Shown here: one piece after another, positions 1 through 64,000 of the stretch
How the letters are laid out: each line of letters begins with the position of its first letter
Numbering within the stretch: the first letter of the stretch is position 1
DNA from: Thioalkalivibrio sp. ALJ16
GTDB lineage: Bacteria > Pseudomonadota > Gammaproteobacteria > Ectothiorhodospirales > Ectothiorhodospiraceae
Length of the DNA stretch: 64,000 nucleotides
Assembly: GCF_000377345.1 (NCBI RefSeq)
Contig: NZ_KB898038.1
Span: 1-64,000 of the forward strand
Reading direction: 5' to 3'
Translations under genes and position numbers: made by a program
Notes under the pieces: model-generated
Seen by the model: only the letters and a program-made list of their open reading frames with translations
Databases searched by the model: none
Told to the model about the DNA's origin: nothing

Positions 1-58
1 GTCCTGGGGAGACGCTGATTGAATCGCACGTCCGCGTTGGTGCCCCCTGTTTTCCGAG

Positions 59-110
59 ACAAGGCGCGTCGTGCAGCGGGTAGTGGTTCTACCCGCAAGC
101 GGCGCAACGC
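59..110 (+). repeat. 52-bp repeat, copy 1 (fixed ends, hairpin centre)
   Basis: Begins ACAAGGCGCG and ends GCGCAACGC. The centre forms a perfect 8-bp hairpin, GCGGGTAG (76-83) and CTACCCGC (89-96), with a 5-nt loop. The copy at 185-236 on the other strand has the same length and ends but a different centre. Confidence 0.6.
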
Positions 111-184
111 AGGATCGGGGAACCTGGGGTGCCAACCCCACAACCTATTGAGAGCAGGGGCTCGGCCGCTTTTGCGCGCGCACG

Positions 185-236
185 GCGTTGCGGCTCCCTT
201 GTGCAGAATGACTGCACGGCAGTCACCGCGCCTTGT
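185..236 (-). repeat. 52-bp repeat, copy 2 (inverted)
   Basis: Read on the minus strand it starts ACAAGGCGCG and ends CGCAACGC, exactly 52 bp like copy 1. Its centre is unrelated in sequence but again self-complementary (TGACTGC/GCAGTCA at 209-225 and GTGCA/TGCAC). The conservation of ends and of pairing, not of central sequence, suggests selection for structure. Confidence 0.55.
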
Positions 237-272
237 TCGCACGCAAAAGCGACTCGAGCGCGGACGTGCGAT

Positions 273-371
273 TCAATCAGCGTCTCCCTGGCGCCAGCGG
301 GCCACCTCGGCCGGTTCCAGATGCGGCAGACTCTGTTCCAGATCACCAATACGTTTCTCGAAAAGACTCAC
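273..371 (-). CDS. possible 32-residue small protein or gene remnant
   Basis: A short frame starting at GTG 371 with a GGAG ribosome site seven bases upstream. It encodes a charged, probably helical peptide (KRIGDLEQSLPHLEPAEVAR region) and its last five codons and stop lie inside the inverted repeat ending at 288. It lies downstream of, and on the same strand as, the thioredoxin-membrane gene. Third positions are less GC-rich than in neighbours, so it could be a foreign fragment or chance. I do not recognise it. Confidence 0.25.
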   Translation of the reverse strand: MSLFEKRIGDLEQSLPHLEPAEVARWRQGDAD

Positions 372-418
372 GGACACACTCCGAATCGTGGGTAGGCCAC
401 CAATCCTATCGCGCGGGC

Positions 419-1087
419 TCAAAGGGACGGACGCACCAGCAGCGGCACCACCCGAACCATAAACAGCGTCAGGCCGATCAGCGCCGCCAGCGCACCCGCC
501 GCCGTCAGCATCGCAACCCCCAGGATCCAGCCCAGGCCCATCCCCACCACAGCCAGATGCACCAGGATCTGTGGTGCCCAGGCCCACAGCCAGCCACCGG
601 CGATCGGGTGCCCGGTAAAGCGCGGCAGCATGTGCTCGCCCAGCCCCATGATCAGCAGCAGCAGAAAGCCCAGGGTAAAGCCGTGCAGCGCCGCCGGCCG
701 GGCCGCGCCCTCCAGGAAAAAGCCCCCCAGCGGCAGCGCCGCCCCCGCGATCAGCAGCCAGGCCATCGCCCCCAGCACCGAGGCCCGGCTGGAGGGCGAC
801 AGGCCCAGCCCTACATGCCGGGCCGCCTTCTGCGTACGCTCCGGGGCGGCGCCGACCAGTTCGGTGGCGGCCGTGCGATCCAGCAGACCGATGTGCTTGA
901 GCTCGCCATCGACCACCACGGCCGGAATGGACCGGATACGCAGCCGGGTGGCCAGCTCGCGGCCTTCCGGCTGGCCCATGTCGACCACCGCGAAGTCGAT
1001 CTGTCTGGCCTCGGCCACCTGACGCCAGATGCGCTCGGCATCGTGGCAGGAGGCGCACCATTCGGACACCAGCAGTTCCACCTTCAT
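419..1087 (-). CDS. thioredoxin-fold domain fused to a four-helix membrane domain
   Basis: 222 residues. Residues 1-75 form a thioredoxin/glutaredoxin-like fold with a C11-A-S-C14 redox motif and the expected cis-proline near residue 55 (SIPAVVVDG). Residues 104-218 form about four membrane helices carrying the signature LHG...LGF...MGLGEHMLPRFTG, with H135 and H152 as candidate heme or metal ligands. The same signature occurs in the protein at 1557-1955, so the two membrane domains are homologous. The start at 1087 is chosen for its GGGGAG ribosome site; a longer frame to 1147 would overlap the upstream gene. It is last in a three-gene operon behind an FNR-type box. A role in thiol redox coupled to an electron-transfer or NO-related membrane protein is inferred. 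Confidence 0.8.
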   Translation of the reverse strand: MKVELLVSEWCASCHDAERIWRQVAEARQIDFAVVDMGQPEGRELATRLRIRSIPAVVVDGELKHIGLLDRTAATELVGAAPERTQKAARHVGLGLSPSSRASVLGAMAWLLIAGAALPLGGFFLEGAARPAALHGFTLGFLLLLIMGLGEHMLPRFTGHPIAGGWLWAWAPQILVHLAVVGMGLGWILGVAMLTAAGALAALIGLTLFMVRVVPLLVRPSL

Positions 1088-1101
1088 GAGTCCGTCTCCC
1101 C

Positions 1102-1554
1102 TCAATCCGCGCAGCGCATGCAGTGGATGTCGTAACGGTCGATCCATTGCTTCAGACCGGTGATCGCCTCGGGCCCGGTGTGCAGCCGCTCCAGTGCCTT
1201 CTGCGGGTCGTCCGGGCGCATCACCACTACCCAGGCGTCGGTATAGGGCGCAACGTTCACCAACCCCGGGTCGGCCTCCACCGCGGGGTTAATCCGCTCG
1301 ATGGTGCCGTCGAACGGGGTTGGAATCCCGCCCGCCCACTTGCCGGACTCCAGCCGCGCCACCGGCTTGCCCGCCGCGCGGTGCGAACCCGGCTTGCGAA
1401 AACGGAAGTACTGCACACGGCCCGCCATGGTCTGCGCCGGATCGGTGATCCCGAGGGTGAAGGTGCCGTCGTCCTCCGGCCGCACCCAGACGTAGTCCAG
1501 GTCGTAGAACAGGTCGTCCGGCAGCTCGCAGCCGTTGTATTCCTCGCGTGCCAT
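1102..1554 (-). CDS. GcvH/LbpA-like lipoyl carrier protein
   Basis: 150 residues with the hammerhead lipoyl-domain pattern of glycine cleavage H protein. The lipoylation site is preserved (ARLESGKWAG, K72), followed by PTPFDGTIERIN and a C-terminal CMRC. The ESGKW form resembles the GcvH-like carriers of sulfur-oxidising heterodisulfide-reductase systems (LbpA) more than canonical GcvH, but no hdr or gcvTP genes are nearby. An AAGGGGG ribosome site precedes the ATG, and only two bases separate it from the upstream membrane-protein gene, so the two are surely co-transcribed. Lipoylation and an electron or acyl carrier role are inferred. Confidence 0.75.
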   Translation of the reverse strand: MAREEYNGCELPDDLFYDLDYVWVRPEDDGTFTLGITDPAQTMAGRVQYFRFRKPGSHRAAGKPVARLESGKWAGGIPTPFDGTIERINPAVEADPGLVNVAPYTDAWVVVMRPDDPQKALERLHTGPEAITGLKQWIDRYDIHCMRCAD

Positions 1555-1556
1555 GG

Positions 1557-1955
1557 TTATGCCCCCTTCGGTCCATAGTGGCGCACGGTCAGTGCGATGT
1601 TCACGGCGAACAGGATCATCGCCCCCCAGGCCAGCGCGCCTCCCACCGCGACCGTCGCGTTATGGAAGACCAGCCAGCCGGCGACCATCACCCACAGCCC
1701 GATGTTGGCCAGCAGGAACTGCGCATGCCCCAGGCGTTCGGAGAACAGGGAGCGCCCGGAGAAGCGCGGCAGCACATGCAGCCCCACGCCATAGATCATC
1801 ATGGTCACGAAGCCCAGCAGCATCAGGTGGCCGTGGATGCGCGGCACATTGCCCGGGATCAGGCCAGGATGCACCAGCCAGAGGATGCCGAGCAGCCCGC
1901 CCAGCAGGGCATAGACCAGGGCCGCGAGGATGAACATTCGGTTTCGAGGGTGCAT
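1557..1955 (-). CDS. small heme-copper-oxidase/NnrS-like membrane protein
   Basis: 132 residues and about four membrane helices. It contains RIHGH (H41, H43), then LLGFVTMMIYGVGLHVLPRF with H60. The pattern resembles the helices around the heme ligands of cbb3-type oxidase subunit I or NnrS-like proteins, but the protein is only one quarter of their length. Start 1955 is chosen for the AAGGAG site six bases upstream. It is first in the operon 1955 to 419, with a -10 TATGCT and a perfect FNR box upstream. It may bind heme and take part in NO or oxygen-limited respiration. This is inference: no cytochrome partner is adjacent. Confidence 0.7.
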   Translation of the reverse strand: MHPRNRMFILAALVYALLGGLLGILWLVHPGLIPGNVPRIHGHLMLLGFVTMMIYGVGLHVLPRFSGRSLFSERLGHAQFLLANIGLWVMVAGWLVFHNATVAVGGALAWGAMILFAVNIALTVRHYGPKGA

Positions 1956-1981
1956 GCAGGGCTCCTTGGCGGCTTTCACTC

Positions 1982-2024
1982 AGCATACTTTAAGATATAT
2001 TTCCTATGCATTGATTGAGATCAA
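1982..2024 (-). promoter_or_regulatory. FNR/ANR-type box and class II promoter of the leftward operon
   Basis: TTGATTGAGATCAA at 2011-2024 matches the FNR/ANR/DNR consensus TTGAT-N4-ATCAA perfectly. On the minus strand a TATGCT -10 lies at 1987-1982, 23 bases beyond the box. That is the spacing expected when the activator binds at -41.5. The box sits midway between divergent starts (1955 and 2088) and a weaker TAACAG lies on the plus side, so it may control both operons. Which regulator of the family binds cannot be told from sequence. Confidence 0.8.
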
Positions 2025-2087
2025 CACCCGGCCCCGTCCGTTCGGTAACAGTCTCCTTAAGGAATAACCACCAAGGCCGCAACCGCG

Positions 2088-2630
2088 ATGCACCTACAAC
2101 TCCATGAGACCGTCCCCGGATTCCAGCAGCCTGTCGAGCTGCTGCGCGCCTGTCACCGGCGCATCCTCAACTCTCTGGACATCCTCGATCGTCTGCCCGC
2201 GCACCTCGCCGAAAAGGGCGCCGACGAAGAGGCACGCACCGCGGCAGCCCGGGTCCTGAAATACTTTCACGAGGCCGCCCCCAATCATCACGCCGACGAA
2301 GACGAGGACCTGTTCCCCCTCCTCCGTCGGCATTGCGGCCATCCCGACAGCCACCCCCAACTGTGCGACTGGCTGGAGCGCCTGACCGCGGAACATGCCG
2401 ATATCGAGGCCGGCTGGGACCGGCTGGAACCGACCCTGCAACGGATTGCCGACGGCACCATCGCCGAACTGACCGACGCGGAGGACTGGATCCGGCAATA
2501 CCGCGTGCATCTCGATCTGGAAGAGCGGGCCGTGCTGCCATTCGCAGAGCACCTTCTGAGCCCGGAGGAGCGCCACACCATCGGTGCCCGCATGGCCGCG
2601 CGACGCGGGATCGGGAGCGACAATGGCTGA
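2088..2630 (+). CDS. hemerythrin-domain protein
   Basis: 180 residues, a single HHE cation-binding four-helix bundle. Candidate di-iron ligands follow the family order: H23 (ACHRRI), H61 and H67 (YFHEAAPNHHADEDEDLFP), H103 (EHADIE), H141 and E145 (HLDLEERAVLP). There is no signal peptide, so it is cytoplasmic. Such proteins bind oxygen or NO, or act in iron-centre protection. It is the first gene right of the FNR box and its last eight bases overlap the next hemerythrin gene, so both are translated together. The context favours a nitrosative or low-oxygen role, not proven here. Confidence 0.85.
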   Translation: MHLQLHETVPGFQQPVELLRACHRRILNSLDILDRLPAHLAEKGADEEARTAAARVLKYFHEAAPNHHADEDEDLFPLLRRHCGHPDSHPQLCDWLERLTAEHADIEAGWDRLEPTLQRIADGTIAELTDAEDWIRQYRVHLDLEERAVLPFAEHLLSPEERHTIGARMAARRGIGSDNG

Positions 2631-3321
2631 CTTCCGGCTCGATCTGCGCGGCCTGGGCGACCATGCCCATACACGCGCCTATTACACCCTCCGCGAACTG
2701 CGACCGGGGCAGATCTTCGAGGTATGGCTGGACCAGGAGCCGAAGCTCCTGATGGACGCGGTCAGCCTGCAGTTGCGTCACGCCATCCACTGGCAGGGTC
2801 TCGAAAACGGGCCACCGCTGTGGAAGCTCGCGGTGCAGCGCCGCGAGGACGTCGCCCCGGTGGATCTGGTCGACCTGCTGGAGCGCGACCACCTGCGCAT
2901 CGACCGCCTGTTCGCCAGCGCTCTGCACAAGGTGAACGCCGGCGATCTCGAGGGGGCCGCACCGGATTTCCACGCCTACGTGGATGGCCTGCGCCGCCAC
3001 GTGGAGGTGGAAAACGAACTGATCGTGCCACTGCTGGACCTGCCGCGCAGCCCGAACGGCCAGGACCCGACGTCGATCATGCTGCGCGAGCACGACGAGA
3101 TCCTGGAACAGACCGCGATGCTGGAGCATGAATTCAGCGAAGGGGTCGACGAGGCCTGGACTGTGGCCCCGTTCTTCGCCCTGATCTCCGGCGCGCTGGC
3201 CAAGCACGAGGGCCGCGAGGAGCAGAATCTGTTCCCGCACTGGAGCCGCGCCCTGCGCGAACAACCGGACGCCGCTGCCGAACTCCTGGAGCGTGCGCAG
3301 ACCCGACTCGCAGCCTCCTGA
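2623..3321 (+). CDS. DUF2249-hemerythrin fusion protein
   Basis: 232 residues. Residues 1-70 match DUF2249 (DFRLDLRGLGDHAHTR...LRPGQIFEVWLDQEP), a small domain often near denitrification and NO-response genes. Residues 85-225 form a second HHE hemerythrin domain with ligands in LLERDHLRIDRLF, RRHVEVENELIVP, LREHDEILEQ and KHEGREEQNLFP. The ATG at 2623 with a GGGAG site is preferred to a GTG at 2584. The gene overlaps its upstream neighbour by eight bases. The pair probably works together in sensing or scavenging NO or oxygen. Confidence 0.82.
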   Translation: MADFRLDLRGLGDHAHTRAYYTLRELRPGQIFEVWLDQEPKLLMDAVSLQLRHAIHWQGLENGPPLWKLAVQRREDVAPVDLVDLLERDHLRIDRLFASALHKVNAGDLEGAAPDFHAYVDGLRRHVEVENELIVPLLDLPRSPNGQDPTSIMLREHDEILEQTAMLEHEFSEGVDEAWTVAPFFALISGALAKHEGREEQNLFPHWSRALREQPDAAAELLERAQTRLAAS

Positions 3322-3357
3322 TCGCTTCTGCGTCGCAGGCGGCGCGACGCGACCGCT

Positions 3358-3498
3358 TCAGCGAGCCGTAACGGGGCGAAGCGGCGGCGACAGGCGGGCC
3401 AGCGCCCAGAGACCCGGCAACGGGCCGGGCAGCAAGAGCCACAGGACCCACAACCGGCTGGTCAGCCTGACCCCCGGCGCGGATGCCGGCGGATTCAC
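3358..3498 (-). CDS. possible 46-residue membrane peptide
   Basis: A GTG-start frame downstream of the lapA-like gene on the same strand. It encodes one hydrophobic segment (LTSRLWVLWLLLPGPLPGLWAL) and a basic end. No clear ribosome site is visible and I know no homologue. It may be chance coding in GC-rich DNA; it is listed because nothing else occupies 3322-3549. Confidence 0.2.
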   Translation of the reverse strand: MNPPASAPGVRLTSRLWVLWLLLPGPLPGLWALARLSPPLRPVTAR

Positions 3499-3549
3499 GG
3501 CGAGATCACCGGGCGCAACCGCAAAACGGCAGCGCAGTCGCCTTCATCG

Positions 3550-3765
3550 TCAGCGGCTGGCGCCGCGGATCCAGCGCTTCAACAGCGCAACCAGCGCACC
3601 CCCGGAGACAAGCCCCAGCAGATAGATCCCGACGATCAGTAGCGCGAGCGGGAGCGTCACGTGCAGGGTGAGAAAGTTGACCGTCACCAACCGCAGATTC
3701 TGAATCGCAAAGATCGCGACCACCGCGACGAACACGATGATCAGAAGGGAGTAGACATAACGCAT
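3550..3765 (-). CDS. LapA-domain (DUF1049) inner membrane protein
   Basis: 71 residues with two membrane helices (YSLLIIVFVAVVAIFAIQN and LPLALLIVGIYLLGLVSGG) joined by a short NLRLVTVNFL loop, the hallmark of the LapA/YciS family. A cytoplasmic basic tail ends KRWIRGASR. The ATG at 3765 has a perfect AGGAGG site; the longer frame upstream is noncoding. In enterobacteria the relative acts with LapB in control of lipopolysaccharide synthesis; here no lapB is adjacent, so the role is not established. It lies 85 bp downstream of the glycosylase gene. Confidence 0.8.
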   Translation of the reverse strand: MRYVYSLLIIVFVAVVAIFAIQNLRLVTVNFLTLHVTLPLALLIVGIYLLGLVSGGALVALLKRWIRGASR

Positions 3766-3850
3766 GCGACCTCCTGTGTCAGTCGGATCGAGGGAAACAC
3801 ATGATTCATGTACACCCTCGCGTTCAAGTTCGGATGCTCCTGAGTCAGCG

Positions 3851-4519
3851 TCAACCGGCACGACCTCGCGGGTTCGCCGCGGCGTCGGGATGACTGCAGT
3901 GCCCGCGCACCGGGCAGCCTTCGCATCGCGGTCGCGGGCGGCAGCGCTCCTTGCCATGCTCCACGATCAGCGCATGCAGGTCGTTCAGGGCGGCCACATC
4001 CGGGCCCAGCTCGGCCTCGACGTGGCCACGTAGCTGATCATAGGGGGCCTGCGCCTGCGGGACCTCCAGGCGCTCGAACAGACGCCGGGTGTAGGCATCC
4101 ACCACGAAGACCGGGCGGTCGAAGGCATACAACACGATATCGTCGGCCGTCTCCGGGCCCACGCCCTTGACGCCCAGCAACGCCGAGCGCAACTCGGCCG
4201 TTTCCAGCGCGGTCAGCCCTTCGACACCGCCGGATGCCTCGAGGAAGCGCAGCAGATGCCGCAGCCGGTCGGCCTTCACGTTGAAGTAGCCACTGGGACG
4301 GATCCGCTCGGCCAGTTCTTCCGGATCAAGCGCCATCAGTCCTTCGGGCGAGAGGGCATCGATGGCGCGCAGGTTATCCAGGGCCTTCTCGACGTTGGTC
4401 CAGCTGGTGTTCTGGGTCAGCACGGCACCGACCATCACCTCGAAGGCGGTATCCGCCGGCCACCATTGCAGGTCGCCGTACTCCGCGCGCAGGGCCTCCA
4501 GAAGGTCGGGAATCCGCAC
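3851..4519 (-). CDS. endonuclease III-related HhH-GPD DNA glycosylase
   Basis: 222 residues, GTG start. It has the family order: LTQNTSW helix, helix-hairpin-helix GVKGVGPETA (residues 116-125), the catalytic aspartate in VVDAYTRR (D141), and a C-terminal iron-sulfur loop with four cysteines (CRPRPRC-EGC-PVRGHC). The lysine that makes endonuclease III a bifunctional lyase is replaced by glutamate (GPETAD instead of GRKTAN). This resembles MagIII-type 3-methyladenine glycosylases, so a monofunctional glycosylase excising alkylated bases is the likelier activity. The start lies six bases after the rluB stop, so the genes are co-transcribed. Confidence 0.82.
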   Translation of the reverse strand: MRIPDLLEALRAEYGDLQWWPADTAFEVMVGAVLTQNTSWTNVEKALDNLRAIDALSPEGLMALDPEELAERIRPSGYFNVKADRLRHLLRFLEASGGVEGLTALETAELRSALLGVKGVGPETADDIVLYAFDRPVFVVDAYTRRLFERLEVPQAQAPYDQLRGHVEAELGPDVAALNDLHALIVEHGKERCRPRPRCEGCPVRGHCSHPDAAANPRGRAG

Positions 4520-4525
4520 GTGGCG

Positions 4526-5521
4526 TTACCGCTGGCGACGCCCGCCCGATTTGCCACCGCCCGCCGGGCGCCCGCCGGAACGACCGCCCGAGGGCTTCGC
4601 GCCCCGGCTACCACTGCGACCACCAGGGGATGTCGGCTTGCCCGACTTCTTCGGCGGCGACGAACTCCAGCCGTCCTCGCGCGCCGCCCGACTGTTGCGC
4701 GACTTGCCGGCCGCCGCCGGCTTGCCGGACCGCTGCTTGCTCCGGGGATCGCGGCGCGGTCCGCCCCGCCCGCGCGGACGTGCCGACTCGGGGATCGGCA
4801 GGTCCACCGCCGCGTACAGCGCGGCCACCTCGCGGCTCTCCAGGTCGCGCACCGCGCCGGTCTTCAGGCCCCGACCGAGGACCACCGGTCCGTAGCGCAC
4901 CCGGATCAGGCGGCTGACCGTGACCCCGACGGCATCCCACAACCGACGCACCAGGCGGTTACGGCCCTCGCTGACGATCACGTGATACCAGTGATTGGCG
5001 CCGTCCCCGCCCTGCTCCTCCAGGCTATCAAAACGCGCCGGGCCGTCCTCCAGCTCCACGCCCTCGCGCAGCATGTCCAGCGTAGCCGGCGGCACCTCGC
5101 CGAGTACGCGCACGGCATACTCGCGTTCCAGCGCCATGCTCGGGTGCATCAGGCGGTTGGCCAGCTCGCCGTCGGTGGTAAACAGCAGCAGGCCGGAGGT
5201 GTTCAGGTCCAGCCGGCCCACCGCCACCCAGCGCTGGCCCTTCAGGCGCGGCAGGCTGGCAAACACCGGCCGTCGCCCCTCCGGATCGGAGCGGCTGCAA
5301 ATCTCGCCGACCGGCTTGTGATACACGATCCAGCGGTGCGGGTGCTCCGGACGCCGCACGATGCGCCCGCGCACGCGAATCACGTCGTGCTCGTCGACCT
5401 GATCCCCCAGCCGCGCGGTACGGTTGTTCACCTGTACCTCGCCGCGCTCGATCCAGCCCTCGATCTCGCGCCGCGAACCCAACCCGCGCGCGGCCAGGAC
5501 CTTCTGTACCCGCTCCGACAT
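4526..5521 (-). CDS. rluB: 23S rRNA pseudouridine synthase RluB
   Basis: 331 residues. Residues 1-50 are an S4 RNA-binding domain (VQKVLAARGLGSRREIEGWI). The RsuA/RluB catalytic domain follows with the nucleophile in GRLDLNTSG (D105) and the NRLVRRLW motif near residue 185. It modifies U2605 in the large-subunit rRNA in E. coli. From residue 245 the protein carries a long Gly-Arg-Ser-Lys-rich disordered tail typical of RluB, probably helping RNA binding. It leads a likely operon with the glycosylase and lapA-like genes and is divergent from moaB. Confidence 0.9.
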   Translation of the reverse strand: MSERVQKVLAARGLGSRREIEGWIERGEVQVNNRTARLGDQVDEHDVIRVRGRIVRRPEHPHRWIVYHKPVGEICSRSDPEGRRPVFASLPRLKGQRWVAVGRLDLNTSGLLLFTTDGELANRLMHPSMALEREYAVRVLGEVPPATLDMLREGVELEDGPARFDSLEEQGGDGANHWYHVIVSEGRNRLVRRLWDAVGVTVSRLIRVRYGPVVLGRGLKTGAVRDLESREVAALYAAVDLPIPESARPRGRGGPRRDPRSKQRSGKPAAAGKSRNSRAAREDGWSSSPPKKSGKPTSPGGRSGSRGAKPSGGRSGGRPAGGGKSGGRRQR

Positions 5522-5580
5522 TCCCGGAACTCCAGCAACTCATTAAGATGGGCGCCACGATACACCAACAGGACGTTGCC

Positions 5581-6117
5581 ATGACCGATTCCACGCCGGA
5601 AACCACCGCCGTCAGGACGCCGCTGAACATTGCCGTGCTCACCGTCTCCGACAGCCGCGAACTGGCGGAGGACCGCTCCGGCGACGCCCTCGTGGAACGC
5701 CTCGAAGGCGCCGGCCACCGACTGGCCGATCGCGGGATCGTGAAGGACGACATCTACGCCATCCGCGCGGAACTCTCGCGCTGGATCGCCGATCCCGAGA
5801 TCGACGCGGTGATCACCACCGGCGGCACCGGCATCACCGGCCGCGACGGCACCCCGGAGGCCGCTTCGGTGCTGCTGGACAAGACCATCGAGGGCTTCGG
5901 CGAGCTGTTCCGCATGCTGTCCTATGAAGAGATCGGCACCTCCAGCCTGCAGTCCCGCGCCCTTTCAGGGGTCGCGAACGGCACCTACCTCTTCGTGCTG
6001 CCCGGCTCCACCGGCGCCTGCCGCACCGCCTGGGACCGCATCATCCAGGCCCAGCTCGACGACCGCACCATGCCCTGCAACCTCACCATGCTGATGCCGC
6101 GCCTGAAGGAGTCCTGA
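5581..6117 (+). CDS. moaB: molybdenum cofactor biosynthesis protein MoaB
   Basis: 178 residues, MoaB/Mog fold. It shows the MPT-binding signatures [17 protein letters not shown], the [11 protein letters not shown] loop, [17 protein letters not shown] and [12 protein letters not shown]. It adenylylates molybdopterin or assists cofactor assembly in the cytoplasm. The ATG at 5581 with an AGGA site is preferred to 5548. It stands alone, divergent from rluB, and is followed by a repeat-rich gap. No other moa or moe gene is in the window. Confidence 0.92.
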
Positions 6118-6131
6118 GGGAAATGCGGATT

Positions 6132-6448
6132 CCACCACGAAGCCCACGAAGGGGCGAAGAAGGTCAAGGGCGGATCAACCACAGAGGACACGGAGATCAC
6201 GGAGAAAGTCGTTGGTTGGCTAACGGCACAAGGATGCGACGAGCGTAGCGGGCTGCATTGGGGTACCCCCTACCAATGGGCGATTCCCGGGCCTTACAGT
6301 CCCTGGTAGCGCACAGCCGCATCCCTCCCGGCCATGACGCTCGGGCCCTTCACCCGAACTGCCTTGGGTCGCCTCCGTGCACTCCGTGTCCTCTGTGGTT
6401 AATCCGCTTTTGACCTTGCCCTTCTTCGTGCCTTTGCGGGCTCCGTGG
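6132..6448. repeat. inverted dispersed repeat with CCACAGAGGACACGGAG arms
   Basis: The arm at 6132-6204 (plus) and the arm at 6373-6448 (minus) share about 70 bp with small differences, including CCACAGAGGACACGGAG and a GAAGAAGG...AAG...GCGGAT core. The 168-bp centre contains short palindromes but no open frame. The arm sequence resembles an intergenic repeat found in many proteobacteria. The whole gap 6118-6465 holds no gene. Confidence 0.65.
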
Positions 6449-6465
6449 TCACAGCCCCTCTTTAA

Positions 6466-8250
6466 TCACGCATCCACGTGGGTCTGCAGCCAGTATTCGA
6501 GCAGGGCCGCGTGCCAGAGCTTGGAGCCCTGGATGCGGGTGAAGTACTGGTCCGGGGCGTCCAGCAGCTTGTCGATGTAGGCCGGCTGGTACAGCCCGCG
6601 ATCACGCGAGGCGCGTGAAGTGAGAATGTCGCGCATGAACTCGAGGAAGTCGCCGCGCACGTATTTCAGCGCCGGCACCGGGAAGTAACCCTTGGGCCGG
6701 TCCAGCACGGCGTCCGGCAGGCGCCCGCGGGCGATGCGACGCAGCACGTCCTTGCCGCCGTCGCCGAGCTTCAGGTGCGGCGGCATCGCGGCGGCCGTCT
6801 CCACCAGTTCGTGATCCAGGAACGGGACCCGCGCCTCCAGGCCGAAGGCCATGGTCATGTTGTCCACGCGCTTGACCGGGTCGTCCACGATCAGCGTGGT
6901 CACATCCAGCGCCAGCACCGCGTCGATAAAGGAGTCGGCACGGTCGGTCTCGAGTTCGGCGAACTGCTCACGCAGCCAGTCGCCGGTGACATCGTTCGCC
7001 GGCGGGTGGCGCAGCATCTCGGCCATCTCGGGGTGGTCGCGGTCAAAGTAGTGGCGGCGGAAACGCTCCACCCAGTCGCCGTGGCGGTCCTCGGCCATCT
7101 GCGGATACCAGAAATAGCCGCCGAAGACCTCGTCCGCGCCCTGGCCGGACTGCACCACCTTCACATGCTGTGAGACCTGCTCGGACAGCAGGTAGAAGGC
7201 GACCGCGTCCTGGCCGAACATCGGCTCGGCCATCGCCCCGACCGCCTCCGGCAGCCGGGCCAGCACCTGGTCGTTGGGGATCAGCGTGGCCTGGTGGTCG
7301 GTGGCGTAACGCTCGGCGACCGGATCGGAGTACTCGAACTCCGAGCCCTTCTCCTCCGGCTGGTCCTCGAAGCCGACGGTGAAGGTACGCAGGTCCTGCG
7401 CCCCCTCCTCCATCGCCAGCGCGACCAGCAGGGAGGAATCCAGCCCCCCGGAGAGCAACACGCCCACCGGCACGTCGGCCACCTCCAGGCGCCTGCGCAC
7501 GGCGCTGCGCAGGCTGTGCTCGACACGCTCCTGCCATTCGGCATCAGACACGGCTGCGTCCGGGCGATGGGCATGCAGCGTCCAGTAACGCTGCAGCCGT
7601 TCCTGCCCGCGCGCATCGATGCTCAGGTAATGCCCCGGCTCCAGCTTGCGGATGCCACGCAGCACGGTGCGCGGCGCGGGCACCACCGCGTGCAGCGAGA
7701 ACAGCATGTGCAGGGCCTCGGCATCCAGCTCGGTGTCCACGTCGCCCGCGGCCAGCAAGGCCTGGGTGTTGGAGGCGAAGCGGATGCCGTCGCCGGTGCG
7801 CGCCAGGTACAGCGGCTTGATGCCCATGCGGTCGCGCGCCAGCAGCAGACGCTGGGCGTGACCGTCATACAGGGCGAAGGCGAACATGCCGTGCAACCGG
7901 GCGACGATGCCCTCGCCCCACTCCGCGTAGCCGCGCAGGATGACCTCGGTATCGCCGGTGGAGAAGAAGCGATGGCCGCGGCCCTCCAGCTCGCTGCGCA
8001 GGGCACGGAAGTTGTAGATCGCGCCGTTGAACACCAGCGCGAGCCCGGTCTCCGGGTCGAACATCGGCTGGTGCGCGCGCTGCGACAGGTCGAGGATCGA
8101 CAGGCGTCGGTGGCCCAGCGCGACCCGCCCCGAGGCCCACAGCCCGTCGGCATCCGGCCCGCGCCGTTCCAGGCAGGGCAGCATGCGCGCCACGGCCTCG
8201 CCGCTGGCGCGCCGTTCACCCCAGACGAATTCTCCCGCGATCCCGCACAT
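6466..8250 (-). CDS. N-acetylglutaminylglutamine amidotransferase (AsnB family)
   Basis: 594 residues. The N-terminal class II glutaminase domain has the catalytic Cys2 (MCGIAGEF) and ERRGPDADG; the synthetase domain has the ATP pyrophosphatase loop LLSGGLDSS (267-273). HAVVPAPRTVL, the KYSD-like FEYSD, VKVVQSGQGADEVFGGY and DRPKGYFPVPALKY match the subfamily that amidates N-acetylglutaminylglutamine to the osmoprotectant NAGGN. General asparagine synthetase B is the alternative. An AAGGAAAG site precedes the ATG. The partner synthetase normally adjacent in other genomes is absent here. It follows the LysR gene on the same strand after a REP-like element. Confidence 0.82.
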   Translation of the reverse strand: MCGIAGEFVWGERRASGEAVARMLPCLERRGPDADGLWASGRVALGHRRLSILDLSQRAHQPMFDPETGLALVFNGAIYNFRALRSELEGRGHRFFSTGDTEVILRGYAEWGEGIVARLHGMFAFALYDGHAQRLLLARDRMGIKPLYLARTGDGIRFASNTQALLAAGDVDTELDAEALHMLFSLHAVVPAPRTVLRGIRKLEPGHYLSIDARGQERLQRYWTLHAHRPDAAVSDAEWQERVEHSLRSAVRRRLEVADVPVGVLLSGGLDSSLLVALAMEEGAQDLRTFTVGFEDQPEEKGSEFEYSDPVAERYATDHQATLIPNDQVLARLPEAVGAMAEPMFGQDAVAFYLLSEQVSQHVKVVQSGQGADEVFGGYFWYPQMAEDRHGDWVERFRRHYFDRDHPEMAEMLRHPPANDVTGDWLREQFAELETDRADSFIDAVLALDVTTLIVDDPVKRVDNMTMAFGLEARVPFLDHELVETAAAMPPHLKLGDGGKDVLRRIARGRLPDAVLDRPKGYFPVPALKYVRGDFLEFMRDILTSRASRDRGLYQPAYIDKLLDAPDQYFTRIQGSKLWHAALLEYWLQTHVDA

Positions 8251-8298
8251 TGGTTCTTTCCTTGCTGGTTGGGTGGCCTGGATTTGGACCCGGCCGGT

Positions 8299-8344
8299 CC
8301 CTGCCCGACGCGGGCAGGGGCTTCGCCTGCAAGCAGGCTCCTAC
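8299..8344 (-). repeat. REP-like element (two hairpins)
   Basis: On the minus strand it reads GTAGGAGCCTGCTTGCAGGC then CCCTGCCCG/CGGGCAGGG. The first half matches the common pseudomonad-type REP consensus GTAGGAGCC...GCAGGCGA. It overlaps the LysR stop codon and could attenuate transcription into the amidotransferase gene. Confidence 0.65.
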
Positions 8345-9246
8345 TGATCGAGGACCTCTGTCGAGGCTGCGCCGAAGGCGGCCTCCAGGGCCTCCATCAG
8401 GGCCCGCGCCGCCGCGCCCGCACGGTCACGATCGGCATGAGCGATGTAGAACGGTACGTTGTGCCGCCCGCCGGCCTCGAGTTGCAGTTCGACCAGGTGC
8501 CCGGCCGCAACATCCGCTGCAATGCGGTCTTCCGGCATCCAGGCAAAGCCGATGCCCGAACGCAGGATCTCGCAGGCGGTGCCCATATGGGAGACCGTCC
8601 AGCGCTGATCCGCCTCGACCCAGCCGCCCTCCCCGGCCGGCTGCTCGCCCGAGTCACGCACCACGATCTGGCGCTGTGCCTGCAGGTCGCGGCGCGTGAG
8701 AGGCTTGGCCGACTGCGCCAGCGGATGCCGCGGATGGGCCACACAGACCATGGGCAACTCGCCGAGACAGGTCCCCAGATAGCCCGAAGGCAGCTCCGGC
8801 GCCAGCAGGATGTCCGCCGCCGCGCTGCGCAGCATATCCGGTCCGCCGCTCAGCACGACCTCGTACAGCTGGATGCGGGTCCCGGGGTAGGCATGCGAAA
8901 AGTCCTCCAGCGCCGCGATCACGGGGGCCCGCGGCAGCAGCTGATCCAGCGCCAGCCGGATCTCGGACTCCACGCCCGCCGCCAGCGCCCCGGCCAGGGT
9001 CTCGATCTCCGCGGCCTCCTCCAGCAGGTGCCCGGCGCGGCGCAGCAGCGCCTCGCCAGCCGCGGTGAGCACTGCACGCCGCCCCTGCACCTCGAAGACC
9101 TCCACGCCGAGGCGTTCTTCCAGTTTCTGCACCGCGTGGTTGATGCTCGAGGGGCTCTTGTGCACGCGCTCCGCGGCCCGCGCGAAACCTCCCGCCTCCA
9201 CCACAGCCTGCAGCATGCGCCACTGCTCGAGGGTTACTCGGGGCAT
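8341..9246 (-). CDS. LysR-family transcriptional regulator
   Basis: 301 residues. Residues 1-60 are a LysR winged helix-turn-helix (LEQWRMLQAVVEAGGFARAAERVHKSPSSINHAVQKLEERLG). The rest is a periplasmic-binding-protein-like effector domain ending in a VPFYIAHADRDRAG segment. The start at 9246 is set by the domain boundary; no good ribosome site is seen, but it overlaps the end of the upstream gene by 13 bases, suggesting coupled translation. The target is unknown; the downstream NAGGN-type amidotransferase is a candidate. Confidence 0.87.
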   Translation of the reverse strand: MPRVTLEQWRMLQAVVEAGGFARAAERVHKSPSSINHAVQKLEERLGVEVFEVQGRRAVLTAAGEALLRRAGHLLEEAAEIETLAGALAAGVESEIRLALDQLLPRAPVIAALEDFSHAYPGTRIQLYEVVLSGGPDMLRSAAADILLAPELPSGYLGTCLGELPMVCVAHPRHPLAQSAKPLTRRDLQAQRQIVVRDSGEQPAGEGGWVEADQRWTVSHMGTACEILRSGIGFAWMPEDRIAADVAAGHLVELQLEAGGRHNVPFYIAHADRDRAGAAARALMEALEAAFGAASTEVLDQ

Positions 9247-9614
9247 CCGCAGCCCGGGTTGTGGGTGCGCGCATGCCACTCCTCGCGCATGCGGGCATAG
9301 GCGGTCGTGGTCAGCAGGACCAGGTGCACGGTCGAGGGATAGATGCGGCCGTCCAGACGCAGGGTCTCGGTCAGTTCCGGGTCGCGCCCCTCCGGGATGT
9401 AGAAAAAGTCCACGCCTTCGCGCAGCTGGTCCTTGCGGGCCTTGAACAGGCGAAAGGCCGTGCCCTTGGGCACAGCGTTCCATTCGTCGATCTGACGCAG
9501 ACTGAGGGTCGCGTAACCGGCGTGAACAACGGGCTCGGGAACGGGCCCGGCGGCGTCCTCGCGCCCGTGAAACCGACCCGCGCTTCGAGGGTCTTCAACT
9601 GTATCGGTATCCAT
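9234..9614 (-). CDS. phage antirepressor-like (ORF6N-type) small protein
   Basis: 126 residues. The core LSLRQIDEWNAVPKGTAFRLFK followed by EGVDFFYIPEG and VLLTTTAYARM resembles the ORF6N domain of phage antirepressors, where an IDE..R.KGTARR.F motif is followed by EG.DFF.... The N-terminal 40 residues are acidic and variable. The C-terminus ends in CGCPE. Its 3' end overlaps the LysR start by 13 bases, an arrangement that suggests the two act together. Start 9614 (ATG) is tentative; an in-frame GTG lies at 9683. The similarity is by eye and weak. Confidence 0.55.
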   Translation of the reverse strand: MDTDTVEDPRSAGRFHGREDAAGPVPEPVVHAGYATLSLRQIDEWNAVPKGTAFRLFKARKDQLREGVDFFYIPEGRDPELTETLRLDGRIYPSTVHLVLLTTTAYARMREEWHARTHNPGCGCPE

Positions 9615-9756
9615 GCTGGCATTATGCACGCACGGACCACCGGGCTCATCAGGCCCCGAGTGCAGACGCGGGCAATCGGACACGCGCCTGCGCCCGGGTC
9701 GGCGACTCCCGGGCTGTCTTTCACCTCTTCAATGGGTTGCCCACGGGACAAGAGCA

Positions 9757-10863
9757 ATGGAATTTATCCAGGAATACGGACTCTTCCTCGCCAAGGCGGC
9801 CACCGCCGCGATCGCCGCACTGCTCGTGCTCAGCGTCGCGGCCGGCATGCTCGCGAGGTCGCGCGAGCGGCGCCCGGACCGGCTCCAGGTCAAGCGGCTG
9901 AACGATCGCTACGAACGCATGGAGAAGACGGTGCGCCGCGTGGTGGAACGCCGGCGCGGCCGCCTTGAACGTCTGCGCGACTGGGCCACGCGCCGGGCCG
10001 CGCGCGGCTCCCGCGCCGACAGCACCGAAGCCGATGCGAACCGGCCGGCCCGCCAGGAGCCCGCGACAAGCGACACCGAGACGGAAGGTCCAACGGCCGG
10101 CAAGGACAAGGGCGAACGCCCGCGGGTCTATGTGCTGCGCTTCGTGGGCGACATCCGCGCCTCCAGCGTCGAGAGCCTGCGCGAGGAGATCACCGCCATC
10201 CTCACCCTGGCCCGGCCACAGCAGGACCGCGCCGTGGTCTGCCTGGAGAGCCCCGGGGGCCTGGTGCCCTCCTACGGCCTGGCCGCCGCCCAGCTGGCAC
10301 GCCTGCGCGAGGCCGGGATGGACCTGACCATCGCCGTCGACCGCGTCGCCGCCAGTGGTGGCTACATGATGGCGGCGGTGGGCCATCGCATCGTGGCCGC
10401 GCCGTTTGCGGTGCTCGGCTCCATCGGTGTGGTCGCGCAGATCCCCAACTTCCACCGCTGGCTTTCGCGCAACGATATCGACGTCGAGCTGCTGACCGCC
10501 GGCGAGTACAAGCGGACCCTGACCATGCTCGGCGAAAATACCGACGAAGGCCGCCGGAAATTCCGCGAACAGCTGGAAGAGGCCCACGAGCTGTTCAAGA
10601 CCTTCCTGGCCCGCTACCGCCCGCATCTGGACCTGGACCAGGTCGCCACCGGCGAGCACTGGTATGGCGAGCAGGCCCGTGCGCTGGGGCTGGCCGATGA
10701 ACTGCGCACCAGCGACGACCTGCTGCTGGAACTGACCCGGGACGCGGACGTTTTCGAGCTGACCTATCATCGCCCGCAGACCCTGGGCCGCAGGATCACC
10801 TTCGCGATGGAGTCCATGCTGGAACGCGTCCTGCGCAGCCAGTCCCCGGAGACCCGCGTTTAG
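9757..10863 (+). CDS. sohB: SohB-like inner-membrane signal-peptide peptidase family protease
   Basis: 368 residues. An N-terminal membrane helix (about 10-33) is followed by a basic coiled segment and a variable linker (80-120). The ClpP-like S49 protease domain has the nucleophile in DRVAASGGYMM (S200) and the lysine general base in TAGEYKRTLTM (K252). The length and single N-terminal helix match SohB rather than SppA. It probably degrades membrane or periplasmic peptides. A hairpin terminator follows at 10869-10900. Confidence 0.88.
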   Translation: MEFIQEYGLFLAKAATAAIAALLVLSVAAGMLARSRERRPDRLQVKRLNDRYERMEKTVRRVVERRRGRLERLRDWATRRAARGSRADSTEADANRPARQEPATSDTETEGPTAGKDKGERPRVYVLRFVGDIRASSVESLREEITAILTLARPQQDRAVVCLESPGGLVPSYGLAAAQLARLREAGMDLTIAVDRVAASGGYMMAAVGHRIVAAPFAVLGSIGVVAQIPNFHRWLSRNDIDVELLTAGEYKRTLTMLGENTDEGRRKFREQLEEAHELFKTFLARYRPHLDLDQVATGEHWYGEQARALGLADELRTSDDLLLELTRDADVFELTYHRPQTLGRRITFAMESMLERVLRSQSPETRV

Positions 10864-10868
10864 CAAAA

Positions 10869-10900
10869 CGAGGCCGTCAGGGAAGAGCCCGCCGGCCTCG
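10869..10900 (+). terminator. hairpin after sohB
   Basis: CGAGGCCG (10869-10876) pairs with CGGCCTCG (10893-10900) around a 16-nt loop, six bases beyond the sohB stop. There is no T-run, so intrinsic termination is only likely. Confidence 0.5.
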
Positions 10901-10943
10901 TGCGTCACACCCGCAAGTCACCCCTGCAACCAGGAGTTTCCCG

Positions 10944-11447
10944 ATGAATCGGACAAACCACCCCCTGACCCGCATTCTGCTGATCCTGCTGGCCAGCGTT
11001 GCCCTGCTGGGCGCCCCGGTCGTATCCAGCGCCGACGATCACATGCCCTGGGGCTCGGCGGAGAAGATGGATCGCCAGTACGAACCGCGCAAGGTGGTGT
11101 ATGACGTGTACACCAGCAACGCCCGCGAGCTGGAGATGGTTCTGGACCGCGTCAGCATGCTGAATAACGTCTACGACGCCGACCCCTTCGAATCGCACAT
11201 CGTGATGGTGCTGCACGGCGCCGAGGTCCCGCTGTTCACGCGCGAGAAGTTCGAGGAGCACGAGGAACTGATGCGCCGGGCCCGCTCCCTGACGCAGGCG
11301 GGCAACATCGAATTCCGCATGTGCGAAGCCTCCGCGCGCCTGCGCGGCATCGAGCTGGCGGATATCCACGGTTTTGTGAACGTGGTGCCAATGGCCGATG
11401 CCGAAATCATCGAGCTGCAGCACGAGGGATACCTGCTGATGCAGTAA
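10944..11447 (+). CDS. exported DsrE/DsrF-like protein
   Basis: 167 residues. Residues 1-30 are a Sec signal peptide (LLILLASVALLGAPVVSSA) so the protein is periplasmic. The remainder has the DsrE/YchN fold pattern: KVVYDVYTSNARELEMVLDRVSMLNNVYDADPFESHIVMVLHG, then a conserved cysteine in FRMCEASARLRG, where sulfur-trafficking relatives carry their reactive Cys. Periplasmic DsrE-like proteins of this sort are common in sulfur oxidisers; a sulfur-relay role is plausible but not shown. It has its own gene-sized gaps on both sides; an AGGAGTTTCCCG site precedes the ATG. Confidence 0.8.
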   Translation: MNRTNHPLTRILLILLASVALLGAPVVSSADDHMPWGSAEKMDRQYEPRKVVYDVYTSNARELEMVLDRVSMLNNVYDADPFESHIVMVLHGAEVPLFTREKFEEHEELMRRARSLTQAGNIEFRMCEASARLRGIELADIHGFVNVVPMADAEIIELQHEGYLLMQ

Positions 11448-11638
11448 TCGGCCTGCTCCGGGCGCGCCGGCGGCGGTTCCCGAGACGGGAACCATGCCCT
11501 GCAAATTCTGCATGATTCGTCTACCTTCCCTCGGCGTGGCCGCCACTCAGCGACCACCCGTCCCGGAACGGCCCCGCCGCGAGGCCCCTCCCGTTCCAGC
11601 GGACGTCCACCCACGACACGACACGACAAGGATTCGTC

Positions 11639-12100
11639 ATGAGAAAGACCCTGCTGACTGCCCTGATCCCGCTGGCGCTGGGCAGCACACCCGCGCTCGC
11701 TTCCGAAGTCCCCGGCCTGATTACCAAGGCCAGCCCGCACACGGCCGCCGAGACCCTCGACCGGCTGGAAGCGGCGTTGCAGGCCAATGGGGTCGGCATC
11801 GCGCTGCGCTGGGACCATGCCGAAAAGGCGGCGGGGGTCGATATCGACCTGGAGCCGACCGAACTGCTCCTGTTCGGTAACCCCGCGCTTGGCAGTCACC
11901 TCTTCACCAGCGAACAGACGGCCGGCATTGATCTGCCAATGAAGGCGATTGCCTGGACCGATGCGGAAGGCCAGACCTGGCTTGGCTACAACGATCCACA
12001 GTATCTCGTCGAGCGCCACGGCATCGAGGATCGCGAGGATATCGTGCGCAAGATGGGCAATGCCCTGGACAACCTGTCGGCCGCCGCGGTCTCCGAGTAG
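11639..12100 (+). CDS. exported DUF302 protein
   Basis: 153 residues. A signal peptide ends near ALAS (residue 22). The DUF302 domain follows: TKASPHTAAETLDRLEAALQANGVGIALRWDHAEKA, the hallmark LLLFGNPALGSHLF and the IDLPMKAIAWTDAEG strand. DUF302 proteins have no assigned enzymatic role; many are periplasmic and occur near sulfur or copper genes. Here it follows the DsrE-like gene after 191 bp, too far to claim one operon. Its start has a weak AAGGA site. Confidence 0.85.
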   Translation: MRKTLLTALIPLALGSTPALASEVPGLITKASPHTAAETLDRLEAALQANGVGIALRWDHAEKAAGVDIDLEPTELLLFGNPALGSHLFTSEQTAGIDLPMKAIAWTDAEGQTWLGYNDPQYLVERHGIEDREDIVRKMGNALDNLSAAAVSE

Positions 12101-12161
12101 CCCGCCTTCTGGCCAACGCGCCTCCGGGCGCGGCGGGTCCCGCCCGCTGCGCCTTGCGCCC

Positions 12162-12192
12162 TTGTCACGGCGGGGGGCGGGTTCGGTATAGT
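12162..12192 (+). promoter_or_regulatory. sigma70-like promoter of the rimB-rimK cluster
   Basis: TTGTCA (12162-12167) and TATAGT (12187-12192) are separated by 19 bp, slightly long. Transcription would begin near 12199, which favours the GTG start at 12221 over the upstream in-frame GTG at 12191. Confidence 0.5.
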
Positions 12193-12220
12193 GACAGCCC
12201 ATCCTGCCGCCGGAGTCAAT

Positions 12221-12727
12221 GTGAGCGCTTCGCCCCCCTCCAGCCCTGCTGCCCTGGCCGCGCCCCGATCCACGACCCTGGGCTGGCGCGAATGGGTGGG
12301 ACTGCCCGATCTCGGTATCGACGCCGTGAAATGCAAGGTCGACACCGGTGCCCGCAGTTCGGCCCTGCATGCGTTTCATGTCGAGGACTTCACCCGCGAA
12401 GGAACCGCCTGGGTGCGTTTCGGGATCCACCCGCACCAGCATGACAGCCAGACCGAGGTCTGGTGCGAGGCCCCGGTGCTCGATGTCCGCAACGTAACCG
12501 ACTCCGGCGGCCACACCTCGGAACGCTACTTCATCGCCACCCAGGCCCGCATCGGCGACTGGATACTGCCGCTGGAACTGTCCCTGACCAGTCGCGATAC
12601 CATGCTGTTTCGCATGCTGCTCGGACGGGAGGCCATGCGGGGCCGCTTTCTGGTAGACCCGCAAAAATCGTTTGTGCTCGGCCGTCCGGCCGGCATCCCC
12701 GCAACCCCGGAACAGGACCCGGAATGA
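12221..12727 (+). CDS. rimB: RimB/retropepsin-like ATP-dependent zinc protease family protein
   Basis: 168 residues. The hallmark is a retropepsin-like [14 protein letters not shown] (D-T-G active site), then GHTSERYFI and a C-terminal [19 protein letters not shown]. Family members trim glutamate tails added by RimK or act with it. The GTG at 12221 with a GGAG site five bases away, downstream of a visible promoter, sets the start. The last four bases overlap rimK (ATGA), so they are translationally coupled. Confidence 0.85.
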
Positions 12728-13629
12728 AACTCGGCATCCTCTCGCGCAACAGCAAGCTCTACTCCACCCGCCGCCTGATCGAGGCCGCCGAACAGCGCGG
12801 CCACGAGGTACGGGTGGTGGACCCGCTGCGCTGCTACATGAACATCACCGCGCACAAGCCGCAGATCCACTACAAGGGCGACATCCTCGACCAGTTCAAC
12901 GCGGTCATCCCGCGCATTGGCGCCTCCATCACCTTCTACGGCACGGCCGTACTGCGCCAGTTCGAGATGATGAATGTCTATCCGCTGAACGAATCGGTGG
13001 CGATCTCGCGCTCGCGTGACAAGCTGCGCAGCCTGCAGCTGCTGTCGCGCCGCGGCATCGGGCTGCCGGTCACCGGTTTTGCCCATTCGCCGGACGACAT
13101 CGACGACCTGCTGGCAACCGTCGGTGGCGCCCCCTGCGTGATCAAGCTGCTGGAAGGCACCCAGGGGCTGGGGGTCGTGCTGGCGGAGACCAAGCAGGCC
13201 GCCGAGAGCGTAATCCAGGCCTTCATGGGCCTGAAGCAGCACATCCTGGTGCAGGAATACATCAAGGAGGCCAAGGGCTCCGACATCCGCTGCCTGGTCA
13301 TCGGCGACAAGGTCGTCGCCTCGATGAAGCGCCAGGCCAAGGAGGGCGAATTCCGCTCCAACCTCCACCGCGGCGGCAGCGCGACGCTGTGCCGCATCAC
13401 TCCGGAGGAGCGCGCCACTGCGGTGCGCGCGGCCAAGGTGATGGGGCTGAACGTCTGCGGCGTCGACCTGCTGCGCTCCAACCATGGTGCGGTGGTGATG
13501 GAGGTGAACTCCTCACCGGGGCTTGAGGGCATCGAGAACGCCTCCGGGAAGGACGTGGCCGGCATGATCATCGAATTCATCGAGAAGAACGCCAAACCGA
13601 ACCGGACCAAGACCAAGGGTCGCGGCTGA
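12724..13629 (+). CDS. rimK: RimK-family ATP-grasp glutamate ligase
   Basis: 301 residues, the usual RimK length. ATP-grasp features: [21 protein letters not shown], the lysine in [46 protein letters not shown] and the metal-binding [15 protein letters not shown]. RimK adds glutamate residues to the C-terminus of ribosomal protein S6 in E. coli; other relatives make poly-glutamate. It is the middle gene of a trio with the protease-like rimB and the aspartoacylase-like gene, one base from the latter. Confidence 0.92.
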
Positions 13630-13630
13630 C

Positions 13631-14707
13631 ATGGCCACACCCCGCGCCCTGCGCAACGATCCGATCACCATTGGCGACACTACGGTTCAGCCGGGAGAAC
13701 GGCGCACTGTGGAGCTGCAGCTCAGCGCGCTGTACACCCACACCCCGACCCACATGCCAGTGCAGGTCCTGTGTGGCCGGCGCAAGGGACCGGTCCTGTT
13801 CGTCAGTGCCGCCATCCACGGGGACGAGATCAACGGGGTGGAGATCATCCGCCGCCTGCTGAAGATCCCGGCCCTGCGGCGCATGAAGGGCACCCTGCTG
13901 GCGGTCCCGGTGGTCAACATGCACGGCTTCATCAACCAGAGCCGCTACCTGCCCGACCGCCGTGACCTGAATCGCTGCTTCCCAGGTTCGCAGAAGGGCT
14001 CGCTGGGGGCGCGCGTCGCGCGGCTGTTTATGCGCGAGATTGTGCAGCGCAGCACCCATGGCATCGATCTGCATACCGGGGCCATTCACCGCTCCAACCT
14101 GCCGCAGATCCGGGCGAACCTGGACCATCAAAAGACCCGCGAGATGGCACGGGCCTTCGGTGCTCCGGTGGTGCTCAACTCCGCGCTGCGCGACGGCTCC
14201 CTGCGCGAAGCCGCGGCGGAACGCGAAATCCCGATCCTGCTCTACGAGGCCGGCGAGGCCCTGCGCTTCGACGAACTCTCCATCCGCGGCGGCGTGCACG
14301 GCATTATCGAGGTCATGCGGCACCTGGAGATGCTTCCGGCCGTGCGCCGGCGCCCGCGCAAGGAGCCCATCATGGCCCGCACCAGCGGCTGGGTCCGGGC
14401 GCCACAAAGCGGCATCCTGCGCACCTTCGTGCGCCAGGGCGATCGCGTCGTCCGCGACCAGACCCGGCTGGCCATCGTCTCCGACCCCTTCGGCGAGACC
14501 GAGACCGAGATCCTGGCGCCGGCCTCCGGCATCATCATTGGCGAGCTCAACCTGCCGCTGATCAACGAAGGCGATGCCCTGTTCCATATCGCCCAGTTCA
14601 ACCGCACAGACCTGGCCGTGGAGCGCCTGGAGACTTTCCAGGAGAACCTCGAAGCCAGCGATTACCCCTACGCCGACGGGCCCTCGCGGGAGGCGCCACA
14701 GGCGTGA
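13631..14707 (+). CDS. succinylglutamate desuccinylase/aspartoacylase family metallohydrolase
   Basis: 358 residues, M14-related fold. Zinc ligands are visible in AAIHGDEINGVEII (H, E) and GIDLHTGAIHRSNLPQI (H), with a substrate-binding RRDLNRCFPGS and ILLYEAGEALRF. The C-terminal third is a lipoyl-like beta barrel (ASGIIIGELNLPLINEGDALFHI), common in this subgroup. It starts one base after rimK stops, so the trio is one operon. It may remove acyl or glutamyl groups from RimK products; the true substrate is unknown. Confidence 0.85.
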   Translation: MATPRALRNDPITIGDTTVQPGERRTVELQLSALYTHTPTHMPVQVLCGRRKGPVLFVSAAIHGDEINGVEIIRRLLKIPALRRMKGTLLAVPVVNMHGFINQSRYLPDRRDLNRCFPGSQKGSLGARVARLFMREIVQRSTHGIDLHTGAIHRSNLPQIRANLDHQKTREMARAFGAPVVLNSALRDGSLREAAAEREIPILLYEAGEALRFDELSIRGGVHGIIEVMRHLEMLPAVRRRPRKEPIMARTSGWVRAPQSGILRTFVRQGDRVVRDQTRLAIVSDPFGETETEILAPASGIIIGELNLPLINEGDALFHIAQFNRTDLAVERLETFQENLEASDYPYADGPSREAPQA

Positions 14708-14838
14708 TCGCACTCGCGCCTGTCCTCGCAACGAAACCAAGGGGGCCAGGCGCTCAGCCTCGGACCACTCGGGAACCAGCGTCGGCATCCCCCACCCGTG
14801 ACCGGCACGCGAGTGCCCCGCCGCCGGGAGCGTAGTCG

Positions 14839-15312
14839 TCAGACGTGCGCGCTGAACTGGCCCCGCCGCGGCTGCCCCAGCAGATAGCGGAAATCGGGCT
14901 CGCGCAGCCGCACCAGGCATTCATGGTCGCCCGCCTCGAGATAGACGTGGTGCTGCTCGAGCAGGCTCTCGTCCACCAGGGTATCCAGCCCGAAAGCAGG
15001 GCCAAGGGCCGGGATGGCACCGCGTTCGCAGTCGGCAAACACACCGGCCACCTCGTCCTCGGTCGCCAGCCCCACGTGCTCGCCGAGCAGGCGGTGCAAC
15101 CGCCCCAGCTTTACCCGCCGCGTCGCAGGAACAATCGCAAGCCGGTACTGCCCGTCCTCCTCGACCAGCAGCACCGCCTTGGCCACCTCGTCACCGGGGA
15201 TATGGGCGGCCTCGGCGGAACGACTGGCCGAATCGGAGTGCGGGTGATGCACCAGCTGATACGCCACCGCATGCTCGTCGAGAAAGGTTTCAAGGGTTCT
15301 GGAAATGCTCAT
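14839..15312 (-). CDS. YbaK/ProX-type aminoacyl-tRNA deacylase
   Basis: 157 residues, YbaK/EbsC fold. The pattern YQLVHHPHSDSASRSAEAAHIPGDEVAKAVLLV places the conserved lysine of the deacylase active site (VAKAVLL), followed by LAIVPATRRVKLGRL and GVFADCERGAIPALG. Such proteins hydrolyse mischarged tRNA, usually Cys- or Ala-tRNA(Pro). A GGGAGG site precedes the ATG. It stands alone, convergent with the rimK operon and divergent from the flavin oxidoreductase. Confidence 0.85.
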   Translation of the reverse strand: MSISRTLETFLDEHAVAYQLVHHPHSDSASRSAEAAHIPGDEVAKAVLLVEEDGQYRLAIVPATRRVKLGRLHRLLGEHVGLATEDEVAGVFADCERGAIPALGPAFGLDTLVDESLLEQHHVYLEAGDHECLVRLREPDFRYLLGQPRRGQFSAHV

Positions 15313-15438
15313 GGCGGACCTCCCGCACCATCCCGGCCGGGATGGCGTGAATCGCCCGTCCGACCCCTCTTTTGACTATAGACCCCGCACGCATTGCCGG
15401 CGCCTGCATCCGGTCCGCACACCCTTACAATGGCCGCG

Positions 15439-16431
15439 ATGACGATCTTCTCCGTTCTTGATCTCGCGCCCATCACCCAGGGTGGGGATGCCTCCTGCGC
15501 CTTGCAGCAAAGCTGCGACCTTGCGCGCCATGCCGAGGCCCTTGGCTTCCACCGCTACTGGCTGGCGGAACACCACAACATGCCGGGCATCGCCAGCGCC
15601 GCCACTGCCGTGGTCATCGGTCAGGTAGCGGCCGCCACGCGCCAGATCCGGGTCGGTGCCGGGGGCATCATGCTGCCCAACCACGCCCCGCTGGTGGTGG
15701 CCGAGCAGTTCGGCACACTGAACGCGCTGTACCCGGGCCGTATCGATCTGGGTCTCGGGCGCGCACCCGGTGCGGACCCGGCCACCGCGCGCGCCCTGCG
15801 GCGTGCCCCGGACGTGGATCCCGAGCAGTTCCCGCGGGACCTCGAGGAGGTGCTTGGCTTCCTCGACGAGCCGGGGCCGGATCAGGTGATTCGCGCCATC
15901 CCCGGCGCCGGCCAGCGGGTCCCGGTATGGGTGCTCGGCTCCAGCCTGTTCGGGGCCCAGCTGGCGGCACGCATGGGCCTGCCCTACGCATTCGCCTCGC
16001 ACTTCGCCCCCGGGCACCTGATGGAGGCACTGGCGCTGTACCGCGACCGCTTCCAGCCCTCGCGCTGGCTGGAGCGCCCCTACGCGATGCTCGGCTACAA
16101 CGTGTATGCCGCCGACAGCGATCAGGAGGCCCGGACCCTGGCCAGCTCCATGGAACAGGCCTTCATCAGCCTGCGCCGCGGGCGCCCGGAACCGATCCAG
16201 CCCCCTGTCGAGGGCTACCGCGACCGCCTCGACCGGGCGGAACGCGCGATCGTCGAGAGGACCATGGCCTGCTCCGCCATCGGCGCGGCGGACACGGTGG
16301 AACGCGAGATTCACGCGTTTCTCGCGCAAACCGGGGCGGACGAACTAATCATCACCACCACGACATTCGACCATGACGCACGCCGGCGGTCGCTGGAACT
16401 TACCGCCATGGTCCGCGACCGCCTCGCCTGA
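15439..16431 (+). CDS. LLM-class flavin-dependent oxidoreductase (YhbW-like)
   Basis: 330 residues, bacterial luciferase-like TIM barrel. Signature pieces are [69 protein letters not shown] and a phosphate-binding VPVWVLGSS. The [11 protein letters not shown] form is that of the YhbW group, whose substrates are unknown. ATG 15439 is preferred because homologues start [13 protein letters not shown] 15430 is equally possible. A TACAAT at 15426-15431 would sit too close to be its -10 unless the transcript is leaderless. Confidence 0.87.
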
Positions 16432-16498
16432 AACCCCGTTTTCGCGGCCACCCTGCGTACCCTATGCTTGGGGACATCATCATCACGGGGGGAGGCGC

Positions 16499-17032
16499 AT
16501 GCGTATCAAGGTCCACGGGATCACCATCGAGTGCATCACCGGCGATATCGCGGCCCAGCGCGACATGGATGCGGTGGTCAATGCCGCCAATGCCTGGTTG
16601 CGCCCGGGCGGCGGGGTGGCCGGCGCCATCCATCGGGCGGCCGGCCCGGGGCTCGAACGCGAGTGCCAGCCACTGGCCCCGATCGAACCGGGACAGGCCG
16701 TCCTGACCGAGGGCCACAACCTGCCCAACCGCTTCGTGATCCACTGCCTGGGCCCGGTCTACGGCCGCGACGAGCCCGCCAGCCGCCTGCTGTCCGCCTG
16801 CTACCGCAACGCGCTGACCCGCGCCGAGGAAGCCGGGGTCTACAGCGTCGCCTTCCCCGCGCTATCCACCGGGGCCTTCGGCTACCCGATCGAGGAGGCC
16901 GCCCGCATCGCCCTGCAGACCGTGATCGACGCCACCCCGCGGCTGGACGCGGTCAGGCATGTGCGCTTCGTGCTGCACAGCGAGGATGATCGCGAGCTCC
17001 ACGAGCGCATCCTCACGGAGCTGACCGCGTGA
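16499..17032 (+). CDS. macrodomain ADP-ribose hydrolase (YmdB-like)
   Basis: 177 residues, the entire protein is a MacroD-type macrodomain. The ADP-ribose site is intact: ITGDIAAQ, DAVVNAANAWLRPGGGVAGAIHRAAG and the second loop FPALSTGAFGYPIEEAA. MacroD/YmdB enzymes hydrolyse O-acetyl-ADP-ribose and remove mono-ADP-ribose from proteins. GGGGGGAGG precedes the ATG. The final bases overlap the phosphoribosyltransferase start (GTGA), so both are made together, hinting at linked ADP-ribose or nucleotide chemistry. Confidence 0.92.
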   Translation: MRIKVHGITIECITGDIAAQRDMDAVVNAANAWLRPGGGVAGAIHRAAGPGLERECQPLAPIEPGQAVLTEGHNLPNRFVIHCLGPVYGRDEPASRLLSACYRNALTRAEEAGVYSVAFPALSTGAFGYPIEEAARIALQTVIDATPRLDAVRHVRFVLHSEDDRELHERILTELTA

Positions 17033-17670
17033 GTGCCGAGCACGGGCCCGACGCCCCGCGCAGGATGCCGGTGCAGCTGATTACGGTAGATGAGGTCGTG
17101 CACGCAGCCGACGACCTCGCGCGCCGGATCCTGGCGCATGGCCCGCCACCGGATACGATCGTGGCCATCGCCCGCGGCGGTTTCATGCCGGCGCGCTTTC
17201 TGTGCGATTTCCTCGGGGTGCACAGGCTGCTCAGCCTCAAGGTCGAGCACTACACGGCGGGCGCGCGCGCCCGGCAGCGCGCGGCGGTCACCATCCCGCT
17301 GGCTGGCGAGATCCGCGATGAACGCGTCCTGCTGGTCGACGACGTCAATGACAGCGGCGACACCCTGAACGCCGCGCGCCCGCATCTGGAGGCCCTGGGC
17401 CCGGCCACGCTCCACACCGCGGTGCTGCATGAAAAGGACCGCACCACCTGCCGCGCCGATTTTTGCAGCCAGGCGGTGCATGAATGGCGCTGGATCCTGT
17501 ATCCCTGGGCCGTGGTCGAGGATGTCGGCCAGTTCATCCGCGAGATGGATCCGCCCCCGGCCAGTCGCGCTGCACTCCACGCCCGCCTGCAGGGGGACTA
17601 CGGCCTGCGCCTGGCGCCCGAACAGCTCGAACGCGTAATCCGCTACAACGGGCTGGACATCCCGCTCTGA
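17029..17670 (+). CDS. phosphoribosyltransferase-domain protein
   Basis: 213 residues, GTG start overlapping the macrodomain stop. A type I PRTase core is visible: [21 protein letters not shown], then the PRPP-binding loop [17 protein letters not shown] (about residues 101-117). The [13 protein letters not shown] and [13 protein letters not shown] segments resemble xanthine/hypoxanthine PRTases of the archaeal Gpt-like type. A C-terminal extension after residue 165 ([36 protein letters not shown]) is unfamiliar. The substrate base cannot be assigned. Confidence 0.82.
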
Positions 17671-17759
17671 CCGGGTTGGCAAGCGCCGCCGGGGACAGGA
17701 TCATAGGGCCGCGGCCCGCCCGGGCGGGCCGCCCCAACCGCAATGGAACGAGACTGCCC

Positions 17760-18956
17760 ATGTCATATCTCAAGGACTTCCCCAGCCCCGAGGGCTATTT
17801 CGGAGAATTCGGTGGCGCCTTCCTGCCCCCGGAACTGGAGCCCCACTTCGAGGAGATCAACCATGCCTACCGCACGCTGGCGCGTTCCGGTGATTTCCTG
17901 AACGAACTGCGCTACATCCGCAAGCACTATCAGGGACGCCCTACCCCCGTGTACTACGCGCACAACCTGAGCCGGGCCGTGGGCGCGCACATCTTCCTCA
18001 AGCGCGAGGACCTCAACCATTCCGGCGCGCACAAGCTGAACCACTGCATGGGCGAGGCCCTGCTGGCCAAGCACATGGGCAAGAAGAAGCTGATCGCCGA
18101 GACCGGTGCCGGTCAGCACGGCGTGGCCCTGGCCACCGCCGCCGCCTATTTCGGCATGGAATGCGAGATCCACATGGGCGAGATCGACATCGCCAAGGAG
18201 GCCCCTAACGTGACCCGCATGAAGCTGATGGGCGCACAGGTGGTGCCGGTCTCCTTCGGCGGGCGCTCGCTGAAGGAAGCGGTGGATTCGGCGTTCCAGT
18301 CCTACCTGTCACAGGCCGACGAGGCCCTGTTCGCAATCGGTTCGGTCGTGGGCCCGCACCCATTCCCGCAGATGGTGCGCAACTTCCAGTCCGTTGTCGG
18401 GATCGAGGCCCGCGAACAGTATCTCGAAATGAGCGGCGGCGAACTGCCCGATCACGTCGTCGCCTGCGTCGGCGGAGGTTCCAACGCGATGGGCATGTTT
18501 GCCGGCTTTATCGAGGACGAGGCGGTACAGCTGAACGGGGTCGAGCCGCTGGGGCGCGGCACGAAGCTCGGCGAGCACTCCGCCACCATGACCTACGGCA
18601 AACCCGGCATGATCCACGGCTTCAAGTGCATGCTGCTGGCCGACGAGGAAGGCAACCCGGCGCCCGTCCACTCGATTGCCTCGGGCCTGGACTACCCCGG
18701 CGTCGGCCCGGAACACTCCTACCTGAAGACCACCGGCCGCGTGGCCTATCACGCCATCAACGACGACGAGACCCTGGATGCGTTCTACCGGCTCTCGCGC
18801 ACCGAGGGGATCATCCCCGCACTGGAAAGCGCCCATGCCGTGGCCTGGGCCATGAAGCACGGCCGCGAGAACCCGGGCACCACCATCCTGGCCAACCTTT
18901 CCGGGCGCGGCGACAAGGACATCGACTACGTCGCCCGCGAGTTCGGGCACGGCTGA
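17760..18956 (+). CDS. trpB: tryptophan synthase beta chain (orphan TrpB)
   Basis: 398 residues, PLP enzyme converting indole and serine to tryptophan. The PLP lysine lies in [16 protein letters not shown], with [11 protein letters not shown], the phosphate loop [12 protein letters not shown] and [19 protein letters not shown] intact, so activity is expected. No trpA or other trp gene is adjacent, and several positions depart from the usual consensus ([12 protein letters not shown] for [29 protein letters not shown]). It is probably a second, stand-alone TrpB used for indole salvage, or it acts on another indole-like acceptor. Confidence 0.88.
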
Positions 18957-19031
18957 GGGAACCTGGCCCCGGGCCTGACCGGTCTCAGGATATCCCGAGG
19001 ACAGACCCGCAAGCGCCCGGAGGCAGACGCA

Positions 19032-19298
19032 ATGGCAGGTGGATGGGCAAAGGATGGCGCCGAGCAGGAGCAGATCGACCACACGGTCGAGGATGCCCTG
19101 CAACGGGTGCGCAGTCAGATCCCGGCTGGCGAAAGCCTGACCGAGTGCGAGGAGTGCGACGCGCCGATCCCCGAGGGTCGGCGCCGGGCCCTGCCGGGGG
19201 TTCGCCTGTGCGTGACCTGCCAGGAGGCGCGGGATGCCCGCCAGCAGGCCTCCGGCCCCTACAACCGCCGCGCCTCCAAGGACAGCCAGCTACGCTGA
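19032..19298 (+). CDS. DksA/TraR-type zinc-finger protein (YbiI-like)
   Basis: 88 residues with a C4 zinc finger, CEEC-X18-CVTC (ECEECDAPIPEGRR...LCVTCQEARD). The N-terminal helix is short, so it lacks the coiled-coil tip of full DksA and belongs with the small YbiI/TraR group. These may bind RNA polymerase near the secondary channel. GGAGG precedes the ATG. It follows trpB by 75 bp on the same strand. Confidence 0.85.
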   Translation: MAGGWAKDGAEQEQIDHTVEDALQRVRSQIPAGESLTECEECDAPIPEGRRRALPGVRLCVTCQEARDARQQASGPYNRRASKDSQLR

Positions 19299-19329
19299 CC
19301 CACTCGGCGGGCGCCTGCCAGCTGAGTCA

Positions 19330-19635
19330 TCACAGATACTTCAGGCGTGCCCGCAGGGAATCGGGGTCGGAAACCACATCCTGCAGCCGGGCACCGTCGT
19401 CCGTGCTGCCAACGACCACCCCCTTTCCCGAGACCGGGATCACGCTGTCGATCTGGAATCGCCCGCTCGTGCCACGCAGGAAGCACTCCTCGTCGAAGTA
19501 CAGGCAGTCCCCATCCGGTCCGATCACGTCGGACTCGAGCGTGTCAAAGCCGATCAGGTGCGCGATATCCTCGCGCCCTTCCACCTCTACCGATTCGATC
19601 GTCTGCTGTTCCGGGTCAATCAACAGGGCCTTCAT
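19330..19635 (-). CDS. hypothetical protein, DUF3846-like
   Basis: 101 residues, cytoplasmic. Begins MKALLIDPEQQTIESVEVEG, then IAHLIGFDTLESDVIGPDGDCLYFDEECFL and FQIDSVIPVSGKGVVVGS, which by eye resembles short DUF3846-type proteins of unknown function. The ATG at 19635 has an AAGGAG site. It is convergent with the zinc-finger gene and divergent from the deacetylase gene. Confidence 0.75.
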   Translation of the reverse strand: MKALLIDPEQQTIESVEVEGREDIAHLIGFDTLESDVIGPDGDCLYFDEECFLRGTSGRFQIDSVIPVSGKGVVVGSTDDGARLQDVVSDPDSLRARLKYL

Positions 19636-19720
19636 CCGGGTCTCCTTCAGGCGGTTTATGCACGCGCCATCACAGTAGCGATCCGGACCCGGTCTGGCCA
19701 CTGTCCCCGCCACGGGTGCC

Positions 19721-19726
19721 TATACT
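19721..19726 (+). promoter_or_regulatory. possible -10 element (TATACT)
   Basis: TATACT lies 33 bases before the GTG of the deacetylase-like gene. No convincing -35 is visible. Confidence 0.35.
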
Positions 19727-19758
19727 CGCCAGAGGCGATCGCGCGCGGAGGCTTGCCC

Positions 19759-20694
19759 GTGACCCATACGGCCTACATCTCGCACCCCGACTGCCTGCTG
19801 CATGACCCCGGGCCACACCACCCGGAATGTCCCGAACGCCTGCACGCCATTCGCAGCGCCCTGCTCGATGCGGACCTCCTCGAGAGCCTGCACCTGCTGG
19901 AGGCCCCGCTGGCCGATGACAGTCAGCTCCGGCGCGTCCACTCCGCCAGCCACATCGCCCGGGTTCGCGACCATGTCCCGGCGCCCGACCAGTACACCCA
20001 TCTGGACCCGGACACCCCCATGGGAGAACACTCGCTCCAGGCCGCCCTGCGCGCGGCGGGTGCCGGCATCGAGGGCGTGCGCGCGGTGATGGAGGGAGAC
20101 GCGGACAACGCCTTCTGCGCCGTGCGCCCGCCCGGACACCACGCGGAGCCCGACCGCGCCATGGGCTTTTGCCTGTTCAACAACATCGCCGTGGCGGCCG
20201 CGCACGCGATCGCCCGGTACGGACTGGCGCGCGTGGCTATCGTTGATTTCGACGTCCACCATGGCAACGGCATCGAGGCCGCCTTCGGCGACGATCCTCG
20301 GGTGCTGTACTGCTCCTCGTTCCAGTCTCCGTACTACCCGGATACGCCACTGGCCCGGCGCGAGCACCTGGTGCACACACCGCTGCCCGCGGGCACCGAC
20401 GGCGCCACCTTCCGCGCCGCCATTACGCGCGACTGGCTGCCCGCGCTGGAGGGCTTCCGACCGGAACTGGTGCTGGTCGCCGCCGGATTCGATGCGCACC
20501 GGGAAGACCCGCTGGCCGGCCTCAACCTGGTGGAAGACGACTTCGCCTGGGTGACACGCACCCTGGTCGAGATCGCCGCGCGGCACGCCAGCGGGTGTCT
20601 GGTCTCGATGCTGGAGGGGGGCTATGCCCTCCCTGCCCTGGGGCGCAGCGTTTGCGCCCACCTGCGCGCCCTGAACCCGGCCCCACCCCGCTGA
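19759..20694 (+). CDS. histone-deacetylase family hydrolase
   Basis: 311 residues. Zinc-site and charge-relay residues are present: HHPECPERL, RPPGHHAEPDRAMGFCLFNN, IVDFDVHHGNG, SFQSPYYPDT, AAGFDAHREDPLAGLNL and LEGGY. Bacterial members deacetylate polyamines, acetoin-related substrates or proteins; which one is used here is unknown. The GTG at 19759 has a GGAGG site. It is divergent from the DUF3846-like gene. Confidence 0.92.
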   Translation: MTHTAYISHPDCLLHDPGPHHPECPERLHAIRSALLDADLLESLHLLEAPLADDSQLRRVHSASHIARVRDHVPAPDQYTHLDPDTPMGEHSLQAALRAAGAGIEGVRAVMEGDADNAFCAVRPPGHHAEPDRAMGFCLFNNIAVAAAHAIARYGLARVAIVDFDVHHGNGIEAAFGDDPRVLYCSSFQSPYYPDTPLARREHLVHTPLPAGTDGATFRAAITRDWLPALEGFRPELVLVAAGFDAHREDPLAGLNLVEDDFAWVTRTLVEIAARHASGCLVSMLEGGYALPALGRSVCAHLRALNPAPPR

Positions 20695-20897
20695 CCCGCC
20701 GCATCCCGTCCCCACGACGCCCGCCGTCCACCCACCTCCACGGCCGACGTCGGACGCCGCCTGGCCGCTTTCACCACCCCGCGCCCGCTCCGGCGGCGCC
20801 GGGCGGTTCCTCCGACGCGACAGCGGTGACCGCAATCGGGCATCCTGCGACCAATGAAACCGACTGCCGCTCCGTCCCCCGCCGCGCACGCACCGCG

Positions 20898-21506
20898 ATG
20901 AACCTGCGCCACGCCATCGCAGGGCATCCTTTGCTGGCCGGGATCGCGTTTCAGGCCGCACTGATTCCATTGGCCCTGGTGCTCGCCGGAGTCGCCGGCA
21001 TCACCCTGAGCGACCACTTCCACTGGTCCCTCGAGGCGACGGCCATCGGGGCCCTGGCGGTACTGCCGATGCTGGCACTGCTGGCGGCGCTCGCGGCCAG
21101 CCAGTGGGAGCCCTACCGCCGACTGGCTCGGCAGGTCCGCGACTTCGTTCACCAGCTGTTCCAGGGCGCCCTGCCCGGTGCGGTACTGCTGCTCTCCATT
21201 CTCGCCGGGGTGGGCGAGGAACTGCTGGTGCGCGGCGTGCTGCAGGGCTGGCTCAGCGAGCGCTGGGGCCCGGAGTGGGCGATCCTGGTCGCGGCCCTGG
21301 TGTTCGGTCTGGCCCATTCCATCAGCCGCTTCTATTTCGTCTTCGCGACCCTGATCGGCCTGTATCTGGGCGTGCTCTACCACGTGACCGGAAACCTGCT
21401 GGTGGTGATCGTCACCCACGCCCTCTATGACTGGATCGTGATCCACCTGTATCTGCGCTCGCGGGGTGCCACCCGCACCCGCGGCGGCCCGGGCGAACCG
21501 ACCTGA
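20898..21506 (+). CDS. CPBP-family intramembrane metalloprotease
   Basis: 202 residues, about six membrane helices. The Abi/CAAX-protease motifs are complete: GVGEELLVRGVLQGWL (EExxxR), LVFGLAHSISRFYFVF (FxxxH) and VTHALYDWIVIHL. No ribosome site is clear before the ATG. Upstream, 20695-20897 holds no recognisable feature. Substrates of this family are rarely known. Confidence 0.85.
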   Translation: MNLRHAIAGHPLLAGIAFQAALIPLALVLAGVAGITLSDHFHWSLEATAIGALAVLPMLALLAALAASQWEPYRRLARQVRDFVHQLFQGALPGAVLLLSILAGVGEELLVRGVLQGWLSERWGPEWAILVAALVFGLAHSISRFYFVFATLIGLYLGVLYHVTGNLLVVIVTHALYDWIVIHLYLRSRGATRTRGGPGEPT

Positions 21507-21573
21507 TTGCCCGCCGCCGCGCCATCGCCGCATACTCGCCCCATGCAGGCCTTACTCCGACCCCGCCCCGTCC

Positions 21574-21936
21574 ATGCGTGCCGCCCGCGTCGGTGAACTT
21601 GGCCTCGCATTACTGATCCTGCTGCCGCTGGCCGCGAGCGGCTACCTGTTGCCCCAGGCCGGCAACACGGCCGCCATCCTCGACTGGCTGACCCGCGCCA
21701 CCGGCGTACTCGCCCTGACCCTGATCCTGCTGGCCGCAGTCCGGCAGCGGCCAGCGCTGTGGGTAGGTGCCGGCATCGGCATTGCCCCCTTTGTCAGCGC
21801 GGTGCGCAGCCTGGCCGCGCGCGGCGAGCCGGCGGCACCCCCTGTCCAGCTGATCTACGCCGTCAATACCCGCGATCAGGCGCCCTACGCCATCGGGATA
21901 CTGGACGCGGGCGCGGACGCCGACACCGTTGAATGA
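21574..21936 (+). CDS. small hypothetical membrane protein
   Basis: 120 residues with three predicted helices (LGLALLILLPLAASGYLLP, LTRATGVLALTLILLAAVR, LWVGAGIGIAPFVSAVRSLA) and an acidic C-terminus (ILDAGADADTVE). I do not recognise a family. The start at 21574 has no clear ribosome site. It ends nine bases from the convergent EAL gene. Confidence 0.55.
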   Translation: MRAARVGELGLALLILLPLAASGYLLPQAGNTAAILDWLTRATGVLALTLILLAAVRQRPALWVGAGIGIAPFVSAVRSLAARGEPAAPPVQLIYAVNTRDQAPYAIGILDAGADADTVE

Positions 21937-21945
21937 CCACCGCGT

Positions 21946-23220
21946 TCAGCCCCCGATCGCGGTGCCACCCTGGCACGCCTGCTCCATGAACCGGTCCAGA
22001 CGGGCCGGGCGACCGAGGTAAAACCCCTGCACCAGATCGCAGCCCAGCGCACGCAGATGCTCCAGGGTGGCGGCATCCTCCACGCCTTCGGCCACCACGG
22101 TCAGTCCCAGCTGGTGGCCCAGCCCGATCATCGACTCGACGATGCGCTGGTGCGCAGGACTGGAGACCAGCTCGTGCACGAAGGTCATGTCGATCTTGAG
22201 TTCGTCCAGGGGCATGTGCAGCAGGCGTTCCATGGAGGAATACCCGATGCCGAAATCATCCATGGACACGCGCAGCCCAAGGGCCTTCATCTGCTGCAGC
22301 GCCGACCGCGCCTCGGCATCATCGCTCTCCATCACCGCGGTCTCGGTCAGCTCGATGGTGACCCGCTCCGGCGGCACACGCCAGACCTCCAGTGACTGCG
22401 CGACCAGCTCCACCAGTTCGCGCTCCTGCAGGTCATCGGCCGAGAAGTTCACCGACACCCCCGCATCCAGGCCCGCCAGCCGATATTCGCCGCACTGGCG
22501 CAGTGCCGTGTTGAAGACCCAGTGGGTCAGCCGCGGCATCAGGTCCGTCCCCTCGGCGGCGCGCACCATGGTGTCCGGCCGGATTGGTCCGTACTGGGGG
22601 TGATCCCAGCGCAGCAGGGCCTCCACCGATTCCACCCGCCCGGACCGCAGCCCGATCTGAGGCTGATACTCGAGATGCAGGGCCCCTTCCTCGATCGCCT
22701 CTCCGAGCTGGGACCACAGGTCGATCCCTTCCAGCATCTCCGCGGCCACCTCCGGGGTGTACTGGCGCAGACTCGCGCGCGCCCGACGCGCCTGACGCAC
22801 CGCCGCGTAGGCCCGGGCCAGCAGCGTCTGCGGCGCCACCGAGAGCTCGGCCAGCGCAAGCCCCGCGCGCGGCCACAGCAGCACCTGACGTTCGCCGCAA
22901 GCAAACGGCTCGGTCAGTACCCTGAGCATCTTGTGTGCAGCCAGCTCGGCGAACCCGCCGCCGGCTACTCCAGGCAGCGCACATGCGAGCTGGTGCCGCC
23001 CGGTGATCCCGGCGAGGCCATCCGGTATCGCCGCGGCCAGTGCCCGCCCGGCGTGCCGGATCAGCTCATCCGTGGCCGGATAGCCCAAAGCCGCATCGAC
23101 GTCGCCCAGTCCCTCAAGCTCGAGCACGACCACCGCCATCCGTGTACCGGCATCCAACGGTCGCCGGCCCAGGTCGTCCACGGCCGCGAGAAAATCCGGA
23201 TATTCCAGCCAGTCAGGCAT
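21946..23220 (-). CDS. degenerate GGDEF plus EAL c-di-GMP phosphodiesterase
   Basis: 424 residues, cytoplasmic. Residues 1-155 look like a GGDEF fold with the active loop lost (GITGRHQLACAL where GGDEF would be). Residues 175-415 are an EAL domain with catalytic residues intact: YQPQIGLRSGRVESVEALLRW (E200-A-L), NFSADDL, ELTETAVMES, SMDDFGIGYSS, LKIDMTFV and AEGVEDAATL. c-di-GMP hydrolysis is therefore likely, with the first domain perhaps a GTP sensor. It lies 34 bp downstream of the HD-GYP gene on the same strand. Confidence 0.88.
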   Translation of the reverse strand: MPDWLEYPDFLAAVDDLGRRPLDAGTRMAVVVLELEGLGDVDAALGYPATDELIRHAGRALAAAIPDGLAGITGRHQLACALPGVAGGGFAELAAHKMLRVLTEPFACGERQVLLWPRAGLALAELSVAPQTLLARAYAAVRQARRARASLRQYTPEVAAEMLEGIDLWSQLGEAIEEGALHLEYQPQIGLRSGRVESVEALLRWDHPQYGPIRPDTMVRAAEGTDLMPRLTHWVFNTALRQCGEYRLAGLDAGVSVNFSADDLQERELVELVAQSLEVWRVPPERVTIELTETAVMESDDAEARSALQQMKALGLRVSMDDFGIGYSSMERLLHMPLDELKIDMTFVHELVSSPAHQRIVESMIGLGHQLGLTVVAEGVEDAATLEHLRALGCDLVQGFYLGRPARLDRFMEQACQGGTAIGG

Positions 23221-23254
23221 AGGCAGTCCTGCGGGTATGCGCCCCTGCGACGCT

Positions 23255-24508
23255 TTACAGATAATAGCGGGCGGGATCAACGCCGTACGCGCCCGGCGGC
23301 AAGCTGCGCCGGATCTGGCGGCGGGCACCCTCCGAGGCCGGGTCGCGATCCGCCAGATCCAGCTCTCGCGGATCCGGATACGGACGATGCGAAGGATCGA
23401 GGATGCGCATCACCCGGGGCATAAAACGCTGCGCGCGGCGGTGGCTGAGCACAATCGCGACCTCGCCACTGTCCAGCTCCACCAGGCTCCCGACCGGGAA
23501 CAACCCGACACAGTGACTGAACTGATCCACCAGCGCCGAATTCAGGCCCCAGCGCCCGCCCTCGCGCAGTTCCACCAGGGCCTCGTACGGGGTCTCGACC
23601 AGACTGCTCCCGGTCAGGAGCTCCTCGTAGGAATCCACGATCGCGGCCATGCGGGCATAGGCGCTGATCTGATTGGCCACCAGGCCGCGCGGGTAGCCCC
23701 GTCCGTCCTCGCGTTCGTGATGCTGGGCCACGATCTCGCGCACCTCCTCGGGAATCGCATGGGACCGCTGCAGGATGACCTCGCCGTACTCGACATGCCG
23801 CTGCAGTTCGCGGCGCTGTTCAGGGGACAGACGGGCACCGCGCACCAACAGCGCCGGCGGCAGCTGCATCTTGCCGATATCCATCAGCAGCCCCCCCAGG
23901 CCCAGAAGCGACAGCTCCGCGCGGTTGAGACCCAGGTGACGCCCCAGCGCCAGCAGATGAACGGCCACGTTCAGACAACGGCCATACAGGGCATCCCCCG
24001 AGTCCTGCAGACGTGCCAGCAGCAACAGGGCATCCGGGTTGCGCTCGACGCTCTCGCGCAACGCCTCGGAGGCCTCGCGCGCCGCCTCGATCCGCACCCC
24101 GGGGCTGCGCTCCATCCCGGCACGGATCTGCTCCAGCACCCGCGCTGCAACCGCCCGGGCCTCGCGCGCCGCCGGCAACTCCGCCTCCATCACACACTGA
24201 TCGCGATACACCGCCATGCCACGAAACTGGGCGGCCTCCCCGGCCACCACCGGGTTCCCGGTCTCGGGACCGCCCCCGGTCTGACGCGGCAGCCGCGCCA
24301 AGGCCTCGGGCGCGCTCTTTTCGCGGTCCACCCAGACCCGGCTGCAGTGACGCGCCAGCTCCTCGATATCCGCCTGCGAACGCACCAGTACACCCTCGAC
24401 CAGATACGGGGTCTCCAGCCAGGGGCGGTCCAGCCGACTGACATACATCCCTACCTGCAGGTCGGAGACCGCAATCTCCTGCTGAATCAGTCCCAAGGGC
24501 ATCCCCAT
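23255..24508 (-). CDS. DUF3391 plus degenerate HD-GYP protein
   Basis: 417 residues. The N-terminal DUF3391 (IAVSDLQVGMYVSRLDRPWLETPY) precedes an HD-GYP domain. The GYP part is intact (QHHEREDGRGYPRGL), but the HD pair reads MD (LLMDIGK, residue 209) and the upstream conserved His is Arg (YGRCLNVAV), compared with HSVAV and LMHDIGK in the paralogue at 51034-52272. Phosphodiesterase activity is probably lost or altered. It precedes the EAL gene in a likely operon, so it may regulate it. Confidence 0.85.
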   Translation of the reverse strand: MGMPLGLIQQEIAVSDLQVGMYVSRLDRPWLETPYLVEGVLVRSQADIEELARHCSRVWVDREKSAPEALARLPRQTGGGPETGNPVVAGEAAQFRGMAVYRDQCVMEAELPAAREARAVAARVLEQIRAGMERSPGVRIEAAREASEALRESVERNPDALLLLARLQDSGDALYGRCLNVAVHLLALGRHLGLNRAELSLLGLGGLLMDIGKMQLPPALLVRGARLSPEQRRELQRHVEYGEVILQRSHAIPEEVREIVAQHHEREDGRGYPRGLVANQISAYARMAAIVDSYEELLTGSSLVETPYEALVELREGGRWGLNSALVDQFSHCVGLFPVGSLVELDSGEVAIVLSHRRAQRFMPRVMRILDPSHRPYPDPRELDLADRDPASEGARRQIRRSLPPGAYGVDPARYYL

Positions 24509-24636
24509 CGCATCCGGCCGTCGCACCCGGTGGCCACAACAACCGCCACATCCCGTCAATCCCTAACTTAGCGCCCGCGTCGGGATGCGGCCAGCGCATC
24601 AGTAGACCCGACGTTAATACACGCGCATTTCCCAGG

Positions 24637-24650
24637 GCGTCTCCCTGGCG
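24637..24650 (+). repeat. dispersed GCGTCTCCCTGGCG motif copy
   Basis: The same 14-mer occurs at 280-293, and near-identical ones at 31580-31592 and 52366-52379 (minus). Here it lies in the divergent gap 24509-24752, inside CCAGG/CCTGG arms, and is followed by a CGGTTTT/AAAACCG inverted repeat (24659-24684). Confidence 0.4.
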
Positions 24651-24752
24651 TTAGCGCGCGGTTTTCGCATCACGTGCAAAACCGGGCGTGGTGAGGGACC
24701 ATAAGTCTTGCCAGATAGATGGTAACGCACCACCCCAGCCCGGAGGTTACGT

Positions 24753-26879
24753 ATGCCACTCGACAGGGCCCCGTCCCTCGGTTCCGCCAGTTCCGGCCTC
24801 GTGACCTCCAGCCAGTGGAGCGGCATGGCCGGGTTGTCGATCGTGCAGCGCGAACAGCTGGCGGAGATGGTCGTGCCCCGGGTGCTGGAACACCTCGAGC
24901 GCTGCCTGGCCACCACGCGCACGGAATGGGAGGCCGGTCGGTCCTGGGGCACCTCGAGCGAGAACACCCTGCTGTGGTCCAACGACTTCCGCATGTTCGA
25001 ACAACGCGTGCTGCGGGATTTCCAGGACAACCTGACGGAGGACTTCCGCAGCAGCGAGTACCCGCCGCAGTACGAGTTCTCCGGCGTCGCCTTTGCCGAC
25101 CAGGATGACGGCCTGGCCATTCTCGATGACTACCAGTCCACCCGGCGCTCGCTGCGGCACAAACTGGAAGCCACGATGCGCGAGAACAATCGCTATTCGC
25201 ATTTCGTGTTCACCCAGGCCGCCGAGGAAAGGAACCGCTTCGAACACCCCAACTGGGCGCCATGGTCACCGCTGCACTGGTACGAACGGCTGATCGAGAT
25301 TGGCGAGCTCTATTTCGGCAAGACCGAGATGACGCTGGACCTGATGCGCTCCTACCTAGACTGCATGCAGAAGACTGCGGCCCCCACCCTCGCCTTCGTG
25401 GTCGAGGCGATCGAGCACTGCGGGCTGATCACCGGCCCGCGCGCCGATCCCGAATCCGCCGGGGCGCTGCGCCGCAACGCCTCGTGGAAACGCCTGGCCG
25501 GCACCCGCGAACAGGACCCGCAGGACGACACGGCCACCGAATCGGAAGACGCGGTCGCGGGCAGACCGGAATGGCAGCCCTCCACCCGCACGGTCGCGGC
25601 GCAGGAACCGGCGCGCATGCCGGATATCGGGGCCGACCCGGCGCAGTGGGCTGCCTGGGCCTCGAACATGCGTCAGGCGCCCGTGTTTCGCGCCGGCGGA
25701 TCCAGTGGCACAGAGGCGGCGGGCAGCGCGCCGATGACCGCCTTTGTGGTCGCGGACGACCAGCCGGACCCGCGCGCCGCACTGATGCCCTTCATCCACG
25801 ACCTGCTCCAGGGGCTTTTTGACCACATCTTCCGCGAGGTGGGGTTCAATCCCGCCGTGCGCGCCCTAATCGGGGAAATGCAATATCCGCTGGCCACCGC
25901 CGTGATCCGCGACCTCGGCTTTTTTCGTGACCGCTCGCATCCATTGCGGCTGTGGATCGGCAGCCTGATCAACGTGGCCATCCGTATCAATCCGGAGACC
26001 GGCGCCGACCACGAGGCCGTGGAGCGCTATCTGGGCTGTATCCGGCGCTCGATCGAACACCTGCGCAACCAGGCGGACCGGCTCGACCGCGACGCCGCGG
26101 AGGTCCTGATGCACCAGTTCCTCGAAGATGTGGAAACCGAGGACGCGCTCTGGCACGAACGTCAGGTCACCCAGATCGATCTCCCGAATGCCGAGGAATG
26201 GGCCGAACAGGCCCGCCGCAACCTGGCGCTGGCGGCGCTGGAAACCGGGGCGGACCTGCCGGAAGCGGCGGCCGAGGAGATCTTTCAGTCCTGGGAGGCG
26301 GTCCTGGCGGTGGAGCACGACACGGGCGAGGTCGGCGAGGCCCTGCATCGGTCTCTGCGTCAGGTCGTACGCCACATCTGCAATATGGCCAGCGCCGCCG
26401 AGGTGAACCCGCTGGTCGCGGAGACACGGGAACAGGCCCGGGCCGCGGGCCTCCCCGAGGACCGCATCCGCGATCTGGTACAGCACCTGGGCAAGGCCCA
26501 CCTGTTCCGACTGCGTGCCGCAGACGACGCCCCGCGCTTTGACCCGCGCGCGCGCCTGCAGACGCGGGAATCGGTGCGCTACGAGGACGACGACCCGGCC
26601 CTGGAACAGGACCGCGACGATGACCACGTATTCGTGGCCATCGGTCTCGATGTCGGGGACTGGTTCGAATTCACCGACGACGACGGCGAGAACCCGCTGC
26701 GCATGGCGCTGCTTTGGCGCGGGGACACCACCCGGCGATTCTTCTTCCTGTCGCTGGATGGCGTCCACGCCCGTCGCCACAGCCTGCAGGGCGTGGCGCA
26801 GGAACTGCGCCAGGGCCGCATGCGCGCACTGCCGGAAGACAACCCCCTGGATGCCATTATCGAGGCCCCGGCAGACTGA
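24753..26879 (+). CDS. DUF1631 family protein
   Basis: 708 residues, cytoplasmic. Helical N-terminal half, then the DUF1631 core (IGEMQYPLATAVIRDLGFFRDRSHPLRLWIGSLINVAI) and a C-terminal PilZ-like beta region (GLDVGDWFEFTDDDGENPLRMALLWRGDTTRRFFF). The central region 240-330 is low-complexity. The function is unknown; occurrence among c-di-GMP genes and a PilZ-like tail suggest, but do not prove, ligand sensing. A CGGAGG site precedes the ATG. It converges on the pseudokinase gene with a shared palindrome. Confidence 0.8.
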   Translation: MPLDRAPSLGSASSGLVTSSQWSGMAGLSIVQREQLAEMVVPRVLEHLERCLATTRTEWEAGRSWGTSSENTLLWSNDFRMFEQRVLRDFQDNLTEDFRSSEYPPQYEFSGVAFADQDDGLAILDDYQSTRRSLRHKLEATMRENNRYSHFVFTQAAEERNRFEHPNWAPWSPLHWYERLIEIGELYFGKTEMTLDLMRSYLDCMQKTAAPTLAFVVEAIEHCGLITGPRADPESAGALRRNASWKRLAGTREQDPQDDTATESEDAVAGRPEWQPSTRTVAAQEPARMPDIGADPAQWAAWASNMRQAPVFRAGGSSGTEAAGSAPMTAFVVADDQPDPRAALMPFIHDLLQGLFDHIFREVGFNPAVRALIGEMQYPLATAVIRDLGFFRDRSHPLRLWIGSLINVAIRINPETGADHEAVERYLGCIRRSIEHLRNQADRLDRDAAEVLMHQFLEDVETEDALWHERQVTQIDLPNAEEWAEQARRNLALAALETGADLPEAAAEEIFQSWEAVLAVEHDTGEVGEALHRSLRQVVRHICNMASAAEVNPLVAETREQARAAGLPEDRIRDLVQHLGKAHLFRLRAADDAPRFDPRARLQTRESVRYEDDDPALEQDRDDDHVFVAIGLDVGDWFEFTDDDGENPLRMALLWRGDTTRRFFFLSLDGVHARRHSLQGVAQELRQGRMRALPEDNPLDAIIEAPAD

Positions 26880-26897
26880 ACCCGAGCGGGTTCAGTC
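26874..26897. terminator. perfect palindrome spanning both convergent stop codons
   Basis: GACTGAACCCG (26874-26884), AG, CGGGTTCAGTC (26887-26897). It contains the TGA of the DUF1631 gene (26877-26879) and, on the other strand, the TGA of the kinase-like gene (26892-26894). Probably a bidirectional terminator, although without T-runs. Confidence 0.55.
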
Positions 26898-29246
26898 GCG
26901 CGTCTGGCGGATCGCCAGCGCCAGCTGGTTGCGCACCGCCTTCAGGGCCCGCAGGACCGGTGCCTCCAGCTTCGTCACACCCGCGCCCAGTTCCAGATAC
27001 AGCAGCCCGACACAGTGCTGGCGCACGGCAAGCGGCAACAGCAGAAAGCTGCGGGCATCCAGGGCCTGACGGAAGCTGTCCGGGATATACCGGCTGATCG
27101 AGGCCTCGTGGCTGTCGGAAATAACCAGGTCCTTCTGCTGGTCCATCGCCAGCGAGAGGATGTCCCCTTTGCCGGACAGCTCCAGGCGCAGGCGTCCGGA
27201 CAGGGTCTCGGCATCACGCCCGAACGCGGTGTGCGCCACCAGTACCCGGTGTTCGCGATCGGCCAGCATCAGCATCACCCGCTCGAGCTTCAGCGTACGG
27301 TAGAGGTTCTCCAGCGTGCCCTGGACCAGGGTGTGCAGGTCGAAGTCGCCGACCATGGTGTCCAGCATGTCGGTCAGGGCATCCATCAGGTCCGCCGCCT
27401 GGGCGGCCGGGTTCAGCCCCGGGGTCTCCCCCATGGGACCGGCTGCGGCATCCTCGGTCTCCAGCAGGGCCGCGTCCCGTACGTCTCCGTCGCCTTCCGG
27501 CCGCACCCCGAGATTGGCCTTCAGCCGCTGCAGCGGCTCGCGCCCCTCGGGCGGCAGCTTGACCACCGCGAGGAACTGGTCCATTGCCTCGCGGCCGGAC
27601 TGGATCGCATGCTGCAGGCCGCGGGCATCGACGCCCAGGGCCTGCTGGTAACGCCGGCGCAGTTCCCCCAGCAGGGGCCCCTGCTGCTCGCGCGCCGCAT
27701 GCGCGAGACACTGCCCCATCTCCGTGGCGAGGGTGACGATGCGATGCAGACGCTGGTCGGCATCGCGTGCCGCCGGCAGCACACCGGCGGGTGCCGGCTC
27801 CACCGAAGCCACGATTTCGCGCGGGAAATTCCAGTCCTGCAGCACCGCACGCGCCAGCGCCTCGTAGGAGACCCCCAGCACCTGGCGCGCCGCGCTCCCC
27901 TCGGCGGTTCCCTGAGCCACGCGAATGCGAATCTCGTCGGCCTCCTCGGGCAGGTAGTACAGCACCAGCATGCGCCCGATGTCGTGGAACAACGCGCAGA
28001 CAAACGCCTGTTCGGTCTCCACGCCCCCGACCTGGTCGGCCAGGTCCCGCGCCAGCATCGCGCTGAACAGGGTGGTCACCAGCGCCTCCATCAGACGCCC
28101 GGAATGACGCCCGCCCTTGAGATTCTCGAACAGCACCAGCCCCAGCGCGGCCGTGCGCACCTGCTCGAACCCGAGCAGCACGATGGCCCGCGAAACCGTG
28201 CGAATGTTGCCGCCAAAGTTACTGTAAAACGGGGAGTTGGCCAGACGCAGGAGCTTCTGGGTCGTCGCGTAGTCCTTCAGCACGGCGTTCGACAGCTCGG
28301 CCACCGAACGCTTCATCGTGTCGTCGGAACACTGGGTAATCTCGCGGATGTGGCTGGAGATACCGGGGAAGTCCGGCTTGCGCCGGATCCGCCGCAGGAT
28401 GAAATCGGACGAGGCGTCACCGGGCTCGCCACCGCCTTCCACCACGGCCAGCAGCGCCTCCCGGAATTCGCGCGCCGAGGCGAAGCGATCCTGCGGGTCC
28501 GGACGCGTCGCCCGCAGCACCAGCGCGTCGAAGCGCTCGTCCCCATTGCCCGCACGGCGCGATGGCGGCTCCAGCCCACCCGCGAGCATCGCCCGCCGCA
28601 GCGCCCCGGGGCCGGCGCCCGCAAACGCCCGCTCTCCGGTCAGCAACTCGTAAAACAGAACGCCCAGCGAGAACACATCGGCGCGTTCGCTCGCCGGCCC
28701 ACCCGCAAGCTGCTCCGGTGCCAGGTAGTACGGGGTATCGGGCAGGTGGCTCTCGCCGCTACTGGCGGCATCCGGCAGCGCCATGCCAAGGCCGGTGATC
28801 CGCGCGTGGCCGTCCGCGTTCACGGTCACATTGGCCGGCTGCAGGGCACCGTGCAGCACGCCCTGCTCATGGGCGGCCGCCGCGGCATCGAGCAGCTCGC
28901 GCATCAGGGCCAGGGCGCGATCGATCACCAGGGGCCCGCGCGCCAGGATACGGTCCAGGGTCTCGCCCTCGACATACTCGAACACGAGATAGACGCCGCC
29001 GGCGTAGTCCCCGGCCTCGAAGATCGGCGCAATGTTCGGGTGGCGAAAGCGGCTGAGCCGTCGCGCATCGTCCAGCAGCGCCCGCCGCGTCTCGGCATCC
29101 GCCCCGGCATCGGTCAGCGTCCGGATCGCCACCTGGCGGTCCAGCACCGGATCATGCGCCAGGTAGAGCCCGTCACGGGCACTGGTGCCGAGTACACGGG
29201 TAATCCGGAAGCGCTCGATTGCGGGCTGCGCATCGCGTTCAGCCAT
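26892..29246 (-). CDS. pseudokinase-HDOD-GAF signalling protein
   Basis: 784 residues. Residues 12-270 follow a Ser/Thr kinase fold (RVLGTSARDGLYLAHDP, LAPEQLAGGP, ADVFSLGVLFYELLTGERAF), but every catalytic motif is lost: VAIR for VAIK (R42), HGALQPAN for HRDLKPEN (132-139) and GLG for DFG (152-154). Residues 285-480 are an HDOD domain (TTQKLLRLANSPFYSNFGGNIRTVSRAIVLLGFEQV; FVCALFHDIGRMLVLYYLPEE). Residues 620-784 are a GAF domain. It is likely a scaffold or sensor, not a kinase. Start 29246 is chosen by domain boundary. Confidence 0.87.
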   Translation of the reverse strand: MAERDAQPAIERFRITRVLGTSARDGLYLAHDPVLDRQVAIRTLTDAGADAETRRALLDDARRLSRFRHPNIAPIFEAGDYAGGVYLVFEYVEGETLDRILARGPLVIDRALALMRELLDAAAAAHEQGVLHGALQPANVTVNADGHARITGLGMALPDAASSGESHLPDTPYYLAPEQLAGGPASERADVFSLGVLFYELLTGERAFAGAGPGALRRAMLAGGLEPPSRRAGNGDERFDALVLRATRPDPQDRFASAREFREALLAVVEGGGEPGDASSDFILRRIRRKPDFPGISSHIREITQCSDDTMKRSVAELSNAVLKDYATTQKLLRLANSPFYSNFGGNIRTVSRAIVLLGFEQVRTAALGLVLFENLKGGRHSGRLMEALVTTLFSAMLARDLADQVGGVETEQAFVCALFHDIGRMLVLYYLPEEADEIRIRVAQGTAEGSAARQVLGVSYEALARAVLQDWNFPREIVASVEPAPAGVLPAARDADQRLHRIVTLATEMGQCLAHAAREQQGPLLGELRRRYQQALGVDARGLQHAIQSGREAMDQFLAVVKLPPEGREPLQRLKANLGVRPEGDGDVRDAALLETEDAAAGPMGETPGLNPAAQAADLMDALTDMLDTMVGDFDLHTLVQGTLENLYRTLKLERVMLMLADREHRVLVAHTAFGRDAETLSGRLRLELSGKGDILSLAMDQQKDLVISDSHEASISRYIPDSFRQALDARSFLLLPLAVRQHCVGLLYLELGAGVTKLEAPVLRALKAVRNQLALAIRQTRD

Positions 29247-29408
29247 CAGACAGCACCCCCCGGCACGCGCCCGGAGCACCGACGGGGCCTGTTACTCGCC
29301 CCGACCTGTTCGGATCCATCCGTCTTCTCCCTGTGATCTCGTCAATCCCGCAGCGGGATCGTCTTGCAGCCCGTTCCGAAGCCCATCGGATCTGGAACTG
29401 AATACGCG

Positions 29409-29789
29409 CTAGCCGGCCGGGTCGCGGGCGTGCTCCTTGAGGATCTCCAGCGGGATCACCGCCAGGGTCTCTTCATGGGTGGCGCGCAGGAAGACCCCCG
29501 GCGCCACCCCGGCCTGATAGGCCTCCAGCCAGCGCGCCGCACACAGACACCAGCGATCCCCCGCCGCCAGCCCGGGGAAGCCGAACGCCGGCACCGGGGT
29601 CATCAGGTCATTCCCGCGCGCCAGGGAGAAGTCCAGGAACTCGCGCGTAAGCTCCGCGCAGACCGTATGCATGCCCTGGTCATCGTAGCCGGTGGCGCAG
29701 TGGCCATCGCGGTAGAACCCGGTCACCGGGTCCCGCCCGCAGGCCTCCAGCGGACCGCCCAGTACATTCACCGATGGAAATGGCTGCAT
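29409..29789 (-). CDS. DUF2237 family protein
   Basis: 126 residues. It matches the DUF2237 pattern closely: SVNVLGGPLEACGRDPVTGFYRDGHCATGYDDQGMHTVC, ELTREFLDFSLARGNDLMTP, GFPGLAAGDRWCLCAARW and a final ATHEETLAVIPLEILKEHA. Four conserved cysteines may bind metal. Function unknown. The ATG at 29789 has a GGGAGGGAG site. The gap 29280-29408 upstream of the kinase start holds nothing recognisable. Confidence 0.88.
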   Translation of the reverse strand: MQPFPSVNVLGGPLEACGRDPVTGFYRDGHCATGYDDQGMHTVCAELTREFLDFSLARGNDLMTPVPAFGFPGLAAGDRWCLCAARWLEAYQAGVAPGVFLRATHEETLAVIPLEILKEHARDPAG

Positions 29790-29870
29790 TGCTCCCTCCC
29801 GCTGTACGTTGCCTACAGGATAACGGAGCCGCGCGCCGATGCGGCGAGCGTTCACTCCGCCCGCGGGAAT

Positions 29871-30902
29871 TCAGTCGGCGTCGGGCCAGCCCCATTCCTT
29901 CAGGTGGCTGCGCAGGTTCTCCGGCCGGTAGTCGTCATCCTGACCGTAGCGCTCGAGCACGCTCGGGTGCAGCTCGGTGGGGAACTCGGGCTGATACAGC
30001 GGACGCCGGTAGCGCCGCCGCACCCGGTAGATATGCCGCCGCGACCGGTGCAGCGGCGCCAGGGCATCGGGGCGCAGCGACTCGGGCAGATGCGATTCGA
30101 TGGCCAGCCCGGCCGCTCGCGCCTGCTCGATCATCCAGGCCAGCGGGAACTCCGAGGCCAGGCGGCCCTGGTCATCCGGAGCATACCCCCCGCCAATGTC
30201 GGCATGCACACCACTGAACCATACCTGCTTCAAATCCAGGTTCCGGCGCGGCTCCCACAGCGTGGGCTCGAAATCGGCGCGCGTCTCGTCGATGGCCAGC
30301 GCGTGCCGCGCAATCCGCACATTGGGGCCCAGCTTGGTGTCGTAGAACTCGTCGGTGCGGTCCAGCAACCCCAGCAGCGAGAACGGGATGCCGAGCGCGC
30401 CGACCGTGTCCCAGGCACCGACAAAGCGGATCTCGCGATCCGGGTGGGCATGCTCCGCGCGAAACGCCCGCGAGGCCTCTCCATCCGGGGCGTGTGCGGC
30501 ATCGGTCTTCTTGTAGTGGCGAAACGCCTGTTCGATCAGGCGCGCGTCCGGACGCCTGAGGATCCCGCAGTTGTTGATCAGGCCGCACAGGCTGCGCACG
30601 GTGTAGGCGCCCCGACTGAACCCGAACAGGAAGATCTCCGCACCCGGCGAGTAATTCTGCACAATGTAGCGGTAGGCATCCTGGATATTCTTGTGGATGC
30701 CGCGCCCGGTCACGCCCCCGGTCAGCCGGGCGTAGTAGGCACCCACCCCCCAGTCGTAGAAAACCTGCTGCGCGTCGCCGGCGGCATCCACCGGCGCGAT
30801 CGCCCGCGCCATCCTCAGGACATTGGTCGGCACATCCGACTCCAGGTCCTCTTCCGGACGGTTCCAGGTACCGTCCGCACAGATCACGATCCTGCGCGTC
30901 AT
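29871..30902 (-). CDS. DUF2235 (Tle1-like) alpha/beta hydrolase
   Basis: 343 residues. The nucleophile elbow is GFSRGAYTVRSL (FGFSRGA), after CADGTWNRPEEDLESDVPTNV at the N-terminus; DIGGGYAPDD provides the later acid-like motif typical of DUF2235. Relatives include type VI phospholipase effectors (Tle1), but there is no signal peptide, VgrG or T6SS gene here, so a housekeeping hydrolase role is likelier. GGAGGGCGC precedes the ATG. It lies 33 bp after hsp20 on the same strand, so they may be one transcript. Confidence 0.85.
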   Translation of the reverse strand: MTRRIVICADGTWNRPEEDLESDVPTNVLRMARAIAPVDAAGDAQQVFYDWGVGAYYARLTGGVTGRGIHKNIQDAYRYIVQNYSPGAEIFLFGFSRGAYTVRSLCGLINNCGILRRPDARLIEQAFRHYKKTDAAHAPDGEASRAFRAEHAHPDREIRFVGAWDTVGALGIPFSLLGLLDRTDEFYDTKLGPNVRIARHALAIDETRADFEPTLWEPRRNLDLKQVWFSGVHADIGGGYAPDDQGRLASEFPLAWMIEQARAAGLAIESHLPESLRPDALAPLHRSRRHIYRVRRRYRRPLYQPEFPTELHPSVLERYGQDDDYRPENLRSHLKEWGWPDAD

Positions 30903-30935
30903 GCGCCCTCCAGGTTCATGTTTACCGCCATCGCG

Positions 30936-31457
30936 TCAGGCTCCGATGGGGATCCGGCGCACTTGTGCGCCGTCCGCCTGCTTGCGTCGAGGGGTATCGA
31001 TCTTCAGCACCCCGTTGCGAAACCGGGCCTGGATCGCGGCGCTGTCGGCGTCTCCCGGCAGACTGAGGATGCGGCGGAATTGCCCGTAGCGGCGTTCCAC
31101 TCGGTGGTAGCCGGCGTCCTCGTCTTCGGTCTCCTGACCCTTTTCACCGGAAATGATCAGCTCGTCACCATCGAGCGTCAGGTCGATCGCGCTTTCCTCG
31201 ATCCCCGGGACCTCGACCGTGATGCGATAGTCCGTGCCGGTCTCGGCGATGTCTACACGCGGCCGCAGCAGCAGCGGCCCGGAATCGGGGCCCCCCGGGC
31301 CGGAACCGGTGCCAAAGAAATCCTCGAACATCCGGTCCATCTCGCGGTGCAGGCGCAGTAACGGATCGCTCCCCTCGCGGCGAGCCGGCACCACCTCGGG
31401 GCGCTCGTGTTCCTCGCGCTTGAACCAGTTCCAGGGCTTGAGCTTTTGCAGATCCAT
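30936..31457 (-). CDS. Hsp20/alpha-crystallin small heat-shock protein
   Basis: 173 residues. The alpha-crystallin domain (about 65-165) includes PRVDIAETGTDYRITVEVPGIEESAIDLTLDGDELIISGEK and the terminal FRNGVLKIDTPRRK, with QVRRIPIG as the IxI-type tail. It forms oligomers holding unfolded proteins. The N-terminal WNWFKREEHERP is class A-like. A GGAGGTGA site precedes the ATG at 31457. A CTTGAA (31552-31547, minus) could be a heat-shock sigma -35, with only a rough -10. Confidence 0.92.
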   Translation of the reverse strand: MDLQKLKPWNWFKREEHERPEVVPARREGSDPLLRLHREMDRMFEDFFGTGSGPGGPDSGPLLLRPRVDIAETGTDYRITVEVPGIEESAIDLTLDGDELIISGEKGQETEDEDAGYHRVERRYGQFRRILSLPGDADSAAIQARFRNGVLKIDTPRRKQADGAQVRRIPIGA

Positions 31458-31563
31458 GATCGTCACCTCCGCAGGCTAAGGAACCTCGCGGGAAACCCGG
31501 ATCCATCGCGTCCCCCTGATGCCTAGTAGGCAGGGAAACGGCCTTTTTCAAGGGAGCCGAACC

Positions 31564-31589
31564 ACGTGCGATTCAATCAGCGTCTCCCT
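31564..31589 (-). repeat. single copy of the terminal repeat seen at 7-36/259-288
   Basis: Twenty-six bases identical to 264-289 (ACGTGCGATTCAATCAGCGT and onward). Read on the minus strand it starts at the stop codon of the response-regulator gene (TAG at 31590-31588). Confidence 0.6.
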
Positions 31590-32076
31590 AGCCCCCGAAG
31601 GTCCGCGGGCGCGCCGGCAGCCGGCCCTTCTCCACCAGGCGCTCGATCCGGGAGAACACCTCGCCACGGCCGAACGGCTTCTTCATGAAGTCGTCCGAGC
31701 CAATACGATCGAGAAAAAACTGCTCCACCGCGTCCTCATTGCCGCTGATCATGATCACCGGCACATTCTCGGTGACCGGGTCGCGGCGCAGCTGGCGCAG
31801 CATGGCGAACCCGGTCATCCCGGGCAGGATGATGTCGAGGAAGATCAGGTCCGGCCGCTCCTCCCGTACCCGTTCCAGCCCCTCCTCGGCGTTCGCGGCA
31901 CCGAACGCGTCCATCTCGTTCTGCCGCAGCATGTTCACCAGCAGCGCGACCACGGTGCGGGAATCGTCCACCACCAGCACGCGCAGGCCGCGCGCAGCCT
32001 CCTGCCGCGACTTCTTGCGCCGCTCGCCGCCCTTGCCGAAGCGCAGCAGGCTCCCCACACGCTGCATGTAACTCAT
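31588..32076 (-). CDS. single-domain response regulator (CheY/PilH-like)
   Basis: 162 residues. Basic N-terminal 30 residues, then one receiver domain: LRVLVVDDSRTVVALL, phosphoacceptor in LIFLDIILPGMTGF, MISGNEDAVEQ and the switch lysine in DFMKKPFGRGEV. No output domain, so it probably acts on a partner protein, as PilH/PilG-type regulators do. No kinase is adjacent. Its stop codon lies within a dispersed repeat. It is divergent from the REC-REC-GGDEF gene across a 250-bp gap with no clear feature. Confidence 0.88.
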   Translation of the reverse strand: MSYMQRVGSLLRFGKGGERRKKSRQEAARGLRVLVVDDSRTVVALLVNMLRQNEMDAFGAANAEEGLERVREERPDLIFLDIILPGMTGFAMLRQLRRDPVTENVPVIMISGNEDAVEQFFLDRIGSDDFMKKPFGRGEVFSRIERLVEKGRLPARPRTFGG

Positions 32077-32326
32077 GGCTGCATCCCCCTCCCTGGTGGC
32101 ATTTCCGGGCGCCGGCGATGCCGCGCCATAGCGATCCGGACAATTCGTCTACAGCGCCATTGTTCCCGCCCCTCCCGGCTGCTGTCCAGCGCACGCGGGC
32201 GCGCGTTGCGGCCGGGCGCCCATGCGCGCATCATGCCGGTCTGCGGAGCACTGAAAGGAGTCAGCGGCGCGCCATGGTCCAGCCCACAGCCCACCCGAGC
32301 GGCAGCCGCCATCGGGGAACCCGCAC

Positions 32327-33682
32327 ATGAAGATCCTGGTCGTCGACCGCTCGCGCGTGTTCCGCGCGCTGTGGAGCCGTATGGTCCTGGCCGCGGGGCA
32401 CAAGCCGATCATGGCCAGCAGTGGCGCCGAAGGGCTGGCGCGCATCGCGGAAAACGACCTCGAGCTGGTATGCGCCTCCATCACCCTGCCCGACATGAGC
32501 GGGACGGAATTCTGCCGCCAGGTCCGCGCTCAGGCCTCCGGCCATGACCTGCCACTGATCCTGCTCACCACGCAGCAGGATCACGAGATCCGGCGCGAGG
32601 CCTTCGAGGCCGGGGCCACCGATGTCCACGACAAGACCAATATCCGCGACCTGTTCCACCAGGCCGCACGCTACGGGCGGCCAGTGGAACACGCACACGA
32701 GGGGCATGTACTCTATGTGGAGGACAGCCCCACCGTCGCCCGCGTGATGACGCGCATCCTCGAGGGCATGGGGCTGGAGGTCGCACACTTCCGTAGCGCC
32801 GCCGATGCCCTTGACGCATTCGATCAAGGCAACTGGGACCTGGTCCTGAGCGATATCCTGGTCGAGGGCGAGATCAGCGGCATGGGGCTGGTCAGCCGCC
32901 TGCGCCAGCAATTCCCCGACAAGACGAGCCTGCCGATCGTGGCGATGTCCGGCATGGACGACCAGAACCGTCGCGCCGAGCTGTTCCGCCTGGGCGTGAA
33001 CGACTTCGTGACCAAGCCGGTCCTGGAAGACGAGGTGCGCGCCCGCATCGGCAACCTGCTCGCCAACAAGCGCCTGTTCGAGGAGGTTCAGAGTCAGCGC
33101 AAGAAGCTCTACGACATGGCGATGATCGACCCGCTGACCGGGCTGCGCAATCGCAATGTCCTGGCCGAGTGTGCTGCGCGCTTCTTTACCGAGGCCAACC
33201 GGGCGGACATGCCGCTAAGCCTGATCCTGCTCGACATCGACCACTTCAAGAAGATCAACGACACGCATGGCCACCTGCTGGGTGACGAGGTTCTGGTCGG
33301 CGTGGGCGAACTGCTGCGCACCACCGGCCGCGAGTCCGATGTGGCCCTGCGCTTCGGCGGCGAGGAGTTCCTGCTGGTGCTGCCGGAGTGCGATCTCTTC
33401 GACGCTCATACCCGGGCAGAGGAACTGCGCCAGCAGCTGCGCGAGCTGCGCCCGGCGGGGCTCACGATCACCGCCAGCTTCGGCGTGACCAGCCGCCCGT
33501 CCGGCCGTGACGTCAGCATGAACGACCTGTTCCGGGTGGCCGACCAGGCCGTCTATCAGGCGAAAAACGAGGGCCGCGACCGCGTCGTATCCCGCGCCCT
33601 CGATGACGCCACCGCCCCGACACCCGCGCAAGACGACACCCCCGCGGAAAACCCGGGCACCAGCGTGCAGCCGGCCGGCTGA
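32327..33682 (+). CDS. REC-REC-GGDEF diguanylate cyclase
   Basis: 451 residues. The first receiver (1-115) is degenerate: VVDRSR for VVDDSR and CASITLPDMSG with Ser where the phosphoacceptor Asp belongs. The second (125-250) is intact (VLYVEDSPT, LVLSDILVEG, FVTKPV). The GGDEF domain is active (LALRFGGEEF context) with an inhibitory RESD five residues before GGEEF. It makes c-di-GMP with product feedback, under control of phosphorylation of the second receiver. A 45-residue disordered tail follows. A neighbouring single receiver is divergently encoded. Confidence 0.92.
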   Translation: MKILVVDRSRVFRALWSRMVLAAGHKPIMASSGAEGLARIAENDLELVCASITLPDMSGTEFCRQVRAQASGHDLPLILLTTQQDHEIRREAFEAGATDVHDKTNIRDLFHQAARYGRPVEHAHEGHVLYVEDSPTVARVMTRILEGMGLEVAHFRSAADALDAFDQGNWDLVLSDILVEGEISGMGLVSRLRQQFPDKTSLPIVAMSGMDDQNRRAELFRLGVNDFVTKPVLEDEVRARIGNLLANKRLFEEVQSQRKKLYDMAMIDPLTGLRNRNVLAECAARFFTEANRADMPLSLILLDIDHFKKINDTHGHLLGDEVLVGVGELLRTTGRESDVALRFGGEEFLLVLPECDLFDAHTRAEELRQQLRELRPAGLTITASFGVTSRPSGRDVSMNDLFRVADQAVYQAKNEGRDRVVSRALDDATAPTPAQDDTPAENPGTSVQPAG

Positions 33683-33708
33683 GCAGCCGTCCCGGCGCCG
33701 CGACCGCG

Positions 33709-34170
33709 TCAGTTCTGGATGCGCCAGCTGCCGTCCGGCTGCCGGCACGCCGTCCCGTAGACCTGCTCGGTCTGCCCGCCAATCACTGCGTCGATGGTGT
33801 ATTCCCGACAGGGGCCAGCGGTGCTCTCGTAGGTCCGCGTCGGCACCACCGTGTACTGGTTGCCGGAATCCGGGTTGACCCATTGCGAGGGCACCCCGGT
33901 CCGCACGCTCTCCAGGGTCTGGGCCGTCTTCAACCGGTCCACCTCGTCCATCGACTGTCCGACTGACCCGCCGATGGCCGCACCGACAAGGGTCCCGGCG
34001 ATGATGGCCGCGGTTCTCCCGCGCCCGGACCCCACCTGCGAGCCCAGCGCCCCGCCCAGCACGCCACCAATCACCATGCCGGCCTGTTCCTGCGTACCCT
34101 GATGCGTGGCGCAGCCGCTCACGCCCAGAGCCGCAGCCAGAGCTGTCGCCAGAATGACCTTTCGCCACAT
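33709..34170 (-). CDS. glycine-zipper outer-membrane lipoprotein
   Basis: 153 residues. A lipoprotein signal ends LGVSGC (Cys20). Residues 30-75 form a glycine-zipper double helix (AGMVIGGVLGGALGSQVGSG and AAIIAGTLVGAAIGGSVG), as in the 17-kDa surface antigen and SlyB groups. The C-terminal domain (YTVVPTRTYESTAGPCREYTIDAVIGG) is the usual 17-kDa-antigen tail. It probably stabilises the envelope. GGAGGG precedes the ATG. Convergent with the REC-GGDEF gene. Confidence 0.88.
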   Translation of the reverse strand: MWRKVILATALAAALGVSGCATHQGTQEQAGMVIGGVLGGALGSQVGSGRGRTAAIIAGTLVGAAIGGSVGQSMDEVDRLKTAQTLESVRTGVPSQWVNPDSGNQYTVVPTRTYESTAGPCREYTIDAVIGGQTEQVYGTACRQPDGSWRIQN

Positions 34171-34249
34171 ACCGCCCTCCAGGACCCGCGGGAGTTACCC
34201 TCGATAAAACTATAGACCACGGATATCCAGCAGCAGGGAGCGGTACGTC

Positions 34250-35785
34250 TCACTCCGGCGCCGGTGGCGCCCCTGCCTCGCCCTTTCCAGAGGCCTCCGG
34301 CTGCGAGGCATTGATCGCGCGCTGGAACACCCAGCTCTTGATTTCGCGAATCTGCTCCACCATGGTCCGGGACAACGGTACGGTGTTGATCACATTGCGG
34401 ATCACATCGCGCTGATTGAAGACCCGGTCCTCGCGGTAGGCGTCGATGCGTGCCGATTTCACCGCCTGCTCGATTTCCGCCCCGCTCCAGCCCTCGGTGC
34501 TCGCAGCCATGTAGTTCAGGTTGAAGTCCTCGATGCTGCCGCCATGGCGCAGCACATGAATGCGCAGGATCTCCTTGCGCTCGTCCACATTGGGCAGATC
34601 GAGGAAGAACAGCTGATCGAAGCGACCCTTGCGCATCAGCTCGGCCGGCAACTGCTGGATACGGTTCGCCGTGGCTGCCACGAACACCCGCGGCGACTTC
34701 TCCTGTAGCCAGGTCAGGAAGCTGGAGAAGATGTTGACGTTGCCCGCGCTGCCAGCGGCATGGCTGTCGAAGCCGAATGCATTCTCCAGTTCGTCCACCC
34801 ACAGCACCATCGGGGCGATCTCTTCGGCGATGCGCGTCGCCCGCGCGAAGGCGTATTCCGGCGTGCCGAAGCTGCCCGACAACACCAGGCTCATGTCCAG
34901 CCGTACCAGCGGCAGATTCCAGGCGGTGGCGATGGCCTTGGCCGCCATGCTCTTGCCGCAGCCACTCACGCCCATGAACAGCACCCCGGCCGGCAACGGC
35001 ACGTTGTCGCGCCAGGCCTTCTCGCTGAACAGGTCGGCCCGGGTGCGCACCCACTCCTTCAGGTTCTCCAGCCCGCCGATCTGATCCAGCGACGGCTGCG
35101 GCGGATAGAACTCCAGACAGCTTTCCTTGCGCAGGATCTGGCCCTTCTCCTCCTGGATCTCGGCCAGCATCTCGGCCTCGGGCATCGGCTTGCCCCGGAA
35201 CAGGCGGGCACTCAGATGCCCGACCTCGTTCAGGGACAGCCCGCGCATCCCCGCCGCGACGCGGAACAACTGCTCGCGCGGCACCGCCTCGGTGCCATGG
35301 GTGTGCTCGAGTTGCTCCAGCACCTCGGCCTCCGAGGGCAGATCCACCTCGACCAGGAAGACCTCCTTTTTCAGGATCTCGGGCAGCTTCAGCAGCGGAC
35401 AGCTGAGGAACACCACGTTGCGACCCTTCTTCAGCTGGTAGTAGAGGTCGCGGACTCCGCGCACCAGCGCCGGGTTGTCATCGAACCAGGTAGGCAGGTC
35501 CTTCAGCAGGACCATGCGTGGCGCATCCGTCTCCCCTGCGGCCACCCGGGCCACCGCCGCGACCGGATCGGTGGTCGGCGCGTCCGGGTCATCGTGTTCG
35601 CCGAACCCATGGCTCGCGGACCAGACGTCCAGGTGGCCATCCTCGCCGTAGAACGAGCGCGCGACCGAGCGCAGCAGCCGCTCCAGGCGATCCTCGTCCC
35701 AACCCAGCAAGTAGAACACCGGATAACGCGACTTGAGTCCGCGCAGGATCTTGTGTGCCGTCCGATTCTCCAGCTTCTTGCCCAA
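34250..35785 (-). CDS. Ycf46-like AAA ATPase
   Basis: 511 residues from a TTG start with AAGGAG seven bases upstream; an ATG at 35839 would add 18 residues. The N-terminal half is the Ycf46-type region (FYLLGWDEDRLERLL, LLKDLPTWFDDNPALVRGVRDLYYQLK). The AAA module has Walker A GVSGCGKSMAAKAIA, Walker B VLWVDELENAF, sensor 1 AATANRI and arginine finger RKGRFDQLFFLDLP. The chloroplast Ycf46 relatives are tied to carbon-uptake regulation in cyanobacteria; in proteobacteria the job is unknown. The open frame extends to 36334 but the extra part is antisense to the VTT gene and noncoding. Confidence 0.83.
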   Translation of the reverse strand: MGKKLENRTAHKILRGLKSRYPVFYLLGWDEDRLERLLRSVARSFYGEDGHLDVWSASHGFGEHDDPDAPTTDPVAAVARVAAGETDAPRMVLLKDLPTWFDDNPALVRGVRDLYYQLKKGRNVVFLSCPLLKLPEILKKEVFLVEVDLPSEAEVLEQLEHTHGTEAVPREQLFRVAAGMRGLSLNEVGHLSARLFRGKPMPEAEMLAEIQEEKGQILRKESCLEFYPPQPSLDQIGGLENLKEWVRTRADLFSEKAWRDNVPLPAGVLFMGVSGCGKSMAAKAIATAWNLPLVRLDMSLVLSGSFGTPEYAFARATRIAEEIAPMVLWVDELENAFGFDSHAAGSAGNVNIFSSFLTWLQEKSPRVFVAATANRIQQLPAELMRKGRFDQLFFLDLPNVDERKEILRIHVLRHGGSIEDFNLNYMAASTEGWSGAEIEQAVKSARIDAYREDRVFNQRDVIRNVINTVPLSRTMVEQIREIKSWVFQRAINASQPEASGKGEAGAPPAPE

Positions 35786-35902
35786 TCCGTTGCTCCTTCG
35801 AGGTACCCCGCCGGAGTGTACCCATCCCTCGCCGATCATCCACGCCACCCGTGCGCATCGTCTACCCTGAGACCATTGGCCCGCCCCAGCCACGGAGAAC
35901 CC

Positions 35903-36595
35903 ATGCCGCCAGTCCACCGCCGGATCACACGCGCAAGCCTGGGGCGTGGCGTGCTGGTCCTGCTGATTGCGCTGGGTATCGGTATCGCCCTGTGGTTGGG
36001 GGACCCGGCCCGCCTGCTGGCCTGGGGCGAGACCTTCGCGGGCGGCCCCTGGGCCACCGCCGGGCTGGTGCTCCTCATGGCACTGATGCTCGTCTTCGCC
36101 CTGCCGGGGACGCTGGTCATATGGCTGATCGCCCCGTTCCATCCGCCGCTGGTCGCGGTCGGCCTGTTGCTGATCGGCAGCACGAGTGGTGCCTGGGGGG
36201 CCTACCGGGTCGCCGCCCGCCTGGCGCGCACCGAACACCCGCGCAGCGAGGATAACTGGCTGACGGATTTCCTGCGGCGCCACGGCCATGTCGCCACGCA
36301 GATGGCGCTGCGGGTGTTCCCCGGTTTCCCGCATTCAATGGTCAACTACGCCGGCGGGGCCCTCGGCCTGCCGCTGGGCGGCTTCCTGCTGGCGGCCGTG
36401 CTCGGCCTGGCCGTCAAGTGGAGCGTCTACGCCACTGCCATCCACGAGGCCACGGAGGCCATCGCCACCGGCGAGGTCCTGCAACCCCGGACCCTCCTGC
36501 CGCTGGTCGTGCTGGCGATTTTCCTGTTGCTCGGATCGGTGCTGCGCTACTGGATTCAGCGCCAGCACTCGCGCCGGCGGGCGGGCCGGCCATGA
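35903..36595 (+). CDS. TVP38/TMEM64 (VTT/DedA-like) membrane protein
   Basis: 230 residues, about six helices. It shows the VTT-domain landmarks: LVFALPGTLVIWLIAPFHPPLVAV, re-entrant-type GSTSGAWGAYRVAARLAR, then VFPGFPHSMVNYAGGALGLPLGGF with the functional R-FPG...NY motif. VTT proteins scramble or transport lipids or lipid carriers. GGAG precedes the ATG. Divergent from the AAA gene, co-directional with the methyltransferase 121 bp downstream. Confidence 0.82.
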   Translation: MPPVHRRITRASLGRGVLVLLIALGIGIALWLGDPARLLAWGETFAGGPWATAGLVLLMALMLVFALPGTLVIWLIAPFHPPLVAVGLLLIGSTSGAWGAYRVAARLARTEHPRSEDNWLTDFLRRHGHVATQMALRVFPGFPHSMVNYAGGALGLPLGGFLLAAVLGLAVKWSVYATAIHEATEAIATGEVLQPRTLLPLVVLAIFLLLGSVLRYWIQRQHSRRRAGRP

Positions 36596-36716
36596 CGGCG
36601 TACCCATGCGGTCGCCCCCCTCAAACCGAGAACGGTTTCCCGCTACACGCCCGCAACCCTGTCACCGTCCGGCAGGTTCGTTAGACTGTCCTCCCGCATT
36701 CCAGCGCACCCTCTAC

Positions 36717-37460
36717 GTGACTCGAGAGCCCTCCCCACAACCCTGTTCGGACATCGGCGACGTCAATCAGCGTTTCTACGATGGCCTGTGGGCAGATACC
36801 CGCCTGGTAGCCCCGGAGCGCTTCAATACCTGGGCCCTGGTCTCCCGTCTGGCAGCGTCCCATAAGCGCCGCCTTGAAGTGGGGCCAGGTATGCGCCCGC
36901 GCCTGCCCATCGAGGACACCCACTTCGTCGACATCAGCCAGCCGGCCCTGGCCGCACTGGACCATCGGGGCGGTGTCACCCAGACCGCGCCGATCTCCGC
37001 CCTGCCCTATGCAGCAGACCGCTTCGATCTGGTGTGTGCACTGGACATCATCGAGCACGTGGAGGACGACGAAGCGGCCCTTGGCGAGCTCTCGCGGGTG
37101 GCCGCGCCCGGGGCCCGGGTACTGCTGTCGACCCCGCTGCACCCGGAATACTGGACCCCGTTCGACGACATCGTCGGCCACTACCGGCGCTACGAGCCGG
37201 CGCATCTGATCCAGCTACTCGAACGCCACGGGCTGACGATCGAACAAAGCGCGATCTTCGGGATGAAACCGAAATCCTCGCGCCTCACCGATCTCGGGAT
37301 GTGGTTCCTGCAGCGCCACCGCCCGGTCGCCATGAAGGTCTACAATCGTTTCCTGATGCCCCTGGGCCTGCGCCTGCAGAAGCCACTCGCACTGAGCCCT
37401 GGCATGGTGCCTACCGAGGGAGTGCAGGAGGTCTTCCTGGTCTGCCGCCGCAGACCCTGA
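36717..37460 (+). CDS. class I SAM-dependent methyltransferase
   Basis: 247 residues from GTG 36717. A Methyltransf_11 fold: RRLEVGPGMRPRLP (motif I, glycine loop), HFVDIS (acidic ribose-binding residue), FDLVCALDIIEHVEDD (motif IV) and RVAAPGARVLLSTPLH. The N-terminal FYDGLWADTRLVAPERFNTW and later DDIVGHYRRYEP resemble methyltransferases acting on lipids or small molecules; the substrate is unknown. A TAGACT at 36682 may be the -10. Confidence 0.83.
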   Translation: MTREPSPQPCSDIGDVNQRFYDGLWADTRLVAPERFNTWALVSRLAASHKRRLEVGPGMRPRLPIEDTHFVDISQPALAALDHRGGVTQTAPISALPYAADRFDLVCALDIIEHVEDDEAALGELSRVAAPGARVLLSTPLHPEYWTPFDDIVGHYRRYEPAHLIQLLERHGLTIEQSAIFGMKPKSSRLTDLGMWFLQRHRPVAMKVYNRFLMPLGLRLQKPLALSPGMVPTEGVQEVFLVCRRRP

Positions 37461-37599
37461 GATCCTCCGGCCGCGCGGGCGTCCTGCACCGGACGCGCCC
37501 CGGGCCCGCTGAAAAACCGGCCTTTCCTCATGCCCGCTTGAAGGAACCACCCGCCCCGGCGTAATGTCTTCCCAAGCAAGACTCCCGAGAGACCATCCG

Positions 37600-37920
37600 A
37601 TGCTCGATCTGCTGCGTTCACGTTCCACCTATCGCGATCAGCGCTTCCAGCTGTCCCTGCTGGTGCTGGCCACGGGCTTCGTGCTGACCGTGCAGAACCC
37701 CGAGGCACAGGAATCCGCCGCCGAACTGTTCTCCAAGATCGAGTTCCCGAATCTGGCCCAGGTCCAGGACATGCGGCCGCAATTGCCACCACCGTGGATG
37801 GAAGGCGACCAGTTCGTCAGCGAGGACAGCGAGTCCACGCCCGTCGTACCCCTGCTGGAACGCACCGACGCGCGCTCGCCCGACGCGCGCGAGCGCCCGA
37901 CCCGCGCAGCCGGCGACTAG
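37600..37920 (+). CDS. small hypothetical single-pass membrane protein
   Basis: 106 residues. One membrane helix (FQLSLLVLATGFVLTVQ) near residues 17-33, followed by a proline-rich acidic periplasmic tail and a basic end. An alternative ATG at 37564 adds 12 residues. I do not recognise it. It lies between the methyltransferase and a GGDEF remnant on the other strand. Confidence 0.5.
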   Translation: MLDLLRSRSTYRDQRFQLSLLVLATGFVLTVQNPEAQESAAELFSKIEFPNLAQVQDMRPQLPPPWMEGDQFVSEDSESTPVVPLLERTDARSPDARERPTRAAGD

Positions 37921-37954
37921 CGACTCTGGCGGGGCGGCTCACAGCTCCGCCGCG

Positions 37955-38140
37955 CAGACCCGGTTGGCTCGCCTCGCGCTTGGCGCAGCAGAACCGCCGG
38001 TCCGCCTCTCCTAGCAGATCCTCCGGGGCGTCAAACGCGCCCCGCTCACCGTGCTTACGCCGAGGCTGACCGTCAACGTGTCGGTCACGTTGTTCGACTG
38101 TGCCAATCGCAGCGTCTCCACCTCTCGGCGCACCCGCGCC
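37955..38140 (-). pseudogene. decayed GGDEF domain remnant (C-terminal end)
   Basis: On the minus strand, from 38140, one frame reads ARVRREVETLRLAQSN then LTVSLGVSTVSGA, matching the last third of GGDEF domains (compare ITASFGVTS and LTASAGVAS in intact proteins here). A frame change near 38040 then gives APEDLLGEADRRFCCAKREA, the family's ADRALYRAKREG helix. The active-site half is missing and there is at least one frameshift, so this is a dead fragment. Confidence 0.65.
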
Positions 38141-38183
38141 TTTGTTAGGCTCTCGGTCCCAACCGTACAACAAGCCAGACCGC

Positions 38184-39215
38184 ATGACCGACACCTTCAA
38201 GGCTCTGATCCTCGAACACACGCCCGATGGACCGCGGGCGGCAATCCGCCCACTCAAGCTCGATGACCTGCCCGCCGGCGAGGTCCTGCTGCGCGTGCAC
38301 TACTCCGGGCTGAACTACAAGGACGGCATGATCCTGCAGGGGCAAGGGAACCTGGTCCGTGACTACCCGCACGTCCCGGGCATCGACCTGGCCGGGACAG
38401 TCCTCGAGTCCGCGGACCCACGCTACCGCGCGGGCGACCCCGTTGTGCTGACTGGCTACCGGGTGGGCGAAACCCACTGGGGCGGCTACGCCGAGCGCGC
38501 CCGGGTGCAAGCGGACTGGCTCGTCCCGCTGCCTGCCGGCTACAACGCACGCCAGGCCATGGCCGCGGGCACCGCCGGATTCACTGCCATGCTGGCGATC
38601 CAGGCCCTGGAGGACCACGGCCTGCAGCCAGACGCCGGCGCGATCCTGGTCACGGGTGCCTCCGGCGGCGTGGGCAGCATCGCCGTACGTCTGCTGGCCC
38701 ACCTGGGCTACACGGTCACCGCCGTCACCGGCCGCGCGGAGAACGCCGACTACCTGCACCGGCTGGGCGCCTCGACAATCCTGCCCCGCGCCGACCTGGC
38801 CGAGGTCCCGAACAAGCCCTTGCTGCGCGAGCGCTGGGCCGGCTGCGTGGACACGGTGGGGGGCGACATGCTGACCCATGTACTCGCCGGCATGGGCTAT
38901 GGAGGCTCGGTGGCGGCCTGCGGCCTGGCCGGGGGGGCACAGCTCAAAACCACGGTCCTGCCGTTCCTGTTGCGCGGCATCAACCTGCTGGGGATCGACT
39001 CGGTGATGTGCCCCACCGAACGACGGCTGGCGACCTGGAAACGCCTGGCCGCGCTGCTCCCCGGCCACGATCTGGAGGCCATGACCACCGAGATCGGACT
39101 GGATGACCTGCCGCATTACGGCAAGCAGATCCTCGCCGGACGAATCCGCGGGCGCACGGTGGTTTGCGTAGGAAAACAAGTTTCCCCAGAGCCTGGCGAC
39201 AACGGCACCAACTGA
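38184..39215 (+). CDS. acuI: YhdH/AcuI-family NADPH-dependent acryloyl-CoA reductase-like oxidoreductase
   Basis: 343 residues, zinc-free medium-chain dehydrogenase fold. Landmarks: VHYSGLNYKDGMILQGQGNLVRDYPHVPGIDLAGTV, AGTAGFTAMLAIQALEDHG and the NADPH loop VTGASGGVGSIAVRLLAHLG, then VDTVGGDML and MCPTERR. AcuI reduces acryloyl-CoA to propionyl-CoA in relatives; the clade is named YhdH/YhfP. No DMSP genes are adjacent, so a detoxifying role is likely. Confidence 0.87.
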   Translation: MTDTFKALILEHTPDGPRAAIRPLKLDDLPAGEVLLRVHYSGLNYKDGMILQGQGNLVRDYPHVPGIDLAGTVLESADPRYRAGDPVVLTGYRVGETHWGGYAERARVQADWLVPLPAGYNARQAMAAGTAGFTAMLAIQALEDHGLQPDAGAILVTGASGGVGSIAVRLLAHLGYTVTAVTGRAENADYLHRLGASTILPRADLAEVPNKPLLRERWAGCVDTVGGDMLTHVLAGMGYGGSVAACGLAGGAQLKTTVLPFLLRGINLLGIDSVMCPTERRLATWKRLAALLPGHDLEAMTTEIGLDDLPHYGKQILAGRIRGRTVVCVGKQVSPEPGDNGTN

Positions 39216-39262
39216 CGCCCCCAAACCGGCTATTCTGCGGGCACACCCCTCCGGAGATCCCC

Positions 39263-39613
39263 ATGACCGAACTCGCGTCCCGACTGAAGTCCATCCGCGA
39301 CCGCCTCGCCGAACTGGAAGCCATGGCCCGGGAGGACCGAGCGGAGGCCGCCCACCGACTCGCCGCCGAACTGACGCGGGAGCTCAATCAGGCGCTGGAG
39401 GAAGCCCCCGGCTCCACGGACGGCGGGCCCGCGCCGACATCCGGCGAACCCCGTCCGCCGCGCGACCCGGTAGAGAAATGCCCGCGCTGCACCCTGCGCA
39501 GTTTCACCTTTCAGGACGGCACCATCCGCGAGCGCCCGGACGAACCGGGACATTTCGAGGCCCAGTACCAGTGCATGAGCTGCGGCCACGAGGCCTGGCG
39601 CCGACTGGGCTAA
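39263..39613 (+). CDS. coiled-coil protein with C-terminal zinc ribbon
   Basis: 116 residues. Residues 1-48 are an acidic-basic helical region (LASRLKSIRDRLAELEAMAREDR). After a proline-rich linker, residues 73-110 hold a zinc-ribbon, CPRC...CMSC (PVEKCPRCTLRSF and YQCMSCGHEAW). GGAG precedes the ATG. No family recognised; binding to nucleic acid or protein is possible. Confidence 0.7.
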   Translation: MTELASRLKSIRDRLAELEAMAREDRAEAAHRLAAELTRELNQALEEAPGSTDGGPAPTSGEPRPPRDPVEKCPRCTLRSFTFQDGTIRERPDEPGHFEAQYQCMSCGHEAWRRLG

Positions 39614-39639
39614 CACGGGACGCCGGCCCGGACCCACGT

Positions 39640-40074
39640 CTACAGCTGGCCGCGCGTCCAGCGCACGATATCCGCCGCGCCCATGGCCCCCGCCTGGCGG
39701 GCCAGCTCGCGACCGCCGCGGAACAGCGCCAGCGTCGGGATGCTGCGAATCCCGAACTGCTGTCCCAGGTCGGGTGCTGCCTCGGTGTTCACCTTGGCCA
39801 GCCGCACGGTGGGCTCCAGCTCCCCAGCCGCCTGCCGGAACTGAGGCGCCATCATCTTGCAGGGGCCACACCAGGGCGCCCAGAAATCGACCAGCAGCGG
39901 GATATCGTTGCGCTCGACGTGCCGCCGGAAATTCGTGCTCGTCAGTTCCAGCGGTTCGCCAGCGAACAACGGCTGGTGGCACTGACCGCACTTCGGGCCC
40001 GCGCCAAGGCGCGGGGCGGGGATTCGATTAACCGCATCGCAATGCGGACACACCACATGCAGGGACTCACTCAC
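39640..40074 (-). CDS. trxC: thioredoxin 2 (TrxC)
   Basis: 144 residues. An N-terminal zinc finger with two CxxC pairs (CPHC and CGQC, residues 9-32) precedes the thioredoxin domain with the active site FWAPWCGPCKMMAP (C69, C72) and cis-proline in RSIPTLALF. This domain order defines TrxC, a cytoplasmic disulfide reductase induced by oxidative stress in E. coli. Convergent with the zinc-ribbon gene, 35 bp downstream of the membrane-protein gene. Confidence 0.93.
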   Translation of the reverse strand: MSESLHVVCPHCDAVNRIPAPRLGAGPKCGQCHQPLFAGEPLELTSTNFRRHVERNDIPLLVDFWAPWCGPCKMMAPQFRQAAGELEPTVRLAKVNTEAAPDLGQQFGIRSIPTLALFRGGRELARQAGAMGAADIVRWTRGQL

Positions 40075-40109
40075 AGCAGCACCTCGCCATTACCACCCGA
40101 CAGACCGCC

Positions 40110-40739
40110 TCATTCTACTCCGCGCCGCGGCAGCAACCAGCCGAACAGAAGATGGGTCAACCACCAGACCCCGGCACAAAAAGCCATCACCACGCCCAGC
40201 CACGCAACCGGATGCATCCACTCCTGGACCTGACCGCCCGGGCCCAGCACCCAGTTCACGTTGTTCTCGGGGTCCGCCAGCGCAAACGTCAGCAGCAGGA
40301 TGGCCCAGCCCAGCACCAGCATGTAGCGCCAGGCGCGGGGGTCGTAGCCCAGGCGCCAGACCAGCCAGATCAGTACAAACGGAAGCGGCAGGTGGTACAG
40401 CGACAGCAGCCGCACGAATAGCGGGATCTCGGGGTTGAACATGTAGTGCACGATCCCCAGCGGCGCCCAGCCCCACACCACCATGCTCAGCAGGAAGTCC
40501 AGCACCCAGCCCAGTTCCAGCAGCACCACCGCCACCAGCATCATGCTGGCGATGCGCCGGCTCTCCAGCCAGGTTGCGAGCAGCCCGCCCAGCAGCGCCA
40601 CATTGGAAAACCACAGGAAATTGAACCAGCCGTGCACCGTCGCATACACCGGCACCAGAGCCAGCACGAACGCCAGATATCCCCACTTGAAGCCCTGCGG
40701 GAGCGTGCCCGCGCCTGCCCCTGTACCCTGTTGCTTCAA
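40110..40739 (-). CDS. uncharacterised multi-pass membrane protein
   Basis: 209 residues with six or seven hydrophobic helices (WGYLAFVLALVPVYATVHGWF, VALLGGLLATWL, MMLVAVVLLELGWVLDFLLSM, LPFVLIWLVWRLG, YMLVLGWAILLLTFALADPE, WLGVVMAFCAGVWWL). Conserved-looking polar residues include PENNVNWVLG and HLPLP. I do not recognise a named family. It is upstream of trxC on the same strand, so co-transcription is possible. Confidence 0.72.
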   Translation of the reverse strand: MKQQGTGAGAGTLPQGFKWGYLAFVLALVPVYATVHGWFNFLWFSNVALLGGLLATWLESRRIASMMLVAVVLLELGWVLDFLLSMVVWGWAPLGIVHYMFNPEIPLFVRLLSLYHLPLPFVLIWLVWRLGYDPRAWRYMLVLGWAILLLTFALADPENNVNWVLGPGGQVQEWMHPVAWLGVVMAFCAGVWWLTHLLFGWLLPRRGVE

Positions 40740-40811
40740 ACGACTTGCTCCTGGCTGTACCCCGTCTCAGGGTAGCAGCATGCCTCCTGCATTCCAGAGA
40801 AACACTGATCC

Positions 40812-41735
40812 ATGAGAAACCTGTTCGTCCTTGCCCTGCTCCTGACCCTCGGCGCTGCACCGGCCACCCTGGCGGCGGAGGCGCGCGACCGCGATCCACC
40901 CACCATCGGACTGGCACTGGGCTCGGGCGGCGCCGCCGGCCTTGCGCACATCGCCGTGCTGCAGGTCTTCGACGAGCTGGGCACACAGCCTGACCGCATT
41001 ACCGGCACCAGTATCGGCGCGGTCATCGGCGCCCTGTACGCCGCCGGGCTGAATGCCGACGAGATCCTGGATCTCTTCGACGACTTCGCCGGCTCGGAGC
41101 TGGACGCCCTGACCGGTCTGGCGCAATCTAACCTGCGACTGCGCGACCTGATCCCGCTGCGGCTGGGGCACGACGCCCTGCTGGATTCCGGCGAATTCCT
41201 GCGCTTTCTGAGCGAACACACCGAGGCCCGCGAGTTCGACGACCTGCGCATCCCTCTTGCCGTGGTGGCCACCGACTTCCGCACCGGCGAGAACGTGGTG
41301 ATTGACGAAGGCGACCTGTTCGCGGCCGTCGAGGCCAGTATGGCGGTACCCGGGCTGTTCGCCCCCGTGCAGCGCGACGACCAGTACCTGATTGACGGTG
41401 GCGCCTCCAACCCGCTGCCCTACGATCTGTTGCAGGGCCAGTACGACTACGTGATCGCAGTCGACGTGTCCGGCACCGGCGAACGCAACGACACCGACGA
41501 TCTGGGCATCACCGACCTCCTGTTCAAGAGCTTCAGCATCATGCAGGGGTCCATCATTCGCCAGATGAAGCGCTACGATCCACCCGATCTGTACCTGGTA
41601 CCCGATACCGACGGGATTCGCCTGCTGCATTTCAACCGCATCGGCGAGATCATGGAAAAGGCGCAGCCGGTCGCCGACGAGCTGCGCGAGCAGCTCGCCG
41701 CGTGGGGGATCGAGGCCGAGCAGGACAAGCCGTAA
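40812..41735 (+). CDS. exported patatin-like phospholipase
   Basis: 307 residues. A signal peptide ends AATLAAEA (about residue 22). The patatin domain has the oxyanion loop LALGSGGAAGLAHIAVLQV, the nucleophile GTSIGAVIGALYAAG (GxSxG) and the catalytic aspartate in LIDGGASNPLP. This matches the RssA-like family with an added signal sequence. It likely hydrolyses acyl lipids in the periplasm. Divergent from the membrane-protein gene. Confidence 0.88.
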   Translation: MRNLFVLALLLTLGAAPATLAAEARDRDPPTIGLALGSGGAAGLAHIAVLQVFDELGTQPDRITGTSIGAVIGALYAAGLNADEILDLFDDFAGSELDALTGLAQSNLRLRDLIPLRLGHDALLDSGEFLRFLSEHTEAREFDDLRIPLAVVATDFRTGENVVIDEGDLFAAVEASMAVPGLFAPVQRDDQYLIDGGASNPLPYDLLQGQYDYVIAVDVSGTGERNDTDDLGITDLLFKSFSIMQGSIIRQMKRYDPPDLYLVPDTDGIRLLHFNRIGEIMEKAQPVADELREQLAAWGIEAEQDKP

Positions 41736-41815
41736 ACGCCCCGCGACCGCCGCGTCCACTCGCGGCAAACCCGGGGACAACGCGCGCCGACTCATGAATC
41801 CGCGTGCCCCTGGCC

Positions 41816-41821
41816 TATACT
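41816..41821 (+). promoter_or_regulatory. possible -10 element (TATACT)
   Basis: TATACT lies 50 bases upstream of the GTG of the pentapeptide gene. The -35 is poorly defined. Confidence 0.35.
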
Positions 41822-41870
41822 CCGGGCATCCGCCGCAACGGACGCGGCGCCACCCCCGGATGCGAGAGCC

Positions 41871-42839
41871 GTGAACCGCGACGCGCCCCAGCCCCCAGAC
41901 GCTCCCCCAGCCGCCCCCGAGGACCGCCCGCCGGATACCCCCGGCACGGGCCACACATTGTGGTTCACCCGGCGCGAAGACCGGGTCTGCGGTCCCTATC
42001 CCGAAGCGGCGATCGGCCGTTTCCTGATCCTTGGCCGGCTGCGCCCGGATGACTCGGTCAGCCGCGACCAGGAGACTTGGTGGCGGATCGCCCAGTGCCC
42101 TCAATTGATCCCGGAGGAACTGCACAACGCGCATAGCCCGGAGGGGCGCGAACGCCTGGATCAGGCCCGGCTGCGCGAGGACGAGCGCCTGCGCGAGCGT
42201 CGCCACGGCAACCCGCCGGCAGAGATCCTGGAACGCCGCAAGGGCGACCGCCGCTGCCCCGAATCGCCGGAAGCCCTCAGCCACCGCCAGCAGTGGCGCG
42301 AGATCCTGGAACGTCCGCCCGCGCCCTGGAGCGCCTGGCTGCGCGGCCCGCGGCCGTGGCTGGCCGGCGGCATCCTCGTGACCGTGGCGGCCGTACTGCT
42401 GATCAGCTTTGCCCTGCGCTTCGAACGCGAACCGGCGCCCGACTGCACCCAGCCCGCGGCCCCGGGAGTCAACTGGAACTACTGCGATCAGGCTGGTGCC
42501 GACCTGCGCGGCATCGATCTGAGCGGGGCCTCGCTGCACAGCACCCGCCTGGCCGGCGCACGCCTACGGGGCGCGCGGCTGTCCGGAGCAGACCTGCGCT
42601 TTGCCGACCTTACGCTGGCCGGGCTGGAACGGGCCGAACTCGACGGCGCCAACCTGACCGGCGCCGACCTGATCCGGGCAAACCTCGCCGGCGCCCGTCT
42701 GGAAGACGCCGATCTCTCCCATGCCAACCTGAGCGGTGCCAACCTGACCGATGCGCGGCTGGACGGCGCCCGGCTGCGCCACAGCATCTGGGTCGATGGT
42801 CGGCGCTGCGCACGCGACTCGGTGGGCACCTGCGACTGA
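41871..42839 (+). CDS. GYF-like domain, membrane helix and pentapeptide-repeat protein
   Basis: 322 residues, GTG start. Residues 28-85 resemble a GYF_2 (DUF4339) module (LWFTRREDRVCGPYPEAAIGRFLILGRLRPDDSVSRDQETWWRIAQ). A charged ERRKGDRR segment follows, then one membrane helix (170-187). The C-terminal 110 residues hold about 15 pentapeptide units of the A-D/N-L-x-G type (GADLRGIDLSGASL; GANLTGADLIRANLAGA), expected to form a right-handed beta-helix in the periplasm. Binding partner unknown. Confidence 0.82.
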   Translation: MNRDAPQPPDAPPAAPEDRPPDTPGTGHTLWFTRREDRVCGPYPEAAIGRFLILGRLRPDDSVSRDQETWWRIAQCPQLIPEELHNAHSPEGRERLDQARLREDERLRERRHGNPPAEILERRKGDRRCPESPEALSHRQQWREILERPPAPWSAWLRGPRPWLAGGILVTVAAVLLISFALRFEREPAPDCTQPAAPGVNWNYCDQAGADLRGIDLSGASLHSTRLAGARLRGARLSGADLRFADLTLAGLERAELDGANLTGADLIRANLAGARLEDADLSHANLSGANLTDARLDGARLRHSIWVDGRRCARDSVGTCD

Positions 42840-42860
42840 ACCCCGCATGCCGTGCGCGAA

Positions 42861-43097
42861 TCAGTCACCGCCGCGGTCTTCCGGCTCCAGTTCGATACCC
42901 AGCGCCGCGGCCTGCTCGGCCCAGTAAGGCTCCGCCGCGCAGGAACAGCAGTCGCACCAGACCGCGACCCCTGCATGCATGCTGAGGCGGCTGAACGGCG
43001 TTGCCACAGGGCCCGCATTCACTGGGCCCGCCTCCACGGATGGCGGGGTCGATGCGCGCCGAACCGCTTCGGACTTCCTGCTCAATCGAAAGCTCAT
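42861..43097 (-). CDS. small Cys-rich protein of the SCxAEPYW family
   Basis: 78 residues. The C-terminal half carries WCDCCSCAAEPYWAEQAAALGIELEPED. The segment SCxAEPYWxExAxxLG recurs in the small protein at 48473-48664 ([16 protein letters not shown]), so these are related. A strong GGGAGGGGAG site precedes the ATG at 43097. No signal or membrane helix. CxC and CC cysteines could bind metal. Function unknown. Confidence 0.7.
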   Translation of the reverse strand: MSFRLSRKSEAVRRASTPPSVEAGPVNAGPVATPFSRLSMHAGVAVWCDCCSCAAEPYWAEQAAALGIELEPEDRGGD

Positions 43098-43237
43098 GTG
43101 CCTCTCCCCTCCCGTGCCGCGGGCGCCCGGCGCAGATCCCTGACAGGCCCCCATTTTTAAGAATAGACCGAGCCTGCGTCTGTGCAGGCCGACCACGGGC
43201 CCCTACAATCCCAGTCTCGCCTCTAGCCCCGGCCACC

Positions 43238-44794
43238 ATGCTCACCCGACGCGACAAGGTCCTGCTATCGGTCTCCGCCGCCGTGCTGATGGGCATCCTC
43301 CTGCCCCTGGCCGCCCTCGCGTGGTTCCTGTGGCAGGAATCGGTCGCCGCCGAGGAAGAACGCCTGGCGGAACTGGCGCAGCGCCTGGGCGAACAGACCG
43401 AGGGTGCGCTGGTCGACGCCCGCGAACTGCTGGACCGGCTGAACCGACTGGAGCTCGAACCCTGCTCGCCGGAACACCTGGAACACCTGCAGGATGCCGC
43501 GATGGCCCGCCCTTATGTGCGCGCCATTGGCTACTGGCGCGCGGCCGAGCGCGAGTGCGGGGCCGGCTTCGTGCAGGGGGAGGCGTTGACCCCACCGCGC
43601 GCCAGCCGTATCTACGACACCGGCGTGGTCGCCTGGTGGCCCGGGCCCGACACCGCGGTGGGCGGCGTGGAGCTGTTCCTGATGCGCTTTGGCCAGCACG
43701 ACGTCGCGATCGACCCGCGCCTGCTGATGTCCCCGGGTATGCTGGAGGATCAGCAAGTAGGCCTTTGGGTGGAGGGGCTGGCCATGAACCGCCACCCGCA
43801 CGACTCCGAGCTGCCCGACCCCGAGGCCACTCCCCCCGGCCTCAGTGTGGACCGGGCGCAAGCCCGTATTGTTAGCCGATTCTCGCTCGGCACCCTGTTC
43901 CCGATCGATGTGATCGCGGTACAGCCCCTGGCCGCCTTCTGGGATCGCTACCTGCCCACCCTGATCCTGGCCGGAGTCTTCGGGCTGCTGCTGGTGGCCC
44001 TCTGGCTAGTGCTGGTGCTGCGCTATCTGCGACGCCACCTGAGCCTGACCAGCGAACTCCGCGAAGCCATCGCCCGCGACCGCCTGAGCGTCGAATACCA
44101 GCCGATCGTGGACCTTGCCGACGGCCGCTGCCGCGGCGCGGAGGCGCTGGCGCGCTGGCACCGCGAGGACCACGAAACTATTGGCCCGGATGTGTTTGTC
44201 CCGCTGGCGGAGGATACTCACCAGGCCACCGATCTCACGCTCGCCATCCTGCGTACCATTTTGCGCGAACAGGGCGCCACCCTGCGCGCACGCCCGGACC
44301 TCGCGATCAACCTCAACATCACCGGTCAGGATCTGGTCTCGGACCGTTTCGGCGATGCCCTGCGCACCGCCCTGCGCGAAGCGGGCGTGGACCCGCGATC
44401 GATCAGGCTGGAACTGACCGAACGCTCCCTGCTCGACAGCGACGCCGTCCACCGCCGACTGCGGGAATTGCGGCGCCGCGGCCACCGCATCGCGGTCGAC
44501 GATTTCGGGACCGGGTACTCCAGTCTGTCCTACCTCGAGCGCCTCGAACTGGATACACTGAAACTCGACAAATCCTTCTGCGATGCCATCGCCCACGAGA
44601 CCACCACCAGTCCGGTCATTGGCCACGTGATCGAGATGGGCCGTGCCCTGGGCCTGCACATCGTCGCTGAGGGCATCGAATCGGAGCACCAGGTCGAATG
44701 GCTGCGCCGCCAGGGCGTGGACGGCGGGCAGGGCTATCTCTTCAGCCACCCGCTGACCGCCGCAGCCTTCCGTTCCTGGTGCGAGCACCACTGA
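43238..44794 (+). CDS. CSS-motif EAL phosphodiesterase
   Basis: 518 residues. Helix 1 (10-30), a periplasmic CSS-type domain whose paired cysteines (EPCSPEHLEHLQ and ERECGAGF) can form a redox-sensitive disulfide, helix 2 (about 245-268), then a cytoplasmic EAL domain with intact residues (VEYQPIVDLADGRCRGAEALARW, NLNITGQDL, ELTERSLLDS, AVDDFGTGYSS, LKLDKSF, AEGIES). It should hydrolyse c-di-GMP in response to periplasmic thiol redox state, as in E. coli PdeB/PdeC/PdeD relatives. TACAAT at 43204 may be its -10. The lipoprotein gene begins seven bases later. Confidence 0.9.
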   Translation: MLTRRDKVLLSVSAAVLMGILLPLAALAWFLWQESVAAEEERLAELAQRLGEQTEGALVDARELLDRLNRLELEPCSPEHLEHLQDAAMARPYVRAIGYWRAAERECGAGFVQGEALTPPRASRIYDTGVVAWWPGPDTAVGGVELFLMRFGQHDVAIDPRLLMSPGMLEDQQVGLWVEGLAMNRHPHDSELPDPEATPPGLSVDRAQARIVSRFSLGTLFPIDVIAVQPLAAFWDRYLPTLILAGVFGLLLVALWLVLVLRYLRRHLSLTSELREAIARDRLSVEYQPIVDLADGRCRGAEALARWHREDHETIGPDVFVPLAEDTHQATDLTLAILRTILREQGATLRARPDLAINLNITGQDLVSDRFGDALRTALREAGVDPRSIRLELTERSLLDSDAVHRRLRELRRRGHRIAVDDFGTGYSSLSYLERLELDTLKLDKSFCDAIAHETTTSPVIGHVIEMGRALGLHIVAEGIESEHQVEWLRRQGVDGGQGYLFSHPLTAAAFRSWCEHH

Positions 44795-44801
44795 GGCAAA
44801 C

Positions 44802-45500
44802 ATGCAAGCACCCACAACCTGCCGGCGCCGAACCCGCCATCCCGCAGCGGCCCTACTGCTGACCACGATACTTGGCGGTTGCGCCCTGCTGCCCGTGGAG
44901 GGCGAGCGTCCGAGCACGGACCCGGCCCCCGAGTCCACGGCCACACAGGCCGATGGTGCGGCGGCGGAAGCAGACGACGCCCAGGCCGGCGATGCGCGTA
45001 CGCAGGAGCTGCAGATTGCCCACTCGGAAACGGCCGAGCAGGAGCGCATCACCGCGTTGCTTGCGCACGGCCACGAGCCCCTTGAAGCCGACCGCCTCGG
45101 CTACTACATGGACGTTCTCGGCGCGCGCCTTCGCCAGGAACTGGCGGGCCTCCCGGTCGCGATCGAGCACCGCGACCGCGGCATCCGCCTCGCCCTGTCC
45201 GCGGCCGCCAGCGCGGACGACCAGGGGCAGGCCCTGACCGTGATCGGCCGCCTGCTGGATGAATTCCGCGCCAGTCTCGTCACCGTAACCGCCCTGGGAC
45301 CGGCTGCCAGCACCACGGCCAGCTCTCAGGCGGACCCGAAGGCGCGCGCCCTGGCCGCCGGCCACGCGCTGGCACAGACCGGCATCGGCGCGGAGCGCCT
45401 GGTACTGCGCAGCCGTCCACAACCCGCTGCCGCGGGCACGAGTTCGTCCGAGGCGGCCTCGCAGCTCGAACTCCTGATCCAGCCCCTCGCCACGAGTTGA
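44802..45500 (+). CDS. lipoprotein with OmpA-like C-terminal domain
   Basis: 232 residues. A lipobox LGGC gives Cys27. An acidic linker and a helix (EQERITALLAHGHEPLEADRLGYYMDVLG) precede a C-terminal region (VAIEHRDRGIRLALSAA...ALTVIGRLLDEFRASLVTVTALG...ALAAGHALAQTGIGAERLVLRS) with the strand-helix order of OmpA-like peptidoglycan-binding domains, though divergent. It starts seven bases after the CSS-EAL gene, so the two are probably an operon; the lipoprotein may modulate the CSS sensor. Confidence 0.72.
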   Translation: MQAPTTCRRRTRHPAAALLLTTILGGCALLPVEGERPSTDPAPESTATQADGAAAEADDAQAGDARTQELQIAHSETAEQERITALLAHGHEPLEADRLGYYMDVLGARLRQELAGLPVAIEHRDRGIRLALSAAASADDQGQALTVIGRLLDEFRASLVTVTALGPAASTTASSQADPKARALAAGHALAQTGIGAERLVLRSRPQPAAAGTSSSEAASQLELLIQPLATS

Positions 45501-45566
45501 ACCACCACCCGCCGCAACCAGAGGCGCACCCGCTGGCTCACAGCCCGGAACCGGAAGAACCCGACC

Positions 45567-46568
45567 ATGACCCACCCCACAACCCTGCCGCCCACCACCG
45601 GCATATCGGACCAGCACACTGGCAACCCCGGCGGGGACGAACCCGACAGCGCGTTCTACCGCACCCTGCTCGAATCGACCCGCGCTATCCCCTGGAAGAT
45701 CGACTGGGCCACCATGCGCTTTGCCTACATCGGCCCCCAGATCGAGGCCCTGCTGGGCTGGACCCCCGAGAGCTGGGTCAGTATCGACGACTGGGTGGAA
45801 CGCATGCACCCGGAAGACCGCGAAACGGTGGTCAATTTCTGCGTGAAACAGTCACAGTCGGGCATCGACCACGAAGCCGACTATCGCGCACTGACCCGCG
45901 ATGGCCACTACGTATGGATCCGCGACGTTGTCCACGTGCTGCGCAAGGACGGCGAAGTCGAGGCCCTGATTGGGTTCATGTTCGACATCAGCGAACGCAA
46001 GCTTCAGGAAGAAGAGCTACTGCGCCTGCAACGCGAGCTGGAAGCGCTTTCCTACCATGACGCCCTGACCGGAATTGCCAATCGACGCCAGTTCGACCTG
46101 GCGCTGGAACGCGAGTGGGCACATTCCCGCCGTGACCAGCGTTCGCTCGCCCTGATCATGCTCGATATCGACCACTTCAAGGAATACAACGACCGCTACG
46201 GCCATCCGGCCGGCGATGCCTGTCTGCAGCAGATCGCGGCCTGTCTGGGAGAGGTCACCCAGCGCGAGCAGGACCTGCTGGCGCGACTGGGGGGCGAGGA
46301 ATTCGTCCTCCTCCTGCCGGATACCGACCTCGATGCCGCCCATGATCTGGCTGCGGACTGCCTGCGACGCATCCGTGACGCCGCAATCCCGCACGCCAGT
46401 TCGCCGCTGGCCACCCATCTCACCGCCAGCGCCGGCGTGGCCAGCGTCGTGCCCGCAATGGACGATGCCCCCGTCCGGCTCATGGAGGTGGCCGACCGCG
46501 CGCTGTACCAGGCCAAGCGCAGCGGCCGCGACCGCACGGCCATCGCCCCCACACCACCACCCGCGTAG
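45567..46568 (+). CDS. PAS-GGDEF diguanylate cyclase
   Basis: 333 residues, cytoplasmic. PAS domain at 30-150 (FAYIGPQIEALLGWTPESWVSIDDWVERMHPEDRETV...FMFDISERK). GGDEF domain at 165-325 with active LLARLGGEEFVLLLPDTD and an inhibitory REQD five residues earlier; YHDALTGIANRRQFD at its start. It makes c-di-GMP under control of a PAS ligand and product inhibition. GGAAG precedes the ATG. An EAL fragment lies 140 bp downstream. Confidence 0.93.
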   Translation: MTHPTTLPPTTGISDQHTGNPGGDEPDSAFYRTLLESTRAIPWKIDWATMRFAYIGPQIEALLGWTPESWVSIDDWVERMHPEDRETVVNFCVKQSQSGIDHEADYRALTRDGHYVWIRDVVHVLRKDGEVEALIGFMFDISERKLQEEELLRLQRELEALSYHDALTGIANRRQFDLALEREWAHSRRDQRSLALIMLDIDHFKEYNDRYGHPAGDACLQQIAACLGEVTQREQDLLARLGGEEFVLLLPDTDLDAAHDLAADCLRRIRDAAIPHASSPLATHLTASAGVASVVPAMDDAPVRLMEVADRALYQAKRSGRDRTAIAPTPPPA

Positions 46569-46709
46569 CCGTACGCCGCTCGCCCACTAAAGCCCCGCCG
46601 CAGGGAGAATCCCGCCAGGCAGCCGCGCATGCCGGCGGCCCGCGTTTGCGCCACCCCAGGCACGGTGCGCGACTCGAGGAGCGGGGAACGGACGCCCACA
46701 GCAGAACGC

Positions 46710-46961
46710 TGCTTTGCGAGCGATCTCGATACCAGCGCCGCCGCGATCGCCCGCACCATCCTCAACCTGGCCGACAACCTGGGGCTCAAGTCCGTGGCCA
46801 AAGGGGTGGAAACGGAGGCCCAGAAGGCCTTCCTGCAGGACAACGGCTGTCACACCCTGCAGGGGTTCCTGTTTGCCCAACCGCAACCCGCCGACCAGTG
46901 CGAGGCCCTGCTGGAACAGGGCATGGACATCCCGTGGGCGCGGCCTGCCGAGCATGCCTGA
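46710..46961 (+). pseudogene. decayed EAL domain remnant (C-terminal end)
   Basis: In frame it reads FASDLDTSAAAIARTILNL, ADNLGLKSVAKGVETEAQK, FLQDNGCHTLQGFLFAQPQP: the last 80 residues of an EAL domain. The catalytic AEGVE has become AKGVE and all upstream catalytic parts are missing, so it cannot be active. The frame is open back to 46629 but the preceding residues do not resemble the domain. The rest of 46569-47151 shows no gene. Confidence 0.8.
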
Positions 46962-47151
46962 ACCGCACAGGTTCGGAAAATGGTCCGCACACCCGCGCTC
47001 CGGCAACACACGCACCGACTGCGCGGACGTCCGGCACGCCCCGACCGCAGGCACTACCATCGGTCTCATGCACCCGGAAAACGCCACTGACTGCACGCCC
47101 GCGCGCTCGACTCGCTTCTGCGTGCCGACCCAACCCGACGCCCGCGCGGCC

Positions 47152-47508
47152 ATGATGCCGCGCTCGCGCCCTGCCAGGACGGGCGCGCGTGTGCGCACAG
47201 GCATCATCATACTGTCCGGGGCCCTGCTGGCGGCCGGCTGCAGTGCGTTCCCCCTCACGGTCGATGCGCCACGCGAAGTGCCCTACATCTGCGCCTACGG
47301 CCCCGAGCTGATCGCGAGCTTCGAGGACGACCGGGTGGAACTCGCCTTCAACGGGGCGCGGGCACGACTGCAGGCCACCGAGGTGGCCTATGGCGAACGC
47401 TACGCCAGTCCCGGCGGGGACGTCGCCTTCTGGACCCGCGGCGATGCCGCCATGCTCGAGATGGCCGGCGTGTTCTGGAGCTGCCGCGCCCTGCCCCCGC
47501 GCCGATGA
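47152..47508 (+). CDS. MliC-type lysozyme-inhibitor lipoprotein
   Basis: 118 residues. A lipobox LAAGC gives Cys28. The MliC pattern follows: [44 protein letters not shown] and [19 protein letters not shown] with the terminal Cys pairing the first. MliC/PliC proteins inhibit c-type lysozyme in the periplasm or outer membrane. Start 47152 or 47155. Its stop overlaps the next gene by ATGA. Confidence 0.75.
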
Positions 47509-48554
47509 GCACCCGCACCACGGACTTTGTCCGGCGGGCCACCGGTGCCCGCCAGGCGGAACCCGAGCAGGTGATCCAGACCCTGTGGAGCAGCTACGGG
47601 GAGATCGTCCGCTACCGGCTGCAAGGGGCCGACCGGCCGACAGTCATCCTCAAGCACGTGGTCTTTCCCGACGCGATGGATCATCCGCGGGGCTGGAGCA
47701 ACGACCGCTCGCATCAGCGCAAGGTTCGCTCCTACCAGGTGGAGATGGCCTGGTATCGCGACTGGGCCAGCCTCTGCAACCCCGTTAGTCGTGTGCCCCA
47801 CTGCCTGGCCACCAGGACCATCGGCGACGAGCACCTGCTCCTGCTGGAAGACCTCGACGCCGCCGGCTTTGCGCGGCGCAAGGAACACCTGACCCGCGCC
47901 GAGGCGCAGCACTGCCTGCACTGGCTGGCCCGCTTCCACGCGCGCTTTTTGGGACAGGCCCCGAAGGGGTTGTGGCCCGAGGGCAGTTACTGGCACCTGG
48001 CCACGCGCCCGGACGAATGGGCCGCCATCGAGGACCCGGCGATTCGCGCCGCGGCCCCCGCGCTGGACGCCGCCCTGACCAGTGCCCACCACCGCACCCT
48101 CGTCCATGGCGACGCCAAAGTCGCGAACTTCTGCTTCACGCCCGGGGCCGACGCGGTCGCCGCCGTCGATTTCCAGTACGCAGGCGGTGGCTGCGGGATG
48201 CGCGACGTGGCCTATTTCCTCGGGAGCTGCCTGGACGAACGGGAACAGGAGGCCTGGGAGGCCGAACTGCTGGATGTCTATTTCGCCGCGCTGGGCGAGG
48301 CCCTGCACGCGGAAGGCAAGAGAGACGCGGCCGGGGCCGTCGAGCGCGAGTGGCGCGCGCTATTCCCGGTGGCCCAGGCCGACTTCTACCGCTTCCTGGT
48401 CGGCTGGATGCCGGGCCACTGGAAGATCCACGACTACAGCCGGCGCACGGCGCTCGGGGTGATTCACCGCATTCAGGAAGAAGGCGGGTCCGGCACGGGC
48501 CCAGAATCCATCCCGGGGTCCATCCCCAGCTCCTCCGCCACTTCCAGCCAGTAG
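47505..48554 (+). CDS. ecdysteroid/choline-kinase-like phosphotransferase
   Basis: 349 residues, aminoglycoside-phosphotransferase fold. An ATP lysine in [11 protein letters not shown], catalytic loop [13 protein letters not shown], and metal loop [21 protein letters not shown] correspond to the EcKinase-like group (HGD.., VDFQ). The acceptor is unknown. The start overlaps the MliC stop (ATGA). The last 27 codons (low-complexity [18 protein letters not shown]) run antisense through the small gene 48473-48664. Confidence 0.83.
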
Positions 48555-48664
48555 GGTTCCGCCGAGCAGCTTCCCCAGGCCGCGGTCGTGCCTGCCGGTT
48601 CCGCGTCCGGGGCGGGCGCTTCACTCGCCGATTCGGTGTTGTTCCGGCTCGTTTTGGTCGTCAT
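48473..48664 (-). CDS. small protein of the SCxAEPYW family
   Basis: 63 residues. [22 protein letters not shown] matches the SCAAEPYWAEQAAALGIELEP region of the protein at 42861-43097; the N-terminal halves differ. The ribosome site is weak; an in-frame GTG at 48697 is possible. Its 3' 82 bases overlap the convergent kinase-like gene. The match to the other family member is the main support for coding. Confidence 0.6.
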
Positions 48665-48693
48665 CGGTGAGTTATGGCACGCCCGGGCGCCTA

Positions 48694-49587
48694 TCACGGA
48701 GCGGGGGAGTCGGCCGCGGCCGCGCCCGCCGCGCCGGAAAATCCGGGACCGCGCACATCGTCGGTTGACCAGCCGCGGTTGCTGTCACGCCCGGTAACCC
48801 ACCACTCGTGCACGAACAGACGCAGCGGGCCCCGCACCCGCTCCTCGAAGCGGGTCGGCAGGATGAAGCCCTCGACCTTGGCATACTCCAGGAAGGTCGT
48901 GTCCACATGGGCGCCCTGGGTCGGACCAAAGCCGTTCAGCGTGATGTGCACGCGATAGATCAGATCCGTCTCCGGATGCATCCACATCACGACCTGGTCC
49001 CGGTCGGCCTCGCCAAACCCCGGCTCGAGGGTGGCCAGGACGCGCCGATAGCGCACCCCGCCCTCGCGCCGATCCTCCAGGCGCTCGAACCCCGTTGCCC
49101 GATGCTTCACGAAGCTGGGTCCGTAATGAAACAGCTCGCCGGCATCCGTGGTCATCGCGCTGGCACGAATCCGCTCGGGATCCGTGCTGCGCTCGCCGTC
49201 GTAGTACACCCGAAATACGTCGCCATGGCGGTACACGCTCTTGGTGCCCTCCGGCCCGGTGTAGTGGAGGGCGTACAGATCATCGGCGGGGCGGAAGCGC
49301 TCCTCCCCCACCCCGCGGTAGCCCGCGTCGGCCACCAGTGGCTGGATGCGCTGGATCATGCGCCCCCATTCGCCATCGGTCGCCTGGTTCAGGTCACCGT
49401 CGAACGCGCGCAGATCCCCACCGTGCGCCGCGAGCGCGCGCTGGAACAGAACGTCCGCCGTCAGTCCATCCTCGAACGTCGCGCCGGGACCGGGCTGGGG
49501 AAAGGTCCCGCCACAGCCGGCCAGCAGCACCGCCAGCCCAAGCCACAGAACCGCCCACGAGCCTCCCAAACGTGTTGAGTGCCCCAT
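48694..49587 (-). CDS. hypothetical lipoprotein, lipoprotein-sorting-factor-like fold
   Basis: 297 residues. A lipobox LLAGC (near residue 25) gives a lipidated Cys. The body alternates beta segments with YALHYTGPEGTKSVYRHGDVFRVYYDGERSTDPERIRASAM and WMHPETDLIYRVHITLNGFGPTQGAHVDTTFLEYAKVEGFILPTRFEERV, the pattern of LolA/LolB-like or sorting-type proteins. No function assigned. The ATG at 49587 has an AAGGAG site. Divergent from the chemoreceptor across a TGTAC array. Confidence 0.72.
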   Translation of the reverse strand: MGHSTRLGGSWAVLWLGLAVLLAGCGGTFPQPGPGATFEDGLTADVLFQRALAAHGGDLRAFDGDLNQATDGEWGRMIQRIQPLVADAGYRGVGEERFRPADDLYALHYTGPEGTKSVYRHGDVFRVYYDGERSTDPERIRASAMTTDAGELFHYGPSFVKHRATGFERLEDRREGGVRYRRVLATLEPGFGEADRDQVVMWMHPETDLIYRVHITLNGFGPTQGAHVDTTFLEYAKVEGFILPTRFEERVRGPLRLFVHEWWVTGRDSNRGWSTDDVRGPGFSGAAGAAAADSPAP

Positions 49588-49611
49588 GCCATCGCTCCTT
49601 GCCATAAATAG

Positions 49612-49640
49612 CTGTACTTTTCTTGTACACTCCCTGTACA
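49612..49640. promoter_or_regulatory. triple TGTAC operator-like array
   Basis: TGTAC occurs at 49613-49617, 49624-49628 and 49635-49639, each 11 bases apart, so all face one side of the helix. The whole 29-bp block begins CTGTAC and ends GTACAG. A TTGTAC (49623-49628) with TTCAAT 17 bases later resembles a promoter for the rightward chemoreceptor gene. Likely a binding site between two divergent genes; the regulator is unknown. Confidence 0.55.
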
Positions 49641-49686
49641 GTATTTTCAATGACGCAGGTCGTTCCCTCACCGTCCGGAGTCCACC

Positions 49687-50985
49687 ATGACATCCATCTT
49701 CCCGTCCCGAGCCGCTGCCGCTGCCGACGCGCCCGCCAACCCCGTCGTCGATGCGATTCGCGAGGCGGTCGCCTACATCGAATTCACCCCGCGCGGCCAG
49801 GTCCTCGACGCCAACGAGCGTTTCCTCCAGGCCGTGGGCCACAGCCGCGAGGACGTGATCGGGCAGCACCACCGGATGTTCTGCAGCCCGGAGTACGCCC
49901 GTTCGCTGGAGTACCGCGACTTCTGGCGCCGCCTGGGGGACGGGGAATCGCGCGCCGGCACCTTCCCCCGGGTGACACGCTCGGGCGATACCCTCTGGCT
50001 CGAGGCCACCTATTTTCCCGTGCGCGACGCCCATGGGCGGGTGGAGAAGGTGGCAAAACTGGCCTACGACGTGACCGAACGGCAGGCTCAACTGCGCGAC
50101 CAGGCTGCGGTGTTTACCGCGCTGGACCGGTCCATGGCCGTAATCGAATTCACCCCGGACGGGGTGATCCTCAAGGCGAACGACAACTTCCTCAGGGCCG
50201 TGGGCTATGATCTGGACGCGATCCGCGGCCAGCACCACCGCATGTTCTGTGACGAGGCCTTCTACCGCGATCATCCGGACTTCTGGGAGCGCCTGGCGCA
50301 CGGGCAGTTGATGAGCGGCAAGTTCCGCCGGCTCACGGCGTCCGGTCAGGAGCTGTGGCTGGAGGCCACCTACAACCCGATCTTTGATGAACACGGACGG
50401 GTCGAGAAGGTGATCAAGTTCGCCACGGACATCACCGCCAGCGTGCATACCGCCGAGCGGACCCGCGAAGCGACGGCCGTCGCCCACGAGATGGCGCAGA
50501 AGACTGCGGAACATGCCCGCCGCGGCGCGGATTCGCTGCAACAGAACGCCCGCCATACCGAACAGATCCGCAGCGAGGTCAGCGGCACCCAGGAGGCCGT
50601 GGAACGCCTGAACGCCGAGGCCCGCAACATCGAATCCATCATCGAGACCATCCGCACGGTGGCCGAAACCACCCGGATGCTGTCGCTGAACGCCGCGATC
50701 GAGGCCGCCCGTGCCGGCGAACAGGGGCGCGGCTTTGCCGTGGTCGCCCAGGAGGTGCGCAAGCTTGCCGCCAACACCAGTGAGGCCACCACCCGCATCG
50801 CCGAGGTGATCAACGGCAACCTGGAACGCACCCGCGAGATCGGCGAACGCATCGAGACCGTGCGCGAGATCGCCGAACAGGCCGACGCCCAGGTCCAGAC
50901 CATGCAGGGCATCGTCGACGAGATCCACGACGGCGCCAATCTCGTGGTCGAATCCGTCGCCTCTATCCCCCGCGACGGGCAGTAA
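49687..50985 (+). CDS. soluble PAS-PAS methyl-accepting chemotaxis protein (BdlA/Aer-like)
   Basis: 432 residues with no membrane helix. Two PAS domains, both with the same GQHHRMFC element (about 58-66 and 180-187), a set seen in BdlA-type biofilm dispersal receptors. The signalling hairpin contains [28 protein letters not shown]. It probably senses redox or a small ligand and signals to CheA or to c-di-GMP enzymes. Its promoter region contains the TGTAC array. Confidence 0.88.
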   Translation: MTSIFPSRAAAAADAPANPVVDAIREAVAYIEFTPRGQVLDANERFLQAVGHSREDVIGQHHRMFCSPEYARSLEYRDFWRRLGDGESRAGTFPRVTRSGDTLWLEATYFPVRDAHGRVEKVAKLAYDVTERQAQLRDQAAVFTALDRSMAVIEFTPDGVILKANDNFLRAVGYDLDAIRGQHHRMFCDEAFYRDHPDFWERLAHGQLMSGKFRRLTASGQELWLEATYNPIFDEHGRVEKVIKFATDITASVHTAERTREATAVAHEMAQKTAEHARRGADSLQQNARHTEQIRSEVSGTQEAVERLNAEARNIESIIETIRTVAETTRMLSLNAAIEAARAGEQGRGFAVVAQEVRKLAANTSEATTRIAEVINGNLERTREIGERIETVREIAEQADAQVQTMQGIVDEIHDGANLVVESVASIPRDGQ

Positions 50986-51033
50986 CGCCCTTCCGGTTGC
51001 GCGGGTCGTCTACGCCTGGCGGCTGTCGCGTGC

Positions 51034-52272
51034 CTACCGCTCTTGCGGCAGACCCGACCAGAGTTCATCGAGATCGGGGAACGGCCATGCCGCGGGGTCT
51101 TCGCGCGCAGCAATGGCCTCCTTCTGATGCGGCGCGGCGAGATCCACGATCTTCGGGGGAATCCGGCACCCCGAGCTGGTGGAGTAGAAGATCTTCACGA
51201 CCGGCTTGAGCAAGGAGCCAGAGGACTGATCGACGACCACTCCGATGCGGCCGGATTCCATGCGTACGAGCGAACCCACGGGGTAGATCCCCAGGCTCTT
51301 CACGAAGGCCTGGAACACCCGGGGATCGAAGTGGCCGTCCGCCCACTCGGCCATCTTGCGAATGGATTCGCCCGGATCCCAACCCGCCTTGTACGGTCGG
51401 TTCGACGTGATCGCGTCGTAGACATCGCAGACCGCGCCCATCTTCGCGTACAGGGTGATCTGCTCGCCGGTCAGCCCCTCGGGGTATCCCGACCCGTCCA
51501 TCTTCTCGTGGTGGTGCAGGCAGACATCCAGGGTCACCGGATGGAGCGCTTCCGCGGCCGCCTGAAGGATTCGGTGGCCCTCCGCCGGATGGCGTTTCAT
51601 CACGGCAAACTCTTCCGCGGTCAGCTTGCCCGGCTTGTTCAGCACCTCCAGCGGCATCGCGGCCTTGCCGATGTCGTGCATCAACCCCGCCTCTCCCGCC
51701 GCCAGCAGTTCCGTGTCTTCCAGCCCCAGTTCTCGCCCCAGCGCCACCATCAACGCGCACACCGCGACCGAATGCATGTAGGTGTAGTCGTCCGCGTTCT
51801 TCAACCGCGCAAGGCTGACCAGCGCCCGGGAATTGCGGGTTACGGAGTCGGTGATCTCCTCGACCACCTTGCGCGCCAGTTCGGTATCCACTGCGCGGCC
51901 CATCCGCGCCTCGCCAAAAATCGACGTCATGGCCTGGCGCGACTTCCGGCAAATGATCGCGGCCCTCTCCAGTTCCTCCTGCGTGGAAACGGGCCCCCTG
52001 TCACGCCCGGGATCCGATACCGCCTGCAACGACGCCTGCACCTCAGCATCCCGTTCCGCCGAGGTCATGACAGAATTCGCGACCTCTACATCACAACCCT
52101 TGTCGGTATCGATCCAGACCTCGCGGATACTGCTTTCGCGCAGGGCGGTGAGGTCTTTCGGGTTATCCAACAGAAAACGCGTTCGCCAGAACGGATGCTC
52201 CATCCACGACCCACACAGTTCACGGATAAACATCCCGCACACGACGTGATCAACCTGGATCTTCTTCAGCAT
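51034..52272 (-). CDS. DUF3391 plus HD-GYP c-di-GMP phosphodiesterase
   Basis: 412 residues. DUF3391 (IQVDHVVCGMFIRELCGSWMEHPFWRT) is followed by a full HD-GYP domain: YTYMHSVAV, LMHDIGK (H199-D200), RHPAEGHRIL and LHHHEKMDGSGYPEGL. All metal and catalytic residues appear present, in contrast to the paralogue at 23255-24508. It should cleave c-di-GMP to GMP. A promoter lies at 52333-52362. Confidence 0.92.
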   Translation of the reverse strand: MLKKIQVDHVVCGMFIRELCGSWMEHPFWRTRFLLDNPKDLTALRESSIREVWIDTDKGCDVEVANSVMTSAERDAEVQASLQAVSDPGRDRGPVSTQEELERAAIICRKSRQAMTSIFGEARMGRAVDTELARKVVEEITDSVTRNSRALVSLARLKNADDYTYMHSVAVCALMVALGRELGLEDTELLAAGEAGLMHDIGKAAMPLEVLNKPGKLTAEEFAVMKRHPAEGHRILQAAAEALHPVTLDVCLHHHEKMDGSGYPEGLTGEQITLYAKMGAVCDVYDAITSNRPYKAGWDPGESIRKMAEWADGHFDPRVFQAFVKSLGIYPVGSLVRMESGRIGVVVDQSSGSLLKPVVKIFYSTSSGCRIPPKIVDLAAPHQKEAIAAREDPAAWPFPDLDELWSGLPQER

Positions 52273-52332
52273 CGGGAGCCCGGGGTCGTAAAGGGTCGCA
52301 GAGGAACGCCGGGACGCAACGCCGACGCGCTG

Positions 52333-52362
52333 ATTATTGCGCGGGTCGAACCCTCGTAACAA
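52333..52362 (-). promoter_or_regulatory. sigma70-like promoter of the HD-GYP gene
   Basis: On the minus strand TTGTTA (52362-52357), an 18-bp spacer, and AATAAT (52338-52333). A copy of the dispersed GCGTCTCCCTAGCG motif (52366-52379) ends four bases upstream of the -35. Confidence 0.5.
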
Positions 52363-52365
52363 ATC

Positions 52366-52379
52366 CGCTAGGGAGACGC
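52366..52379 (-). repeat. dispersed GCGTCTCCCTAGCG motif copy
   Basis: One base different from 280-293 and 24637-24650. It lies exactly between an HD-GYP promoter and the start of the EAL remnant, so it may mark a recombination joint. Confidence 0.4.
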
Positions 52380-52480
52380 GGGAGCAACTGGAGATCGGCC
52401 GCCAATTGCGATTCGACTGCGTCCAGGGCCACTACTTCGCCCGCCCGCTACTGGCCGGGGAAATCCCGGCGTTGGTGCTC
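52379..52480 (+). pseudogene. decayed EAL domain remnant (last ~30 residues)
   Basis: One frame reads EIGRQLRFDCVQGHYFARPL then LAGEIPAL, matching the extreme C-terminus of EAL domains (compare LRALGCDLVQGFYLGRP in the intact gene at 21946). All catalytic parts are missing. It runs on for 49 codons without resembling the family. It begins right at the repeat at 52366-52379. Confidence 0.65.
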
Positions 52481-52518
52481 TGCGACGTGCCTCGCACCGG
52501 CAGGCTCCACGCGGTTTA

Positions 52519-53217
52519 CTACTGCCCGAAGTATTCCCGCAGCAACTGTGTGGTGCGTGCCGCCGGGTCCTCACGGATACGGCGCTCCTCATCGGCCAGG
52601 ATGGTGAACAACCCGTCCAGGGCCTGATCCGTGACATGGCGATCCAGGTCCACATCCAGTGCCGACAGGCCCGGAATGCGCGCCGCCGCCTCGCGCAATG
52701 GCTGGTACACGCGATCGATCTCGGCGCGCTCCATCTGTTCGCGCACGATCGGCGCATAGCGCTCGCGCAGGGTTGCCTCCGAGGCCCCACGCAGGTACCG
52801 CGTGGCGGCATCGTCCGGGCCCCGCAACACCCCGTACACATCATCCGGCCGCATGCCGCGGATCGCGCTGACGAAGACCGGCACCGCCTCGCGCGCGGCC
52901 TGTTCGGCGGCCCGGTTCATCCGCCGTTCGAGGTCCTCCACCTGGCGCGCAAAGCCGACCCGCCGCAGGGTATTCCCGACCGACTCCACCTCCTGCGGCA
53001 GGCCGATACGGATCAGGGCATTGCCCCAGTAGCCGTCCTCGCGTCCGGTTCGCTCCACCGTGCGCTCGACCCCGATCCGCAAGGCCTCGCGGATCGCCTC
53101 CTCCGCGCGATCCTCCTCCCCGCTGCCGCCCAGACCAAGGTCGCGCACGTCGAGCCCGGCACAGGCACTCAGCAGGGCCAGCATCAGCAACAGGGGAACC
53201 ACCGCCAGACGACGCAT
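52519..53217 (-). CDS. DUF4197 lipoprotein
   Basis: 232 residues. Lipobox LLSAC gives Cys19. The DUF4197 pattern follows: EEAIREALRIGVERTVERTGREDGYWGNALIRIGLPQEVESVGNTLRRVG, LERRMNRAAEQAAREAVPVF, GVLRGPDDAATRYLRGASEATL and YAPIVREQM. Function unknown; likely periplasmic face of the outer membrane. Convergent with nothing; divergent from the alpha/beta hydrolase. Confidence 0.87.
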   Translation of the reverse strand: MRRLAVVPLLLMLALLSACAGLDVRDLGLGGSGEEDRAEEAIREALRIGVERTVERTGREDGYWGNALIRIGLPQEVESVGNTLRRVGFARQVEDLERRMNRAAEQAAREAVPVFVSAIRGMRPDDVYGVLRGPDDAATRYLRGASEATLRERYAPIVREQMERAEIDRVYQPLREAAARIPGLSALDVDLDRHVTDQALDGLFTILADEERRIREDPAARTTQLLREYFGQ

Positions 53218-53344
53218 CGCAATGCTCCTTGATTGGGCGTACCCGGAACGGGTGTGCGGGCATCATACTCCGGCCACCCGGGGTTCATCGCAAGCCACGC
53301 TCGGTCCCCTTGCCGTCGGCATTCACATCACCGAAGGTAATCGC

Positions 53345-54409
53345 ATGAACCACGGCCGATCGTCCCCGCCGCGCCGCCGACGCTGGATGCGCGCGGTACT
53401 GCTCCTGGGCCTGCCCCTGCTGGCACTGATCGCCTGGGTGAGCTGGACGGAACAAAGCCCCGAGCAGGAGCGCGAACTGCGCCTTGAGGTGCAGGATCTG
53501 CTGCACGAGTGGTTTCCCGAGGGTATGCAGCTCCCGGACGAGCTGCAGGGCTTCGTGCCCCGTTCGGAGGTCTTCCCCGAGAGCGCGCCACCCGAGGTCC
53601 TGCTGCTGCACGGCCTGGACGAACCGGGCGACATCTGGGACACGCTGGCGCCGGCGCTGGATGCTGCCGGGATCAACGCCTGGGAGTTTCGCTACCCCAA
53701 CGACCAGGCCATCGACCACAGCGCCGACCTGCTCGCGAAATACTGGGACAAGCTGCCGGGCGACCAGCCGGTGATCCTGATCGGCCACAGCATGGGCGGG
53801 CTGGTGATCCGTGATTTCGTCACCCGCCACCGTCACCCGGTGGATGCCCAGGCCCGGGTTCACGGTCGCGCCGTGGACGGCGTGATCCTGGTCGCCACCC
53901 CCAACCAGGGCTCCGACTGGGCCCGCCTGCGGGTCTGGCTGGAGGTGCGCGAATGGCTGGCCGACATCCAGGAACAGCGCTTCTCGCTGTTCGCCGGCCT
54001 GCGCGACGGCACCGGCGCGGCCAAGATCGACCTGCGTCCGGACAGTGCCTTCCTCGCCGATCTCAACGCCCGCCCCTGGCCGGAGGGCATCCCGGTCCGC
54101 ATCCTCGGCGGCCAGCTGCCCGAACCGACCCCGGCGATGCGCGACAGCCTGGCCTTCCTGGACGAACAGATCGACCTTGAGGCCGTCGCCGGACGCATCC
54201 GCGAGTGGTGGGACCAGACCGACGACGTGCTGGGCGATGGCGTCGTGCCCGTGGACTCGCTGACGCTGGACGCCCACCCCGAGCCGCTGCTGCTGGAAGC
54301 CTCGCACCGCGGCCTGCTGGTACCCGGCCCGCTGACCGACACGCCCCCGGCGATCGAGCCGATCCTCGACATCCTCGACCAGTGGCGCGCCCGCCCCGCC
54401 ATCGACTGA
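53345..54409 (+). CDS. membrane-anchored alpha/beta hydrolase (PGAP1/lipase-like)
   Basis: 354 residues. A single N-terminal helix (16-32) anchors it. The hydrolase core has the oxyanion HGLDEPGDIWD and the nucleophile IGHSMGGLVIRDFV, followed by ATPNQGSDWARL. A possible acid lies in DDVLGDGVVPVDS and the histidine in EASHRGLL. It resembles PGAP1-like or EstA-type lipases. The ATG at 53345 has GAAGGT upstream. Confidence 0.83.
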   Translation: MNHGRSSPPRRRRWMRAVLLLGLPLLALIAWVSWTEQSPEQERELRLEVQDLLHEWFPEGMQLPDELQGFVPRSEVFPESAPPEVLLLHGLDEPGDIWDTLAPALDAAGINAWEFRYPNDQAIDHSADLLAKYWDKLPGDQPVILIGHSMGGLVIRDFVTRHRHPVDAQARVHGRAVDGVILVATPNQGSDWARLRVWLEVREWLADIQEQRFSLFAGLRDGTGAAKIDLRPDSAFLADLNARPWPEGIPVRILGGQLPEPTPAMRDSLAFLDEQIDLEAVAGRIREWWDQTDDVLGDGVVPVDSLTLDAHPEPLLLEASHRGLLVPGPLTDTPPAIEPILDILDQWRARPAID

Positions 54410-54546
54410 CCCGCCCCAGCCGCCACGCAGCGATCGTCACCGGTTCAAGTTTCCGGCCCGCCCGCCGATAGCGGAACTGACGATTTAAAACCCTCCAGTT
54501 CGAAGGTGTAATCTATACCGCGGACTCACCCGCAAGGACTCGCTCC

Positions 54547-56178
54547 ATGAAGACCCAGTTCAGCGTTCGCACCAAACTCCTGATCACCATCGTCCTGCCC
54601 CTGTTGGCGCTGATGGTCATCTCCGTCCTGTCGGTACGTTTCATGTCCGAGATCGGCGCCGGGGTGGACCGGATCTACGCCGACCGCGTGGTCCCCCTAC
54701 GCCAGTTGAAGACCATCGCCGACGACTATGCCGTGGAGGTCATCGACGCGGTCAACAAGGCCCACAACGGGCTGATGTCGGCCGAGCAGGCCCTGGCGGG
54801 CGTGCGCGAGGCGCGCGCCGACATCGACGCGCACTGGTCCAGCTATCTGGCGACCGATCTGACCCCGCGCGAGGAACAACTGGCGGACGAGGCGCGCGGC
54901 CTGTTTCGCGCGGCCAATGCCGATCTGGATCGCCTGGAAACCGCCCTGGCCGCCCTTTCCGGCAACGTGGAGGGCCAGCTCTCGGACTTCAACGGCCCGC
55001 TGTACGACACCATCGACCCGATCAGCGACAAGATCACCGAACTGGTGGATCTGCAGATCGAGGTCGCCGGCCAGGAGGCCGGCGACATTCGCGCCCTGTA
55101 CGACCGCTCGCTGGTGATCTTTGCCGTGGTCGTGCTGCTCGCCCTCGGGCTGGTTCTGAGTGCCGGCTGGTGGACCTACGCCTCGGTGGCCGTGCCCATC
55201 CAGCGCATGCGCGAAACGATGGCCGCGATCGCCGAACACCGCGACCTCTCGAAGCGCGTCGCCACCGCCAACGACGACGAGATCGGCAAGACCGCGGTCG
55301 CGCTGAACGCGATGCTGGACCAGTTCGAGACCTCCATCAGCGAACTGCGCGGCATGACCGACCAGATGGCCTCCGCGGCCGAGGAACTCTCCGCGGTCAG
55401 CACCCAGACCAACGCCAACCTGGACAGCCAGCGCTCCCAGACCGAGCAGGTCTCCACCGCGATGAACGAGATGACCGCGACCGTGCAGGAGGTGGCCCGC
55501 AATGCGAGCGATGTCGCCTCGTCCAGCCAGGAGGCCGATCACGAATCACGCGAGGGCAGCAAGGTCGTCCAGTCCGTGGTCGAGGACATTGGCAAGCTGT
55601 CGGGCGAGGTCGGCCAGATTGCCGACACCATTCACACGCTGGACGAACAGGGTCAGCAGATCGGCAGTGTGCTGGACGTGATCCGAGGCATCGCCGAGCA
55701 GACCAACCTGCTCGCGCTGAACGCGGCCATCGAGGCCGCCCGCGCCGGCGAACAGGGGCGCGGGTTTGCCGTGGTCGCCGACGAGGTGCGCACCCTGGCC
55801 TCGCGCACCCAGGACTCCACCTCCGACATCCAGGCGATGATCGAGGCCCTGCAGGCAGGCACCAAGCAGGCCGTGAGCGCGATGTCCCGCGGTCGCGAGA
55901 TGGCGGAAAGCACCGCCACCGATGCCGAGCGTGCGGGCCAGGCGCTGGAAACCATCGTCAGTGCGGTCACCCAGATCCGCGACATGACCAGCCAGATCGC
56001 CAGCTCGGCCGAAGAACAGAACGCCGTGGCCGAAGAGATCAACCGCAACATCACCACCATCAACGAGATCACCAGCGAGACGGTGTCGGGGGCCAACCAG
56101 ACCGCCACCGCAAGCCACGAGCTCGCCGACATCTCGAGCCGGGTGCGCGAACTCGCCTCGCGCTACCGCGTGTCCTGA
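54547..56178 (+). CDS. transmembrane chemoreceptor (4HB-HAMP-MA)
   Basis: 543 residues. Helix 1 (11-30), periplasmic four-helix bundle (35-190, [25 protein letters not shown]), helix 2 (about 193-212), HAMP ([39 protein letters not shown]) and a cytoplasmic methyl-accepting domain with hairpin tip [35 protein letters not shown]. It should signal to CheA. No che genes are adjacent. A bidirectional hairpin follows at 56185-56216. Confidence 0.92.
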
Positions 56179-56184
56179 CCGAAA

Positions 56185-56216
56185 GGGAAGGGCGGGCGCA
56201 TCAGCCCGCCCTTCCC
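56185..56216. terminator. strong bidirectional hairpin
   Basis: GGGAAGGGCGGGC (56185-56197) and GCCCGCCCTTCCC (56204-56216) form a 13-bp stem with a six-base loop. The right arm lies within the last codons of the convergent protease gene. Confidence 0.7.
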
Positions 56217-57340
56217 TGCCGCTGCAGATCCATGTGGATCTCGATGGTGCGCAGCAGTTGCTGGCGGTCGATCCAGCCAATCGCACGCCCGGAGGCCTCC
56301 ATCACCGGGATCTGGTTGAGGTTGCGCTCGCCCATGATGCGCAGGATGTCTTCCGCCTTCGTATCCGGCGCCACCCGGCGCAGCGACTCCACCGGGGTCA
56401 TGATCTCGTCGACCCGGCGCGCGGCCCACTGCTCGCGCGGCAGCTTGCGGCTGTCGCTCAGGCTCACCAGCCCCTGAACCCGCTCCGGCGTGCCCACCAG
56501 AAAGGCCCGGCGCCCGCCCGGCAGCACATCGCGGTGAATCCAGTCGTCGATGGTGGTCTCCGGGCGCACGCAGGGCGGATCCGGGCTGGCCAGGTCCCGT
56601 GCGCGCACATCCGCCAGGCGTTCCCGCATGTCGAACATCCGGCCCTGGCCCTCCGCCATGGTCAGCAGGAACCAGGCGATCAGCATCATCCACAACCCGC
56701 CGATCAGGTTGCCAATCACCAGGAGGTTCCAGAAGGCGAAGGCGAACAGCAGGAACGCCACCACACGTCCGCCCCAGACGGCCGCCTCGGTGGCGCGGCG
56801 CGCATCGCCCGTGAGCTTCCAGATCACCGCGCGGAACACCCGCCCGCCATCCAGCGGAAACCCGGGGATCAGGTTGAAGATCGCCACGATCAGGTTGATC
56901 AGCGCGAGCCAGCCCAGCGCCACCGGGATCGGTTCGTACCCGCCCGCGGTGGCCTGCGCGAGCGCGGCGAAACCGAGCGCCAGCGCCACGCTTACCGCCG
57001 GCCCGGCGATAGCGATCCAGAATTCGTCCTCGGCCCGCTCCGGGTCCCGCTCCATCTGCGCCACGCCGCCGAAGATGAACAGCGTGATGGACTCCACCGG
57101 CACCCCGCGCCGCAGCGCCACGATGCTGTGCCCCAGTTCATGCGCCAGGATGGACGCAAAGAACAGCAGGGCCGTCACCAGCGCTGTGCCGGCCGCCATG
57201 GCCAGGCTCCACTCCGGATACCGGTGGTGAAAGCCCGTGCTCATGCTGGCCACCAGCAGGATCAGGATGAACACCCAGCTGATGTGGAGCTGGATACGAA
57301 TCCCGCGGATATGACCGAGAATCAGGACGGTCTTGAACAT
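56201..57340 (-). CDS. site-2 protease (M50) with CBS domains
   Basis: 379 residues. Zinc motif SILAHELGHSIVAL (HExxH at 67-71) and the second ligand in NLIPGFPLDGGRVF, with about six membrane helices. C-terminal pair of CBS domains (VDEIMTPVESLRRVAPDTKAEDILRIMGERNLNQIPVM). FGGVAQMERDPERAEDEFWIAIAGP matches S2P group III. It cleaves anti-sigma factors or membrane proteins, regulated by adenosine nucleotides via CBS. AAGGAG precedes the ATG. Confidence 0.9.
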   Translation of the reverse strand: MFKTVLILGHIRGIRIQLHISWVFILILLVASMSTGFHHRYPEWSLAMAAGTALVTALLFFASILAHELGHSIVALRRGVPVESITLFIFGGVAQMERDPERAEDEFWIAIAGPAVSVALALGFAALAQATAGGYEPIPVALGWLALINLIVAIFNLIPGFPLDGGRVFRAVIWKLTGDARRATEAAVWGGRVVAFLLFAFAFWNLLVIGNLIGGLWMMLIAWFLLTMAEGQGRMFDMRERLADVRARDLASPDPPCVRPETTIDDWIHRDVLPGGRRAFLVGTPERVQGLVSLSDSRKLPREQWAARRVDEIMTPVESLRRVAPDTKAEDILRIMGERNLNQIPVMEASGRAIGWIDRQQLLRTIEIHMDLQRQGRAG

Positions 57341-57477
57341 GCAGCAACTCCTTGCGGGCCCGTGTGTCCGGCTACCACCAACGGGGCCGGCGTGGACCGT
57401 TTTATGGCGCGGCGTCCGGCGCGGTCCGGGCGCACAGGGCTTGCGGAACATCCGCCGCCGGGATCGTTCTCAAGGGC

Positions 57478-57621
57478 ATGGATATCCCCCTGCTTGTCAT
57501 CGGCACCCTGCTCGTCGCCAGCCTGACCGCATTCTTCTCCGGCATCCTGCCCTATCCGATCGGCTGGATCATCCTGGGGATCGCCTTCATCGCGCGGCTC
57601 CTCTATCTGCACGGGCGCTGA
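57478..57621 (+). CDS. small two-helix membrane protein
   Basis: 47 residues with two hydrophobic helices (IPLLVIGTLLVASLTAFFSG and IGWIILGIAFIARLLYL) joined by ILPYP. AAGGG is near the ATG. Unknown function. Divergent from the protease gene, 72 bp before the MOSC gene. Confidence 0.55.
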   Translation: MDIPLLVIGTLLVASLTAFFSGILPYPIGWIILGIAFIARLLYLHGR

Positions 57622-57693
57622 GCGAGACGGCGCCACGCGGGCGCGGACCTGTTGTATCGTCGAGGCTCCGCGCACGCCCGGGACTGCACCCGT

Positions 57694-58386
57694 ATGACCA
57701 CCAACCGACTTATCGGCCTCTACATCGGTCACGTGACCGCGGGCTTCGCCCGGGGCCGCGCCAGCGCCATCAACAAGCAGCCGGTGGCCGGCCCGGTCGC
57801 GGCCGGGCCACTGGGCCTGGCCGGTGACGAGCAGGCGGACCCGGAAAACCACGGCGGCCCGGAACGCGCCCTGCTCCACTACAGCCTGGACCGCTACCCG
57901 GGCTGGCGCGCGCAGTATCCCGAACACGCCGCCCGCTTCGCGCCGGCCGGCTTCGGCGAGAACCTGGCCAGCCACGGCATGGACGAGCACAACGTCCACA
58001 TCGGCGATATCTACCGCGTCGGTACCGCCCGGGTGCAGGTCAGCCAGCCCCGTACCCCGTGCTGGAAGCTCGATGCGCGCTTCGACCTTGCGGGGCTCGC
58101 GCGCGAGGTCCAGACGTCCGGCCGCTGCGGCTGGTTCTATCGCGTACTGGAGCCCGGCCACCTGGCCGCGGGCGACCCCATCGAGCACCTCGAGCGCCCG
58201 CCCGACAGCCCCAGCATCGCGGATGCGATGGCGGCCATCTATCGCCAGCCCCACCGGGGTCATCTGCAGCGGCTCGCCGACTGCGCGACCCTCGCCGAAA
58301 ACTGGCGGGAAAAGGCCCGGCGCCGCCTGCGCGGCGCGCCCGATGCCGGCGGCGAACAACGCCTGACCGGCGCGCCCCCGACTTAG
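57694..58386 (+). CDS. MOSC-domain protein (YiiM-like)
   Basis: 230 residues. The MOSC core has GLAGDEQADPENHGGPERALLHYS, the active-site GFGENLAS, IGDIYRVGTARVQVSQPRTPCWKL with the conserved Cys, and a C-terminal 3-alpha domain (HLQRLADCATLAENWREKARRRL). These enzymes bind the molybdenum cofactor and reduce N-hydroxylated compounds. moaB is elsewhere in the window. Confidence 0.9.
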   Translation: MTTNRLIGLYIGHVTAGFARGRASAINKQPVAGPVAAGPLGLAGDEQADPENHGGPERALLHYSLDRYPGWRAQYPEHAARFAPAGFGENLASHGMDEHNVHIGDIYRVGTARVQVSQPRTPCWKLDARFDLAGLAREVQTSGRCGWFYRVLEPGHLAAGDPIEHLERPPDSPSIADAMAAIYRQPHRGHLQRLADCATLAENWREKARRRLRGAPDAGGEQRLTGAPPT

Positions 58387-58481
58387 CCCCAATCTTTCCT
58401 CTATTGCACCCGCCCGCTGCGCCCCGCGTGAATCCGGACGCCCCCGCGCGGTAGCATGGGGCCTCGCCGTCTGCCGGAGAG

Positions 58482-60020
58482 ATGCCCGTGCTGTTCTGGC
58501 TCACGCTGGTCCCGTTCCTGCTGCTCTTCGCGTGGCTGGTGCCCCTGCGGCGCCCGGCCTACGAGGCCGCTCCCATCGCCTATCTCGCCACGCTGGTGCT
58601 GGCCGTGCTGGTCTGGGAGATGTCGGGCGGTGTACTGGTCGCCAGCCTGCTCGATGCCGGCGTGGTGTTCGTGGAGGTGCTGCTGATCATCCTGATGGCA
58701 CTGCTGGTGCTGAACGTGATGATCGCCACCGGTCACATGAACGCGATCCAGTCGGTGATCGCCAGCGTCTCGCGCGATCACCGCGTGCTGGCAATGCTGC
58801 TGGGCTGGGGGCTGGTGGGGTTCGTCGAGGGCATCGCCGGCTTCGGCACCCCCGCCGTGCTGGCCGCGCCGCTGCTGGTGTATTTCGGCATGCGCCCCCT
58901 GAAGGCGGTGGCCATCGCCCTGATCGGCAACAGCACCGCCGTCCCCTTCGGCGCCGCCGGCACCCCGGTGATCATCGGCTTCGCCGGTCTTGGGCTGGAT
59001 GCGGAGACCACCCGCTCGGCGGTCCTGCAGACCGCAGTGATCCACACCCTCCTGGCGCCCTTCATTACCGTGTTCATGGTCTGGGTGGCCACCCTGGGCG
59101 AGGCGCCGGGACGCTTCCGTGCGTTCCTGCCGTTCGCCGTCCTGTCCGCGCTGGCCTTCGGCATCCCCTACCTGCTGGTGGCCTGGCTGGTGGGGCCGGA
59201 GCTGCCGTCCATTATCGGCGGCGCGGTCGCCATGGCCATCATCGCCCTGGCGGCCCACCGGGGCTTCCTGCTGCCCGGGCATGAGCGCCGCGCGGAGGTC
59301 GAACAGGCCCCGCTCGGGCGCGTGCTGCTGGCCTTCGTGCCATTCGCGGTCATGGCCGTAGCACTGATCGCCTCGCGCACCATCATGCCGCTGCGCGAGG
59401 CCCTGCAGTCCGTGCGTCTGGCACCGGGCGAGGTCCTCGGCATCGAACTGGGCCAGAGCCTGGCCCCGCTGTACACGCCGTATTTCTACTTCGGGCTGGC
59501 CCTGCTGACCGCGCTGGTGCTGTTCCGTGTGAGCCGTGCGGCCCTGGGCCAGGCGATCACCGCCACCTGGAGCAAACTGCGGGTCGCGGCCATCGTGCTG
59601 GCCTTCATCATTGCCCTGACCCAGCTGCTGCTCGCCTCCGGCAACAACGCCGCCGGGCTGCCCTCGATGCCGCAGGTGCTGGGTCAGGGCCTGGCGGAGA
59701 CCCTGGGCGGCAGCTTTGTGATGTTCAGCGCCTTCATCGGCGCGCTGGGTTCGTTCATGACCGGCAGCGCCACCGTCTCCAACCTGCTGTTCGCACAGCT
59801 CCAGGCGGATACCGCCGACTTGCTGGGCATGGCCCTGCCGAGCGTGCTGGCCCTGCAGCTGATCGGCGCCGGCGTCGGCAACATGATCTCGCTGCACAAC
59901 ATCGCCATGGCCGCTGCGGCTGCCGGCCTGCAGGCACGGGAGGGGCAGGTGATCCGCGAGACCATCGTCCCGGTCATCGTGGTGTGCGTCGGCGCCGGCC
60001 TGCTTGCCCTCGCCTCGTAG
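58482..60020 (+). CDS. L-lactate permease (LctP family)
   Basis: 512 residues, about 13 helices. Family hallmarks GLVGFVEGIAGFGTPAVLAAPLLVYFG, LIGNSTAVPFGAAGTPVIIGF and the C-terminal FIGALGSFMTGSATVSNLLFAQLQ are present. It probably imports L-lactate or glycolate with protons. ATG 58482 is close to GGAG; a GTG at 58488 has better spacing. Downstream 60021-60158 has no feature. Confidence 0.9.
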   Translation: MPVLFWLTLVPFLLLFAWLVPLRRPAYEAAPIAYLATLVLAVLVWEMSGGVLVASLLDAGVVFVEVLLIILMALLVLNVMIATGHMNAIQSVIASVSRDHRVLAMLLGWGLVGFVEGIAGFGTPAVLAAPLLVYFGMRPLKAVAIALIGNSTAVPFGAAGTPVIIGFAGLGLDAETTRSAVLQTAVIHTLLAPFITVFMVWVATLGEAPGRFRAFLPFAVLSALAFGIPYLLVAWLVGPELPSIIGGAVAMAIIALAAHRGFLLPGHERRAEVEQAPLGRVLLAFVPFAVMAVALIASRTIMPLREALQSVRLAPGEVLGIELGQSLAPLYTPYFYFGLALLTALVLFRVSRAALGQAITATWSKLRVAAIVLAFIIALTQLLLASGNNAAGLPSMPQVLGQGLAETLGGSFVMFSAFIGALGSFMTGSATVSNLLFAQLQADTADLLGMALPSVLALQLIGAGVGNMISLHNIAMAAAAAGLQAREGQVIRETIVPVIVVCVGAGLLALAS

Positions 60021-60158
60021 GCACCCGCTCGTGCCACACTCCGCCTGTCTGCTTCACCCGCAGCCGACACGATGACGCCGTAACCACGACAGCCCAGGCT
60101 TGCCCCCGGCGGTCGTTCTGGCATTCTGGGAACACAGGTGATGGCCAGGAGGTCATGG

Positions 60159-61598
60159 ATGGCGTTCGCAGATCAGAACCAGTTCAACGCGCTGATCGTC
60201 GACAACGCCGCGGTCTGGATCAATTCGCTGGATGTGGATGGGCGCGTCACCTTCTGGAACCGCGCCGCCGAGCGCATCAGCGGTTATACCCGCGAAGAAG
60301 TCCTGGGGCACACCCGGATCTGGGAATGGCTGTACCCCGACCCCTACTACCGCGAGGCCGTGTTCACCCGTGCCCGCCAGATCATTCAGCAGGGCGACGC
60401 ACTGCTGGGCTTCGAGACCACCATCCGCACCCGCGCCGGAGACGAGCGCACCATGTCCTGGTACTCCGAGCAGCTGTTCGACCCACTGGGGGAACTGCTC
60501 GGTTCCAGCGCCGTCGCCTACGACATCACCGACCGCCGGCGGCTGGAGGATTCCCACGACCGGCAGTATCGCCTGCAAGGCCTGATCGCGGAGATCTCCG
60601 CCGCGCTGATCAACATCGCCGCTGAGGATGTCGACCGCGTCGTCGAGGAAAACCTGGAGCGCCTGGGCGTGTTCTTCGGGCTCGGGCGCGCCTACGTATT
60701 CCGCTTCGATCTCCCGGCCGATCGGATGAGCCTGGTCGACGAGTGGTGCGCGGACGGCGTGCAGGCCTACCGCGACCACCTCCAGCAGATTCCGCTCAAG
60801 ACCCATGACTGGGTCACCTCACAGGTCCTGGCGCGGCAGGTGGTGCACGTGCCGGATGTCGACGACCTGCCGCCCGAGGCCCGCGCGGAGCAGGAAGAAT
60901 TCCGCCGCGAACAGATCCGCTCCCTGCTGCTGATCCCCCTGGTCAGCGACCAGAAGGCCTTCGGCTTCCTGGGATTCGATGCAGTCGAGGCGCCCTACTG
61001 CTGGACCCAAGACCAGATCACCGTGCTGCGACTCGTGGCCGACATGATCGCCGGCACCCTGGCGCGCAAGCAGGTCGAACTGGAGCTGGCGCGCCAGGCC
61101 CGCGTGGACGGCCTCACCGGCCTGGCCAACCGGCGCGAATTCGACAGCCAGCTGGAGCGCGAGTGCGCCGCCCGACGCGAGCGCTCCCTGTCGCTCCTGA
61201 TGATCGACCTCGATCATTTCAAGCCCTACAACGACGCCTTCGGCCACCAGGCCGGGGATGACTGCCTGCGCGCGGTGGCCGACGTCATGCGCTCCATCCT
61301 TAACCGGCCATCGGACCTGGGCGCGCGCTACGGCGGCGAGGAGTTTGCCTGCATCCTGGCCGATACCGACGCCGAAGGCGGGCTGCAGGTCGCCGAGCAC
61401 ATCCGCGAGGCGGTATACGCCCTCAACCTGGGGCACCCGGAACGCGCCGAGGGTCGCGTGACCATCAGTATCGGCGTGTGCAGCGTGCACACCCGCTGGC
61501 CGGTGGAGCCGCGGGCGCTGCTACGCCGCGCGGACGAGGCGCTCTACCGCGCCAAGCGCGCGGGCCGCAACCGGGTGGAATCCCTCACCATGCGCTAG
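60159..61598 (+). CDS. PAS-GAF-GGDEF diguanylate cyclase
   Basis: 479 residues. PAS (15-135, INSLDVDGRVTFWNRAAERISGYTREEVLGHTR), GAF (about 145-305, FGLGRAYVFRFDLPADRMSLVDEWCADGV) and GGDEF (320-475) with GARYGGEEFACILADTD and an inhibitory RPSD five residues earlier. It makes c-di-GMP with product inhibition. AGGAGG six bases before ATG 60159 fixes the start. Confidence 0.9.
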   Translation: MAFADQNQFNALIVDNAAVWINSLDVDGRVTFWNRAAERISGYTREEVLGHTRIWEWLYPDPYYREAVFTRARQIIQQGDALLGFETTIRTRAGDERTMSWYSEQLFDPLGELLGSSAVAYDITDRRRLEDSHDRQYRLQGLIAEISAALINIAAEDVDRVVEENLERLGVFFGLGRAYVFRFDLPADRMSLVDEWCADGVQAYRDHLQQIPLKTHDWVTSQVLARQVVHVPDVDDLPPEARAEQEEFRREQIRSLLLIPLVSDQKAFGFLGFDAVEAPYCWTQDQITVLRLVADMIAGTLARKQVELELARQARVDGLTGLANRREFDSQLERECAARRERSLSLLMIDLDHFKPYNDAFGHQAGDDCLRAVADVMRSILNRPSDLGARYGGEEFACILADTDAEGGLQVAEHIREAVYALNLGHPERAEGRVTISIGVCSVHTRWPVEPRALLRRADEALYRAKRAGRNRVESLTMR

Positions 61599-61611
61599 CG
61601 CCAACGCCACC

Positions 61612-61646
61612 CGGGGAACGTCGCGCGCAAGCGCGCCCACTCCCCG
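61612..61646. terminator. nested hairpin between convergent genes
   Basis: Outer CGGGGA/TCCCCG (61612-61617, 61641-61646) and inner GCGCGC-AA-GCGCGC (61623-61636). Confidence 0.5.
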
Positions 61647-61654
61647 TGCGAGCG

Positions 61655-62185
61655 CTAACGCTGGCAAAAACCCGCATAGGTCGAAAGACCCGGCGGCACC
61701 CGCCGCTCCACATCCACTTCCTGGGTGCCGTCGCCCAGATCCCGCCGCTCGGCAATCTGGATCTCCAGCACCCGCAGCTGCAGCGGCTGGCCATCACCCG
61801 GATTCCAGAGGCGGACGTCATAGACGGCCCCCTCGACCACCTCGGGGATGTGGATGCGGATCGAGCGCCATTCGCTCCCTAGCGAACGCCGAATGTCGAA
61901 ACTCAGATCCCGTTCCGCCGCGACCGCCACCTGCTCCGCCGTCTCCCCGCGTCCGGCCGTGGCCATGATGCGCTGGTTTTCGCAGCCGTTTATGGAGCCG
62001 ATGTGGACCAACATCAGCTCGGAATAGCTCCCTGGGTTCGTCAGGCGCAGGTGAGCCACCGGGCCATCGGAAGGCTCGACGTACGCCGGAATAAACACCC
62101 GCGCCAAGCCGGAGGTTGCAAGGCAGCCCTGCAGCCCCGCCGCCAGTAACACTGCAATCAAGACCAAACCCAGCTTCTTGTACAT
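61655..62185 (-). CDS. hypothetical lipoprotein
   Basis: 176 residues. A lipobox (LQGC, about residue 21) follows the signal MYKKLGLVLIAVLLAAGLQG. The body reads HLRLTNPGSYSELMLVHIGSINGCENQRIM with one internal Cys and a C-terminal Cys in STYAGFCQR, probably disulfide-bonded, and is largely beta. No family recognised. AGGA precedes the ATG. Convergent with the GGDEF gene. Confidence 0.72.
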   Translation of the reverse strand: MYKKLGLVLIAVLLAAGLQGCLATSGLARVFIPAYVEPSDGPVAHLRLTNPGSYSELMLVHIGSINGCENQRIMATAGRGETAEQVAVAAERDLSFDIRRSLGSEWRSIRIHIPEVVEGAVYDVRLWNPGDGQPLQLRVLEIQIAERRDLGDGTQEVDVERRVPPGLSTYAGFCQR

Positions 62186-62681
62186 GTTCCTGTCCCCAAT
62201 GATCCCTGTTGGATAAAGCCGAACCCGAAGCGCTCGAACTGCCCCCCGGTCTTGTGTTTCTGCCGTGCCCGCAGAGCCGCCCGTCCGGGCGAAAAACGCC
62301 AGGCAGACAACAACACCTGCGGATACAACCTGTCGCCGGGCGGGCAGAAACTTGCGCGAGCCCATGCGCACCTTTGTGGTCGGCCAGGGTCGGTACCAGC
62401 CGCCACCACGGGAATTATTGAAGTATTTTGCCCACCAATGCCACTACAGGCGTGAAGGCTTCGCGACCGCCCCCGAAAGCCCGGGCGGGGAACGCGGCCC
62501 CGCGCCCCGATCCGCCCGGTAGACGCGCGCCCGATCTGGGGTATGCTGCAGGCATGCCCCGGCTATCGCCCGCCATCGGCAGCGGCCGGGATTACGGCAC
62601 CCGCGCGGGCGTCGGGGAGCACCGCGAACCACGCGGCGCCGCAGCCCGATGCCGCGCGCGTTAACCAGGAGCCACACCGTC
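62186..62681. other. 496-bp gap without a recognised gene
   Basis: Only short low-quality frames occur. There is an AT-richer patch around 62420-62440 and a TATGCT at 62542-62547 that could be the -10 for the amidohydrolase gene. I see no RNA gene or domain remnant here. Confidence 0.4.
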
Positions 62682-64000
62682 ATGGGCATGGCCTGTTGTG
62701 CACCGCACGGCGCGAGTGTCGCCATCAACCCCTGCCACTGTGGCGCGGCCCATACCCAGGCGGCCCTCCGGCGCATCGAGGCCGACCTGAACCGGCGCCA
62801 GTTCCTCGGCGGTGCCGCCGCCGTGCTGGGGATGTTCGCGGGCTTCGGCCTCGCCCCGCGCGAGGTCAAGGCCGGTGAACCCGGGCAACCGCTGCTGCTC
62901 ACCCACCTGCGACTGTTCGACGGCGAAACCCTCGAGCTGCGCGAAGACGTGGACATCCTGATCGAGGACGGCCGCATCGCCGCACTACCCCGACGCGGCG
63001 AGGGCCCGACCGCCGCACGCACAATCGACTGCGGCGGGCGCGCGGTCATCCCCGGCCTGATCGACGCCCACTGGCACAGCACGCTGGTCGGCGTTAGCCA
63101 GATGACCGCCATGACCGCGGACATCGGCTTCCTGCACCTGATGGCCGGGCGCGAGGCCGGCGCGACCCTGATGCGCGGCTTCACCACCGTGCGCGATCTC
63201 GGCGGCCCGGCCTTCGGCCTGAAGATGGCCATTGACCGCGGCGCGGTGGCCGGCCCGCGCATCTTCCCCTGCGGCGCGATGATCTCCCAGACCTCCGGGC
63301 ACGGCGATTTTCGCCAGCGCCACGAATTGCCACGCATGCCGAGCACCCCGCCGAGTTACATCGAGAGCAGCGGTGTCGCTGCAATCGCCGATGGCGTGGA
63401 CGAGGTGCTGCGCCGCACCCGGGAACAGTTGATGCAAGGCGCCAGCCAGATCAAGATCATGGCCGGGGGCGGCGTCTCCAGCCTGTACGACCCGCTGGAC
63501 ACCGCCCAGTACCTGGAAGAGGAGATGCGTGCCGCCGTGCGCGCCGCCGCCGACTGGGGCACCTACGTATGCGCCCATGTCTACACGCCGCAGGGCATCC
63601 AGCGCGCGATCCGTGCCGGGGTGCGTTCCATCGAGCACGGCCAGCTCGCCGACGAGGAGACGGTGCGCATGATGGCGGATGCCAACGTGTGGTGGAGCAT
63701 CCAGCCCTTCCTGGACGACGAAGACGCCAACCCCAAGACGGACCCCGTCTCCCGGGCCAAGCAGCTCCAGGTGAGCGCGGGCACCGAGCGCGCCTTCGAA
63801 CTGGGCCGCCAGTATGGCGTGCCCATGGCCTTCGGGACCGACATCCTGTTCAGCCCCGAGGGCGCCGCCAGCCAGGGCCGCCAGCTGGCCAAGCTGACCC
63901 GCTTCATGCCCCCGCTGGAGGCCCTGCACATGGCCACCGGCGCGGCCGGCCAACTGCTCGCCCTGTCCGGCGACCGCGCCCCCTACCCCGGCCGCCTCGG
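62682..64000 (+). CDS. Tat-exported amidohydrolase (metal-dependent, prolidase-like), truncated by the window
   Basis: 439 complete codons and no stop before the window ends. The N-terminal MGMACCAPHG...NPCHCGAAH is unusually cysteine-rich. A twin-arginine motif NRRQFLGGAAAVLG starts at about residue 39. The amidohydrolase barrel has metal motif IDAHWHS, the lysine region QIKIMAGGGVSS, YVCAHVYTPQGI, RSIEHG and FGTDIL, matching the imidazolonepropionase-like/Xaa-Pro dipeptidase group. It probably hydrolyses amide or peptide bonds in the periplasm. ATG 62682 or 62688. Confidence 0.8.
   Translation, partial: MGMACCAPHGASVAINPCHCGAAHTQAALRRIEADLNRRQFLGGAAAVLGMFAGFGLAPREVKAGEPGQPLLLTHLRLFDGETLELREDVDILIEDGRIAALPRRGEGPTAARTIDCGGRAVIPGLIDAHWHSTLVGVSQMTAMTADIGFLHLMAGREAGATLMRGFTTVRDLGGPAFGLKMAIDRGAVAGPRIFPCGAMISQTSGHGDFRQRHELPRMPSTPPSYIESSGVAAIADGVDEVLRRTREQLMQGASQIKIMAGGGVSSLYDPLDTAQYLEEEMRAAVRAAADWGTYVCAHVYTPQGIQRAIRAGVRSIEHGQLADEETVRMMADANVWWSIQPFLDDEDANPKTDPVSRAKQLQVSAGTERAFELGRQYGVPMAFGTDILFSPEGAASQGRQLAKLTRFMPPLEALHMATGAAGQLLALSGDRAPYPGRL

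Follow-up and report, generated by a model that had tools for sequence, protein, structure and literature searches.

The stretch of DNA analysed, called the window here, is 64 kb from Thioalkalivibrio sp. ALJ16. Window position 1 is also the start of the contig, which leaves DNA to the left of the window unreadable in this strain. Two divergent operons flank an FNR box, TTGATTGAGATCAA, at 2011–2024 (no strand assigned). The leftward operon (minus strand) runs mem-lip-trx. Its first gene, mem (1557–1955), encodes a protein with four transmembrane (TM) helices; lip (1102–1554) encodes an LbpA-family lipoyl carrier, for which we coined the label LbpA3 in the present analysis; and trx (419–1087) encodes a cytoplasmic-type thioredoxin domain (WCASC, residues 1–78) fused to a 4-TM domain (about residues 98–218). 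The rightward operon (plus strand) consists of hr1 (2088–2630), a hemerythrin-domain protein gene with its di-iron ligand set intact, and hr2 (2623–3321), whose start overlaps the hr1 end and which encodes DUF2249 plus hemerythrin. The mem start is the ATG at 1955 (MHPRNR), conserved in homologues. For trx a preliminary description had taken a longer open reading frame starting at 1147, and homologues instead place the start at 1087. That description had observed an FNR-box locus with these genes, which we confirm and which extends well beyond the ALJ16 genome. It had also counted five known domains. Pfam recognises Thioredoxin_3 in trx (36.4 bits, cut-off 24.8), GCV_H in lip (102.6 bits), Hemerythrin in hr1 (61.3 bits) and hr2 (55.0 bits; cut-off 25.3) and DUF2249 in hr2 (33.9 bits), whereas the heme-like membrane protein has sub-threshold matches only, to COX1 (25.6 bits, cut-off 34.8) and, weakly, NnrS (15.2 bits, cut-off 28).

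The box matches TTGATN4ATCAA with zero mismatches, as had been described, and is the sole match with at most one mismatch in the 64 kb (0.27 expected). The whole 2.76-Mb genome holds six perfect sites and none of the reversed control pattern. The −10 element of the mem-lip-trx operon, TATGCT (1982–1987, minus strand), lies 23 nt from the box, which is centred at −41.5; the class II spacing proposed for this promoter was therefore correct, and it is kept in relatives. At the equivalent distance on the other side (22 nt from the box), the hemerythrin operon has a −10-like AACAGT (2047–2052, plus strand), a weaker sequence of the form rA(C/A)AGT that is kept in most Thioalkalivibrio homologues. 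A simple sigma-70 scan of the box region found no promoter, a result to be expected of an activator-dependent promoter that lacks a −35 element. Some strains carry a candidate NsrR-like half-site, AAATATATCTT, between the box and mem. With at most one mismatch allowed, the box was present in 21 of 26 lip-operon promoters against 0.2 expected from shuffles, although these loci were not evenly drawn and the shuffles treat related loci as independent. In the evenly drawn subset, 15 of the 18 loci whose upstream region was readable carried it. It is absent from T. halophilus (L042), L043, G191, G297 and G314. We predict from these sequences that the lip operon is under FNR class II control through one box lying between both operons.

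The sole FNR-type regulator of the ALJ16 genome is a canonical four-cysteine Fnr of the O2-sensing type (258 bits against a cut-off of 228 for NF008365; C9-x2-C12-x5-C18 plus C110). Further FNR boxes in this genome lie at ccoNOPQ and at a CCP/MauG-type di-haem peroxidase gene, and no NorB was found in it. The locus had been suggested to respond to NO or low oxygen. In ALJ16 low oxygen is the better supported, because the only FNR-type regulator is the four-cysteine Fnr and NorB is missing, and the boxes at ccoNOPQ and the di-haem peroxidase agree with this; the case for NO comes entirely from the neighbours of the module in relatives. There, the module neighbours the flavohaemoglobin gene hmp together with an NsrR-like repressor in L042, NnrS in L105 and narG in L043. 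The related TM unit is next to cytochrome d1 in L118 and to copper nitrite-reductase-like genes, read by eye, in L053 and L060. Crp/Fnr-family regulators occur alongside the lip module in 9 of 19 genomes, and divergent ones other than Fnr are among the features that would fit an NO-defence accessory of denitrification, in which dihydrolipoyl-LbpA3 and thioredoxin would denitrosylate thiols and feed electrons to an NO-reducing hemerythrin or haem. DUF2249 proteins are likewise tied to nitrate respiration, with DUF2249 in an anaerobic or nitrate context (Thermus DrpA/DrpB, PMC6282519; Haloferax, PMC11218638), but in hr2 the domain is fused to hemerythrin. We consider this role improbable: ALJ16 lacks NorB, it has no candidate for binding the box other than the O2-sensing Fnr, and obligate aerobiosis has been described for most Thioalkalivibrio strains (PMC6382920). 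A reading confined to denitrification is rejected for the ALJ16 genome, as it has no NorB.

The lip product is not a bona fide GcvH, since it scored 95.0 against 117 and 78.6 against 115.85 at the NCBIfam cut-offs, and ALJ16 has its own gcvH on contig C5. Across 17 lip homologues, K72 within ES(G/S)KW (ESGKW in ALJ16) is invariant, as are the N-terminal C9 and both C145 and C148 of the C-terminal CMRC. LbpA proteins possess two conserved cysteines, near the N- and C-termini, that are absent from GcvH (PMC6067878). In a tree that took in gammaproteobacterial GcvH and LbpA only, LbpA1, LbpA2 and LbpA3 together separated from GcvH (support 100/100), and LbpA3 was monophyletic (98/97) and sister to LbpA1 (98/94). 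We therefore assign lip to a third LbpA clade with a predicted modifiable lysine and N- and C-terminal cysteines. The link to lipoyl or thiol redox drawn in the preliminary description is strengthened, lip being an LbpA-clade protein found with sHdr. LbpA3 shares with the sHdr LbpA proteins (Cao 2018, PMC6067878; Tanabe 2023, PMC10332631) the ESGKW-type lipoylation lysine, the terminal cysteines and the LbpA clade, and its genomes carry sHdr LbpA2 and sLpl, as in sHdr LbpA systems. It differs in forming a separate clade, in its CMRC end, in being paired with a thioredoxin, hemerythrin or 4-TM unit under an FNR-type box, and in being encoded outside the shdr cluster; in ALJ16 contig C12 carries the sHdr cluster, including LbpA1 and LbpA2, and the LbpA3 gene is on C2, away from the hdr-like cluster. 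The 2018 LbpA set was selected by proximity to hdr genes (PMC6067878), so LbpA3 would have been missed.

Neighbours of the locus are kept in related genomes, and chance co-location of these genes is thereby rejected. The mem-lip-trx triad and/or lip with thioredoxin and hemerythrin recurs across 11 families of Gammaproteobacteria, and again in Sulfuriferula and further proteobacterial MAGs. In an evenly drawn sample of 369 genomes of the class, 18 possessed LbpA3. All 18 had the matching thioredoxin (Fisher P = 4 × 10−27) and 16 had an sHdr-type LbpA2 (Fisher P = 7.5 × 10−17), both tests treating genomes as independent though they are related. A hemerythrin gene lay within 5 kb of LbpA3 in 14 of 19 LbpA3 genomes, in varying arrangements that included the same operon; none was found in the DNA examined from G156, G270 and G226, the last of which is incomplete in sequence. 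Two architectures occur, a membrane form (mem-lip-thioredoxin fused to the TM domain) and a soluble form (lip, hemerythrin and a free thioredoxin), so that the partner of lip and thioredoxin swaps between the TM unit and hemerythrin. In these genomes LbpA3 is always accompanied by one particular CxxC thioredoxin, and usually by hemerythrins as well. The gene for sLpl, the ligase that would be expected to lipoylate an LbpA protein in place of the canonical one, was present in 19 of 19 LbpA3 genomes, and at L117 a ligase-domain gene adjoins lip. A dihydrolipoyl-dehydrogenase-like gene lies beside trx/hemerythrin at L121, encoding a flavoprotein below the curated dihydrolipoyl dehydrogenase cut-off; the readable part of the ALJ16 locus contains no dihydrolipoamide dehydrogenase gene.

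The sister relationship to LbpA1 of sHdr, and the near confinement of LbpA3 to sHdr genomes, raise the alternative that LbpA3 is a low-O2 carrier of the sHdr pathway itself. Electrons (or sulfane sulfur) from sHdr would then reach the quinone pool by way of the membrane thioredoxin and the haem-like 4-TM proteins, as in a dihydrolipoyl:quinone oxidoreductase, and the hemerythrins would be separate O2 handlers. DsrC/TusE-family genes adjoin the module in L105 and L043, and the haem-copper-oxidase-like domain is suggestive of membrane electron transfer. However, the soluble architecture retains lip, thioredoxin and hemerythrin without any membrane partner, and about half of the sampled sHdr genomes (18 of 34) have no LbpA3. 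We regard this alternative as unlikely, if worth keeping in view.

We examined the membrane proteins for their relationship to haem-copper oxidases. The mem profile matches ALJ16 CcoN three times, once per repeat, at the metal-ligand histidines, and scores at most 6 bits against other proteins. H41-x-H43 of mem aligns with the HVH of CcoN at the repeat-3 position, where the CcoN histidines serve as haem ligands, and H41, H43 and H60 are invariant in the homologue alignment. The mem model (pLDDT 86.5) found its best PDB matches mostly among cbb3, NOR and other haem-copper oxidases, at E above 0.01; a sequence search of solved structures gave no match for mem. In trx, C11 and C14 (WCASC) and H135 and H152 of the 4-TM domain are invariant columns in 19 homologues, and the AlphaFold model (pLDDT 87.9) combines a thioredoxin fold with four long helices. 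The same sequence search returned thioredoxins only for trx, and the structure search with its model gave useful matches for the thioredoxin domain only, to PDB thioredoxins. The C-terminal membrane domain of trx is a paralogue of mem. The two are homologous 4-TM units, and both correspond to a single repeat of four helices in haem-copper oxidase subunit I. Thus mem resembles haem-copper oxidase subunit I (CcoN, NorB) in an HxH in register with the repeat-3 haem-ligand region of CcoN, but differs from it and from NnrS in having 4 TM helices rather than 12, in its sub-cut-off scores and in one copy being fused to thioredoxin. Full membership of either family is rejected, given the Pfam scores and helix numbers. 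There is no Cu ligand set within one chain, and a haem-copper site cannot be formed by a single 4-TM unit alone.

The His and HxxxE di-iron ligand pattern of hr1 and hr2 aligned with that of 14 other neighbouring hemerythrins, and these are the only two hemerythrins in the ALJ16 genome. They are not YtfE/RIC iron-centre repair proteins, scoring 18.4 and 20.9 against a curated cut-off of 204.7. The P. aeruginosa hemerythrin Mhr, an Anr-regulated protein epistatic to cbb3, has submicromolar affinity for O2 (PMC12403760). The ALJ16 hemerythrins resemble it in FNR/Anr-type control together with a cbb3 oxidase, FNR boxes being found at the hemerythrins as well as at ccoNOPQ. They could by analogy be O2-binding helpers of microoxic cbb3 respiration that merely have an FNR box in common with an unrelated thiol operon. 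The two operons can be separated, as that explanation would allow: in strain ALJ17 mem-lip-trx has been lost, and both hemerythrins are still there. Unlike Mhr, however, there are two hemerythrins in ALJ16, one with DUF2249, and they are associated with a thioredoxin and a lipoyl carrier; and chance promoter sharing is inadequate to explain hemerythrin linkage to lip and thioredoxin in 14 of 19 genomes and in several arrangements. We think this explanation very doubtful.

Our preferred reading, held tentatively and at slightly less than an even chance, is an FNR-controlled redox module of sHdr sulfur oxidisers in which electrons would pass from lipoyl-LbpA3 to thioredoxin and on to a haem or di-iron centre. 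We infer one pathway from the five products, together with its presumed electron direction, haem binding and substrate. As O2 falls, Fnr would switch on both operons, and sLpl/LipS1-S2 would lipoylate LbpA3. Its lipoyl arm would be reduced to dihydrolipoyl by sHdr or a dihydrolipoamide dehydrogenase and would in turn reduce the CxxC of the thioredoxin. In the membrane form, thioredoxin would then hand the electrons to haem bound within an assembly of 4-TM units; in the soluble form, it would hand them to the hemerythrin di-iron. These centres may reduce or scavenge O2 or NO, which would protect the Fe-S and lipoyl enzymes that oxidise sulfur in the cytoplasm when cells live at the boundary between oxic and anoxic conditions. 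A more specific version, which we think rather unlikely, is that lipoylated LbpA3, via the membrane-bound thioredoxin, drives a haem centre built from separate single-repeat 4-TM units of the haem-copper oxidase fold, with hemerythrin replacing it in soluble versions. Such a system, hitherto unrecognised and with regulation of the Fnr/Dnr type, would link sulfur oxidation by sHdr to O2 or NO. In M. tuberculosis, Lpd-DlaT-AhpD-AhpC forms a peroxide/peroxynitrite reductase in which a lipoyl protein passes electrons through a thioredoxin-like CxxC adaptor to an enzyme consuming reactive species. The LbpA3-thioredoxin relay is likened to it by working scheme alone; carrier, adaptor and terminal protein all differ.

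A literature search, which covered few subscription papers, found no description of the module and no paper joining LbpA with hemerythrin, and LbpA3 gave unrelated matches only. The evidence points to an undescribed low-oxygen (possibly NO) redox system, its novelty weakly suggested by that search. Sulfur oxidation through sHdr relies on lipoyl carriers, the redox partners of which are still unsettled, and a third clade with a specific thioredoxin and O2/NO-type metalloproteins offers concrete, testable partners. Single free-standing haem-copper oxidase repeats, if haem-binding, would bear on a possible origin of the 12-helix oxidase by triplication. For sulfur oxidisers, the LbpA3 module suggests a way of coping with low O2 or NO.

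The window opens contig C2 of a Thioalkalivibrio-type genome, and the five genes of the locus were borne out as the preliminary description had given them. On the minus strand are trx (419-1087), a thioredoxin fused to a 4-TM domain, lip (1102-1554), a lipoyl carrier, and mem (1557-1955), a 4-TM protein; on the plus strand are the hemerythrins hr1 (2088-2630) and hr2 (2623-3321). Between these divergent operons, TTGATTGAGATCAA (2011-2024) was the sole perfect FNR box in the window and one of six in the whole genome, where the reversed control pattern gave none. Given the leftward -10 element (TATGCT, 1982-1987), the box sits at -41.5, in class II position, and a weaker rightward -10-like element was retained in most Thioalkalivibrio homologues. 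Positions 1-300 hold a dispersed MITE-like repeat whose 30-nt inverted ends (7-36 and 259-288) match perfectly; an identical 275-bp copy opens contig C10, diverged copies occur at other Thioalkalivibrio loci, including in T. halophilus, and the repeat probably explains the contig break.

The component domains are already known. LbpA proteins are marked by a lysine and by N- and C-terminal cysteines (PMC6067878), all of which lip possesses. In the tree, lip fell in a third monophyletic LbpA clade (LbpA3), sister to LbpA1, with all LbpA set apart from GcvH at 100/100. Unlike LbpA1 and LbpA2, which lie with the ligase sLpl in the ALJ16 shdr cluster, lip is outside that cluster; the published LbpA set was collected from hdr-linked genes, so unlinked members would have fallen outside it. 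In a profile search the clade stood well apart from other LbpA proteins, scoring at least 232 bits where those reached at most 153. Across a sample of 369 genomes drawn evenly from the class, with kinship ignored in the statistics, LbpA3 occurred in 18, from 11 families, all of them among the 22 with the matching thioredoxin. Sixteen were also among the 34 with sHdr LbpA2, and the other two, fragmented or incomplete assemblies, still had sLpl. The strongest rival reading, that the module is a dihydrolipoyl:quinone branch of sHdr, is rather unlikely. The literature searched, which covered few subscription journals, yielded no description of the clade, of the lip-thioredoxin pairing or of single-repeat membrane units.

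Adding one genome from a phylum sample gave 19 (kinship uncorrected), of which 14 had a hemerythrin gene no more than 5 kb from lip and nine a Crp/Fnr-family gene nearby; in two more, a hemerythrin adjoined an unlinked thioredoxin. No hemerythrins besides hr1 and hr2 were found in ALJ16. A further rival reading, which gives the hemerythrins an Mhr-like O2-binding role, is very doubtful. Two architectures were seen: a membrane form, mem-lip-trx, whose thioredoxin carries the 4-TM domain, and a soluble form lacking TM units, in which a free-standing thioredoxin (about 80-120 residues) accompanies lip and a hemerythrin. Membrane-form lips form a supported subclade (98/97) within LbpA3, and the soluble form may therefore be older, although the clade root lacks resolution in the tree. 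Single loci had a lipoate-ligase-domain gene near lip (L117) or, near trx and a hemerythrin, a flavoprotein resembling dihydrolipoyl dehydrogenase that scored below the curated cut-off (L121).

Several relatives showed other arrangements. In ALJ17 the triad has decayed to a scar (L062 5980-6200; mem 1-43, then lip 113-150), and both hemerythrins are intact beside a perfect FNR box. The FK4.bin111 MAG holds two triads (L043 231-6614, L045 5992-7646), one adjoining DsrC/TusE, narK-like and narG genes. DUF1971 (L112 6768-7643, L046 4898-5293) is fused to a hemerythrin in genome G055, and in Sulfuriferula it is encoded close to the triad and a Crp/Fnr gene, which suggests another member of the module context. 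Free-standing thioredoxin-domain homologues without lip lie near Crp/Fnr genes at L113 4895-5158, L119 4589-4819 and L123 4874-5110; at the first two the Crp/Fnr gene is divergent and molybdenum-cofactor genes adjoin.

The mem protein is a paralogue of the TM domain of trx. A mem profile matched each of the three 4-helix repeats of ALJ16 CcoN, and in repeat 3 the HVH aligned with the mem HxH. Further large membrane proteins (L051, L049, L118) likewise showed three repeats to this profile, and unrelated proteins scored at most about 6 bits. The structure model of mem has four long helices and matched cbb3 and other haem-copper oxidases (E above 0.01), and H41, H43 and H60 of mem and H135 and H152 of trx were invariant in homologues. 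Together, the CcoN matches, model and histidines make haem binding plausible; an oxidase site is out of reach for a single unit alone. In Gemmatimonadota, tandem mem-like 4-TM pairs (L049 5995-6858, L053 5998-6892) are divergent from a Crp/Fnr gene and, read by eye, adjoin DUF2249 or copper nitrite-reductase-like genes.

A box with at most one mismatch preceded the lip operon at 21 of 26 loci, against 0.2 expected from shuffles (kinship uncorrected), and its central bases varied. One ALJ16 regulator exceeded the Fnr cut-off, with a C-x2-C-x5-C motif and a fourth cysteine, and other boxes in this genome include sites upstream of ccoNOPQ and a CCP/MauG-type di-haem peroxidase. Further perfect boxes in ALJ16 (L126 4875, L125 4755, L128 4650) lie near genes for a SoxB-like 5'-nucleotidase, a PEBP-family protein and DUF302. 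Regulators adjoining the module in relatives were Crp/Fnr-family, not Fnr, and nearby genes included flavohaemoglobin and an NsrR-like repressor (T. halophilus), NnrS (L105) and narG (L043). A COX1 search of ALJ16 matched only CcoN and mem, so NorB is absent; an accessory role in NO defence is improbable, and low O2 is the better signal for ALJ16. The sequences establish the conservation, the place of lip in the clade, the box and the ligand patterns, and lipoylation, the direction of electron flow, haem binding, the substrate and a joint function of the products are predictions. Our best reading, held tentatively, is a thiol relay of sHdr sulfur oxidisers that low O2 would induce, in which lipoylated LbpA3 would pass electrons to thioredoxin and thence to a haem or di-iron centre, where O2 or NO may be dealt with.
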